Source: a virus. From it: DNA of 40,393 nucleotides. Under the pieces are notes generated by a model. It worked only from the letters and a program-made list of their open reading frames with translations, did no database searches and was not told the origin of the DNA. Position numbers and translations under genes: made by a program. How positions within the stretch are numbered: the first letter of the stretch is position 1; each line of letters opens with the position of its first letter. Location: positions 1 to 40,393 of the IMG/VR virus record IMGVR_UViG_3300027985_000851; one strand, 5' to 3'. Positions 1-40,393 of this stretch are shown in pieces.

Positions 1-144
1 ACCTCCGCCATAGGCCCAAGAGAATTTTGATTGGTCAGGATACCTACCAGATATTAATAATTTAGAAGGATCGTCTTCGGGTACCATTAGTAAGCGATCT
101 CCAATTTTGGCAATTACCTTACTTTTAACGCCACCGGTTTGGTT
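1..144. repeat. Terminal direct repeat, left copy (closes the genome circle)
   Basis: These 144 bases are identical, in the same orientation, to the last 144 bases of the window (40250-40393). Both copies lie inside the same tail-nozzle-like gene, and removing one joins the two gene pieces in perfect frame. That is expected when a circular or circularly permuted genome is assembled as a linear contig. A true packaged terminal repeat is possible but would sit awkwardly within a coding sequence. Confidence 0.95.
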
Positions 145-924
145 CACTAGTGGTGCTAATACAGATTCTGAAGCAGGATCTCCAGTGTCAACATATGAAT
201 TGTTTTGAGGTCCGACATTTGCCAGGAAAGTCTCATCCCCGGGTGAACCTCTGTAAATTTCAAATCCAGACAAAGAAGCCGCTGATGGACCTGTCCACTT
301 GATATTAACTGTGGTTGTTGACAAATCGTTTGGTAAATTTCCTAGGGTAATATTTGGAGAAGGGCTGGTTTGATTACCATCTTGAGATAGGGCCACAACC
401 TTCCATGACCAAGTGGCAGTCCCTGAAATACCAGAAACGTTGGTAACTGATACCATCGTGGGAGGAGAAATAGTGGCAAAAACCTGCAAAATATTTCCGT
501 TATATTGAGTGAATGTTGTGTCTGGGGAAGCTAAGTAGGTATACCCTCCTAGCTGAACCATTCTTACATTAGTTCCCGAAGGATAAGATTGTCCAGATAT
601 TTGAGTATATGAAGATCCATTTTTCTTGGTAACGTACCCGGAGTCTGTTACTGCCAATACCTCCGTGACCGATGCCCCGGTAGCGTAGGCACCGAGGCCG
701 ATTACAGTTCCGGTAGCACCAGCCACGAAATAAGGAGTAGTTCCCCACCGGCCAGTTGGTGAGCCAGACCCAACCAGCATAATATTGTCGGCCTGAGCCA
801 TTTCTGTATCCTTTAATTCAGTGGGTCTAAAAAGAGAATTATATCCGTCCTTAAACGAGTTCCATTCTATCTTCACTCCTGCTTTTGATTTATATTTAGG
901 AAGTTGAGTGTCAATTATTGGCAT
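1..924 (-). CDS. Tail nozzle-like protein, N-terminal part (gene continues at 40249-39236)
   Basis: The gene begins with ATG at 924, just after the stop of the upstream neck gene at 928, with an AGGGGA ribosome-binding sequence about 8 bases upstream. It runs off the window at base 1 and resumes at 40249, giving 645 residues in total. The N-terminal part has the phrase W-N-S-F-x-D-G-Y-N followed by a Gly/Thr-rich beta segment (residues 1-140), as in podoviral nozzle or stabilisation proteins. A fibronectin type III-like stretch follows (about 155-250, ending in a GFEIYRG-type strand). Size and position directly after a 204-residue gp11-like gene mirror T7 gp11/gp12. I infer a structural role at the distal tail; the family assignment rests on context and length rather than a decisive motif. 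Confidence 0.75.
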   Translation of the reverse strand, partial: MPIIDTQLPKYKSKAGVKIEWNSFKDGYNSLFRPTELKDTEMAQADNIMLVGSGSPTGRWGTTPYFVAGATGTVIGLGAYATGASVTEVLAVTDSGYVTKKNGSSYTQISGQSYPSGTNVRMVQLGGYTYLASPDTTFTQYNGNILQVFATISPPTMVSVTNVSGISGTATWSWKVVALSQDGNQTSPSPNITLGNLPNDLSTTTVNIKWTGPSAASLSGFEIYRGSPGDETFLANVGPQNNSYVDTGDPASESVLAPLVNQTGGVKSKVIAKIGDRLLMVPEDDPSKLLISGRYPDQSKFSWAYGGG

Positions 925-927
925 GGG

Positions 928-1542
928 TTATTCCCCTATTACAAACTGTGTAGCTACTGAAACAGTATTTGTCCCTCCATGTACGTATGATTCTCTGTTT
1001 ACCATGTTTGACAATCTGGATTGGGCGTCTCTTTCGGCAACCAAGAACCTATCGTCATTTCGTGACTGCAACACGTAGCTAATAACTTTTTGTTTTACAT
1101 ATTCAGGGTCAGACAGTTCGCAAACATCAGTCAGTGTAGAAAAACCCGTGGGGTATCGTTGATAAAGCATGGAAACCGTAGCCCCAGATATTCCAGACAA
1201 TATTAAACTATACCCTGAAGATGGATTACCAAGCACATAAGAATAAAATGCTTCATCATGGATAATTCCAGGTTTATATACTGGGATATCCGTCTCCGCT
1301 CCTCCATATCTAAATTTTGGAAACGATTCCATTTCCCTAAAATCTGATGGCATTGAAATAGTCGCTCCAGTAGTAAAAACTGTGTATGGAGTTGAAAATT
1401 GGGGGAAAGTATAAGACGATGCTGCGTCACGAACTGCCTGATTGGCATAGTTTGTTCTGGTGGTTAAATCTATCCCTGTTGGGACCGCTGCCTCAAGGTC
1501 GGTGTAGGCGTTTACTTCAATTAAAATTTCTTCAAGTGTCAT
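928..1542 (-). CDS. Neck/tail adaptor protein, T7 gp11-like by size and context
   Basis: This 204-residue protein starts MTLEEILIEVN, followed by a helical segment (N-Y-A-N-Q-A-V-R-D-A) and then beta-rich sequence with M-P-S-D-F-R-E-M. Similar patterns occur in head-to-tail adaptors of podoviruses, where a helical N-terminus docks on the portal. It lies immediately upstream of the nozzle-like gene and downstream of small virion-type genes, which supports a tubular tail adaptor role. T7 gp11 is of nearly the same length (196 residues). The start has an AGGG sequence only a few bases upstream, so translation may be partly coupled to neighbouring genes. No enzymatic motif is visible. A generic head-completion protein is the main alternative. 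Confidence 0.65.
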   Translation of the reverse strand: MTLEEILIEVNAYTDLEAAVPTGIDLTTRTNYANQAVRDAASSYTFPQFSTPYTVFTTGATISMPSDFREMESFPKFRYGGAETDIPVYKPGIIHDEAFYSYVLGNPSSGYSLILSGISGATVSMLYQRYPTGFSTLTDVCELSDPEYVKQKVISYVLQSRNDDRFLVAERDAQSRLSNMVNRESYVHGGTNTVSVATQFVIGE

Positions 1543-1578
1543 ACCCTATTATCATTGGCGGATATAACGCTTGGCAAG

Positions 1579-1734
1579 TTATCTTTTAAAAGGCTTGGGG
1601 ACTTCAGGATTCAAATCTAATAATTCTTTTCTCCACTTCTCTTCGGCCTCGTCATATTCTCTATCTCTTTTAAGTTTGTTCTGCCAATAATTATCGTCCC
1701 TTATTTTTTTCTTTTTTTCTTGGTTTCGGTTCAT
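1579..1734 (-). CDS. Small highly charged protein (51 aa), unknown function
   Basis: This open frame starts MNRNQEKKKK and ends KPFKR. It fills most of the gap between the basic 67-residue gene and the gp11-like gene. It is dominated by Lys, Glu, Asp and Arg and is probably helical. No Shine-Dalgarno sequence precedes the ATG. Instead a TATAAT (1740-1745, reverse strand) sits five bases upstream, so a leaderless start is conceivable. Tight packing between late genes on the same strand and a full-length open frame argue that it is real. Function unknown; it could be a small virion or assembly factor. Confidence 0.5.
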   Translation of the reverse strand: MNRNQEKKKKIRDDNYWQNKLKRDREYDEAEEKWRKELLDLNPEVPKPFKR

Positions 1735-1745
1735 GGTTGATTATA

Positions 1746-1949
1746 CTATTTTTTAGAAGCTCTTTTTTTACCTATAGAAGCCATTTTCTGAAATTTAGCC
1801 TTGCCATATTTTTTTCTACCAACAGAAGCGGCAATTGCCGCAGCTGAAGCAGCAGACTTACCAGTGCGCATTATGGCGTCTTTCATCTTGGCAAACTGAC
1901 CGCCGCCGCCCAAGCGAAGCGATTTTCCTTTATATGTTTTTGCTTTCAT
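1746..1949 (-). CDS. Small basic Gly-rich protein, probably virion-associated
   Basis: The 67 residues open with MKAKTYKGKSLRLGGGG, contain an Ala/Ser-rich helix around residues 30-43, and end in a strongly basic segment with GRKKYGKAKFQKMA. I associate this architecture with small virion-neighbourhood genes of uncultured phages, but no biochemical role is established for it as far as I know. The charge and position among neck genes suggest a nucleic-acid-binding or minor head protein. The start is preceded by an A/T-rich leader (TTATTTAAAAAT) without a Shine-Dalgarno sequence. Confidence 0.6.
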   Translation of the reverse strand: MKAKTYKGKSLRLGGGGQFAKMKDAIMRTGKSAASAAAIAASVGRKKYGKAKFQKMASIGKKRASKK

Positions 1950-1964
1950 ATTTTTAAATAATTA

Positions 1965-2243
1965 TTAACTCCAGACACTAACTGATATTAACTCTCCCGC
2001 TGCATTATAACTGAGTGTTTTAGTGTAACTTGTGGCACCAATAGTTTTTGTAATTGTTTTGGTTGTTGCCACCACAGGATCATCACTCGAAATAACGACC
2101 GATGGATTAGTTTGTGCTGTGGGTGGTAACTCTACCGGGAAAACCTTTTTTGCCGAAACACCGTTAACTATTGCATTTTCTGCATATTCAATAGTCGAGT
2201 TGTTGGCACCGCTTGGGCTGCCATAGGAATAGTCACTACTCAT
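1965..2243 (-). CDS. Hypothetical virion-region protein (92 aa)
   Basis: The protein starts MSSDYSYGSPSGANNS. Its C-terminal half is rich in Thr, Val and Ser and is probably a beta-strand pattern (alternating T-K-T-I-T-K-T-I, then L-S-Y-N-A-A-G-E-L). That composition is typical of small decoration, tail or fibre-accessory proteins. It overlaps the upstream gene's end by eight bases, so translation is probably coupled. The N-G-V-S-A-K-K-V-F-P phrase resembles small head or tail accessory domains of environmental phages, but no family can be named. Confidence 0.55.
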   Translation of the reverse strand: MSSDYSYGSPSGANNSTIEYAENAIVNGVSAKKVFPVELPPTAQTNPSVVISSDDPVVATTKTITKTIGATSYTKTLSYNAAGELISVSVWS

Positions 2244-2589
2244 TTTTGCCTCCTAACATATTAAGTCTATTATCGATCTTGTCTTTCTCGGTTCTCAAGT
2301 AAACGTATTGATAAAGCCTGTCTAAATTTGATTCACCAAATTTAGGGGTTCCCAATCTCAACAACAATTCTCTAATTCCCCATTGGACATCTATGTCTTG
2401 GGGATCTTTCATCTCTTTGGCCACGAAATCATATATAGCTCCAAGTTCCTTTGAATTTTTTTCAATGTCTCCATCTAATACTTTAGCAATATTGGCCAAT
2501 TTTATATTAGGGTCTATTGGTGGAGTAGGATTTCCGGCGACAACTTCACTAGCACCGCCATCTTTGGTGTCAAAATCATTAACGTTCAT
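2236..2589 (-). CDS. Hypothetical protein between glycosyltransferases and neck genes (117 aa)
   Basis: The first 30 residues look disordered (Asp, Gly, Pro-rich: G-N-P-T-P-P-I-D-P). An alpha-helical body follows, with I-A-K-V-L-D-G-D-I and R-E-L-L-L-R-L-G. The C-terminal L-Y-Q-Y-V-Y-L-R-T-E-K-D-K could be a short coiled coil. It follows the last glycosyltransferase by six bases and overlaps the next gene, so it belongs to the late transcription unit. Head-completion or chaperone roles are possible; nothing is diagnostic. Confidence 0.55.
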   Translation of the reverse strand: MNVNDFDTKDGGASEVVAGNPTPPIDPNIKLANIAKVLDGDIEKNSKELGAIYDFVAKEMKDPQDIDVQWGIRELLLRLGTPKFGESNLDRLYQYVYLRTEKDKIDNRLNMLGGKNE

Positions 2590-2595
2590 ACTACA

Positions 2596-3354
2596 TTATC
2601 GCAATTTTCTGTATTGCTTATCAAGATAAGGCCATGACCCATCTGACTTTAATTTGTTAATTAACCTATTATATTCTTTGCCGTGATTCCCTAGATAGTT
2701 TTTTTTGTCCCAATCTTCCACCCTACCATGAAAAAGAGAATATGTTTTACTTTGCTTCTCTAGCTTAAACCTCGCTATCCCTGCTTTGTATAATCTCTGG
2801 TTGACGCTGAATCCATCAAGTCCGAACATCCTGTCCATCTCCTCACAAAAACCACCTATCTTATAAAGCAAATCCTTTGGACAACTACAAAAATTCCACT
2901 CAATGTCCTCCCATGTTGGTTTTTCATATTCATATCTTGGGTCTATCCATGCGGGAATGTCAAAATCATCGTCTGGATATTTATTGCCAAGAACAGAAAC
3001 TACGGCTTTTTTATCTTCTAAATAGTGTTTCCATAAAACAAATAAAACGTCTGGGTCAGCAAAAGTATAATCTTGCCAACTCACAACCAACTCTCCTTCT
3101 GATTTTTCTATTAATCTGTTGTACGAATAATTAAGATCCCAAACTTGCCATGATTTTAATGGCGGATTACCTATAAACTTAAAATCAAAACTACCAACCA
3201 CGTTTCTCACTTCGTCTTCCATTGTTTTGGGAGAACAAATTATCCATTCCCAGTCTCTGAAGTCTTGATAAGAAAGGGCTTGTTTTACCAATTTTAAACC
3301 TTCAGGTCTAATTGTCGGAGTTATTACAGATATTTTTGTATTATATTTTCCCAT
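2596..3354 (-). CDS. GT-A fold glycosyltransferase (family 2-like)
   Basis: The 252-residue protein begins MGKYNTKISVITPTIRPEGL, the first Rossmann strand of a family 2 glycosyltransferase, and has a W-Q-D-Y-T phrase where the metal-binding D-x-D is normally placed. Later G-L-D-G-F-S-V-N and F-H-G-R-V-E-D-W segments resemble the acceptor-side half of such enzymes. The open frame extends upstream to 3417, but the ATG at 3354 fits the family start, leaving a 31-base overlap with the preceding gene. No Shine-Dalgarno sequence is present, so re-initiation is probable. It would transfer a sugar from a nucleotide donor to an unknown acceptor. The degenerate D-x-D makes activity less certain. Confidence 0.75.
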   Translation of the reverse strand: MGKYNTKISVITPTIRPEGLKLVKQALSYQDFRDWEWIICSPKTMEDEVRNVVGSFDFKFIGNPPLKSWQVWDLNYSYNRLIEKSEGELVVSWQDYTFADPDVLFVLWKHYLEDKKAVVSVLGNKYPDDDFDIPAWIDPRYEYEKPTWEDIEWNFCSCPKDLLYKIGGFCEEMDRMFGLDGFSVNQRLYKAGIARFKLEKQSKTYSLFHGRVEDWDKKNYLGNHGKEYNRLINKLKSDGSWPYLDKQYRKLR

Positions 3355-3989
3355 TTGAAAGTAGGAGAGATGAAATCTTCCTCCATGTGAATTGCTAATG
3401 AGGGAATTGGTGACCAAAGTTTATGATCTATCGACCTCCACATTAAATCATCTACAGTACCGTGAGTAGTAAATTCAGGCCAATAGTCTCTAATTAAATC
3501 TGGTTTTGCACCAAATGTTAATGTTGTAGACACGACATTTTGCCAATGATGGCCGCTCGCGACAATCACCTTTCTTGGACGATTATATCCCTCTTCAAAA
3601 TAATGATTAGGATGATCGTAAGGAGAAACAAAACCCAACTCCTTAATAGCTTTGTCTAATATGTTTTGAGAATTTCTATTCACCCAAAGATAATCATCCT
3701 CTAATAAAAGAACATTTTCGTTCTGCTTAATTGCTAGGTTTAGTTGCAACAAGAAGCTTGTCTCATTACCAGATTGCCAATCTGGAGTATCAAGTTCAAC
3801 AACATCACCTCTATTCCTAACCATTTCAATTATCCAAGGCTCTGATTTATCTATTATAAATTTAGCGGGACAAGTAAAAGTTTCTAAAAATGATCTATAG
3901 GCCACTTCTACCACTTGGCGCTTATCCATGCCATTAGGTCTTTTCTTAAGTGGATTGCCTTGTGGGCAAAGTCTATAGATTACAATCAT
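3324..3989 (-). CDS. Glycosyltransferase-like protein with LLLEDDY motif
   Basis: This 221-residue protein carries N-V-L-L-L-E-D-D-Y-L-W around residue 95, which resembles the acidic metal-binding strand end of GT-A glycosyltransferases, and a later G-H-H-W-Q-N-V-V-S-T-T-L-T-F segment. The N-terminus (MIVIYRLCPQGNP) is a plausible first strand. It overlaps the genes on both sides (17 bases with the upstream gene, 31 with the downstream one), as expected for a coupled cassette. It is shorter than standard family 2 enzymes and may be a divergent member. Donor and acceptor are unknown. Confidence 0.65.
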   Translation of the reverse strand: MIVIYRLCPQGNPLKKRPNGMDKRQVVEVAYRSFLETFTCPAKFIIDKSEPWIIEMVRNRGDVVELDTPDWQSGNETSFLLQLNLAIKQNENVLLLEDDYLWVNRNSQNILDKAIKELGFVSPYDHPNHYFEEGYNRPRKVIVASGHHWQNVVSTTLTFGAKPDLIRDYWPEFTTHGTVDDLMWRSIDHKLWSPIPSLAIHMEEDFISPTFKWENIIQKYL

Positions 3990-4848
3990 TTATAAATTTC
4001 TCCCACCTTTTACGGCAAGTGTTATAAGTTTCAAAGTACTCGTTATCCTCTACTCCCTCAAAGTAGTGCTCGTTCATCTCTAAACCCTGAGCTTCCTTTT
4101 TAAGATTAGCCCAGACGTTACTAGCCCTCTCGTGGCGCACGATAGAGTATCCGGTGGCTATTGACCAGTCATTGTCATCGCAAATGCGTCTTAGATGGAT
4201 TCCCAACCAGATATCTGCAAACCTATCAATTCCAACCCTGTGGCCCATCGGGGCATAGTACACATAAGGAAGCATTTTTCTTTTAAAGGCGATATTCATT
4301 CCGCAAAAAGGGAAATAGACCCCTCTGGGGAATACTCCTTTGTAGATGCTGTAGGGTTTGTTGCCGTTTACTAACTGAGTTGGAGCATCCCAATCACCCA
4401 CCCCTTCCCAGCCACCGTGTGAAATTACACATTCTGACTGGCCTCTATTCCAGTAAGGCATACCGCGCATGTATTCAGAGGTACTAGACATCCACCCTAA
4501 AGGAAATCGTTCGTTTAAGGCGTCTAGGTGTTGCTGTATTGGATCTTCCCCATCTTTAGGCAAAGTATCGTCGTCTAAAGTGATGATTGTGTCTACTTCT
4601 GGTAAAAACTTAGCAATATAGGCAAATCCAAGGTTTCTTACGCCGTCGTTTTTGTTAAAGATTAGGTCGGAGTCTTTGCCCATTATGTCTTTTACAGTAA
4701 TCTTGTTGTTTATTAAAGGTCTCTCACCGTCTTGAACTTTTATTAACAAAACCTTGTGTTTTTTAAAAAGATCTTTCCACCTAGCAAGAAAAGTATTGTA
4801 CACCTCTTTTCTATTTTCAGTTGTTGGTACTACGACTGCAATGCTCAT
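3973..4848 (-). CDS. Reversibly glycosylated polypeptide-like protein (GT75-type)
   Basis: The 291 residues carry a G-V-R-N-L-G-F segment, then T-L-D-D-D-T-L-P (DDD at 92-94), then W-D-A-P-T-Q-L, F-P-F-C-G-M-N-I-A-F-K-R, R-F-A-D-I-W-L-G, and R-A-S-N-V-W-A-N-L-K-K-E. This order matches the reversibly glycosylated polypeptide / UDP-arabinopyranose mutase family (GT75), known mostly from plants, with members in bacteria and archaea. Some members interconvert sugar ring forms on UDP; others are thought to self-glycosylate. I chose ATG 4848, not the TTG six bases earlier: it gives the exact ATGA overlap with the upstream stop and places GAGGATT at good spacing. A mutase or transferase supplying the cassette is inferred. 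Confidence 0.75.
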   Translation of the reverse strand: MSIAVVVPTTENRKEVYNTFLARWKDLFKKHKVLLIKVQDGERPLINNKITVKDIMGKDSDLIFNKNDGVRNLGFAYIAKFLPEVDTIITLDDDTLPKDGEDPIQQHLDALNERFPLGWMSSTSEYMRGMPYWNRGQSECVISHGGWEGVGDWDAPTQLVNGNKPYSIYKGVFPRGVYFPFCGMNIAFKRKMLPYVYYAPMGHRVGIDRFADIWLGIHLRRICDDNDWSIATGYSIVRHERASNVWANLKKEAQGLEMNEHYFEGVEDNEYFETYNTCRKRWEKFINDCNL

Positions 4849-5510
4849 TTCCAATCCTCAAACAAATAACTTTTATGTTTCCAGTTGTTCCAAAGTTCAG
4901 TTAGTTTCTCTTGGTCGTTAAAGTTCCAGCCCCTTTGAGTTTGAGAGCATTTGTGGACAGCATTAAAGTCTGTAGTAACTACTTTGTGGGCGTTGTCCTT
5001 AATCCCGAAACACAGTTCTACATCATCTAGGTTTACGGGAATGTTGTAGTCATTAATAGGTTTGTACAGTCTAGTTTTAAACCCAACACACCACCCCATT
5101 AAATAATCTACTTCTCCGTCGCGAGAATAAAAAGGAAACGGTTGTTGCCACGGGTTTTTTACTCTATATCCTTGCTTACCTACAATACCCACATCTTCTT
5201 CTTTTAGTCTTTCAAGTATTGGCTCACACCACCCTTCGTCTACCATGCAGTCGTTATCCAACCAAAAACAAAGATCAGTTTTAACCTCTTTCATGGCTTC
5301 GTTACGGGTAGCGGGACAGCCAATATTGACTTGATGTCTGATTACGGTGGCCTCTGGGTAATACTTCTTAATTATGATCTCTTGTGGCGCGTCAGACCCA
5401 TTATCTGTAAAGATTAATTTATGGGGTATATCTGTGAAGGTCTTAAGCCTTTGAACAAACTCAGTAGTTATTTCTGGCTTATTCCACCCAAGGGAAACAA
5501 TCGTTACCAC
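4845..5510 (-). CDS. Family 2 glycosyltransferase
   Basis: This is a compact 221-residue GT-A glycosyltransferase. It opens MVTIVSLGWNKPEITTEFV, has I-F-T-D-N-G-S as the nucleotide-binding strand, N-I-G-C-P-A-T-R-N-E as the conserved loop, and L-C-F-W-L-D-N-D-C-M with D-N-D as the metal-binding motif (about residues 89-91). A later N-L-D-D-V-E-L-C-F segment supplies the typical E-D-like acceptor motif. It overlaps the methyltransferase upstream by seven bases and the GT75-like gene downstream by four. This is the best-preserved catalytic signature in the cassette, so it is the member most safely called active. Sugar specificity cannot be read. Confidence 0.88.
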   Translation of the reverse strand: MVTIVSLGWNKPEITTEFVQRLKTFTDIPHKLIFTDNGSDAPQEIIIKKYYPEATVIRHQVNIGCPATRNEAMKEVKTDLCFWLDNDCMVDEGWCEPILERLKEEDVGIVGKQGYRVKNPWQQPFPFYSRDGEVDYLMGWCVGFKTRLYKPINDYNIPVNLDDVELCFGIKDNAHKVVTTDFNAVHKCSQTQRGWNFNDQEKLTELWNNWKHKSYLFEDWK

Positions 5511-6193
5511 TTAACCCTCCAGTATGTAGCCGAACAACCATAAGGCAAATCTCTCATTGGAAAGTTGCCTATCGCTCCATATTTTTCAGATAATAAATTA
5601 GTGAATGGTTCAAAAACAGGGTTGACGCAGTAGTTCCATAACCACTCAATCTTGTCTAAATTAAGATTTCCCTTAACGTGTCTGTCTATGATTTCTTCTA
5701 TCTCACTATCAGGATAATAGCCCGTCAACCAATCACCCCACAAGTTCATGTCGTGTATGTGTACTAAGGTTCCTTTTTTAAGTTGAGAGATGATTTTATC
5801 TAAATATAGTTTGGCAAAGTCTCGTTTGTGATCTGCGTCTATGAATAGAAAATCAACCGTTGACCAGTCAACATCATTGTAAGTGTCTTCAAAGTAACCA
5901 GGGTGCGGAACAACATCATCAGACCCGACATCTGTTTCTAAGTTACCCACGGCCAACCTTAACACGTCGGGTAAATCAAACATGTGGTGCTTAGCTTTGC
6001 CTTTAGCAACTTGGATTATATTTGTGCTTCTTGAGTGTTTCTCGGTTCCTACTTCGACAATATTATTAAATTTGTTTTCTTTCAAAAACCCGTATAAATA
6101 GGCTGATTCTAAGTTACCATATTGGCTATCTGGCAGAAATGGAAATATTGCCGTAAAGAAATAATCAAAGTGTTTTAGAATTGAAGGGTCCAT
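5504..6193 (-). CDS. SAM-dependent methyltransferase (Methyltransf_24-like)
   Basis: The 229-residue protein has N-I-V-E-V-G-T-E as the SAM-binding motif I (about residues 44-51), a D-F-L-F-I-D-A-D-H-K strand (about 112-121) and a L-K-K-G-T-L-V-H-I-H-D strand after it. These features are typical of the class I fold in the Methyltransf_24 group, often found beside glycosyltransferases. It probably caps or decorates a sugar or lipid made by its neighbours. It overlaps the upstream GT-B fragment by 19 bases and the downstream transferase by seven, so it is embedded in the cassette. No Shine-Dalgarno sequence is seen. Confidence 0.82.
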   Translation of the reverse strand: MDPSILKHFDYFFTAIFPFLPDSQYGNLESAYLYGFLKENKFNNIVEVGTEKHSRSTNIIQVAKGKAKHHMFDLPDVLRLAVGNLETDVGSDDVVPHPGYFEDTYNDVDWSTVDFLFIDADHKRDFAKLYLDKIISQLKKGTLVHIHDMNLWGDWLTGYYPDSEIEEIIDRHVKGNLNLDKIEWLWNYCVNPVFEPFTNLLSEKYGAIGNFPMRDLPYGCSATYWRVKW

Positions 6194-6738
6194 TGTTGTG
6201 CAATGTCTGGTCTGTAGTAACCTTTGGCAAACTTTTTTCCTTTGTTGGATTCTTCTTGCCAGCGTTTATCATCACCCATTAAATCTAATAATTGTTTTAA
6301 ATATTCCTCTCTAACCTCGGGATCCCACACTTCACCGTCCACCTTGACTCCGCTACCAACAGTTTCTTTTAAAGCCGCTTTGTTTATGACACAAGGTACG
6401 ACCCCATCATCTTGAGCCTCCAGGGCGCCAATACAATTAATCTCGTCAAAATCAGTTGTATATGCCCATATTCCACATTGTTTTCTCAATTCTCTCAATT
6501 TGTCCTGTCCCACTTTTCCATGATGAATAATCCCCGGTTGGTTCATCAAATCAGAAACCTTGTTCATCCACCGCATGCGCTCTGGGTTGTTGGAGTGGGC
6601 CTTAATGAAAAGATCCCATCCATAACAAATATCCAACGTGGCCTCAGGATAAGCTTCTCTAATTTTAGGCCACATTTTAAGGAGATACAATAAACCCCTA
6701 TCGTAACTGGATTGCCACCATATCTTCTGCTGTTTCAT
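6175..6738 (-). CDS. C-terminal (donor-binding) lobe of a GT-B glycosyltransferase, separate gene
   Basis: The 187 residues correspond to the second Rossmann domain of a family 4 (GT1-type) glycosyltransferase. They begin near the interdomain linker with W-W-Q-S-S-Y-D-R-G-L, continue with a Y-P-E-A-T-L-D-I-C-Y-G-W strand, then H-H-G-K-V-G-Q-D-K-L and E-I-N-C-I-G-A-L-E-A-Q-D, where E-x7-E normally binds the nucleotide sugar. No N-terminal acceptor lobe is present. That lobe lies at the end of the preceding 592-residue protein, whose TAG stop is one base before this ATG in another frame. The two products may assemble, or a frameshift may have split one gene. Confidence 0.8.
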   Translation of the reverse strand: MKQQKIWWQSSYDRGLLYLLKMWPKIREAYPEATLDICYGWDLFIKAHSNNPERMRWMNKVSDLMNQPGIIHHGKVGQDKLRELRKQCGIWAYTTDFDEINCIGALEAQDDGVVPCVINKAALKETVGSGVKVDGEVWDPEVREEYLKQLLDLMGDDKRWQEESNKGKKFAKGYYRPDIAQQWTLQF

Positions 6739-6739
6739 A

Positions 6740-8518
6740 CTAATTTATACAATTACTAATAACTTCTATTTTAGAATCAGGAATATTTGGTGCTAACTCA
6801 CGGTGGAACTTTGATTTGACCATAATTTTGTCAATGTGTTCCAGTTTTTCCTTGTCGTAGTCGGCTGGATTAAAAATATCGTGTAAATCAATTAATAGTT
6901 TTTTTGTTTTAACCTTACCGGCCAAGAAATTAGCCCTCCACTGAATTAGGATATTAAAATCATCTTCTGGATTAAACCAATAGTATGGGAAATATCTTAC
7001 TCCGTTAACAACGCAAGGCTTGATAGGATCGCAATAGACCGTGACGTCGTAACCTAACCTGGTCCATTCTTCGCTTAATTTAATTACGGCCGTTTCACTC
7101 CCGCCGATACCTTCCTTAAGACTGTTTCCATCCCACTGCATAAAATGTTTTGATCCAAATGAAGCGAAATAACAAATTTCTTTGTCTCCCCATTTTCTTG
7201 GAGGAGAAAATTTCTGTCTCAACTTGATAGCAAATGGTTGCTGTTGAATTTCCATTGGCAACCTGTCTATTAAAGGAACAATGCTATTCTCTTTTCCGAT
7301 TGAACTCAAATACTCACACAACTTGTCAACATTGTGACAGGCATTATCCATATCCATTAGATTGAGTAAATATTCATGGTTTTCTATGTTTTCTTCCGAA
7401 GGTTCAATAGAGACGAGCATCTTTGACGCCTCTACGGCTTTTGCTACGTTCTTTTCTACTTGAAATGCCCACTTAAGCATTAATTTTGCTGCTCTTATCT
7501 TAATTGGAGTTATAGCAACAACGCTACTGCCAACCCCTTTAATATCCATCCCCATCGCGATATCCATCCAGTGTTTACATTTATCATACTGTCCATTATT
7601 AATGTAATATTCAGCCAATATTAGTTTCGGCTCTACATTATGGGGAAATCTACCAATAGACATTATTAAGTGGTCTTCAACTTCATTTATCCTACCGAGT
7701 CTCATCAGTGCCTGAGCCATCTTATCATGGCAGGTTGCCATTTCTTCATCCCACCCAGATTTTTGTAGGTACTCTTCTCCCATTTTTAAAGACTCTTCCC
7801 AAAGTTTAGGTTCTGCAAGTTCTACATAAATTTTTATCAAATTAAGAAGCGTTCTCGGATCTGCCCCCTGTGGAGTCTCCCTCTCTTCTTTTAATTGCAT
7901 CTCCAGAAGCTCCTTGTTTCTACCCATTTTTTCACTATTCAAAAAATCATATTCTTGGTCTAGGTGTACCCACACAACATTCTGCTTTGGTGGCTCATAT
8001 CTGTACCTAACATATTTGGGAGTAGCTCCAATTGGGACAGGGGTTTCATGTAGTCTGTTTTTCCATATATGAGTATTTGGTTTTATAAGTCTCTCTCTTG
8101 GTTGTACCAAGTCAACAGAAATAACATTCTTAAAATTTGGTTCTCCCTTAAACTCACAAGCATACCAATAATCAAAGAAAACAACACCAACCCCGTCATT
8201 CTTCGCTTTCTGGGCTATTTTTCTTATTTCCTCTCCTCCGACTATCTCATCGTCGGAATCAGCCCAGAGTATAAAGTCATAATCTCCATGATTCGTGGCC
8301 TGTTGCCAATTGAAATTGCGCTGAGAACCAAAGTCTTTATCCCACTTTCTGAAAGAGTGGTAAAAACCTTCCTTTTTACACCACTTTTCTGTCTTAGTAT
8401 GATTACTACTAGAAGTAATAAACACGCCCTCTACAAACGGTTTTATTGAGTTGACGCATGACTTTAATTTATCTAATTCTTCGTCACCTTTAGTAATAAT
8501 ACAGAGAGCTATTTTCAT
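6740..8518 (-). CDS. Three-part protein: family 2 glycosyltransferase, TPR repeats, GT-B N-lobe
   Basis: This 592-residue protein has three parts. Residues 1 to about 200 are a family 2 glycosyltransferase (MKIALCIITKGDEELDKL; D-F-I-L-W-A-D-S-D-D-E with D-S-D-D as metal motif). About 210-410 is a helical repeat region resembling tetratricopeptide repeats (for example E-E-Y-L-Q-K-S-G-W-D-E-E). About 440-592 is the N-terminal lobe of a GT-B enzyme (E-G-I-G-G-S-E-T-A-V-I-K-L-S, V-E-I-S-N-C-I-N analogue at the end). It stops exactly at the usual interdomain linker. The ATG at 8518 overlaps the stop of a 44-residue gene. It probably anchors the surface-sugar cassette; acceptor unknown. Confidence 0.85.
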   Translation of the reverse strand: MKIALCIITKGDEELDKLKSCVNSIKPFVEGVFITSSSNHTKTEKWCKKEGFYHSFRKWDKDFGSQRNFNWQQATNHGDYDFILWADSDDEIVGGEEIRKIAQKAKNDGVGVVFFDYWYACEFKGEPNFKNVISVDLVQPRERLIKPNTHIWKNRLHETPVPIGATPKYVRYRYEPPKQNVVWVHLDQEYDFLNSEKMGRNKELLEMQLKEERETPQGADPRTLLNLIKIYVELAEPKLWEESLKMGEEYLQKSGWDEEMATCHDKMAQALMRLGRINEVEDHLIMSIGRFPHNVEPKLILAEYYINNGQYDKCKHWMDIAMGMDIKGVGSSVVAITPIKIRAAKLMLKWAFQVEKNVAKAVEASKMLVSIEPSEENIENHEYLLNLMDMDNACHNVDKLCEYLSSIGKENSIVPLIDRLPMEIQQQPFAIKLRQKFSPPRKWGDKEICYFASFGSKHFMQWDGNSLKEGIGGSETAVIKLSEEWTRLGYDVTVYCDPIKPCVVNGVRYFPYYWFNPEDDFNILIQWRANFLAGKVKTKKLLIDLHDIFNPADYDKEKLEHIDKIMVKSKFHRELAPNIPDSKIEVISNCIN

Positions 8519-8649
8519 ATTTCATAAGTAACAATATAACCGTCATTATCCCATTCAATATCTTTAATGTGTTTATTATAAAATCCTTTCCCGTTGAATA
8601 TCTTTTTTATCTCCAACAGTTGATTTTCTTTTGACATTTCAAATATCAT
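8515..8649 (-). CDS. Small protein (44 aa) at the head of the glycosyltransferase cassette
   Basis: This short frame starts MIFEMSKENQLLEIKK and ends DGYIVTYEI. It has an AAGG sequence about 5 bases before its ATG, and its TGA overlaps the ATG of the large glycosyltransferase. Overlap on the same strand, a ribosome-binding sequence and complete filling of an otherwise empty gap support a real gene. The sequence looks like one helix followed by a beta hairpin. It may act mainly as a translational coupler. Confidence 0.5.
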   Translation of the reverse strand: MIFEMSKENQLLEIKKIFNGKGFYNKHIKDIEWDNDGYIVTYEI

Positions 8650-8656
8650 TTTTACC

Positions 8657-9049
8657 TTATGTGTAGTTTGAGGCATTAAATGCTGGATAACGACTAATAA
8701 ATTTGTTTGTAAACTTCTTGTCTTGAAGTTTCAAATTTGGGAAAAATACTTTTATCATTTGATACAAACTCTGAGGGTACGCCACATGCTTCTTGAATCC
8801 TCCGCGAACACTTTCTCCAAGCGACCTTTCTATTGATCTTTCTAATCTCATGTTGTTTGTAAATTCCTTTGATTCTTCTTTGTACACCAAAGACCAATTA
8901 TTCACCAACTCATCTATCATAATCCAGAACTTTTCTGAGTTAACGTCTGCTGATGGCCTGCCAAGTTTTACGTATAATCTGACCAAATAGTCAGATAGAA
9001 CCCCCATGTATTTATTAAATTCCAATGACTCAAGATCTACTCCTATCAT
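8657..9049 (-). CDS. Hypothetical protein downstream of the capsid gene (130 aa)
   Basis: This mostly helical protein starts MIGVDLESLEFNKYMGVL and contains V-N-N-W-S-L-V-Y-K-E-E and L-Y-Q-M-I-K-V-F-F segments. It follows the capsid gene and its terminator, so it may be expressed at a lower level by readthrough. Position suggests a head-completion or capsid-associated role, but no motif supports a name. Its start lies inside a short stretch only 15 bases from the terminator's A/T tract, leaving little room for a separate promoter. Confidence 0.6.
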   Translation of the reverse strand: MIGVDLESLEFNKYMGVLSDYLVRLYVKLGRPSADVNSEKFWIMIDELVNNWSLVYKEESKEFTNNMRLERSIERSLGESVRGGFKKHVAYPQSLYQMIKVFFPNLKLQDKKFTNKFISRYPAFNASNYT

Positions 9050-9063
9050 TAAGCAATTGTATC

Positions 9064-9097
9064 ATAAAAAACCAAAATCCCCGCCTTTCGACGGGGA
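9064..9097 (-). terminator. Intrinsic terminator after the major capsid gene
   Basis: On the reverse strand a GC-rich hairpin (CCCCGTC, GAAA loop, GGCGGGG; bases 9096 to 9079) is followed by a T-rich run (ATTTTGGTTTTTTAT). The 7-bp stem with one G-U pair, GNRA-type loop and U-tract fit a textbook factor-independent terminator. It lies 24 bases past the capsid stop codon and before the next late gene, so it should reduce but not abolish downstream transcription. Confidence 0.85.
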
Positions 9098-9120
9098 CTA
9101 AGTAAACTTTCAAACTAAGT

Positions 9121-10044
9121 TTAGAGTTCGGTTGCGTAACCTGTGCGTTTAACGCTGGATCGCTGTTCGTAAGATACGACAGTGAATTCAGTTTCATACA
9201 CACCTCGGTCATACGAACCAGTGGAAGCTTTATCTTCCCACATTGGTTCACGACCAGTTAGGAACTGTTGTTTGTAGAGATCTTCGCGAAGAGCGTAGAC
9301 TGTCAAAGTACCGGCAGCCTTGCGGACATCTTTGTGAGGGATAACCATAACATCAGCGCCTAATTGAGATTGGTAAACCTGAACTTCGGTGGTGAGTTTC
9401 TTTTCAGAAGCATCAACATTGCGAGTAAGGTTAGTACCAAATCCGGCGATACGTCGTTTAATAACAGCAGGAACTAAAAGCAAGTCAGCAATATATTGAC
9501 TACCAACTGCATTCCAGGATTCTTGCATAATATCATTCAATTCAGTCTCAGTAAAAGAAGTACCAGAAGTTCTAGCGGTAACATTGGTTGAAATACAACC
9601 ATCAATACCAGCTAATACACGTCCAGTTCCAGAGATACCTGAAACCTTGGCACCATTAAGTGTCAAAAATTCCATTTTATTCTTAAGACGAATGATAGCT
9701 TGAGCTTTTTGGAAAGCCCAGGGATCTTGATTCATAGCAACTTTAGTGGCCATTTCTGTTTTTGAAACCTGAACAGGTTCAGTAACAATGGTCGTATAGT
9801 TGTTTGACCTTACGGGCATGTCAAGATCAGCAAAGGTGTAATCTCCACCTTCAGCAGTAGAAGTAACCGAAGTAGCACGAGCTGCGCTATAGGTTACCCA
9901 CTCAGAAAGAGGTTGAGTGGCAGCCTCGGCAACACCCAAATTTGTGGTCAAATAGTTGTCCACATTAGGTGATGCGTTTTTGAGAATAGACAAAAGCGAT
10001 TCACGCTTAGATCCATCCATGTTGGTGATAAGACCAATAGGCAT
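9121..10044 (-). CDS. Major capsid protein, HK97 fold, DUF5309/SU10-like
   Basis: The 307 residues show the pattern of the DUF5309 (SU10 major capsid) family: an N-arm, then R-S-N-N-Y-T-T-I-V-T-E-P-V-Q-V-S-K-T-E (about residues 76-95), an A-F-Q-K-A-Q-A-I-I-R-L-K-N-K-M-E-F spine helix, and L-N-G-A-K-V-S-G-I-S-G-T-G-R. The C-terminal part has V-M-V-I-P-H-K-D-V-R and Y-A-L-R-E-D-L-Y strands typical of the A-domain. Placement after a scaffold-like gene and before a strong terminator fits the most abundant virion protein. Its leader is A/T-rich (TAAAATTAAAAAACT) with no Shine-Dalgarno sequence, which is notable for a gene that must be highly expressed. Confidence 0.9.
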   Translation of the reverse strand: MPIGLITNMDGSKRESLLSILKNASPNVDNYLTTNLGVAEAATQPLSEWVTYSAARATSVTSTAEGGDYTFADLDMPVRSNNYTTIVTEPVQVSKTEMATKVAMNQDPWAFQKAQAIIRLKNKMEFLTLNGAKVSGISGTGRVLAGIDGCISTNVTARTSGTSFTETELNDIMQESWNAVGSQYIADLLLVPAVIKRRIAGFGTNLTRNVDASEKKLTTEVQVYQSQLGADVMVIPHKDVRKAAGTLTVYALREDLYKQQFLTGREPMWEDKASTGSYDRGVYETEFTVVSYEQRSSVKRTGYATEL

Positions 10045-10063
10045 AGTTTTTTAATTTTAAATT

Positions 10064-10873
10064 TTAATGATCACGCATTAATTCAGTCAGAGCATCGAGA
10101 CCTGCTTGTTTAGGTCTTTGTATCTCTCTCATGAGTTGCTCTCTGCGTGTGGCAGCAACTTGTCCAGTTCTACTTGGTTCTTGCACTTCTTGTTTAACTC
10201 TCTCATTCTCGGCCTGTTGCTGTTCAGCAGCAGTCTGCAATGATTGATTCTTTTGTCGATATTGAGAAACTACTTTTTCGGTTGTACCAAAAAAATCTTC
10301 CGTACCGACATTAACAAGGTTCCAAAGCATTTCTTTACTTACTTGATCGTAAAGTTCAGGGACGAACTTGTCGGAATAAGGATCTACCTCGGGGAAAGAA
10401 GAGTGAACTCTCTTTTTCTCGTTAGTAGTTTCGTACTCCTCAACTCTTCTTAGGGCTTCTTCCGCTTGTTGTTGAGCCTTTAGGGCTTTTTCTTCAGCTT
10501 CTTTAGCCTTGAGTTGAGATTTTGTAAGACCGCTTTTTAAACGTGCCTCGTCTATGTAACCATTTTCATCCACCAATTCATCGTCTTCCTCTGCAACGGA
10601 AGTTGGCTGAGGTTGATCTTGAACTTTAGGAGTAGATGGTCCTCTTAGGCGTTCCAAGGCAGACAGTTTAGGCTCTTGTGGTTGGGCTACTTTTTCAAGT
10701 ATCTCCAACTTTTTAGCCAACTCTCTATTTGTCTCTTTGAGCTTCTCGAACTGTTCTTTGGTTCTATCTGAAGCTTCATCGGGTAGAGAATCTTCACTTT
10801 CCGGTTTGTTTTCGCTGGGCATTGGCTGGGTAGTTTCCTCTACCGGTAATTGCCCGTTTTCGTTATCTGGCAT
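10064..10873 (-). CDS. Capsid scaffolding protein
   Basis: The 269-residue acidic and Gln/Glu/Lys-rich protein begins MPDNENGQLPVEETTQ. It has a coiled coil at about 38-65 (E-Q-F-E-K-L-K-E-T-N-R-E-L) and a longer one at about 115-150 (Q-L-K-A-K-E-A-E-E-K-A). A globular middle contains S-S-F-P-E-V-D-P-Y-S-D-K-F, and the tail is basic and helical. This composition and the position directly upstream of the capsid gene are the hallmarks of phage scaffolds, which nucleate the procapsid and leave before packaging. No protease motif is seen. Confidence 0.82.
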   Translation of the reverse strand: MPDNENGQLPVEETTQPMPSENKPESEDSLPDEASDRTKEQFEKLKETNRELAKKLEILEKVAQPQEPKLSALERLRGPSTPKVQDQPQPTSVAEEDDELVDENGYIDEARLKSGLTKSQLKAKEAEEKALKAQQQAEEALRRVEEYETTNEKKRVHSSFPEVDPYSDKFVPELYDQVSKEMLWNLVNVGTEDFFGTTEKVVSQYRQKNQSLQTAAEQQQAENERVKQEVQEPSRTGQVAATRREQLMREIQRPKQAGLDALTELMRDH

Positions 10874-10956
10874 AACTATTCTGCACTGAATACTAACTGC
10901 TCAACTTTATAGAGGGAGCATCACTCTTGTGCTTATCTATAGGTTACGCAAATAAT

Positions 10957-11157
10957 TTATCGGTTGTCAAAAGCCTCTATCAACAAATCTATTCTTGGAC
11001 CAAAATAACCCTTGCCACATTCACATCTAATCTCGTTAGAGCTAATTCTCTTAAACTTGCACTTATGATCTGATGGTTTTATCTCAACCAAATATTTTTC
11101 TCCGTCAAAAGCACTATCTGGCAACGGATCAAGCGGGCTACCATCACTTTTTGGCAT
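10957..11157 (-). CDS. Small putative zinc-binding protein (66 aa)
   Basis: The ATG at 11157 is chosen over upstream in-frame starts because it is preceded by GGAGG at ideal spacing. The sequence starts MPKSDGSPLDPLPDS and contains H-K-C-K-F-K-R then R-C-E-C-G-K-G-Y-F-G-P, a possible metal site of one His and three Cys. The last residues form a short helix. It overlaps the preceding frame by 14 bases. It lies between portal and scaffold, where small head-assembly factors are common. Function unknown. Confidence 0.6.
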   Translation of the reverse strand: MPKSDGSPLDPLPDSAFDGEKYLVEIKPSDHKCKFKRISSNEIRCECGKGYFGPRIDLLIEAFDNR

Positions 11158-11497
11158 ACGATTCACCCTCCATTGAATAATCAGATTCTCCCAAAGCCTT
11201 TTCTCTTTCAATGGCTATAGTTATGTCTAAAATATTTTTCTCTATTTGCTCTACGGATAGAAGATCTATCATCTCCTGACTTATTTGGGCAGAAGCAAAA
11301 GCTATATTATATTTGCGGTTGAAGTCCCGGTTGGATTTGCATTCCCTCGGATCCAGCCATTTGTTGTGGAGCTTGTCCTGTAGGTATGGCAGGAGCACCT
11401 GTTGGCACTCCGGCATTTGGGCTATTAATAACAGGGCCCTGTTGAAGGCCAAGTTGTTGTTGAGCGCCTGTATCGTCGAAGAATTTTTGAGCGTCAT
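11144..11497 (-). CDS. Putative 117-aa protein overlapping the end of the portal gene
   Basis: This frame starts inside the 3' end of the portal gene in a different reading frame (about 190 shared bases) and extends past the portal stop. The unshared part (I-S-Q-E-M-I-D-L-L-S-V-E-Q-I-E-K-N-I-L-D-I) looks like a genuine amphipathic helix protein. The shared part (A-L-L-L-I-A-Q-M-P-E-C-Q-Q-V-L-L) is also well behaved. An AGGA sequence lies about six bases before the ATG at 11497. The portal's C-terminus in the other frame is low-complexity Gln/Pro/Gly, as expected if a second frame constrains it. A shorter version starting near the portal stop is the alternative. Confidence 0.5.
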   Translation of the reverse strand: MTLKNSSTIQALNNNLAFNRALLLIAQMPECQQVLLPYLQDKLHNKWLDPRECKSNRDFNRKYNIAFASAQISQEMIDLLSVEQIEKNILDITIAIEREKALGESDYSMEGESYAKK

Positions 11498-13286
11498 TTG
11501 ATCCTATATCCTCTAAGTAATCAATTAATAAATCCTTAAAATTAATTTTAACACCATTCTGTTGGAGCAATGTCTGGACCTGACTGTTAAGAATCAATTC
11601 TAAAGCTTTCTGCTTCGAAGCAAGTTGCTGTTCTCCAGAACCTAATGCCATAGACTCAGTGTCTGGAATATAGTCAAAGTACCCATCCAGATCCTCTGGG
11701 ACGACAGACAATTCCGCACTGTCATTAAGAGGTGAAACCCTAAGTTTACTCTCGTATCCATCATTATCCTTAACGGCGTACTTCGGTACCTTACCAGATT
11801 CAAATAGTTGATCTAAATCTTGCTGAGAAATATTACCATCAGTGTTGCTAATTATTCCAGCAATCTCAGCCATAGCCTCATCTGGGACTTCCATCTCGTC
11901 CAGACCTGCTCTCTTGAAATAATCAAATTGCTGCTTGCCAACAATTCTGAGAATAAATTTGTCCTTATCTTTATCAGAAAGTAAAAATTGCTTATTGTTA
12001 GAAAGCCACATACTCATCATGTCGGACAAGGCCTCTCCCAAATCAACCTGATTCTTTTGATCTCTAACTTGCTGTTGTCTTGCAGTATTCTTTACTTCAG
12101 TGGCAGTCTTTTGTCCTCCAAGTGGATCAATATTAGAAACACCCTGTGAAACCTCACCCATTGCCTGATTGAATGCAGACACTAATGCTGGGTAAGTGGT
12201 TTGGAAATATTGGATGGCCGACCTTGATGGTTCGACATTCTGGACTGCGTTTGGATTGTCCATTATCCACTTTGCCCTAGGAGCATAAACAATCGTCTCC
12301 ATTCTTGCCTGACCAGAGAGCACCTTAACTGGTGGATTAATATCCACACTCATAGCATCAAGGTATCCACACAGAGTTGCCTGAATTGCTCTCCATAATG
12401 GCAATACTGGTTCTACTTCACTTTCACCAATAGGATCGTCCTGTAGTGGGTAATATCTGAGTTGAACAATAGGAATTTTTCCGTGATTATATGGATTTTT
12501 AATGTCTCTCAATAAAAGATTCTGCTGAGGGGCAAATGTAATCCATCTATCGGATCGGTACTCGGTTACTATCTCAACCAATGGAAAAACATCGTCTTGG
12601 TGGTATTGAGTTCCGAGGATGGTCTTCATTCTTGATTCATAGTTAGTATCCGGCAGAGTCCCTCCAGCGTTCGCCGCCATTCTTAATTCTTCAATATTTT
12701 TATACTTCTCATAACCATATGCTTCATTTTGCTTAATTAGTTCATCAACAGTAATAAAGTCTGATATCTGAAACCACTGGGCGTCTTTTATTCCTCTTGA
12801 ATTAGGATCTATTCCACAATTTCTTATGTCTTTGGGTAAAAATTCGTTTCCGTCGAAAACAACACGGCCCTTGTTGTCTTTTATTGTTTTCCAACAAACT
12901 AAAGCAAAAGAAGAGCCAAAAAGTCTAGTATTTTCGTCCATTTCTGACCATTTTTGGATCATAGAACCTTCGTGACCTGCGGTATCCCACTGATAGTCGA
13001 GAATTGCGTTATTAATCTTTGCCTTAAGCATGTCTCCGCCCTCTCTCGGGACCAACCTGCCTCTTAATTTATTGTTCATTAACCTAGCATTCTTCTCAAT
13101 AATGACCGTTCTTATCCTTGGATCGTGTACTCTTGAAATATAAGGCCAATCTTTAGGTAGTTTACCCCAATACGCGTCAATAATTGCATTCCAACCGTTT
13201 TTACGGTTCATTCTTTGGTCTCTGTCTTCTGTCCAATGAGCATAATGGCTCATTACTTCTTGAAGAGTGTTGTCATTCTTTGTCAT
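11307..13286 (-). CDS. Portal protein
   Basis: The 659-residue protein lies between the terminase and scaffold genes, the classic place for the portal, and its size suits the larger podoviral portals. Visible features include W-N-A-I-I-D-A-Y-W, the central I-G-E-S-E-V-E-P-V-L-P-L-W-R-A-I-Q segment typical of the stem/clip region of P22-type portals, and T-A-T-E-V-K-N-T-A-R-Q-Q-Q in the following helix. The C-terminus (about 590-659) is low-complexity Gln/Gly/Pro. It forms the dodecameric ring at one capsid vertex through which DNA passes. The start overlaps the upstream zinc-finger gene by 14 bases. Confidence 0.88.
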   Translation of the reverse strand: MTKNDNTLQEVMSHYAHWTEDRDQRMNRKNGWNAIIDAYWGKLPKDWPYISRVHDPRIRTVIIEKNARLMNNKLRGRLVPREGGDMLKAKINNAILDYQWDTAGHEGSMIQKWSEMDENTRLFGSSFALVCWKTIKDNKGRVVFDGNEFLPKDIRNCGIDPNSRGIKDAQWFQISDFITVDELIKQNEAYGYEKYKNIEELRMAANAGGTLPDTNYESRMKTILGTQYHQDDVFPLVEIVTEYRSDRWITFAPQQNLLLRDIKNPYNHGKIPIVQLRYYPLQDDPIGESEVEPVLPLWRAIQATLCGYLDAMSVDINPPVKVLSGQARMETIVYAPRAKWIMDNPNAVQNVEPSRSAIQYFQTTYPALVSAFNQAMGEVSQGVSNIDPLGGQKTATEVKNTARQQQVRDQKNQVDLGEALSDMMSMWLSNNKQFLLSDKDKDKFILRIVGKQQFDYFKRAGLDEMEVPDEAMAEIAGIISNTDGNISQQDLDQLFESGKVPKYAVKDNDGYESKLRVSPLNDSAELSVVPEDLDGYFDYIPDTESMALGSGEQQLASKQKALELILNSQVQTLLQQNGVKINFKDLLIDYLEDIGSNDAQKFFDDTGAQQQLGLQQGPVINSPNAGVPTGAPAIPTGQAPQQMAGSEGMQIQPGLQPQI

Positions 13287-13590
13287 AAAATGAGTCTACC
13301 CACATTTTAGGACGGTTTGCCAATTCTTTTAGAATTAAAAAATCTACAACTTGGTTCGCTTTGGCTAGCCAAAGGCATTTACTACATATTCTTACAAATT
13401 CTCCAGGAAATAATTCAAACATATAAGGAGAATCTTCATTAGAATGTGTTAGTCCACATGATTGACAAGTCCAATCCCTGCCATTCGATTTAATCAGTCC
13501 TCTTCTTCCTCCACCCCAACGAGACCATCCACCGGTTACCTTCTTTATTGTAATTTCATCAACTATCTTTACGCCTTTCTGATTAGCCAT
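13273..13590 (-). CDS. Zinc-ribbon-like protein between terminase and portal (105 aa)
   Basis: The sequence contains W-T-C-Q-S-C-G-L-T-H (a C-x2-C pair about residues 42-45) and R-I-C-S-K-C-L-W-L (a second C-x2-C pair about 68-71), consistent with a zinc ribbon. The basic N-terminal segment has W-S-R-W-G-G-G-R-R-G. It overlaps the terminase stop by eight bases and the portal start by 14, so it is part of the packaging unit. A role in packaging, such as DNA or terminase contact, is a guess from position. HNH nucleases often sit here but no His-Asn-His signature is present. Confidence 0.65.
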   Translation of the reverse strand: MANQKGVKIVDEITIKKVTGGWSRWGGGRRGLIKSNGRDWTCQSCGLTHSNEDSPYMFELFPGEFVRICSKCLWLAKANQVVDFLILKELANRPKMWVDSFYDKE

Positions 13591-14857
13591 CTAACTTGTA
13601 AGGATTTAAATCTGTAATTTCATAATTATCCTCTCTTGTTGATATATTTTCAAAACCATACCTAATTGCATCCATCGGATTTGACCACTCATGTATTTTA
13701 TCATCTGGGACACCTACCCCATTACCGTCCTTGTCTAACTTCCATGCGTAGTTCTCGTAGGCCTTGATAGTCTTCACGCTCCTCTTGGTTATGCTGATTT
13801 TCTGGTCTTGAACAAACTGAATGCCTTGATTGACACTGCCCTGACCCTTGTGGGATCCGAGTATATTCACTCCGTAACTTTGTTCTTCTTCGATTGACTT
13901 AGGTTCCGCTCCGTCGGCGATGGTTAGAGTGCTTGGCTCATCAAGAGATAATTTGAACTCTGCCAAGGCCCTGTTGGACATGCCCTTCTGGTAGAGTCTC
14001 TCATCAACGATATAGCCTCCGTTGTAGTAGTAAATATCAACTATAACAGCAGGATCAACAGAAAATCCATAATCTTGGCCTCTCCTAATTAGTCTTGCTT
14101 CGTGGGGTATCTCGTCTATTATCTTCCAATTGTTGTAAATCTTTCCTTTGACTGTCTCTGGTACTAATCCTCTAATCATGTTCCAGTAATGACTTGGTTT
14201 AGAGTCTTTGTATGCTTCGTATTGAGCAATAGACGCCGGTGCAATGTTCTTTTCGTTGTCGTGGTAGTCGGAGATGATGGCGATGGTATCAGAGAGGCCT
14301 TCTTTGAGCTTGGGGATGTAGAAGTCTTTTTGCTCTGAAGGGAAGAGGTCAAACCATCTTTGGATTATCCAGTGGTTTTTTGCTGGTGGGTTGAGGAGGA
14401 GTATGACTTTAATATCGCCTTTGATGGTCCTTAGAGAGTCTGTGAGCTGCATAAAGTCCTCTTCGGGTACTTCATCTGCTTCTTCAATGATAATGCAGTT
14501 GTAGGACGCTAGGGACTTTAATTTTGACTTCTGATCTCCTGACGATTTGTGAAAGCCAACGGCGTTGATTGAGTTCTTGCCGTAGCCAATGGTCATGGTG
14601 GTTTGGTTTATGTCTAGTTTGTCTAGTATTCCATTCTCTTCCGCTCGGTCTGTTATTTCTTTATAGATTGAGTTACGAATATCGCCTAAGATTAGACGCA
14701 TTATGGCGCAACGAAAATACTCAGGCGCGATAAGTTTGGCATTGGCATACTGCGAAGCTACTGTGGAGCGTCCAGCACCACGTCCACCCATGATTATCAC
14801 GAAGCGAGCATCGGTGGTGAATAAGGGCTGGTAGATTTGGTTTACTTGTTGTCTCAC
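13583..14857 (-). CDS. terL: Terminase large subunit (PBSX/Terminase_3-like)
   Basis: The 424-residue protein has a Walker A-like motif M-G-G-R-G-A-G-R-S-T (about 23-32), Walker B C-I-I-I-E-E-A-D (121-128), and a coupling L-L-L-N-P-P motif. The RNase H-like nuclease domain starts at G-Q-D-Y-G-F-S-V-D-P, with later acidic residues in I-A-D-G-A-E-P-K-S and N-P-M-D-A-I-R-Y. This is the complete ATPase-plus-nuclease order of a PBSX-type large terminase that cuts and pumps DNA into proheads. Enzymes of this group commonly package by headful, which would give circularly permuted genomes and agrees with the circular assembly. It overlaps a small membrane-protein gene by four bases. Confidence 0.95.
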   Translation of the reverse strand: MRQQVNQIYQPLFTTDARFVIIMGGRGAGRSTVASQYANAKLIAPEYFRCAIMRLILGDIRNSIYKEITDRAEENGILDKLDINQTTMTIGYGKNSINAVGFHKSSGDQKSKLKSLASYNCIIIEEADEVPEEDFMQLTDSLRTIKGDIKVILLLNPPAKNHWIIQRWFDLFPSEQKDFYIPKLKEGLSDTIAIISDYHDNEKNIAPASIAQYEAYKDSKPSHYWNMIRGLVPETVKGKIYNNWKIIDEIPHEARLIRRGQDYGFSVDPAVIVDIYYYNGGYIVDERLYQKGMSNRALAEFKLSLDEPSTLTIADGAEPKSIEEEQSYGVNILGSHKGQGSVNQGIQFVQDQKISITKRSVKTIKAYENYAWKLDKDGNGVGVPDDKIHEWSNPMDAIRYGFENISTREDNYEITDLNPYKLDG

Positions 14858-15108
14858 TTCCAGATCTTCTTTGTCTTAAAACAATAATATTCCCCGTCTG
14901 AATACACCCACTGACTTTCCACTCTCAATCCATTCTCTAGCTTATAAACGTGATAGGTTGCATATCTAGTACCCGTATAACCTTCATATTTAACTACCTT
15001 AGAAGCACCTAGGCAGATATCCTTCATTCCAAATTCATAAACTAACAAGCCAATAACGGGAGAAAATAAGATTAATATTAATACCACGCCTATTATTTTA
15101 TCTTTCAT
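14854..15108 (-). CDS. Small single-span membrane protein between the terminase genes
   Basis: This 84-residue protein opens MKDKIIGVVLILILFSPVIGLLVY, a clear hydrophobic span or uncleaved signal. A polar beta-rich domain with two Cys (D-I-C-L and Y-Y-C-F-K) follows and would lie outside the membrane. It starts directly after the preceding gene's stop and its own stop overlaps the terminase start (ATGA). A membrane protein inside the terminase module is unexpected. It may be a superinfection-exclusion factor or a holin-like accessory; nothing in the sequence decides. Confidence 0.6.
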   Translation of the reverse strand: MKDKIIGVVLILILFSPVIGLLVYEFGMKDICLGASKVVKYEGYTGTRYATYHVYKLENGLRVESQWVYSDGEYYCFKTKKIWK

Positions 15109-15327
15109 TTACTTCTTCTTCTCTTTAATGGGTAAGGAGTAGTTAATATCTTCGATCATTAATGTCCATTCTGTGCTTCCGAAACCATACCATTCGCTGA
15201 CCCAAACTTTTCGTCTTTCTACTCGACGACATAGTCGACATATTCTTTTGGTAGCATACTCCTCACTGTCATACGCCCAATCATGTGTACACTCTTTATT
15301 CTCTTCTCTTTGGGTCTTCTTCTCCAT
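15109..15327 (-). CDS. Small putative zinc-binding protein (72 aa)
   Basis: It contains E-C-T-H-D-W then R-I-C-R-L-C-R-R-V, a C-x-H and C-x2-C arrangement spaced by 15 to 20 residues, suggestive of one bound zinc. W-V-S-E-W-Y-G-F-G-S-T-E-W follows. The ends are strongly charged (E-K-K-T-Q-R-E-E-N-K and P-I-K-E-K-K-K). It sits between the small coiled-coil protein and the membrane protein in the packaging region. This is the first of several small Cys-rich proteins in the late unit. Confidence 0.6.
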   Translation of the reverse strand: MEKKTQREENKECTHDWAYDSEEYATKRICRLCRRVERRKVWVSEWYGFGSTEWTLMIEDINYSLPIKEKKK

Positions 15328-15350
15328 GGTCTTTTATTCTTTAGAGGGAA

Positions 15351-15584
15351 CTAGAGCTTAGAAACTTGAGTTATAATCCCATCCATTCTGCTGACTGCAT
15401 CCGATAGTGATTCGTATAGGCGATCAAACTTGTTGGACGATTTTGGTGCGTCTTCGGAAACCTCTTTGTTTGAGTAACCAATAATCTGTTCAACCTCACT
15501 GATTTGTTTTAACAAGATGTTAATCTTGTCAGTGAGTAAAGCGCCAACCTGAGGACCGATGGCTCCATTTGTTGTTGTGTTCAT
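15351..15584 (-). CDS. Small coiled-coil protein (77 aa)
   Basis: The protein starts MNTTTNGAIGPQVGALL. It has a heptad-like helix (D-K-I-N-I-L-L-K-Q-I-S-E-V-E-Q-I-I) and another near the end (L-Y-E-S-L-S-D-A-V-S-R-M-D). Its leader carries AATTAAATA (15591-15599) six bases before the ATG instead of a Shine-Dalgarno sequence, the same A/T motif found before several early genes. Function unknown; a small packaging or head accessory protein is likely from position. Confidence 0.55.
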   Translation of the reverse strand: MNTTTNGAIGPQVGALLTDKINILLKQISEVEQIIGYSNKEVSEDAPKSSNKFDRLYESLSDAVSRMDGIITQVSKL

Positions 15585-15634
15585 TTTCTTTATTTAATTT
15601 TTAATTATCTATTCTCTTTGAGAACAAATAGGGG

Positions 15635-16108
15635 CTACTTAGGAACTTTTAGCGTGCCTCTAATCTGTGCCATTCTCCTAAGTCTAGGCAAGCCCATATC
15701 TATCCTCAAATTGTTAAGGTCCTGGTCTTCCTTCTCAAAATTAGTAAAGACTATTTGGTTGGATTCTATTTTCTCATCCTTAGTGGTTGTGTCCACTCTT
15801 TCCTTCATTCCATGATTGTTTTGGAGTAAGAGTTTAACGATAGTTGCATTAACTTCCTTCCCTCCATAAATGCCATCATCAATCAATCTTTCTCCCTGGT
15901 TTAACATGATTTTGTCTAAAGCGTTGGAAAATTCCTCGTGTTGTTTCGCCCATTCGTAAAGAGTTGTCTTGTTTACCCCTAAATGTATAGCAAAACTCTC
16001 AATCTTGGGTAAATGGGTTTGTACCATTCTCGTCGTCGCTAAATATCTGTCTACTTCTTCTATAAATTTCGGATCATATTTTGTAGGTCTACCGACAGCA
16101 CGTGCCAT
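15635..16108 (-). CDS. terS: Terminase small subunit
   Basis: The 157-residue protein begins MARAVGRPTKYDPKFIEEV, the G-R-P-T-K-Y phrase common to small terminases of the gp3/phage-packaging type. It continues with a helix-turn-helix (F-A-I-H-L-G-V-N-K-T-T-L-Y-E-W-A, about residues 39-55) and a helical oligomerisation region with L-L-L-Q-N-N-H-G-M-K-E-R. It would recognise the packaging start and recruit the large subunit. A strong AGGAGG sequence precedes the ATG. It is separated from the large subunit by three small genes, which is uncommon. Confidence 0.88.
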   Translation of the reverse strand: MARAVGRPTKYDPKFIEEVDRYLATTRMVQTHLPKIESFAIHLGVNKTTLYEWAKQHEEFSNALDKIMLNQGERLIDDGIYGGKEVNATIVKLLLQNNHGMKERVDTTTKDEKIESNQIVFTNFEKEDQDLNNLRIDMGLPRLRRMAQIRGTLKVPK

Positions 16109-16111
16109 ATT

Positions 16112-16279
16112 TTATTCCTCCTTTTTGTTAACCTCTTCTAACTTATCACTGCCCATTAGACTGTCGCGACGCCTACGGCAGTTAGAACACTCAATAATGC
16201 TCCAATCCTTGTCCAGATACCTTTTTTCAATATTCATGTTGCACAGGGATTTACCGTTGTTGTCATAGTGAAATACCAT
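16112..16279 (-). CDS. Small Cys-containing protein at the start of the late unit (55 aa)
   Basis: The open frame starts MVFHYDNNGKSLCNMN and contains E-C-S-N-C-R-R-R-R-D, a C-x2-C pair with an upstream Cys, so a small zinc knuckle is possible. Its final codons overlap the Shine-Dalgarno sequence of the small terminase gene, implying coupled translation. It has no Shine-Dalgarno sequence of its own. Instead a perfect TATAAT lies seven bases before its ATG, suggesting a leaderless message. It could be a late regulator, but that is inference. Confidence 0.6.
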   Translation of the reverse strand: MVFHYDNNGKSLCNMNIEKRYLDKDWSIIECSNCRRRRDSLMGSDKLEEVNKKEE

Positions 16280-16291
16280 AGCTTTATTATA
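16280..16291 (-). promoter_or_regulatory. Candidate late promoter -10 (TAGTATAAT), probably leaderless
   Basis: On the reverse strand TATAAT (16291 to 16286) precedes the ATG at 16279 by six bases, so transcription would start at or next to the A of ATG. No convincing -35 box is visible 16-18 bases upstream, which would fit a promoter dependent on an activator or altered sigma. It lies at the boundary between replication and late genes, the natural place for a late promoter. Confidence 0.5.
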
Positions 16292-16552
16292 CTACGAAAA
16301 AATAATTTCGGCATCGTAGTCTGTCGCCACCTCTGTACCCTCGCCATACAAACTATCTAAGAAATCCTTACCACCAACGACGAGAGTTTCTAAAAAGACC
16401 CTGTCACCAACCTCCCCGACCAGCCTGTCTATTATAGGATAACACGCATTTAACAACCTCTCTCTTTTCTCCTCGTCAACGAGCGGATAAATTTCGCTCG
16501 CCCTTTTTAGCAATTTTAAGTCATCAGCCGTTTTTTGACTTTTTACTGTCAT
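16292..16552 (-). CDS. Hypothetical protein after the SF3 helicase gene (86 aa)
   Basis: This mostly helical acidic protein starts MTVKSQKTADDLKLLKR and has E-K-R-E-R-L-L-N-A-C-Y-P-I-I-D-R-L. The ATG overlaps the helicase stop codon (ATGA) and is preceded by GAGGAGG, so it is translationally coupled. The late promoter candidate lies immediately past its stop codon. Belonging to the replication unit is clear from context; the function is not recognisable. Confidence 0.65.
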   Translation of the reverse strand: MTVKSQKTADDLKLLKRASEIYPLVDEEKRERLLNACYPIIDRLVGEVGDRVFLETLVVGGKDFLDSLYGEGTEVATDYDAEIIFS

Positions 16553-18138
16553 TTTTCCTCCTCTAAATTTTTAATTAGTGTATCAAACTGTATAGAACTG
16601 TTCAGACTCCTGACGGGTTTCTCGTCCTCGTAGGCACGGCTGACGGGTTTAGGGTCATTTTTAGTAAAATCCCCTTGAGAATTCTCTCGCGTAAGGACTT
16701 TACTAAAAACAGGGGTAAACCCGTCAGCCAAAGCTAAATCACCACCCAAACCCGTCAGGTTTTTGTTTTCCTTGACCCCATTACCACTCCATAATCTTAC
16801 CCCTTTATAGTAAGCACCGTCCTCCTTATGGACACTAGGAAATTTGTCTCCCATCCTCCTACCAAAGGCCGTAGAAGAAATAATATCGGCTCTTTGTATT
16901 CCCTCCGTCCCAGCCCAATCAACATAGTCGCTATAGAGAGACCTAGCCTTTGTCATATAGTTTTCGTCAATACTACATCGCGAGTGGAGGTAGTCTGCCA
17001 AAATGTCATTATCTGCTTGATATGTCTGAGTAGCTGCATTTACTTTTTCAGGAATAGGGCGCAGACCTTCTTTCTGCCAAAGAAGGCAGCCGTCAATCAG
17101 CCAATTTAATATTCCCGCCTTTTCTTCTTTTAGCTCCTCAAGCAAGTTCTGATTCTGTTCTTGCTGAGCAAAGGTTCTTTCAAAAGGAATTAGTCTGACC
17201 CTTCTCCAAAAACCAAAACTATCATCCTCAACTTGAGGCTTGTGATTAATAAACAACCAAGGCTTAACCGTAGGCTCAAAGCTAAAATACTCTCCATAAA
17301 GATACCTCGCCGACTCAGTGTCACCACCCGTCCATTTCTTCAGCCTCTGTTCATTTATCTTAGAACTAGAAAGAGTCTCTGAAGACACCAGAAAGCGCTT
17401 AAACTCAGTCGCGGCCACATCATTAGTGCTGGTATTGAATTGGTTTCGTTGTAGGAGACTAGACGGCGCGTCATGGGCATAATCCCCCAGCACCGAGGAT
17501 ACTGTTTTAAACAACACACTCTTACCATTAGCACCTCCTCCAAAACAAAAGAAGGCCACCTGCTCTCTGGTCATTCCAGTAATTGAATAGCCCAAGGCTT
17601 TTTGCAGATAATGGATAATCTCTTCATCTCCAAAGAAAATCTCGTTGACAAACTTCTTCCACCCTGGACAGTCTTGGCCGCCATCGTAACTAATATTTGT
17701 ACTCATAGTGATCATATCCTCCGGCTGACCATCTCTCAACTTGCCTGTTTTCAAATCAACTATTCCATTATCACAAGAAAGAAGCATAGGGTCCCTATCC
17801 CACACTTCACCAAGGTCGGAGATTGGCTTGATGCTCTTTGACAAGTCCAAGAAAGCATCAATCTTCCCTTTGCTTTCAGAGGCCATAGCCCATTTAGCTT
17901 CAGAAATTCTCTCTTTGTTGTTCTCAATATTGACCGATTCAAGATATCTTGTTCTGGCCATTTGGATAGCCAAGAGTTTAATTGACTTTCCTTTGTCGTC
18001 TATCCACCTGTGCTTATCCCAAACTAGCCACCTGTTTCTGCGATGATCATACCTCACCTTGTTTCCAAACATCTCTGCAAACTTGAAGGCATTGCCAGAG
18101 TCTGACCTATTATATGTTTTTGGTTTTTCTTCTGGCAT
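16549..18138 (-). CDS. D5-type SF3 replicative helicase
   Basis: The 529-residue protein has a D5_N-like N-terminal half (R-Y-D-H-R-R-N-R-W-L-V-W-D near residues 29-41 and D-N-G-I-V-D-L-K near 123-130). A superfamily 3 ATPase follows, with Walker A G-G-G-A-N-G-K-S (200-207), an acidic Walker B-like L-V-S-S-E-T-L, and P-W-L-F-I-N-H-K-P as the motif C/sensor strand. It unwinds DNA at the fork as a hexamer. No polymerase-primase (AEP or TOPRIM) domain is fused, unlike many phage D5 proteins. The C-terminal 70 residues are low in conservation and are where the nested inverted DNA repeats fall. Confidence 0.9.
   Translation of the reverse strand: MPEEKPKTYNRSDSGNAFKFAEMFGNKVRYDHRRNRWLVWDKHRWIDDKGKSIKLLAIQMARTRYLESVNIENNKERISEAKWAMASESKGKIDAFLDLSKSIKPISDLGEVWDRDPMLLSCDNGIVDLKTGKLRDGQPEDMITMSTNISYDGGQDCPGWKKFVNEIFFGDEEIIHYLQKALGYSITGMTREQVAFFCFGGGANGKSVLFKTVSSVLGDYAHDAPSSLLQRNQFNTSTNDVAATEFKRFLVSSETLSSSKINEQRLKKWTGGDTESARYLYGEYFSFEPTVKPWLFINHKPQVEDDSFGFWRRVRLIPFERTFAQQEQNQNLLEELKEEKAGILNWLIDGCLLWQKEGLRPIPEKVNAATQTYQADNDILADYLHSRCSIDENYMTKARSLYSDYVDWAGTEGIQRADIISSTAFGRRMGDKFPSVHKEDGAYYKGVRLWSGNGVKENKNLTGLGGDLALADGFTPVFSKVLTRENSQGDFTKNDPKPVSRAYEDEKPVRSLNSSIQFDTLIKNLEEEK
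16609..16759. repeat. Nested inverted copies of CTGACGGGTTT inside the helicase gene (possible origin or operator)
   Basis: Four near-identical 12-mers lie here: CCTGACGGGTTT at 16609-16620, GCTGACGGGTTT at 16639-16650, and their exact reverse complements at 16717-16728 and 16748-16759. The outer two pair with each other and the inner two pair with each other, down to the first base. Between the inner pair are TTTTTAGTAAA and TTTACTAAAAA, and at the centre the palindrome GAGAATTCTC. The copies are read in different codon phases, so protein conservation does not explain them. Confidence 0.75.
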
Positions 18139-18788
18139 TATCTATCTCCTGTCAAAAATTTAATGGCGTCAACAAAATTTAACTTATTTCTCTCCATAAC
18201 AAACTTAATGGAGTCTCCGTGGGCACCACAACCAAAGCAATGATATTGATTATTAGGATAAATGTGCAGGCTTGGTGTATTCTCTTCATGGAAAGGACAA
18301 CACCACATTTTGTTTATTCTCTTGGTATCTATCAGGTCTTCGAGAGGGAAGTCTCTGGCTTGTTGTATTTGAGATTCGGTTAGGCCATTGTCTTTCTTTT
18401 CTGTTTCTAATCCAAGTCTTAAATACCTCACTTGTTTTTCTAGCTTTTTGATTTTGGGCAAGAGTGTCATCTCCAAGACCACATCCCTAGCCAAGCCCTG
18501 CGTCTCGGTTAATTCTTTTTGGCTCAAAACATCCTTCTTAATCGTTAGAGCCCCAATTTCGTCCTCCTTTTTCCTCAAGTTTCTTTTAATAGTAGACTTC
18601 AGTTCCGGATACATCTTAATCCATTCTGCGGCAGAAAGATCTTTGGGCTGGTTTGCCCTCCAGTATCGGCGGCAATCATCTACATAATCCAAATACTCAT
18701 CGGCATCACAAAAACCCGCCGAGTATTGATTGGCACCACTCCCGACGGGTTTTTCTAATGACGATGGGTTAAGAAGTTTTGGTGCCAT
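18138..18788 (-). CDS. Primase-type zinc-finger protein (CHC2), without a catalytic domain
   Basis: The ATG at 18788 (MAPKLLNPSSLEKPV) is preferred over an upstream in-frame start. It fits the promoter spacing, and the extra 66 residues would overlap the divergent gene and are unlike protein. The 216-residue product has a long helical middle with heptads (K-I-K-K-L-E-K-Q-V-R-Y-L). It ends in a DnaG-like zinc finger: C-P-F-H (about 164-167) and C-F-G-C (about 184-187), with the T-P-S-L-H-I and G-D-S-I-K-F-V phrases of CHC2 domains. No TOPRIM or AEP catalytic domain follows. It probably recognises primer start sites for the helicase, which begins at its stop codon. Confidence 0.82.
   Translation of the reverse strand: MAPKLLNPSSLEKPVGSGANQYSAGFCDADEYLDYVDDCRRYWRANQPKDLSAAEWIKMYPELKSTIKRNLRKKEDEIGALTIKKDVLSQKELTETQGLARDVVLEMTLLPKIKKLEKQVRYLRLGLETEKKDNGLTESQIQQARDFPLEDLIDTKRINKMWCCPFHEENTPSLHIYPNNQYHCFGCGAHGDSIKFVMERNKLNFVDAIKFLTGDR
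18710..18754. repeat. Inverted AAAAACCCG / CGGGTTTTT pair in the primase gene
   Basis: AAAAACCCG at 18710-18718 is matched by CGGGTTTTT at 18746-18754, with a further imperfect extension (CCGAG against CCCGA). The right half, CCGACGGGTTT at 18742-18752, differs by one base from the motif repeated four times in the helicase gene. It may be an additional, weaker binding site of the same factor. Confidence 0.5.
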
Positions 18789-18793
18789 AAGGT

Positions 18794-18821
18794 ATGATAG
18801 CCAAATAGAAATTTCTGTCAA
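18794..18821 (-). promoter_or_regulatory. Leftward promoter of the primase-helicase unit
   Basis: On the reverse strand TTGACA (18821 to 18816) is followed after 16 bases by TATCAT (18799 to 18794). The primase ATG lies five bases further on, and no ribosome-binding sequence is present. The expected start of transcription is at the ATG, so the message is probably leaderless. Confidence 0.75.
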
Positions 18822-18836
18822 GATATCAACTTGACA
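18816..18836. promoter_or_regulatory. Operator-like perfect inverted repeat shared by divergent promoters
   Basis: TGTCAAG (18816-18822) and CTTGACA (18830-18836) form a perfect 7-bp inverted repeat around a 7-base spacer. Each arm contains the -35 box of one of the two divergent promoters. A dimeric regulator bound here would control both directions. The adjacent HTH gene is the obvious candidate. Confidence 0.7.
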
Positions 18837-18859
18837 AAACGAACATGAGACCTTAATAT
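18831..18859 (+). promoter_or_regulatory. Rightward early promoter, probably leaderless
   Basis: TTGACA at 18831-18836 and TAATAT at 18854-18859 are separated by exactly 17 bases. The ATG of the regulator gene begins at 18868, so the predicted start of transcription falls at or within two bases of the start codon. No Shine-Dalgarno sequence can fit. Confidence 0.82.
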
Positions 18860-18867
18860 AATGATAT

Positions 18868-19167
18868 ATGGACACACAAACAGAAGTAATGCTAGTCGAA
18901 GACTTAGCAAGCATTTTCAAAGTAAAAACCTCTACAATCAGAGAGTGGATCCGCCTTGGAAAGCTACCCGCCAAAAAAGTCGGCAAGCGCTGGTACTCAA
19001 CTTATTCATCTATTAATAACTTACTCTCTAACAAAACATTCTGTCCTCTTTGTGGCAACGAAATGTCACCAGAAATTGAAAACGTGGGTTTTGAACAAGG
19101 ATCTGGCCCCAGTCACTACACCACTACCGGAAAACTCAAATGCCCCACCTGTGGACACTCTCAATAG
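18868..19167 (+). CDS. HTH (excisionase/MerR-like) regulator with zinc ribbon
   Basis: Residues 8 to 53 form a winged helix-turn-helix of the excisionase/MerR type (L-V-E-D-L-A-S-I-F-K-V-K-T-S-T-I-R-E-W). They are followed by a beta wing (G-K-L-P-A-K-K-V-G-K-R-W). The C-terminal half carries C-P-L-C (59-62) and C-P-T-C (92-95), a zinc ribbon. There is no integrase in the genome, so a role as an excisionase is unlikely. A transcription factor acting at the adjoining inverted repeat fits better. It is the first early gene and is transcribed from a strong promoter with an apparently leaderless start. Confidence 0.8.
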   Translation: MDTQTEVMLVEDLASIFKVKTSTIREWIRLGKLPAKKVGKRWYSTYSSINNLLSNKTFCPLCGNEMSPEIENVGFEQGSGPSHYTTTGKLKCPTCGHSQ

Positions 19168-19207
19168 TCCGTTCTTTATTAAAAGTTAAACCAAAAAAGG
19201 AAAAACT

Positions 19208-19759
19208 ATGCTAAACGGAAACAAACCAACCATCCGAGTCGGGGGTGGAAATTTTACCCCAATTACCGACGGCGCTTACACATTACAGATTGTTGACGTA
19301 ACACTCGTCTCTGGGTTCAACAAGTTCAAGGGGATTGATGAGGAAAAACTCAACTATCAATTTGCTGTTCTTGATGATGTTAAACAAGAAGACGGTAGCT
19401 CTAGTAGAGAAAGATACCTTTGGAAAAGATGTTCTCTCTCTATGCACGAGAAATCGTGGCTCTACAAATTAGTTAGGGCTGTCTACGGAAGAGATCTCTC
19501 CAAAGAGGAAATGGAAGCATTTGACGCAGAGTCAATTATTGGCAAACAAGTCAAAGCCTTAGTTTCTCAATCTCCTTCTTCTGATGGATCTACCATCTAC
19601 AACAACATCATGTCCTTCTCTAAAGTAGAAAAGGAACTCAAGCCGGTAGAATTTCAACCAAAACCAACCGAAATTCATACCGAATCAAAACCAATTGACG
19701 GCAGTCAAGAAATTGACCCAGACGCCATGATCGAAGAAATTGAAAACGCTATTAAATAG
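19208..19759 (+). CDS. Single-stranded DNA-binding-like protein (DUF669-type)
   Basis: The 183 residues start MLNGNKPTIRVGGGNFTPI. They continue with beta-rich sequence (Y-T-L-Q-I-V-D-V-T-L-V, then K-L-N-Y-Q-F-A-V-L-D, then R-Y-L-W-K-R) that matches small OB-like proteins of the DUF669 kind found in phage replication regions. It ends in an acidic tail (D-P-D-A-M-I-E-E-I-E-N-A-I-K), as SSB proteins do for partner binding. A clear AAAAAGGAAA ribosome-binding sequence precedes the ATG. It is followed by nuclease and helicase genes, so a role in protecting single-stranded DNA during replication or recombination is likely. Confidence 0.7.
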   Translation: MLNGNKPTIRVGGGNFTPITDGAYTLQIVDVTLVSGFNKFKGIDEEKLNYQFAVLDDVKQEDGSSSRERYLWKRCSLSMHEKSWLYKLVRAVYGRDLSKEEMEAFDAESIIGKQVKALVSQSPSSDGSTIYNNIMSFSKVEKELKPVEFQPKPTEIHTESKPIDGSQEIDPDAMIEEIENAIK

Positions 19760-19760
19760 T

Positions 19761-19790
19761 AGCTTCTGCCACTAAATAAGGTGGCAGGCT
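19761..19790 (+). promoter_or_regulatory. Hairpin between SSB-like and nuclease genes
   Basis: CTGCCAC (19766-19772) and GTGGCAG (19781-19787) form a perfect 7-bp stem with an 8-base loop. AGC and GCT extend it beyond a two-base bulge. There is no U-tract immediately after it, so it is more likely an RNA stability or processing element than a terminator. A second weaker hairpin (TTTTAG and CTAAAA) lies just before the next ATG. Confidence 0.55.
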
Positions 19791-19835
19791 GTTGCTATTT
19801 AAAATTTTAGATAAAAGGCATAGTCCTAAAATCTT

Positions 19836-20588
19836 ATGAAAATTATAAGTAAATTGTATGGAGGTGAGACTGAATTGGTCTTTGACTCCATGAAGCACCA
19901 ATACTCCGTCGATGGAGAAACAATCCCGGGAACAACTTCGGTTTTGGAAATAATATCAAAACCCGGCCTTATGTTTTGGAGCGCCAATATGGCGGCTGAA
20001 TACTTTAAAGAGAACCTTGTCCCAGGAAAGGCCTTGGATGAGATACAAATTGAAAACATCTACAAAGAAGCCAAGAGAGCACACACTAAAAAGAAAGAAT
20101 CGGCGGGTGACATTGGAACATTAGTACACAATTGGGTAGACAAGTACTGCAAAGGAGAGAATCCTGGTATGCCAATCAATGATCAGGCCGTCGGAGCCAT
20201 AGAGAGATTTCTGTTCTGGGTGAAGAGCAACAATGTTGTTTTTCTTAGAAACGAGCAACCGTGCTACAGTAAAAAATATAAATATGCCGGAACTATTGAT
20301 GGTATATGTACGATGAATGGTAAGCTGTATTTGTTTGACCTGAAGACATCTAATGCCATCAGAACCGAATACTATCTACAGGTAGCGGCTTACCTGAATG
20401 CCAGAATAGAAGAATATCCACAAGAAAAATACGACGGAGTAATCATTCTTCGTGTCGGCAAGGAGGACGGAGATTTAGAGCCTAAAACAAAACCCATAGA
20501 GGAATGCCCTATATACCTGAGGGCCTTTCTTTTTGCTCTACAACTTAAGAAAAGTTTTGATGAAGTTGTTCGTTTAACCAGTAAATAA
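19836..20588 (+). CDS. PD-(D/E)XK nuclease, RecB/Cas4-like
   Basis: The 250 residues show the ordered motifs of the RecB-type PD-(D/E)XK superfamily: G-T-L-V-H-N-W (His 98), G-T-I-D-G-I with Asp 155, L-F-D-L-K-T-S with Asp 168 and Lys 170, and Q-V-A-A-Y (Gln 182 to Tyr 186). No four-cysteine iron-sulphur cluster is seen, so it is nearer to phage exonucleases than to canonical Cas4. It probably resects DNA ends for recombination with the SSB-like protein and the helicase. There is no good ribosome-binding sequence, and a hairpin precedes the start. Its stop overlaps the helicase ATG (TAATG). Confidence 0.88.
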   Translation: MKIISKLYGGETELVFDSMKHQYSVDGETIPGTTSVLEIISKPGLMFWSANMAAEYFKENLVPGKALDEIQIENIYKEAKRAHTKKKESAGDIGTLVHNWVDKYCKGENPGMPINDQAVGAIERFLFWVKSNNVVFLRNEQPCYSKKYKYAGTIDGICTMNGKLYLFDLKTSNAIRTEYYLQVAAYLNARIEEYPQEKYDGVIILRVGKEDGDLEPKTKPIEECPIYLRAFLFALQLKKSFDEVVRLTSK

Positions 20589-21823
20589 TGTATACCTTAC
20601 GAAAATATCAAGAGGAAGCAGTAGAGGCCATAATCAACGACTTTGACTGTGGCGTTAGTGGCGGTGGAATTGTCGTGCTACCAACAGGTAGTGGTAAGAC
20701 CTTGGTAATTGCCGAAGCCACAAAAAGACTTGACGTTCACACTCTTATTATTTGCAATAATCAAGAGCTGGTAAAGCAAAACAGAGAAAAGTTGGAAAAG
20801 TTCGTAGACAAAAAGGAAATTGGAATCTATAGCGCCTCTCTAAAAACAAAGGAAATAAGAAGGTACACTGTTGGTACTATCGGGTCAATATACAAACACC
20901 CCCAGCTATTTTCACATTTTGAGTTGATTATTGTAGATGAGTGTGACTGTTTCATAGAGGACAACAAAATGTTTGCTAAACTTCTTGACTACCTAGACAT
21001 GGAATCTCACCTGATAGGTCTTACTGCCACGCCCTATAGATTAGACGTAGAGAATGAATACTACGGAAACTATCTCTATGTCACAGGGTCGCTTCAAATG
21101 CTAACTACTTTTTCTCCGTGGAATAGGATAATTTACATGATGGATAATTGGAGGCTGATTAAAGAAGGGTACATATTGCCAGTTAAGGTTCTTCGCAAAG
21201 ATGAGTTTGTTGATCTTGACACCCTCAAAAACAATAGCTCTGAGTACGATCTGTCCGAGTACCAAAGTCGCTTCATGAAACTTGAGCCGTCGGCGATAAA
21301 CATAATCAACGAGGTATCCAAGTCGCACCGTGGTACTATCGTCTTTTGTAACAGCGTAGACCAAGCCAGAAGGCTATCGGAGGCCTACAACAAGAAGAAC
21401 GAAGAAGTCGGACTATTTTCTGTAAACAAGGGGTTGTCCTCATACCTTCACGCTCAGACTCCTAAAGATGAAAGACAGAGAATAATTGACGACTTCAAAT
21501 CAGAGAAGCTGAGTGTTCTTTTTAATGTCAGCATCCTCACTCGCGGATTTGACTATCAAGGCCTTGATTGTGTTGTCTTACTTAGGCCAACTAAATCGTT
21601 TGGTCTATATACCCAAATGGTGGGAAGAGTAATGAGGCCTTACCCGGGCAAAAAATACGGAAGTCTAGTAGATTTGACCGGTACCACAAAGAGGTTTGGC
21701 AGAATTGAGTTTGCTCAAATACGAAAAGAAAGGAATAGTTATGGTCTTTGGGTTGGTGATGAAAAGGGGACCAAGAGGCTAGACGGCAAGACTATATATG
21801 AATACGAACGTACAATAAGATAA
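20588..21823 (+). CDS. Superfamily 2 DEAD/DEAH-type helicase
   Basis: The 411-residue enzyme has Walker A P-T-G-S-G-K-T (32-38), motif II D-E-C-D (117-120), motif III-like T-A-T-P (146-149), and motifs V and VI in T-R-G-F-D-Y-Q and Q-M-V-G-R-V-M-R-P. This is the compact type III restriction/UvsW-like arrangement of phage SF2 helicases used in replication, repair or R-loop removal. The ATG overlaps the nuclease stop, so it is translationally coupled. A promoter for the next genes begins within five bases of its stop. Confidence 0.93.
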   Translation: MYTLRKYQEEAVEAIINDFDCGVSGGGIVVLPTGSGKTLVIAEATKRLDVHTLIICNNQELVKQNREKLEKFVDKKEIGIYSASLKTKEIRRYTVGTIGSIYKHPQLFSHFELIIVDECDCFIEDNKMFAKLLDYLDMESHLIGLTATPYRLDVENEYYGNYLYVTGSLQMLTTFSPWNRIIYMMDNWRLIKEGYILPVKVLRKDEFVDLDTLKNNSSEYDLSEYQSRFMKLEPSAINIINEVSKSHRGTIVFCNSVDQARRLSEAYNKKNEEVGLFSVNKGLSSYLHAQTPKDERQRIIDDFKSEKLSVLFNVSILTRGFDYQGLDCVVLLRPTKSFGLYTQMVGRVMRPYPGKKYGSLVDLTGTTKRFGRIEFAQIRKERNSYGLWVGDEKGTKRLDGKTIYEYERTIR

Positions 21824-21827
21824 CCCC

Positions 21828-21857
21828 TTGACAAGCATACATAAACCGATATATACT
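21828..21857 (+). promoter_or_regulatory. Internal early promoter after the helicase gene
   Basis: TTGACA (21828-21833) is followed by overlapping -10 candidates: TATATA (21850-21855, 16-base spacing) and TATACT (21852-21857, 18-base spacing). Transcription would start near 21864 and make a leader of about 128 nt before the next gene, unlike the leaderless divergent promoters. Confidence 0.75.
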
Positions 21858-21863
21858 CACTTA

Positions 21864-21991
21864 TCAAAGCAGAAAGAACACCCGATACGAGAGTATCGGA
21901 GAGAGGAGAGTTTTAACAACATCAGTCGATTGTCTAAATAAAACCCCCCTTCTCCGATATTCTCAAAGCAGAATATTAATTAAATAAAAAA
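21864..21991 (+). promoter_or_regulatory. Structured 5' leader with two mutually exclusive folds
   Basis: CCGATAC, GAGA loop, GTATCGG (21882-21899) makes a perfect 7-bp hairpin with a GNRA loop. The segment 21889-21903, which includes that hairpin's loop and 3' arm, can instead pair along 15 bases with 21950-21964 (13 Watson-Crick and two G-U pairs). The folds cannot coexist. No U-tract follows, so control of translation, or of RNA decay, is more likely than termination. The leader ends in AATTAAATAAAAAA directly before the ATG. Confidence 0.6.
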
Positions 21992-22333
21992 ATGAAAGGA
22001 AAAAAAATAAGCAACTATGACCCATTTAGTTTTTTGGGTATTCTTACTTCTCTTGCAAGAATGGAAAATGGACAATATTTTAGAGATACGGCCATAACTA
22101 CGGAAACTGAAAAATACACTGTAGACACTGTTTTCTCTTCTGATACTGGCTTTTGGGAAACAGGGATAATATGTGATGGTTTTAACGACAATGAGTGGAT
22201 TATTGTCGACGAATACGAAAGTAAAAAAGATGCAGAGGTAGGACACGATAAACGGGTTAAATACATGAAGAAATCACCAAAGAGATTATATGATGTTCAC
22301 ATATCTGAAACTTATAAGTTTGAAAACAAATAA
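21992..22333 (+). CDS. Hypothetical early protein (113 aa)
   Basis: The protein starts MKGKKISNYDPFSFLG. Its middle is beta-rich (E-K-Y-T-V-D-T-V-F-S-S-D-T-G-F-W-E-T-G-I) and it ends with a charged helix (E-Y-E-S-K-K-D-A-E-V-G-H-D-K-R-V). It has no Shine-Dalgarno sequence but carries the AATTAAATA leader motif (21978-21986). As the first gene after a dedicated promoter and a structured leader, it is probably tightly regulated. It could be a host-takeover protein; this is inferred from position only. Confidence 0.6.
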   Translation: MKGKKISNYDPFSFLGILTSLARMENGQYFRDTAITTETEKYTVDTVFSSDTGFWETGIICDGFNDNEWIIVDEYESKKDAEVGHDKRVKYMKKSPKRLYDVHISETYKFENK

Positions 22334-22334
22334 A

Positions 22335-22883
22335 ATGAAAAGCACACATTTCAACAAAGACGGCTCCTTGGACATGAGATTTCGCCATAACAAGACCGCC
22401 GAGACCAAAGAATTAATCTTTTGGAAGAAGTATGGAGTATTGGTAGTGGTTGGTATCTTAGGATTCTTATTTGGCATTGTTGTCAACAAGACCGCCTACG
22501 ATCTCTTCTACAAAAAACCAGAAGCCAAACAAACACCCACCGCAAGCATCGCTAAACCCGTTGAGGCGAACGAAACACCGTATTGCTATGATCCAATAGC
22601 CTGCATTAGAGATGTTGGTGAGGAGCTTGGTAGAGACAATAAAACAATTATGACCATGATTAGAATTGCTCAGAAAGAAAGTGGCATGAACCCAAGGGCT
22701 AAAAACCCAAAGTCTAGCGCTTCTGGTTTATTCCAAATTATCGCTGGGACATGGTATTCAAATGATTGCGTTGGCGATAAATGGAATTTTGAGGATAATA
22801 TTAGATGTGCTTACAAAATCCAAGAATGCAGAGGCTTCCAACCTTGGGAGGTATGCCATACTGGAGTAGCAAATTGTTACTAA
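22335..22883 (+). CDS. Membrane-anchored lytic transglycosylase (SLT-like)
   Basis: The ATG at 22335 is chosen because it follows the preceding stop by one base; the upstream in-frame start overlaps that gene. Residues 33-50 form one hydrophobic span. A Lys/Pro-rich linker leads to a lysozyme-like domain with the catalytic glutamate in A-Q-K-E-S-G (Glu 115) and the G-L-F-Q-I motif (131-135). At least seven cysteines in the exposed domain suggest disulphides formed outside the cytoplasm. It would cut peptidoglycan. Its position among early genes, far from the late lysis cassette, hints at local wall remodelling or exclusion of other phages rather than final lysis. Confidence 0.85.
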   Translation: MKSTHFNKDGSLDMRFRHNKTAETKELIFWKKYGVLVVVGILGFLFGIVVNKTAYDLFYKKPEAKQTPTASIAKPVEANETPYCYDPIACIRDVGEELGRDNKTIMTMIRIAQKESGMNPRAKNPKSSASGLFQIIAGTWYSNDCVGDKWNFEDNIRCAYKIQECRGFQPWEVCHTGVANCY

Positions 22884-23232
22884 TAACCCTTAGATCATGG
22901 GGAGACAGCTCCCTATGAATGTGAAGGTTATTGCAACTTAACAACTTGAGGATTACTTGAGCCAATGAAATATTGCAACGTATTCATTATATTTTTTCAA
23001 ATTTATTAATGTATTAGCAGCGTTGCAATGCGAAAAAGTAAGCGATAACAAAATGTTGCAACATAATCACTTCATTTCAGGTTGATTGGCTCAAATAGTC
23101 CTCAACCATGGACAAGATCGGAGGATGATGGCTGAATAATCAATAGGCCATTGGTCTCCCTGCTTGAGACACCTGTCTAGGGCTTCCCCCGATCAAGTCC
23201 ACCTTTATAAATTTAGAAAAGAAAGAATAAAT
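22884..23232 (+). ncRNA. Putative structured non-coding RNA, about 300 nt (core 22897-23203)
   Basis: This 349-base stretch has no convincing gene. It holds three structural elements. A hairpin lies at 22897-22916 (8 bp, ACAG loop). A 20-bp stem between 22946-22965 and 23086-23105 has one G-U and one mismatch. It encloses TGAAAT/ATTTCA and ATTGCAACG/CGTTGCAAT (22972-22980 with 23021-23029). A third domain, closed by GGAC-AA-GATCGG (23110-23121) with CCGATC-AA-GTCC (23189-23200), encloses two small hairpins. TTGCAA at 22931 and at 23056 could pair across the 20-bp stem as a pseudoknot. The same TTGCAA occurs four times, so a DNA origin or operator is the main alternative. Confidence 0.55.
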
Positions 23233-23406
23233 ATGAAAAAAATAAACATTAGTTTCATTCCATCCATATTTTTAAATATATTTTTATTGTTTACGACGAC
23301 ACCAAAACCTCAGTTTTCATTTTTTGGATTTAACATAGTAAATTTGATTCTACTTATTGTCTTTGTTGCACTCACATTTTTCCCATTATTACTTAGATCC
23401 AAATAG
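23233..23406 (+). CDS. Small two-span membrane protein (57 aa)
   Basis: The ATG at 23233 (MKKINISFIPSIF) is preferred to an upstream start that lies in the structured region. Two hydrophobic stretches (F-L-N-I-F-L-L-F and L-I-L-L-I-V-F-V-A-L-T-F-F) are separated by a Lys/Pro turn, so it would sit in the host membrane. A purine-rich AAAAGAAAG lies upstream. Early position after the lytic transglycosylase suggests a membrane-directed takeover or exclusion function. Confidence 0.6.
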   Translation: MKKINISFIPSIFLNIFLLFTTTPKPQFSFFGFNIVNLILLIVFVALTFFPLLLRSK

Positions 23407-23427
23407 TTTTTCCATTCAACCCTTAAT

Positions 23428-23441
23428 CAATTAAATATTTA
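23428..23441 (+). promoter_or_regulatory. Repeated A/T-rich start element CAATTAAATATTTA, copy 1
   Basis: This 14-mer is followed eight bases later by the ATG at 23450. An identical 14-mer with the same eight-base spacing precedes the GTG at 24001. Neither gene has a Shine-Dalgarno sequence, so the element probably stands in for one. Confidence 0.6.
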
Positions 23442-23449
23442 GAAATAAG

Positions 23450-23788
23450 ATGAAACAAATAACAGAGATGTACATAACTACTGACGAGGTAGAAATAAGA
23501 GAACTTGGCAGTACCGCTACTGGTTTGGTTTTAATTGACGAAGATGGAAATAAGTATATCCAATCTTCCACAGACTTCATTAAGCCATTTAAAGAAGTAA
23601 AGAGTTTTCACATTACCCCACCTAAGCCAGAAACTAAAAGGATAGAGAAGATAAATGGGGATTATGTGGAACGTCAACTAAGAACACAAAACTATAATGC
23701 TATTATGTGGGCATTACAGAGTTCTCAATGTGAAATTATTGACCGCTTAAATACTCTATCTGAGCGAATAGAGGAGGAGAATAAATAA
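23450..23788 (+). CDS. Hypothetical early protein (112 aa)
   Basis: The N-terminal part is beta-rich (M-Y-I-T-T-D-E-V-E-I-R-E-L, then L-V-L-I-D-E-D-G-N-K-Y-I). The C-terminal part is a long helix (Q-C-E-I-I-D-R-L-N-T-L-S-E-R-I). It resembles small accessory proteins of phage early regions, but no family name can be given. The leader contains CAATTAAATATTTA instead of a ribosome-binding sequence. Its terminal codons carry GAGGAGGAG, which serves as the ribosome-binding sequence for the next gene. Confidence 0.6.
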   Translation: MKQITEMYITTDEVEIRELGSTATGLVLIDEDGNKYIQSSTDFIKPFKEVKSFHITPPKPETKRIEKINGDYVERQLRTQNYNAIMWALQSSQCEIIDRLNTLSERIEEENK

Positions 23789-23789
23789 T

Positions 23790-23954
23790 ATGAGATTTAA
23801 AGTACCAAGATTCTGTTTTGGAATAGATATTTATGACAACGACACTAAAGAGCAGTTGGTGCAGGTTGGCTACAATGCCTCTAATACAGAAACAATAATT
23901 ATGGAACTAGAAAAAATTATCATGGAGTTAAGGTTAATTAAGCGTACCAAATAA
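23790..23954 (+). CDS. Small early protein (54 aa)
   Basis: The frame starts MRFKVPRFCFGIDIYDN and ends with a helix (M-E-L-E-K-I-I-M-E-L-R-L-I-K). A strong GAGGAGGAG lies about ten bases before the ATG, and the gene follows the previous stop by one base, so it is very probably translated. Function unknown. Confidence 0.65.
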   Translation: MRFKVPRFCFGIDIYDNDTKEQLVQVGYNASNTETIIMELEKIIMELRLIKRTK

Positions 23955-23978
23955 TCACCCCTCCTCATAATAGAGAAA

Positions 23979-23992
23979 CAATTAAATATTTA
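23979..23992 (+). promoter_or_regulatory. Repeated A/T-rich start element CAATTAAATATTTA, copy 2
   Basis: The 14 bases are identical to those at 23428-23441 and lie the same eight bases before a start codon, here the GTG of the homing endonuclease gene. Confidence 0.6.
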
Positions 23993-24000
23993 ACAAAACC

Positions 24001-24576
24001 GTGAAACTAAAAAGCAAAGACTTCAAAGAAGGTACGGATGATAAAATAAAATTTTTGTTTGGTAGGTATTATGCGACATGTTATGGTGAAATAATAAATA
24101 AATATGGTAGGGTATTGCGCCAACGACCAAGTTGGCGTGGTTACCCAAGAGTTCAACTTTATGTCTCAAATCGCAAAAAATGGTTTGTTGTCCACAGGTT
24201 GATAGCAAGATTATTCATAGAAAATCCTAACAATTACTTCCAAGTAAATCATATTGACGGAAATAAAACTAATAATTTACCTTCTAATTTAGAATGGTGT
24301 ACCCCAATGCAGAACATTAGACATGCACTTAAAAATAAATTAATTGTAGGAAGAAAAATCAGGGTAGACCAATTTACTAAAGACGGTAAGTTTATAAAAA
24401 CATGGGATGGTATAGTAAATTCCTCTTTGTCTATAGGATTAGGCCGTACCGCCGTATCCTCTTGCATTAGAGGAGTGCGCAAAACAGCAGGGGGTTTTGT
24501 GTGGAGAAGACATGATGAGATTGCAGAAAAGTTTGGCATACCAGTAGAGCAATTAAAGATTAAGAAAGAAAAATGA
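24001..24576 (+). CDS. HNH homing endonuclease (NUMOD-type, free-standing)
   Basis: The 191 residues contain an HNH_3-type core: V-V-H-R-L-I-A (His 65), V-N-H-I-D-G-N-K (83-89), N-L-E-W-C-T (Asn 97), and N-I-R-H-A (105-109). An N-terminal strand-rich DNA-binding part precedes it, and a NUMOD1-like C-terminal segment follows (F-T-K-D-G-K-F-I-K-T-W-D, then A-V-S-S-C-I-R-G). Such genes spread by cutting and copying into related phages. GTG is the only good start, since an in-frame stop occurs 18 bases before it. It is unusual in sharing a leader element with a neighbour and in overlapping the next gene by ATGA. No intron around it was recognised. Confidence 0.88.
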   Translation: MKLKSKDFKEGTDDKIKFLFGRYYATCYGEIINKYGRVLRQRPSWRGYPRVQLYVSNRKKWFVVHRLIARLFIENPNNYFQVNHIDGNKTNNLPSNLEWCTPMQNIRHALKNKLIVGRKIRVDQFTKDGKFIKTWDGIVNSSLSIGLGRTAVSSCIRGVRKTAGGFVWRRHDEIAEKFGIPVEQLKIKKEK

Positions 24577-24884
24577 GCAACGCAGATAAAACAAACTGGC
24601 AATTTACTAAGGAGTCGTTTCTTCAATACGCTTTTGCCAAGACCGAATTAACAGGCCAACAAGCACAAGAATATTGGAAGTTTGTTGAAGAAAGGCTGTT
24701 GCAAGAATGTCAGTCTCAACTCCAATCAGTATTTGAGGATATAAGAGATGGTATCAGAAAGAAACGCCATTTTGATGAAGACGAGGACCATGCTGTAGGT
24801 GGATTAATTACAATGAAGGAGACCGATGAAGTAATCGAAGAACTTCGTCAAAAGTATCTAGGAAGTAAGGAGGAATCAAAATGA
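24573..24884 (+). CDS. Hypothetical early protein (103 aa), coupled to the HNH gene
   Basis: This mainly helical acidic protein (F-L-Q-Y-A-F-A-K-T-E-L-T-G-Q-Q-A-Q-E-Y-W, then R-L-L-Q-E-C-Q-S-Q-L-Q-S-V) starts at an ATG that overlaps the HNH stop. Its own end carries GGAGG for the next gene. It opens a run of small genes joined by ATGA or GTGA overlaps. Function unknown. Confidence 0.6.
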   Translation: MSNADKTNWQFTKESFLQYAFAKTELTGQQAQEYWKFVEERLLQECQSQLQSVFEDIRDGIRKKRHFDEDEDHAVGGLITMKETDEVIEELRQKYLGSKEESK

Positions 24885-25066
24885 GACTAAATGAAGCCGT
24901 CAGACTTTATTGTTCTGTTAATAAAATAGGCGTGAGGCAATTAGCAAGAGATACTGGTTTGAATAAATGTACCATATCTCGTTTTTTGTCAGGCAAGACT
25001 GCCGACGGAATTTCTTTAAGGCACTCCTTTAAGATATTTAATTGGTTAATGGAGGAATCCAAATGA
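24881..25066 (+). CDS. Small helix-turn-helix protein (61 aa)
   Basis: A clear HTH occupies most of the protein: G-V-R-Q-L-A-R-D-T-G-L-N-K-C-T-I-S-R-F-L is a Cro/C1-type recognition pattern at about residues 17-36. At 61 residues it is at the lower limit for a Cro-like repressor. GGAGG precedes its ATG, which overlaps the upstream stop. A transcriptional regulator of early or late genes is likely; it does not imply lysogeny because no integrase is present. Confidence 0.75.
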   Translation: MRLNEAVRLYCSVNKIGVRQLARDTGLNKCTISRFLSGKTADGISLRHSFKIFNWLMEESK

Positions 25067-25398
25067 AAAACATAGATAAAATAAAACCAACAGAGGGAAA
25101 GGGGATAAAAGAGCTAATAGCCGACTTGAAAGAAAAATGTCCTGATGGTTATGGTGTTCAGGAATACTTTGAACCAGAAAATGAGGGTGGTTGTCCTTGT
25201 TTTGAAGGGAAGGTTAAATTAAAAGAAGGTACACTCCATGTTTGGGGTAGATGTTGGCGAGTGTCGGAAAACCAACAAGACCTACACGTCTGGGGAACAC
25301 TTAAAAGACCACAGCTAGAAAAGGTAGGTAAAGTCGTCAAAAGATTACTAGACAAACAAAAGTGGTATTCAAGTTATAAGTTAATTTACGGAAAATGA
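25063..25398 (+). CDS. Hypothetical early protein (111 aa)
   Basis: The start at 25063 (MKNIDKIKPTEGKG) has GGAGG eight bases upstream and overlaps the HTH stop; an earlier in-frame start is rejected for that reason. The sequence holds C-P-D-G-Y-G-V and G-G-C-P-C-F-E-G with C-W-R-V later, and paired strands with H-V-W-G-R-C-W and H-V-W-G-T-L-K, an internal duplication of H-V-W-G. No family is recognised. Confidence 0.6.
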   Translation: MKNIDKIKPTEGKGIKELIADLKEKCPDGYGVQEYFEPENEGGCPCFEGKVKLKEGTLHVWGRCWRVSENQQDLHVWGTLKRPQLEKVGKVVKRLLDKQKWYSSYKLIYGK

Positions 25399-25580
25399 AA
25401 TCACCATCTAAAACAAAACCAACCCCATCTCTAAACACATTCTTGGAAGAAAAGAAGATGCAATTCATTAATGAACTCACATTTGACGGAAAAATAATGT
25501 TTAAATCCGATTACGTTTGGTCCTTCATCTCCGCTTCAATAAGTGAAGCGTGGGAGATTAATAATTCAAAGAAGAAGTGA
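25395..25580 (+). CDS. Small early protein (61 aa)
   Basis: The protein starts MKSPSKTKPTPSLNTFLEEKK and ends in a charged tail (N-N-S-K-K-K). Its ATG overlaps the previous stop, and its own stop overlaps the GTG of the next small gene. The middle (I-M-F-K-S-D-Y-V-W-S-F-I-S-A-S-I) may be a short helix. Function unknown. Confidence 0.55.
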   Translation: MKSPSKTKPTPSLNTFLEEKKMQFINELTFDGKIMFKSDYVWSFISASISEAWEINNSKKK

Positions 25581-25720
25581 AAATTAGAGATAAAGTCTAC
25601 AAGAAAGAAGAAATAAAACCAATAGTGGTATTAAGTCCGATAAATATTTATGGAAAGATAGCAATCAGATTGATGAAATTCGCAGGCTGGTTATTTATTA
25701 AAACAGGAAATGAATATTAG
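25577..25720 (+). CDS. Small early protein (47 aa), start duplicated in the next gene
   Basis: A GTG (GTGA overlap with the preceding stop) opens a frame starting MKIRDKVYKKEEIKPI and ending with a hydrophobic helix (F-A-G-W-L-F-I-K-T-G). The opening closely resembles the next protein's start (MNIRDKAYNNER). At DNA level ATTAGAGATAAAG is repeated exactly at 25583-25595 and 25716-25728. It overlaps the next gene by 11 bases. It may be a remnant of a duplicated gene. Confidence 0.5.
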   Translation: MKIRDKVYKKEEIKPIVVLSPINIYGKIAIRLMKFAGWLFIKTGNEY

Positions 25721-26075
25721 AGATAAAGCATACAATAACGAGAGAAAGAAGTGGAATAAGATAAACATTAGAAATCAGTGTTGGGTGATATTAGACGAGC
25801 TTGACGCATCACATAACAAAAAAGATGACGAAAGAGCGGATATCATTGAAGAAAACGTAAATTTTCTAATCAAAGAATCCCAGAAGAGGCTTTTGGAGAG
25901 GGTGGAGAAAGAAATGTCTGAAATTGTGGAATTAAACAAACTGATAGAGCCAAATCCTTATGGAGACGTAGTTAGGGCATACAGGGTGAACCAAAACATT
26001 TTAGACAAGTTAAATTCGGAACAACGCTTTAAATTACAATCAATCAAAGAGGAGGTGGGGGATGAAGGAAACTAA
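25710..26075 (+). CDS. Hypothetical helical early protein (121 aa)
   Basis: The protein is mostly alpha-helical and charged (R-N-Q-C-W-V-I-L-D-E-L-D, then L-I-K-E-S-Q-K-R-L-L-E-R-V-E-K-E). It starts MNIRDKAYNNERKKW with a nearby AGG. It overlaps the preceding 47-residue gene and the following membrane protein gene. No family is recognised. Confidence 0.6.
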   Translation: MNIRDKAYNNERKKWNKINIRNQCWVILDELDASHNKKDDERADIIEENVNFLIKESQKRLLERVEKEMSEIVELNKLIEPNPYGDVVRAYRVNQNILDKLNSEQRFKLQSIKEEVGDEGN

Positions 26076-26298
26076 ACAATATTTGTCTGTGTTAAAAGAT
26101 TTAATAAATATAATTATTATTGGATCAATTGTTTTTTTACCTATCTTCGTTTTATACAAAACATTTTCGTATGAGCAAGAACTCCACAGAAAAACATATG
26201 AACACAATCCTCATGGTTATTGCTTTCTTTATTATTCAAATACTCCGATCAGAAATGTACCAGCTAAGTGTTTAAGTTATTTTTTGGAAGAAGAGTGA
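26062..26298 (+). CDS. Small single-span membrane protein (78 aa)
   Basis: An N-terminal cytoplasmic stretch is followed by a hydrophobic span at about residues 15-32 (L-I-N-I-I-I-I-G-S-I-V-F-L-P-I-F). An exterior part follows with two Cys (G-Y-C-F and A-K-C-L). It starts with GGAGGTGGGG upstream, inside the end of the preceding gene. It is a third small membrane protein among early genes. Confidence 0.65.
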   Translation: MKETKQYLSVLKDLINIIIIGSIVFLPIFVLYKTFSYEQELHRKTYEHNPHGYCFLYYSNTPIRNVPAKCLSYFLEEE

Positions 26299-26711
26299 AA
26301 GAGGCTAGTGTCACCCTCAACTGGAAGCACTACGTTGAAAAGAATCCTCCCAAAGTAACTCAGTGTTGGGAGTTGAAGTTGGTGAATTTAGACAAACAGA
26401 AATCATTTGCTTTCAACAGGGTAGCCCCACATCAAGTAGATGGTCTTTTGGCTTCACTAGAGGGCTTCTGGATGAAGATACCTGACACTGCGGCGTCCAA
26501 TGGCTTCTCGGCACAAAAACCATTTGATGCCGTCTACATAATGTCTGAGGAATCATCGGTGGTGGTGGTGTTTTGGAAACCAAGGAAGTACAAGAAAGCA
26601 ATAAAAATCCCCATTAAGACCTTCATCTCAATTAGGGATGCTTGGCCAAGGAAAAGTATTAGGGAAGAGGAGTTGGTTCAAATAGATGGCGTGGAAATGG
26701 TTAATATATAA
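26295..26711 (+). CDS. Hypothetical protein, last early gene (138 aa)
   Basis: The GTG at 26295 fits the repeated GTGA/ATGA overlap pattern and has GGAAG upstream; a GTG 27 bases earlier is a weaker choice. The protein is beta-rich (S-V-T-L-N-W-K-H-Y-V, C-W-E-L-K-L-V-N-L, S-S-V-V-V-V-F-W-K) with a basic loop. It ends eight bases before the convergent late gene's stop. Function unknown. Confidence 0.6.
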   Translation: MKEASVTLNWKHYVEKNPPKVTQCWELKLVNLDKQKSFAFNRVAPHQVDGLLASLEGFWMKIPDTAASNGFSAQKPFDAVYIMSEESSVVVVFWKPRKYKKAIKIPIKTFISIRDAWPRKSIREEELVQIDGVEMVNI

Positions 26712-26719
26712 ATTAATGA

Positions 26720-27097
26720 CTACTTTCTTCTGACTAATTCCGGAGGATTGAGACCCTCTCTTTCTTTGTCTGATAATCTCTCCCAAATCTTTTGCAATGC
26801 CCACTTATTTCCATTTTCTGACAAACCAAGATTCTTCCTACCGTGTCTGTCAAAATGGTCTTGATAGTGCTCCCTCGTGGTTAAAGTTCTTCCATTTGAT
26901 ATATCGTTATATTTAGGATTTTTTTTGTCATGGTTTATGTGTGCTGCTTCTAAATTTTCGGTCTCTCCGCTTACTACACTTCTTCCTCTGTCTCTTTCCA
27001 AAATTTTTCTTCTCCTGTCTGAAGTAAAAGCTGCGTTGGCAAAAAATGATGTTGCGATAAGTAGTCCTGTGCCGACGATAAATTCGGCTCTACTCAT
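26720..27097 (-). CDS. HNH-type nuclease with N-terminal hydrophobic segment
   Basis: The 125 residues contain R-R-K-I-L-E-R-D and then L-E-A-A-H-I-N-H-D, N-G-R-T-L-T-T-R-E-H-Y-Q-D-H-F-D, the spacing of a compact HNH domain without the usual cysteines. The first 25 residues (F-I-V-G-T-G-L-L-I-A-T-S-F-F-A) form a hydrophobic span or signal, unusual for a nuclease. It is the last gene of the late unit and overlaps the gene before it. HNH proteins near terminases can aid packaging, but this one is far away and perhaps membrane-attached. Confidence 0.7.
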   Translation of the reverse strand: MSRAEFIVGTGLLIATSFFANAAFTSDRRRKILERDRGRSVVSGETENLEAAHINHDKKNPKYNDISNGRTLTTREHYQDHFDRHGRKNLGLSENGNKWALQKIWERLSDKEREGLNPPELVRRK

Positions 27098-27342
27098 CCC
27101 CTCCTCCGTATTACGAGTTTCTTTTCGGGAAGTGGTTCGACGTCAAATAAGTATTGGTCTCCTGCGTTGGGGTCTAGCATTAAGACTCTTGAATTGTAGT
27201 CATCAACTAGCTGTCTTGTTTGCTGGGTATCGCTAATCTGCTGGTTAATTCTAGGGATGATGAACTTCCGTGCGTTTAAGGCTTTTCTGGCGAGTGTATT
27301 TGCCACAAAATCCTCCATTCGGTTTAGAAATTCGTCTGACAT
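27094..27342 (-). CDS. Hypothetical late protein (82 aa)
   Basis: The start at 27342 (MSDEFLNRMEDFVANT) is chosen because AAAAGGAG lies at good spacing. The body is helical (I-P-R-I-N-Q-Q-I-S-D-T-Q-Q-T-R-Q-L-V-D-D) and the end is basic (K-K-L-V-I-R-R-R-G). It lies between the holin-like and HNH genes, one base after the former and overlapping the latter (ATGA). It could be a minor virion or lysis-control protein. Confidence 0.6.
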   Translation of the reverse strand: MSDEFLNRMEDFVANTLARKALNARKFIIPRINQQISDTQQTRQLVDDYNSRVLMLDPNAGDQYLFDVEPLPEKKLVIRRRG

Positions 27343-27343
27343 G

Positions 27344-27538
27344 TTACTCCTTTTTAGTTCTTTGTTTGTTGATTTCTTTAATAGCAAAAAGAGCGAAGTT
27401 TAGAACTCCGTAATATGGCATTAGCTCTGGTACTTCCAATAAAGAAGAAATCAGGGCGGTAACACCAGCACTAAAACCAATCCACAAGCCGGTCTTTACC
27501 CAGTCTGGAGTTTGGTCGTACATTTCTTTAATATTCAT
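27344..27538 (-). CDS. Holin-like membrane protein (64 aa)
   Basis: This small protein has two hydrophobic segments (T-G-L-W-I-G-F-S-A-G-V-T-A-L-I-S-S-L-L at about 16-34 and Y-Y-G-V-L-N-F-A-L-F-A-I at about 42-53) and a basic tail (N-K-Q-R-T-K-K-E). Size, topology and location just after the endolysin gene fit a class II holin that releases the endolysin. An inverted repeat just upstream of its start may regulate it. Confidence 0.72.
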   Translation of the reverse strand: MNIKEMYDQTPDWVKTGLWIGFSAGVTALISSLLEVPELMPYYGVLNFALFAIKEINKQRTKKE

Positions 27539-27543
27539 ATTGG

Positions 27544-27570
27544 TTAGCAGTCTCGTTGTTTGTCTGCTAA
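27544..27570 (-). repeat. Inverted repeat before the holin-like gene
   Basis: TTAGCAG (27544-27550) and CTGCTAA (27564-27570) form a perfect 7-bp inverted repeat around a 13-base loop, ending six bases upstream of the holin-like ATG. It can fold in the endolysin-holin transcript and hinder or stabilise ribosome access. It is not followed by a T-tract on the reverse strand. Confidence 0.5.
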
Positions 27571-27595
27571 AAGTTTTCTAATTTATAACTTTGCC

Positions 27596-28135
27596 TTACT
27601 TCTGCCTGTAGATCCTGATGCCCAAGACCGCAGTTTCAGGTGTGCGCAATTTTAAATAAGGATATACTTTGCAAATTTCAATTTCAAGACCTGTCCACGG
27701 ATCGTTGGCAATTAGGTCTACAATTTTGTTGTTTTCTAAGACATAACCAGTAACCAAGACAAAGTGTCCCTCAATGTTTTTAGTGTTTGGGTTGAAGTCA
27801 ACTTTGGTAATGACAGGGTAGCCAGAATCAATCAATTCTTTGATTACGTTGATATTGGCTTTTGTCTTTTCCCAATCTTTTCTTTCAAATTTCCATTGTG
27901 GCCCTAAGATGTTTAATACACCATCGGGGACAATTAAATCTTTGGAGAAACCACCCATTTTTTTAAGTTTCTCATTTAACTCTGGGACGCCGTAGGCGAA
28001 TCCTTTGGCTTGCATGAACATTGCCAGAGAAGTCAAATAACATCCAAACCCTCCAATACTAGAGGATGAATTCCCCAGTCTTCTCCACGACCATCTCCAA
28101 TCTCTTTGTGATAACCTTTCTACTTTTATTTTCAT
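27596..28135 (-). CDS. Endolysin-like C39-family cysteine peptidase
   Basis: The 179 residues start at ATG 28135 (MKIKVERLSQRDWRWSW), preferred to a TTG six bases earlier. The Q-R-D-x-R-W phrase, I-G-G-F-G-C-Y-L-T-S with the catalytic Cys, G-H-F-V-L-V-T-G-Y with the catalytic His and A-N-D-P-W with the Asp are the marks of peptidase C39-like domains (PF13529 type). In phages such domains cut peptidoglycan cross-links. Next to a holin-like gene it is most simply the endolysin. There is no separate cell-wall-binding domain, and a virion-associated role cannot be excluded. Confidence 0.8.
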   Translation of the reverse strand: MKIKVERLSQRDWRWSWRRLGNSSSSIGGFGCYLTSLAMFMQAKGFAYGVPELNEKLKKMGGFSKDLIVPDGVLNILGPQWKFERKDWEKTKANINVIKELIDSGYPVITKVDFNPNTKNIEGHFVLVTGYVLENNKIVDLIANDPWTGLEIEICKVYPYLKLRTPETAVLGIRIYRQK

Positions 28136-28146
28136 ATACAATTAAA

Positions 28147-28314
28147 TTATAACTGTTCTTGTTTTAATGAATCCCCTATTTCAATAGACACAACAGTAGA
28201 CCAGCTACCATCGTCTCTTGGGACGTATTTGGGACTAATAATTAGCCTAACCTCCATTTCATCCATGAGGTCTTTTAATTTCTTTTCAAACTCGGCTTTC
28301 TTTTTTGGGTCCAT
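28147..28314 (-). CDS. Small charged late protein (55 aa)
   Basis: The frame starts MDPKKKAEFEKKLKDLMDEM and ends S-L-K-Q-E-Q-L. A helical start is followed by two strands (R-L-I-I-S-P-K-Y-V-P and W-S-T-V-V-S-I-E-I). It follows the preceding stop by two bases and fills the gap before the endolysin. It has no Shine-Dalgarno sequence, so coupling with the upstream gene is likely. Function unknown. Confidence 0.55.
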   Translation of the reverse strand: MDPKKKAEFEKKLKDLMDEMEVRLIISPKYVPRDDGSWSTVVSIEIGDSLKQEQL

Positions 28315-28316
28315 AG

Positions 28317-28652
28317 TTAAGCATCGACGGCGTCCGAGAAAAAGGCCAACGATTGATCTACCTCTTCTTTTTCTGCCTCAGCTAAGGCTCTGGTTTTTAG
28401 TGATGCGTATGCCTTAGAAATATTAATATTACGTACAGTATCGGTGCCACCTTGGGCGTTTAACAGTTCTCCATCAAGGTCAAACTGTACTGTCTCAAGT
28501 ATAGCATCGGGGTCTGCTTCTCTAGTAGCCTGATCTTTGTATAAACCAAAGACACAAACCGCATCATTGCGATTCATGTTGGTATGAATTTCTAAGAATC
28601 TCCAGTAATTAGCTTCAAAGCCTTTGATTGTTTTTGTTTTTTGTAGGGCCAT
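28317..28652 (-). CDS. Hypothetical protein after the large fibre gene (111 aa)
   Basis: It starts MALQKTKTIKGFEANYWRF and contains strand-rich sequence with V-C-V-F-G-L-Y-K-D-Q and T-V-Q-F-D-L-D-G. A helical end follows with an acidic patch. The AGGAGG before the ATG and the one-base gap after the fibre gene suggest stoichiometric expression with it. The Y-W-R-F-L-E-I-H pattern recalls small proteins that accompany tail fibres in environmental phages. A fibre chaperone or minor fibre component is plausible. Confidence 0.6.
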   Translation of the reverse strand: MALQKTKTIKGFEANYWRFLEIHTNMNRNDAVCVFGLYKDQATREADPDAILETVQFDLDGELLNAQGGTDTVRNINISKAYASLKTRALAEAEKEEVDQSLAFFSDAVDA

Positions 28653-28653
28653 T

Positions 28654-31600
28654 TTATCCTCCTATTTGTACTAATGTTAACATGGCAGCCGCTATCCCTA
28701 TGGTGTAGTTTACTGCCCCGCCATCCAATCTTTTAACCCACACCTCTACTGTATCTCCAGCCGTTAGGCTAATAATTCCTGTAGATGATGTGTTGCCGAT
28801 TGTGGTAGCCCCTCCCGAGTCTCTGTGGGCTGAAACGCATACAAAGTCTGTTGTTCCATTGTTTTTCTTAATATGAAAGTCATACTCAATGGCGACGGCG
28901 GTTGTTTGGTAAAAAGAAATGTTTATCGTTGCCAAGTACTTTCCTGTTCTGGCTACGGTAATATGATCGTTGGTGTGGTCCGGGGTCATGCCGTTGCTCT
29001 CACCGTTCGCAGAAAAAGCAGTGACTTGGTAGTAAGTGTCTTGAGCGGCCAAGTCCATTGTACTAGAGCCGTCCTCTTCGTAAATTTCGGCGAAGTCCAG
29101 TCCTCCCGACCCTTCCCAGTATGTATCTCCGTCTGATTCAATAACAAGCTGATTAGTACCATCTCCAAACCTGTGAGCGGTTGTGGCCCTGTAGTCCATG
29201 TAACCATCTGCGAGTGAGTCTATGTACTCGTTTCCGTCTGTTTGGGTGAAAATGACTTTATCAGAAAATAATGCTCCTCCCGTTGGTGTTATATTTGCCA
29301 ACACCGTTCCACTACTATTTTGCCATTCTGTCAAATTTGCAGTCTGTGTACTATTGCCTTGGACTACGAGTTGCTTTTCATCAGCATTACCATCAATTCC
29401 AAATTTAGCTAACTCCGTATTAGACCCTATCGTAACAGCGTCGTTACTGGCATCAACATGTAGAAGATAGGTATCATTATCTCCAGAAATAGTCGAGTCC
29501 GAGTCTTCCTTACCAACATTTGCAAATAGTCCCCCTCCTGGTCTGACATAAAATAGAGCTGAACCTGATTCGTTGTTAAATTGAATTGAATTTGATGTTT
29601 GAGAGGCAAATCTTGTTATGGCAAAAGCTGTTGTATTTCTTTTTGGGGCTAGGGACAGTGCAAAATAAGAAACCATAGTACCAGATACGTTTGTTCCAAC
29701 ATTTACATAATCAATATTTGCTGTCCAAGCTAAATCCCCCAAGAATCCGCCAGTTACACCAACCGTACAGTCCCTAATAGTTAGTAAATTACCAATATTT
29801 TGATAGTATAATTTTCCCAAACTATAAGCAAATGCCAGATTTTCAGTCACATTTCCGTCGTAGTCGTATCCACTAGCATAAAGTCCAGACAATCCATAAT
29901 TATTTGTTCTCGTTGCTGCCGTTGAGTAAGTGAATGTCTTTCTTCTGGTAATTTGACCACCATAAAAGAAAATCACATAAGACAAATCAGAGTTTGTCTT
30001 AAAGACACAATAATTAAATGTGGATACTCCTAACCCCTGGGAATTGAAAATATAATTAGACGAAGATGTTGGTGTCCCCTCAATTATTGATCTGTATATA
30101 GCCAAATTAGTTTGTAGTGCAAGGTTAACTACTGTAGCAGAAGACCCTACCACATGAACATCATAGAAAATAATTCCCTGCTGGTCAGCGATAGAAATCA
30201 CTGTAGCACCAGAGTTAGTAAGAATACTACTTGGTTCTGTAATCGCATAAGTATCAGATGCCCCAGGAGTAGCTCCAAAATATCCAACGATAGTAATCGT
30301 GTCCGCCGTATTTGATTGAATTGGAATATACAAACCAGCATTCGTACCCGTCACACATCTCAGGAATTTACCCTTATAAGCATCTACCGTCCACCCTGCT
30401 CCAGTTAGAGTTACAGTCCCATGATTTGTGCCAGTCCCCGTGGTACTACTGTCGGCAGTAAAGGTGCTTACTAATACGGTGTGGGTAGCACCAAAAATAT
30501 TAATTGCATAGTTTCCTAAAATAACCTTAGATCTCATGGCTACAGTCTCGGTATAAGTACCAGCAGCCAGATAAATGTTGACGCTACCAGTTACCGTCCC
30601 AGGTAGCTGATTAAAGGCATAATTTAATGTTTTATAAGCATTAGTTCCAGTCCCATAACCCTTGTCTTGAGAATCAGCCCCATTAACCGAATCAACATAA
30701 ATAGTAGTAGTCCCAAATGAAGTAATAGCTCTCCACACTCCAGAATAATATTGATATAGATAAGATCTACCTGTGGGAGTATGTAGAAACCATTGTCCAT
30801 TGACAGGACTTGTGGGAAGTGTTGTCCCATTGTCACAAGCCATAGCAATTGCTTTGTGTTTGTTAAAGTTTATGTCTCCAGTCAATGTCCCACCAGCTAA
30901 GGGCAGATAATCAGTGATGTTATAACTATTTCTCTCCCATACCCCTAGTGTTTGATTCCATGTAAGTAAATCTCCAGTAGCGTCTGGGTCTGAACCGTCG
31001 ACATCTTCAAGATCAGATAATCTTTGACTCAAGCTAGGTCTAACTACAATCTTTCCTGTTTGGCTAGTTCCTGTTTGTTCTTTAATTACAGCAGCAATCT
31101 CAATTCTTCGTTGTGGGGCAACTGGTTCTGTTTTAGTAAGTTGTCCTGTGGTATTTGAAAAATAAAGAATATCCCCTATTAACCAATCGGCGTCGTCTTG
31201 GTTGGCAGGTGTCTTTGTGTAGATGTTATTTACTTCTCCAAACCAAGTTACATATCCAAAAGACCCATTAGCAATATCCTGTGTAGCTATTCCTATGAAG
31301 AATGTAGGTTTAGCAATAATTTCAGAAGCTACAGCCTTCTTAATTAAAACGTGGTCTCCTTCAGCTCCGGCAAATTCTACGATGTCTCCATTTCCAATAG
31401 CCCCACTGGCTTTACCGTAGAAATAGAGCTCTTGCCCGTGGTCTAAGGTTGATCCATTTTTTAATACCGTTGAGATTGTTCCATTTACTTCATTCCAGTA
31501 AGTTCTTCCAACAGGTTCTGTACCAGATGGGGTATAGAGGTTGTTGAACTGAATACCATCAACTGACCTGACCCCTCCAACCACACCACCTTTTATATCT

Positions 31601-31662
31601 GCACCACCGTGATCATGATTTAATGTTTTATCGAGCAGTGCGTCATAGCTAAGGTTTGCCAT
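28654..31662 (-). CDS. Large tail fibre/spike with beta-helix and C1q-like tip
   Basis: The 1,002 residues begin with a short collagen-free attachment region (L-N-H-D-H-G-G-A-D-I-K-G-G-V). About residues 300-600 are beta-helix type (I-Y-V-D-S-V-N-G-A-D-S-Q-D-K-G, then S-V-N-I-Y-L-A-A-G-T-Y-T-E-T-V), as in pectate-lyase-like spikes. Repeated short beta segments then lead to a C-terminal C1q/TNF-like jelly roll (about 880-1002, with T-G-K-Y-L-A-T-I-N-I-S and G-D-T-V-E-V-W-V). It probably binds, and may degrade, a surface glycan. The gene overlaps the upstream membrane-protein gene by 14 bases. Confidence 0.85.
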   Translation of the reverse strand: MANLSYDALLDKTLNHDHGGADIKGGVVGGVRSVDGIQFNNLYTPSGTEPVGRTYWNEVNGTISTVLKNGSTLDHGQELYFYGKASGAIGNGDIVEFAGAEGDHVLIKKAVASEIIAKPTFFIGIATQDIANGSFGYVTWFGEVNNIYTKTPANQDDADWLIGDILYFSNTTGQLTKTEPVAPQRRIEIAAVIKEQTGTSQTGKIVVRPSLSQRLSDLEDVDGSDPDATGDLLTWNQTLGVWERNSYNITDYLPLAGGTLTGDINFNKHKAIAMACDNGTTLPTSPVNGQWFLHTPTGRSYLYQYYSGVWRAITSFGTTTIYVDSVNGADSQDKGYGTGTNAYKTLNYAFNQLPGTVTGSVNIYLAAGTYTETVAMRSKVILGNYAINIFGATHTVLVSTFTADSSTTGTGTNHGTVTLTGAGWTVDAYKGKFLRCVTGTNAGLYIPIQSNTADTITIVGYFGATPGASDTYAITEPSSILTNSGATVISIADQQGIIFYDVHVVGSSATVVNLALQTNLAIYRSIIEGTPTSSSNYIFNSQGLGVSTFNYCVFKTNSDLSYVIFFYGGQITRRKTFTYSTAATRTNNYGLSGLYASGYDYDGNVTENLAFAYSLGKLYYQNIGNLLTIRDCTVGVTGGFLGDLAWTANIDYVNVGTNVSGTMVSYFALSLAPKRNTTAFAITRFASQTSNSIQFNNESGSALFYVRPGGGLFANVGKEDSDSTISGDNDTYLLHVDASNDAVTIGSNTELAKFGIDGNADEKQLVVQGNSTQTANLTEWQNSSGTVLANITPTGGALFSDKVIFTQTDGNEYIDSLADGYMDYRATTAHRFGDGTNQLVIESDGDTYWEGSGGLDFAEIYEEDGSSTMDLAAQDTYYQVTAFSANGESNGMTPDHTNDHITVARTGKYLATINISFYQTTAVAIEYDFHIKKNNGTTDFVCVSAHRDSGGATTIGNTSSTGIISLTAGDTVEVWVKRLDGGAVNYTIGIAAAMLTLVQIGG

Positions 31663-31978
31663 CTATGTTGTCCCTATTGCTATAGTTGGGGATAAGCTTA
31701 ATGAGTAAGGTGTCGAGCTTGGAGTTGATGGTAACATCAGAGTTTTGAAGGTCCACAAGTGCCTCTTTAATGTCTCTGTCTCTGGATTCAATAGCCTCAA
31801 CTCGGCTAATGAGCGGTGCATTCTTAATAGAGATAACATAATTGACAGCACCAAAAAATACACTAACAATCGTTCCAGCGACCACAATGACCGCTCCGAT
31901 AATGATCTTGGCGTCGGAGATTGTTTCAGATATTGTGCGTAACCGTTGGGTAAATGTGTTGTTAGTTTTTTTTTCCAT
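31649..31978 (-). CDS. Membrane protein with coiled coil, possible lysis accessory
   Basis: The 109-residue protein has one hydrophobic span at about 23-48 (I-I-I-G-A-V-I-V-V-A-G-T-I-V-S-V-F-F). A helical, charged C-terminus follows (V-E-A-I-E-S-R-D-R-D-I-K-E-A-L). This resembles phage holin-like or membrane-attached accessory proteins (for example the Hol_X/haemolysin type), though one-span versions are less certain. It overlaps the start of the fibre gene. The ATG is preceded by AGAATGAATC without a clear ribosome-binding sequence. Confidence 0.55.
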   Translation of the reverse strand: MEKKTNNTFTQRLRTISETISDAKIIIGAVIVVAGTIVSVFFGAVNYVISIKNAPLISRVEAIESRDRDIKEALVDLQNSDVTINSKLDTLLIKLIPNYSNRDNIDGKP

Positions 31979-32011
31979 GATTCATTCTAAAAATAAACAT
32001 ATATTCATGGA

Positions 32012-33847
32012 TTAGAGATAGGCGCAGACAGCGCGGATGATGGTCGGCACACTAGTGTTAACTGTTACATCCAACGAGTTGGCACTAGCAGTACCAGTTT
32101 TTAAGTTTAGATAATATGTGGTTTTTGAGTTTAATACTAAGTTTTTAGATGGTGTTGCATTTACAATTGCCCTAGAATCTCCAGCATTGGTTTGTGTTTG
32201 TTCCCTATAAATAGTGAAATCTTTGTCGCTCTCTGAGTTGTTTGCATTTGATAATGTTGCAAAAACCTGTACCTCAGTAGCACTTGCTTTATATGCTCTC
32301 ATCCATCCTGTAGCACCGACATTCCATGACCCTATTGGAATAGATAGTTGATTTGATCCTACGTTGTACCAAACATTTTGTGTAGGATTCGCTTGTGATG
32401 CCCCAGTTAGAGAATTTGACTCTACCGACCATTTACTTGGGTCCTTGGGAAATCCTTGAGGAACGTTTTGGGTGGAGTAGAAAGGACTGGAAATCGTTGC
32501 GTTGGCCAAATCATAGTCTTGTCCGCCAAATATGGTTACTGTCGAATTAGGAGCTGAGTAAGTAGGGTCTTTTGAGATCATTCCGTGTTTAGTTAAGGTT
32601 AGCGGTGAAGTAACAGCGGTGTTAGCGTCATAGAGAGCTTTTATATTAGTTTCTCCTAGGGCGTAGCCGTTGATGAGGAACAGATCGGAGATTTGACCGT
32701 TATAGAAGGTAGTGTCTGATCCTGTATTATTCTGACAACCTACCCTTACATAATTTGTAGCTGCATACGCTGGCGCATTAGGCCAATACCCAGAACCATC
32801 AAGTTTTCCGTCTACATATAATTTAATAAACGATCCATTCCACGTGGCAACTACAAAATGCCAAGCATTATCTACTACAGCAGTATTTCCGACCACCTGT
32901 ATATAATCAGTACCTGCTGTTGTCCCTGTATTTTTAGCTGAAATTAAAGAAAATTTATTACCACTCGTCCATAAACCAAATCCAGCAGTGTTAGTATTTT
33001 GCGACCAAGATTGAAAGATACGATCTCCATTGGCAGCCGATTTCATCCAACAACCAACTGAGAAATTCCCCGTGGGTTTTAAATTAGCCGCATCTGTAAT
33101 GACTATCTTAGAAGTTGATCCATTGAAAGTAGCTGAATTACCACCTAACGCACCAGAAGTATAAGTAATATCTGTAGCCGTTCCATTATTTGATCCAACC
33201 GAGTCATTAACATCAGAAACCAAATTCCATTTAGAGGTGAGGGCTTGGGATTGAGTAAATCTAACCCTCATTCCTGCTGAGTATTTAGTCCTAACATCTG
33301 AAGCGACCGTAAAGGTATAAGTAGGGTCATCGGCTGCAGCATAAGTCCATGCCTCGCCTGCGGCTATCCAGCCAGTTTCCGGTCTTTCAGTAGAACTTAA
33401 TAAGTTTGAATCTGCAATAGCCTTAGGAGTGACAATCTTCCCGTCTTCAGTGCCTGTGTTTATTTCAGCACCGGAGGCTTTATTTAAATTCCCATCAGTG
33501 TCTACGACTAAAAGTAACCCGTCTATAATCGCCTGTTGCTGAGTAATATCACTTACAAATTCTACAACAGCTCCCACTGAATGGTCTTGATCTGTAGATC
33601 CGGCTAGTCCTCTTACCAAGGTAACAACAGTAGACCCAGAGGTTCCATCAAAACTAATATATTCTCTTTTATTTGGGGTCAAGTTGTTATTGCTATCAAT
33701 GCGATCAATAACCATTACTCCTTTTTTATTTTGTATACCTGTGGTATTGCTAAGAGTGGCCGAAGCCGTGACTCCTGTTAGAAGTTCTGCGTCAAGAACT
33801 TTCTGTAATCCATTTTGTGTTGGTGGGTAGTAGATTGGTGTTGCCAT
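32012..33847 (-). CDS. Tail fibre-associated protein with LamG/concanavalin-like domain
   Basis: The 611 residues have an N-terminal tail-attachment-like part (M-A-T-P-I-Y-Y-P-P-T). Near residues 210-385 is a LamG/concanavalin A-like jelly roll (F-N-G-S-T-S-K-I-V-I-T, F-S-V-G-C-W-M-K, W-H-F-V-V-A-T-W-N-G, K-L-Y-V-D-G-K-L-D-G). The rest is beta-rich and probably forms the distal part of a fibre. LamG domains bind carbohydrate, so an additional receptor-binding protein is likely. The neighbouring large fibre has a different tip, which suggests two separate adhesins. Confidence 0.85.
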   Translation of the reverse strand: MATPIYYPPTQNGLQKVLDAELLTGVTASATLSNTTGIQNKKGVMVIDRIDSNNNLTPNKREYISFDGTSGSTVVTLVRGLAGSTDQDHSVGAVVEFVSDITQQQAIIDGLLLVVDTDGNLNKASGAEINTGTEDGKIVTPKAIADSNLLSSTERPETGWIAAGEAWTYAAADDPTYTFTVASDVRTKYSAGMRVRFTQSQALTSKWNLVSDVNDSVGSNNGTATDITYTSGALGGNSATFNGSTSKIVITDAANLKPTGNFSVGCWMKSAANGDRIFQSWSQNTNTAGFGLWTSGNKFSLISAKNTGTTAGTDYIQVVGNTAVVDNAWHFVVATWNGSFIKLYVDGKLDGSGYWPNAPAYAATNYVRVGCQNNTGSDTTFYNGQISDLFLINGYALGETNIKALYDANTAVTSPLTLTKHGMISKDPTYSAPNSTVTIFGGQDYDLANATISSPFYSTQNVPQGFPKDPSKWSVESNSLTGASQANPTQNVWYNVGSNQLSIPIGSWNVGATGWMRAYKASATEVQVFATLSNANNSESDKDFTIYREQTQTNAGDSRAIVNATPSKNLVLNSKTTYYLNLKTGTASANSLDVTVNTSVPTIIRAVCAYL

Positions 33848-33870
33848 ATAAGATATTGTCTATTTATTGT

Positions 33871-36800
33871 TTAACGCTTAGCAAGCAAAGGCGTCTTCAG
33901 CTTTATGGGTTTCACCTTTTTGTAAGTAAGTTTTGGCTTGCTTATTTTTTTGACCTTTGAAGACGAAACTTTGGTTCTGGCCGAAACTTTTCTCAGCGTC
34001 ACGCTTATTTTTTTTGCCTTTTTAGCGGTCACGGTCTTTTTTAAAGAAACTAGAGCCCCATTCTCCATCTTGTATTTCTTTAATTCTGATGCTTGGGATT
34101 TAGTGATGACTCCTTCGTCAACCAGGTTATCCAATACTGCATTTGAGGCAATCATTTGATTGTTTACTTGGGTTCTTTGGTTGGCAAGTAATTGAATAAT
34201 GTCAGATAAGCCCCCCCCACTTGATTTGACCTTGTTCACAGCGTCCAGAACAAACATTGTCTTCTTATTGGTATCATCATTAGCAATTTGGTAATAGGAT
34301 GCTTTTTCGGGGTCCACACCGAGTCTGGATAAAGCTTCTTGTTGTTGTTCACGAGAAAGGTAGGAGTTGTCTAAAATATTGGCCGCCGCGGAATACTGTT
34401 TAGATTCTTTGATGGCAGTTTCGTATTTATTTGAAGAAGGTAAATTTGAAATATCGTCGTACTTACTTAGATTTATTTTTGCCTCGTTCCCATTTTCATT
34501 AGTATATAAGAGTTCTTCAGCCTTACCGTCTTCATTTTTTGCAGCCTTGGTTGGAAACAACCTACTCAACACCCCACCTTCAGCAGCATTCACTTGGTTA
34601 ATAACGGGGGCCTTTGTTGTTTCTTTTTTTGCCCCCGCAGATGTTGATGATGGATATGTATTTTGAATGAACCTTCTCAACACAGGGATTTTGTTTTGGT
34701 CAACATCTTTGTTCTCAGAAATATTTTTTAAGTCGTCAATGATATTGGCTGGTATTTTTGAGTATCCCGCCAGATAACCCTCCATTAAGTTTTGAACCTT
34801 AAGAGGTGAGACGTTGATAACCCGCCCGATGGCTTGGTACATGGCTGGAGTAAATTTGTAGGCTTGTTCTCCTGCTGGTTTATTTTGCAAATAATAAGGG
34901 ACAATTTCTTTTGATTGCTCCTTTTTAGTGTCGTATTTATAAAATGATTTGTTTAGTAAATTTTCAGTAATTGGTTTGATTGCCTGTGGTATATTCTGAC
35001 CGATTGTTTTTATCGCCACCTCTCCCGGGGTAGATCCTTCTCCTAAAAATGGCAATGTAGACGATAGTAGTTGAGTTGCCATCTCTCCAAAAGTAGTTTT
35101 ATCGTTACCTGCTAGATAACTAATAAAATGTTCGGTTGGATTGGTCATTAATCTTATTAGATTTCCTTTCGGGATAGTAATATATTTCACGGTTCCGTCT
35201 TCGTTTCTTCCGTCAACTAAGACGAAATTATCATCTTTTACATACTGAGGTATTTCTGCGTACTCTTCTGGGTGAAACGCTTGGTTATATATGGTTGTTA
35301 GTGCCGCAGGCGCTACTCCATAAATACCCATCTTTAAGGTGGTTTTCACTGGATCGTTTTTAAAATTACGAATCATTTTATCAAAACCCTGAACCTGAAC
35401 ATTCAAAAATGGAATGATTGAATTAGCTACTTTCATTTTTGCTCCCATCCTAGCAAAATCCATTGTGCCCTCGCGAGACTCGTAAGCAGCCTCTATCTGA
35501 GAGGCACCTTTCTTAAGAGCCCTACCATACAACCCAACACGAGTAGGTGTTTCCGAATACTTACCGGCAACATCCAAAGCAGACCCAAGCCAACTAAATA
35601 AATTTTTCTTGGCCTTTGTCTTGTCAAACATTTCAGATATTGATTTTCTTCCTGTTATTGAACTAAATGATTGGGCCCCTCCAGAATTCATCCAAGAATC
35701 AAAAACTTCATCTGCTCCAGTAATATCTTTTCTAGCAACATGGTAGAGGCCTCTTATATAATCCACAAATGGCACATATCCATATTTAGAATTTACGGCA
35801 GCATCTAACTGGTCTCTAATAATATTTGGCAACATGAATTCAGGGTTGCGTCCAGTAGCTCCCTGTCTTAATAAATTTGCTGGGGCGGTTAAAATTTTCA
35901 TAAACGAATTTGTCGTCTCTTCGTTCATTCCTTTCATGGCCCTGGCAATGTCAGCACCAACATCAATATATTGTTTTTTTCCGTTCTGCCACACCGTAAT
36001 GGTTGAGTCGCTGCTTTTTGATACGGTTTTAAAATTCAATCCTGGGATTAATTCTTGTAACCCTGCCACCGATTTAGCTACATTGTTCTTCTCAATGGCC
36101 GCTCTTTGACTAAATATGTTAGCAATGATTGATTCAACAGGAGACAGTATTTGTCTTTTTGACCCTTCTAATTTTTTAATTGGTTGAGTCCCTTGCATTG
36201 CCTTCTTCGTTGGCAAACCAAGATAATCATTTAACTCATCCATCACTCTTTGGAATGGAGCATAGTTAGGATTCTGCCCTCTCATCGCACTAGCGTCCTC
36301 AGGACTGATGAAACCAGCGCTGACCATTTCATCTAAGCCCTTATTCTGAAATTGATACAATTGGTCTGCTAGAGTGCTTATATCTTGTCCATATTTAGCT
36401 TCTAGGGCAGAAACTACCTTTTGAGACTGGACGGGGTCTGACCCCTTCACTTTTCTGCCTATTTCACCAAATCCAACGTTTCTCTTGCTTACTAAATAAG
36501 CGTCAAGATCACCCTTGTCTATTTTTAAATCGTCAATCTGTTTTAGTATGGGCCTCATCTCTGTATTAAATCGTTGCTCAGCAATAGACCCTGCTCCCAA
36601 AAATCTTCTGATAATGTATTTTGGATCTTTTGTGGGATCAATATTCTTTATTCCTTCGGTCAATTTTACTAATGGATGATACCTGTCTACCCAATTGGTA
36701 TATAGGTCATCAAACACTTGACCCAGACTTCTTTTTGTTTCAGTCGGTTTACCTATTTGACCCCTGGCTTGTTGTATAATTTGTTCAGATGCAGAATCTA

Positions 36801-37881
36801 ATTTATTTGGTCTTAATACCGTCCCTGATTGTAAGTCTACTTGCGCTGCTTTCCTTATCGTTGGCTGCTGCAAGTCAAGTGAAGTTTTTGCCTGTTTGGG
36901 TAAGTTTTCCTGTAATACTTGTGTTGATTTTGGCGCTTCTAGGTTAGTCTCTATTCCTTTAGAGGCCTTACCCACGATTCCCATCTGTGGCTGATACCCT
37001 GTCCTAACCAAATTGTCTAATTTCTCAGAAATAACGTCGTATTTCTTCTCCAAACTAAGCCGTTTCCATTCCTTTGATGTATCTAAGTTGTACGCCTGAC
37101 GATACATTTCTGCTTGGTCTTCAAGCTCCTTAAGTCTCCCCAATTCTATGTCTTTTACCTTGCCTGAGTTTAATTTCAAAAATTGTCTTGCTTCGTTTAC
37201 CTTTCTAAAGTCTGAGACGTAAGCATCTCCACCAAACATGTTTTTAATACCCTGAGAAATAGCGCCGGTACTTTGTGGACTTAGGGCACCTCTTAAAACT
37301 GTACCAAAGATTAAGTTCTGTCCAAATGTTTTTGGGGTAATTTCTTCTTGTGGTTTTAACCCTAACGCCTGTGACCCTGCTTGAGCGGCAGTATAGGCGG
37401 CTGTTTGAGCTAATTCAGAACCAATTCCACCAACTACTTTTCTAACTGTCTTTGAGGCAATTGATGGAGCTACCCGAGAAACAACTTTCCCACCAATATT
37501 CAAAGCCCCCATGGCTTTATTTAATGGATTCAACGGGTTTATCACTCCGGCAACAAATCCAGTCCCAGAAGCAAATTTCCCAGCATTAGTTTGTGGGGTA
37601 TATTGAGGTTGAACTAAACCAAAAGTAGAAGCATTAACAAAACCTTTTCCGAATGATTTATAAATGTCTTGTCCTGTTGGGTCCTCCCAGTTGGGTAACA
37701 CAAGTGGACCGACGTTTCTTATCGGTAATTGTCTGTTTGCTTCTTTAGCAGCCGTACGGTAGTCTTTAATTTGTTGTACGGGTGTGAACTTGCCCCCTCG
37801 AAACCAACCCTCATTATCACTCAAAATTTCGTTTGCTTTTTTTCTAACTGAAGATATCGCTGACTGAATTGCATTTGCCAT
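33871..37881 (-). CDS. Very large internal virion-type protein, LPD38-like segment and Lys-rich tail
   Basis: The 1,336 residues form the largest protein in the genome. The middle (about 670-730) has G-R-N-P-E-F-M-L-P-N-I-I-R-D-Q-L-D-A and R-G-L-Y-H-V-A-R, the pattern of the large polyvalent protein-associated region LPD38, which occurs in podoviral ejection proteins. The N-terminal part contains predicted helices and a Gly/Ala-rich stretch (A-Y-T-A-A-Q-A-G-S-Q-A-L-G). The last 60 residues are extremely Lys-rich (about a third Lys). These features suit a DNA-associated core protein that is ejected with the genome. No transglycosylase motif was seen. A run of eight C bases at 34211-34218 (G in the coding strand) is odd in AT-rich DNA. 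Confidence 0.75.
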   Translation of the reverse strand: MANAIQSAISSVRKKANEILSDNEGWFRGGKFTPVQQIKDYRTAAKEANRQLPIRNVGPLVLPNWEDPTGQDIYKSFGKGFVNASTFGLVQPQYTPQTNAGKFASGTGFVAGVINPLNPLNKAMGALNIGGKVVSRVAPSIASKTVRKVVGGIGSELAQTAAYTAAQAGSQALGLKPQEEITPKTFGQNLIFGTVLRGALSPQSTGAISQGIKNMFGGDAYVSDFRKVNEARQFLKLNSGKVKDIELGRLKELEDQAEMYRQAYNLDTSKEWKRLSLEKKYDVISEKLDNLVRTGYQPQMGIVGKASKGIETNLEAPKSTQVLQENLPKQAKTSLDLQQPTIRKAAQVDLQSGTVLRPNKLDSASEQIIQQARGQIGKPTETKRSLGQVFDDLYTNWVDRYHPLVKLTEGIKNIDPTKDPKYIIRRFLGAGSIAEQRFNTEMRPILKQIDDLKIDKGDLDAYLVSKRNVGFGEIGRKVKGSDPVQSQKVVSALEAKYGQDISTLADQLYQFQNKGLDEMVSAGFISPEDASAMRGQNPNYAPFQRVMDELNDYLGLPTKKAMQGTQPIKKLEGSKRQILSPVESIIANIFSQRAAIEKNNVAKSVAGLQELIPGLNFKTVSKSSDSTITVWQNGKKQYIDVGADIARAMKGMNEETTNSFMKILTAPANLLRQGATGRNPEFMLPNIIRDQLDAAVNSKYGYVPFVDYIRGLYHVARKDITGADEVFDSWMNSGGAQSFSSITGRKSISEMFDKTKAKKNLFSWLGSALDVAGKYSETPTRVGLYGRALKKGASQIEAAYESREGTMDFARMGAKMKVANSIIPFLNVQVQGFDKMIRNFKNDPVKTTLKMGIYGVAPAALTTIYNQAFHPEEYAEIPQYVKDDNFVLVDGRNEDGTVKYITIPKGNLIRLMTNPTEHFISYLAGNDKTTFGEMATQLLSSTLPFLGEGSTPGEVAIKTIGQNIPQAIKPITENLLNKSFYKYDTKKEQSKEIVPYYLQNKPAGEQAYKFTPAMYQAIGRVINVSPLKVQNLMEGYLAGYSKIPANIIDDLKNISENKDVDQNKIPVLRRFIQNTYPSSTSAGAKKETTKAPVINQVNAAEGGVLSRLFPTKAAKNEDGKAEELLYTNENGNEAKINLSKYDDISNLPSSNKYETAIKESKQYSAAANILDNSYLSREQQQEALSRLGVDPEKASYYQIANDDTNKKTMFVLDAVNKVKSSGGGLSDIIQLLANQRTQVNNQMIASNAVLDNLVDEGVITKSQASELKKYKMENGALVSLKKTVTAKKAKKISVTLRKVSARTKVSSSKVKKISKPKLTYKKVKPIKLKTPLLAKR

Positions 37882-37886
37882 AGCTT

Positions 37887-37916
37887 AGTATGGCAAGATT
37901 AATAGTCGGTCTTCAA
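37887..37916 (-). promoter_or_regulatory. Weak promoter candidate before the large virion gene
   Basis: On the reverse strand TTGAAG (37916 to 37911) and CATACT (37892 to 37887) are spaced by 18 bases. The ATG at 37881 follows the -10 by five bases, and no ribosome-binding sequence is present. The arrangement resembles the leaderless promoters elsewhere, but the boxes are poor, so it may be accidental. Confidence 0.3.
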
Positions 37917-37917
37917 G

Positions 37918-39198
37918 CTATCTTATAATTCCGTCTGAGTATTTTATCCTTCCATCAGCCATTGACTGAATTGGATAAATACCCTTAGCGGTAAGTTCAT
38001 CGTTTTTAGCTATCCCAGAAGAAACATTACCAATCGCACCAATAGCACTACTGATTCCAGCGTTTCCAGAAGCTGTGGCTGCGGTATTGTTAGTAGTCAA
38101 AGTGCTTGTTGGATTAGTAGAAAAAGAACTTAAATTAGCTTCATTTTGAAGTCTAGCTTGTTCTTGCATAAGAGCCAGATTTTGCTTAAACGCCTCTCTT
38201 TGTTGTTGTATTTGGAATACTTTATTCGACAGATCAGACAAGGCTTGTCTTCTTGCAGCAAGTCTCTCATTCTCTGTAGCTACCCTATTCTGATTGATAG
38301 TTAAAAGAGCATTTCTGAATTCTGATTGAGCCGACTGGATGGATTGAGCCGCCGATAAGTCTACTTGAGCCACGGCATCTTGATAGGTTCTATTGTTTTG
38401 AGCCATAACCCGCTGTTGCTCAGCATTAGTAAGAGCTGTTGCTGCTTCACCAGCGCTAGAGGCTCCGCCGAATCTTTGACGATATCCTTGTTGCAATTCA
38501 CTATAGAGTCGCCTAGCGGCCGATTGGGCATCTTCTTTGGTAGAAAGAGCTCTTTGTCTTGCCAAATTTGCTTGATTTGTGATGTTGCTTTCAATCCCTG
38601 GCTGATCTGCCCTTAAGGCCTCCTCTTGTTGTTGCAAGAAATTCATTGTATTACCTGACTCTTTATCTATTTGAGCCAAATAGTCGTCGATATTCATTCC
38701 TGAATTTTGGAAATCTTGATTTGCAGTCGGATCATTCAAGACAGCCATCGCTCTGGGGTCACCAGTCTTGCTTACTGTCTTATCAGTTGAACCGCCGCCC
38801 GTATACCACGATTTATAACCACCAGCAGCAATATCATTTTTAATGGAGTTAATATCTGTCCATCCTCTTCTCATGTATTCGTCAATTAAAGCTTGATTAG
38901 TTTCGGATTGCACATTAGTAGTCGGAACCGGTGTGGTTGCTTGAGTTGTTATTTTAGATGGCGAGGTGTTTGTACTTTGGTACATGGCTGCTAATTCAGC
39001 AGCTCCTTGTGGAGTACTGGTATAGGTTGTGGGATTTGGAGTAGAGAAAGTGCTACTTCCTGAATACTGAGGAGTGTATACGACTCCAGACGGCGGTACT
39101 GGTGTTGGGACTGGCCCTGCCGCTACTGGGGTAGATGTTCCTAAAACTGATCCCTGATATGGGTTATAACTTTGTTGGGTTAGTGTGTTTACTGCCAT
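37918..39198 (-). CDS. Internal virion-type protein, Ala/Gln-rich coiled coil
   Basis: The 426 residues have a low-complexity N-terminal region rich in Pro, Thr and Ser (about 1-95). A helical body follows with R-R-G-W-T-D-I-N-S-I-K-N-D-I and a long Gln/Ala/Arg coiled coil (Q-R-A-L-S-T-K-E-D-A-Q-S-A-A-R-R, about 190-340). The end is short and Gly/Ser-rich. This composition fits internal core or ejection proteins of podoviruses, where helical proteins line the DNA channel. It lies between the nozzle-like gene and the giant protein. AAAAAGGAC precedes the ATG. Confidence 0.7.
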   Translation of the reverse strand: MAVNTLTQQSYNPYQGSVLGTSTPVAAGPVPTPVPPSGVVYTPQYSGSSTFSTPNPTTYTSTPQGAAELAAMYQSTNTSPSKITTQATTPVPTTNVQSETNQALIDEYMRRGWTDINSIKNDIAAGGYKSWYTGGGSTDKTVSKTGDPRAMAVLNDPTANQDFQNSGMNIDDYLAQIDKESGNTMNFLQQQEEALRADQPGIESNITNQANLARQRALSTKEDAQSAARRLYSELQQGYRQRFGGASSAGEAATALTNAEQQRVMAQNNRTYQDAVAQVDLSAAQSIQSAQSEFRNALLTINQNRVATENERLAARRQALSDLSNKVFQIQQQREAFKQNLALMQEQARLQNEANLSSFSTNPTSTLTTNNTAATASGNAGISSAIGAIGNVSSGIAKNDELTAKGIYPIQSMADGRIKYSDGIIR

Positions 39199-39235
39199 AA
39201 ATTATTGTCCTTTTTATTATTTTCGGTTTGCAACA

Positions 39236-40393
39236 CTACACCCTAGAGGCCGAACTCAACTGCCCCTCTCCACCTATCTGTGCCGTTGCTCTAATACCAA
39301 GTAACTCAAAATTAGAATTTGCCGCAGTTGTTGTAATTTCAAATTGAATAATTGTCCCTTGCTTAAAAAGTGGAGTCCATTTCTTGATTTCATCAGTAGC
39401 CACAACAACTTCTCCTCCAGATTCTCCCCACTGTTGAGTCCCATAGGTGTCAATCCCCCACCCAGTATTTCCCGCAATAGCTGAGCCAGTAATAGTGAAT
39501 GTCTTTACTGTAGAGACAGAACCGTTTCTGTCTTCCAGTAAGACGTTGACTGTCATTTGTCCTGTTACGTTTCTAAATAAGAAATAAAGGAATTTTATTG
39601 TCTTAAGAGATGCCCAAGTATCAAAAAACTCTTTTTTGGTTCTAACAGTCTTGTTTATTGTTGTACCATTATCAGAATAAATACTCGGCTCAAAAGTATA
39701 GGTTTGATTACTATCATTACTACCAATTATCCATCTTTCTGTTCCAGTAGAATCAATTGTTTTGAGAAGTTTTGAGATTCCAAAAGGTAATTTCCAAATA
39801 CCCAACCAACAACCCCTTTCTCTGTCGTAAACAATGCACTCTTTTCTTAATGGGAAGGATAGGACATATTTGTTGTCTACGTAAAAAGCGCAAGCGGTTT
39901 TGTAGTCTTGGGCAGATAGTCCAGAAAGATATGGTCTTATTCTCGCGGAAATTTCATTAGTTCTAATTAGATTCAAGAAATTTGGTTCATAACCAACAAC
40001 GTAAAGACCTTTTCGCCCAAAATAAAATTGATCGTTTTCTACGGTCGTCATTGAATCTTGATTGGAACAACCGGTCAATGTGGAAATTGGCTGGTATTGA
40101 GGATCTAGCAATACATAATTTCCTATAGTTACCGTATTAAGCGTAACAGCATAAACAGAATATTCTTTGGTGACAATTATTTTGTCTGAACCTAGCTGTG
40201 AAGAAACGGCTGTAATTGAGTTTCCACTATTGGGATCTATATAAATGTAACCTCCGCCATAGGCCCAAGAGAATTTTGATTGGTCAGGATACCTACCAGA
40301 TATTAATAATTTAGAAGGATCGTCTTCGGGTACCATTAGTAAGCGATCTCCAATTTTGGCAATTACCTTACTTTTAACGCCACCGGTTTGGTT
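39236..40393 (-). CDS. Tail nozzle-like protein, C-terminal part (residues 261-645)
   Basis: This is the continuation of the gene whose start is at 924, and it ends with TAG at 39236. In this window it appears truncated at its 5' end because of the 144-base terminal repeat. The segment carries repeated short strands around W-A-Y-G-G-G-Y-I-Y-I-D, S-V-Y-A-V-T-L and Q-F-Y-F-G-R-K-G-L-Y-V-V-G, a beta-propeller-like pattern as in podoviral nozzle proteins. A beta-rich end follows (K-E-F-F-D-T-W-A-S-L-K-T, then V-L-L-E-D-R-N-G). The same N-terminal 48 codons of this piece are present at bases 1-144, so the gene should be counted once. Confidence 0.75.
   Translation of the reverse strand, partial: NQTGGVKSKVIAKIGDRLLMVPEDDPSKLLISGRYPDQSKFSWAYGGGYIYIDPNSGNSITAVSSQLGSDKIIVTKEYSVYAVTLNTVTIGNYVLLDPQYQPISTLTGCSNQDSMTTVENDQFYFGRKGLYVVGYEPNFLNLIRTNEISARIRPYLSGLSAQDYKTACAFYVDNKYVLSFPLRKECIVYDRERGCWLGIWKLPFGISKLLKTIDSTGTERWIIGSNDSNQTYTFEPSIYSDNGTTINKTVRTKKEFFDTWASLKTIKFLYFLFRNVTGQMTVNVLLEDRNGSVSTVKTFTITGSAIAGNTGWGIDTYGTQQWGESGGEVVVATDEIKKWTPLFKQGTIIQFEITTTAANSNFELLGIRATAQIGGEGQLSSASRV
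40250..40393. repeat. Terminal direct repeat, right copy
   Basis: These bases duplicate 1-144 exactly. Dropping them yields a 40,249-bp circle in which the nozzle-like gene is uninterrupted. Confidence 0.95.

Follow-up and report, generated by a model that had tools for sequence, protein, structure and literature searches.

A structured, box-bearing non-coding element in the early region of an uncultured phage genome: a candidate origin-type DNA locus

The 349-nt non-coding element at 22884-23232 of the window (the whole 40,393-nt viral record that was analysed) folds far more stably than chance allows, and four short palindromic boxes are clustered within it around an AT-rich core. We read it, with a probability of roughly 0.4, as a cis-acting DNA locus of the origin type in the early/replication region of the phage. 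A structured element in the early mRNA was rated slightly lower, and a new class of independent non-coding RNA lowest among the functional readings. A high fold score from a single sequence cannot alone tell RNA from DNA function. If the element is an origin-type locus, it gives a place where the start of replication can be tested in a phage lineage that is uncultured and has no studied member.

Genome setting, anatomy and fold

The first 144 bases of the record are identical to the last 144 (1-144 and 40250-40393), forming a 144-bp direct terminal repeat. With both ends identical over this length, the record very probably represents the whole genome of a phage (about 40.2 kb), probably circularly closed or terminally redundant. 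The genome is 39.5% G+C and encodes a terminase, a portal, a major head protein, a D5-type primase/helicase, a DnaG zinc-finger protein, a helicase, an exonuclease and a possible SSB. By terminase, the nearest annotated phage is an uncultured Caudoviricetes from Manatee Spring (49%). In the structural half (2596-8518), several glycosyltransferase-like genes and a methyltransferase-like gene are clustered, as judged from their translations alone.

The element lies in the early region of the phage among co-directional genes, and an HNH endonuclease gene is found near it. It fills exactly the gap from the stop codon of a gene with a transglycosylase SLT domain to the ATG of a 57-aa gene, so that the 349 non-coding bases described in an earlier, sequence-only reading of this DNA were correctly placed. 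That reading had also named a conserved protein frame across the stretch as grounds for refutation; a protein across 22884-23232 was rejected, the overlapping ORFs having no Pfam support. The features of the region, from the promoter to the downstream gene, are as follows.

21828-21857, + strand: best sigma-70-like promoter upstream of the element-bearing operon (TTGACA-18-TATACT; promoter scan)
22341-22883, + strand: upstream gene, TM plus transglycosylase SLT domain, stop codon at 22881-22883
22884-22930, + strand: domain 1, hairpin directly after the SLT stop codon (fold)
22945-23106, no strand: domain 2, 24-nt inverted repeat enclosing a 9-bp stem (arms 22946-22969 and 23082-23105)
23108-23203, no strand: domain 3, stem with a symmetrical AA/AA internal loop, leading to a multibranch loop that carries two hairpins (fold)
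23233-23406, + strand: downstream gene for a 57-aa membrane-type protein, with its ATG at 23233 as the next plausible start

The hairpin, the long-range stem, the enclosed 9-bp stem and the AA/AA domain named in the sequence-only reading are all present. Domain 1 has an outer stem of 5 bp (UAACC/GGUUA) and an inner stem of 9 bp, and its fold reaches -21.8 kcal/mol on the + strand and -16.5 on the - strand. The arms of domain 2, separated by 112 nt, form Watson-Crick pairs at 21 of 24 positions, with one G-T, one C-A and one G-G at the others, and the stem within them is perfect over its 9 bp (22972-22980/23021-23029). This long-range inverted repeat (24 nt, 21 matches) is the sole one of its class in the genome; in a control, any such repeat was seen in 1 of 12 Markov-shuffled genomes. 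The stem of domain 3 runs from 23109-23113/23197-23201 through the AA/AA loop to 23116-23121/23189-23194 and then opens into the two hairpins. This domain is 52% G+C, compared with 39.5% for the genome, and folds better on the - strand (-41.9 vs -36.1 kcal/mol).

Fold z scores were obtained by comparison with composition-matched shuffles. The + strand of 22884-23232 folded to -107.3 kcal/mol, better than all shuffles (-73.5 ± 6.1, z -5.5; z -7.1 in a second shuffle set), and the - strand to -103.3 kcal/mol (z -5.1). The fold is thus real, beyond chance and statistically sound, which bears out the earlier description of the stretch as structured. The helices show no clear preference for either strand: domains 1 and 2 fold better on the + strand and domain 3 on the - strand, and the non-Watson-Crick helix pairs on the + strand comprise 5 G-U vs 3 A-C, counts that compare the two strands because an A-C on + is a G-U on -. 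Near-equal folding of both strands, together with wobble pairs that show no strand preference, is what is expected for an inverted repeat that acts at the DNA level. Other parts of the genome are no less structured: for their length, the segments 16600-16770, 21880-21975 and 19752-19835 equal or exceed the element.

Boxes, AT core and candidate origins

Of the six RTTGCAAY motifs in the genome, four lie in 133 bp of the element, a clustering matched by 0 of 300 shuffles. TTGCAA is the sole 6-bp palindrome in the genome that clusters in this way.

22930-22937, + strand: box 1, ATTGCAAC (pattern scan)
22972-22979, + strand: box 2, ATTGCAAC, doubling as the 5' arm of the 9-bp stem (pattern scan)
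22981-23020, no strand: AT-rich core, 85% A+T (composition of 40-mers)
23022-23029, + strand: box 3, GTTGCAAT, doubling as the 3' arm of the 9-bp stem (pattern scan)
23055-23062, + strand: box 4, GTTGCAAC, inside the perfect 12-bp palindrome ATGTTGCAACAT (23053-23064)

Two boxes thus stand on each side of the core, a 40-nt segment equalled in A+T by 0.37% of genome 40-mers. Boxes 1, 2 and 4 are spaced by 42 and 83 bp, which would be close to whole helical turns. Boxes 2 and 3 are not independent of each other, because both are arms of the 9-bp stem, and this weakens the cluster as evidence for an origin. A crossing pairing of TTGCAA copies had also been proposed. The copies are indeed clustered, and any copy may pair with any other because the hexamer is self-complementary; the crossing pairing itself was not among the predicted pairs.

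The origin-type reading turns on this layout, in which four palindromic RTTGCAAY boxes flank the AT core and are framed by the 24-bp inverted repeat and two flanking hairpins. A phage DNA-binding protein would occupy the boxes, the 85% AT core would then melt, and the stems would form in the exposed single strand, where a helicase or primase would be loaded. The phage encodes candidate replication proteins for these steps (the D5-type helicase, the DnaG zinc-finger protein and the possible SSB).

Origins that combine iterons with AT-rich DNA are known from lambda-type phages and from phages with D5/P4-type helicases. The element resembles them in its clustered short boxes, its adjoining AT-rich potential unwinding region, its inverted repeats, its early-region position and the presence of a helicase/primase module in the same phage. 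It differs in that its boxes are 8-bp palindromes and not long tandem iterons, and in that it lies neither in nor next to the helicase gene, being about 5 kb away from the D5 gene. The G4 complementary-strand origin represents another type, the hairpin-rich site of single-strand initiation. The adjacent stem-loops of the element would likewise form in single-stranded DNA, but the element is much larger, and the likeness noted is one of layout.

A sharper iteron-like cluster was found inside the D5 helicase gene, a more usual place for an origin. Here CTGACGGGTTT occurs in four exact copies, two per orientation (two inverted pairs), within 149 bp at 16610-16758, a clustering seen in 0 of 300 shuffles. 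The cluster is part of a 35-nt inverted repeat, and exact copies of CTGACGGGTTT occur nowhere else in the genome. We consider 16610-16758 the best candidate for the replication origin, ahead of 22884-23232. The sequence-only reading had offered a DNA origin as its alternative to an RNA; the box cluster and AT core speak for that suggestion, and the rival cluster speaks against it. A one-mismatch copy of CTGACGGGTTT was also observed in a long hairpin at 18690-18775, in the opening codons of the DnaG-zinc-finger gene and just after a divergent promoter; on the coding strand this hairpin has a z of -7.7.

Other signals also count against an origin at the element. No strict DnaA box occurs in the whole genome, and the GC skew of the genome tracks gene direction, shows no turn at 22884-23232 and is uninformative for an origin. 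Strong hairpins that lack such boxes occur in other intergenic gaps of this operon too; a hairpin by itself is therefore no sign of an origin. Conservation of the boxes could be followed in no homologue.

The nearest multi-gene relative, G038, which of the relatives has the most structural genes in common with the window, offers a parallel. Its DnaD/O-like replication initiator gene holds four 23-bp iterons, GGGGGGGAGATACAAAAGTATCA (L068:11755-11865), and directly downstream of this gene lies a non-coding stretch of 337 nt. This stretch holds an inverted repeat of 32 nt (81%), whose arms are 80 nt apart and enclose another stem. This case sets a comparable long-range repeat beside what is likely an origin. 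Alignment of the element with the non-coding stretches of G038 gave no meaningful similarity, so the G038 repeat is an analogy and not a homology. Long inverted repeats of G001 and G042, two other relatives, stand in different contexts and were not taken as homologues.

The element in the early transcript

Another reading, which we rate almost as likely as that of an origin-type locus, is a cis-acting structured element of an early polycistronic mRNA. Transcription from the 21828 promoter, ~1 kb upstream, would pass through p113, the SLT gene, the element and the downstream genes. The long stems may then be cut by RNase III or may shield the mRNA, so that the levels of the SLT message and the downstream message would be separated, as in T7-like intergenic processing; alternatively, the RNA could act on RNA polymerase in the manner of put. 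The co-directional flanking genes agree with this reading, as does the finding that no strong promoter or terminator-like site of its own was seen bracketing 22884-23232. The transcribed strand is also the better-folding one overall, and the fold stays intact in the mRNA context, where the mean pair probability of the main helices is 0.94-1.00; only the second of the inner hairpins in domain 3 falls below this (0.67). Against an mRNA element stand the preference of domain 3 for the opposite strand and the wobble pairs, which favour neither strand, and the RTTGCAAY cluster and AT core would be left unexplained.

Two more gaps of the operon hold strong hairpins, and these too fit a role in the message. 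One, at 19752-19835, lies between p183 (SSB-like) and the exonuclease gene (-29.8 kcal/mol, z -5.8, + strand better). The other, at 21880-21975 (z -7.0), comes directly after the 21828 promoter in the same operon as the element; over 21828-21964 the promoter is followed at once by a leader hairpin of 15-bp-plus (z about -5 to -7). G001, the sole record sharing the SLT gene (about 50% identity), likewise has a TTGACA-17-TATACT promoter and long hairpins before this gene (L002:5678-5880). That both the window and G001 have a good sigma-70-like promoter before SLT, with long hairpins after the promoter, fits structured leaders at the RNA level. Across all relatives, 17 of 121 promoter-like sites were followed by a fold with z about -2.5 or lower, vs 4% of random sites, a modest excess in a count that includes duplicates. 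Hairpin-rich gaps appear to recur in the early operons of this phage group.

In the T7 early region, RNase III sites are long stems that contain small internal loops, usually one hairpin per site, and they lie in the gaps that separate early genes of the same direction. The element has such stems in such a gap, and the outer stem of domain 2 is of the T7 kind (~20 bp or more with an internal loop, between co-transcribed early genes), cleavage being putative; at 349 nt and with three domains, the element is far larger. The put RNA of HK022 consists of two stem-loops in ~70 nt and is found downstream of early promoters (PMC9378689); it too is a cis-acting structured RNA of an early phage transcript. 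Unlike put, the element has three domains in 349 nt and lies ~1 kb from the nearest good promoter, and it does not match the put pattern.

Homologue searches and known RNA families

Rfam 15 covariance models at gathering threshold gave no match in the window, and at E<=10 they gave chance-level matches alone for 22884-23232. The sequence-only reading had called for this search, and the outcome agrees with its not recognising GOLLD, ROOL, a group I intron or another large phage RNA in the stretch. A group I intron with a homing endonuclease was rejected because, besides the missing Rfam match, the SLT reading frame and its G001 homologue share the same end point. GOLLD, ROOL and all other Rfam families were likewise set aside for 22884-23232. 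Like GOLLD and ROOL, the element is a structured non-coding candidate in a phage genome; unlike them, it has no Rfam match, and it stands in a genome without a tRNA island (a tRNA/tmRNA search of the genome found none). GOLLD, often longer than 800 nt, is also far larger than the element (PMC12286853).

Searches by sequence and by structure gave the same picture. A blastn search of the element against annotated phages, plasmids and E. coli genomes gave low-complexity chance matches or none, and scans of IMG/VR with the exact pattern of the domain-3 5' strand and with a gapped pattern of the domain-2 stem each gave 0 matches. Single-sequence covariance models of domains 2 and 3 found no relative in 0.72 Mb of window, relative and host-contig DNA, the best marginal match (R2, E 0.22) being a short perfect hairpin. 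Related records were collected by SLT (G001, which a profile search again returned alone) and by terminase (43 records); the helicase, D5 and exonuclease searches yielded none, nor did an SLT search of genome contigs. The element was not found in these 44 related viral records. Because no relative was found for testing, 22884-23232 is better viewed as a cis-acting control site than as an established new RNA.

We consider it improbable that the element is a new class of independent non-coding RNA, one that acts in trans after being transcribed inside the early region or released from it. Such a molecule, of about 320 nt and with three abutting domains, would be made from the early operon and would adopt one compact fold, in which TTGCAA copies could provide kissing, pseudoknot or dimerisation contacts. 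The very stable, closely abutting domains and the Rfam results agree with it, and the element would then be, as a singleton, a candidate new class of phage RNA. A new class is possible, and what speaks specifically for it is the fold. It is opposed by the missing homologues, and hence covariation, in the collections searched, by the missing bracketing promoter or terminator, by the lack of a clear strand preference, and by the equivalent place in G001, where no such element follows SLT and the next gene begins after a few bases.

A decayed or hitch-hiking insertion (a mobile hairpin element or relic), or a set of chance inverted repeats with no present function, is also unlikely, though less so than a new RNA class. 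No relative carries the element, domain 3 is richer in G+C than the genome, and the HNH endonuclease gene is nearby, all of which would suit an insertion. The element is, however, present in a single copy in the genome, its fold beats all shuffles, and it does not appear decayed, because its stems are nearly perfect. As a minor observation from the early region of another relative, G005, an Rfam-level tRNA gene was found at L059:3188-3269, with a second tRNA-like sequence ~500 bp upstream.
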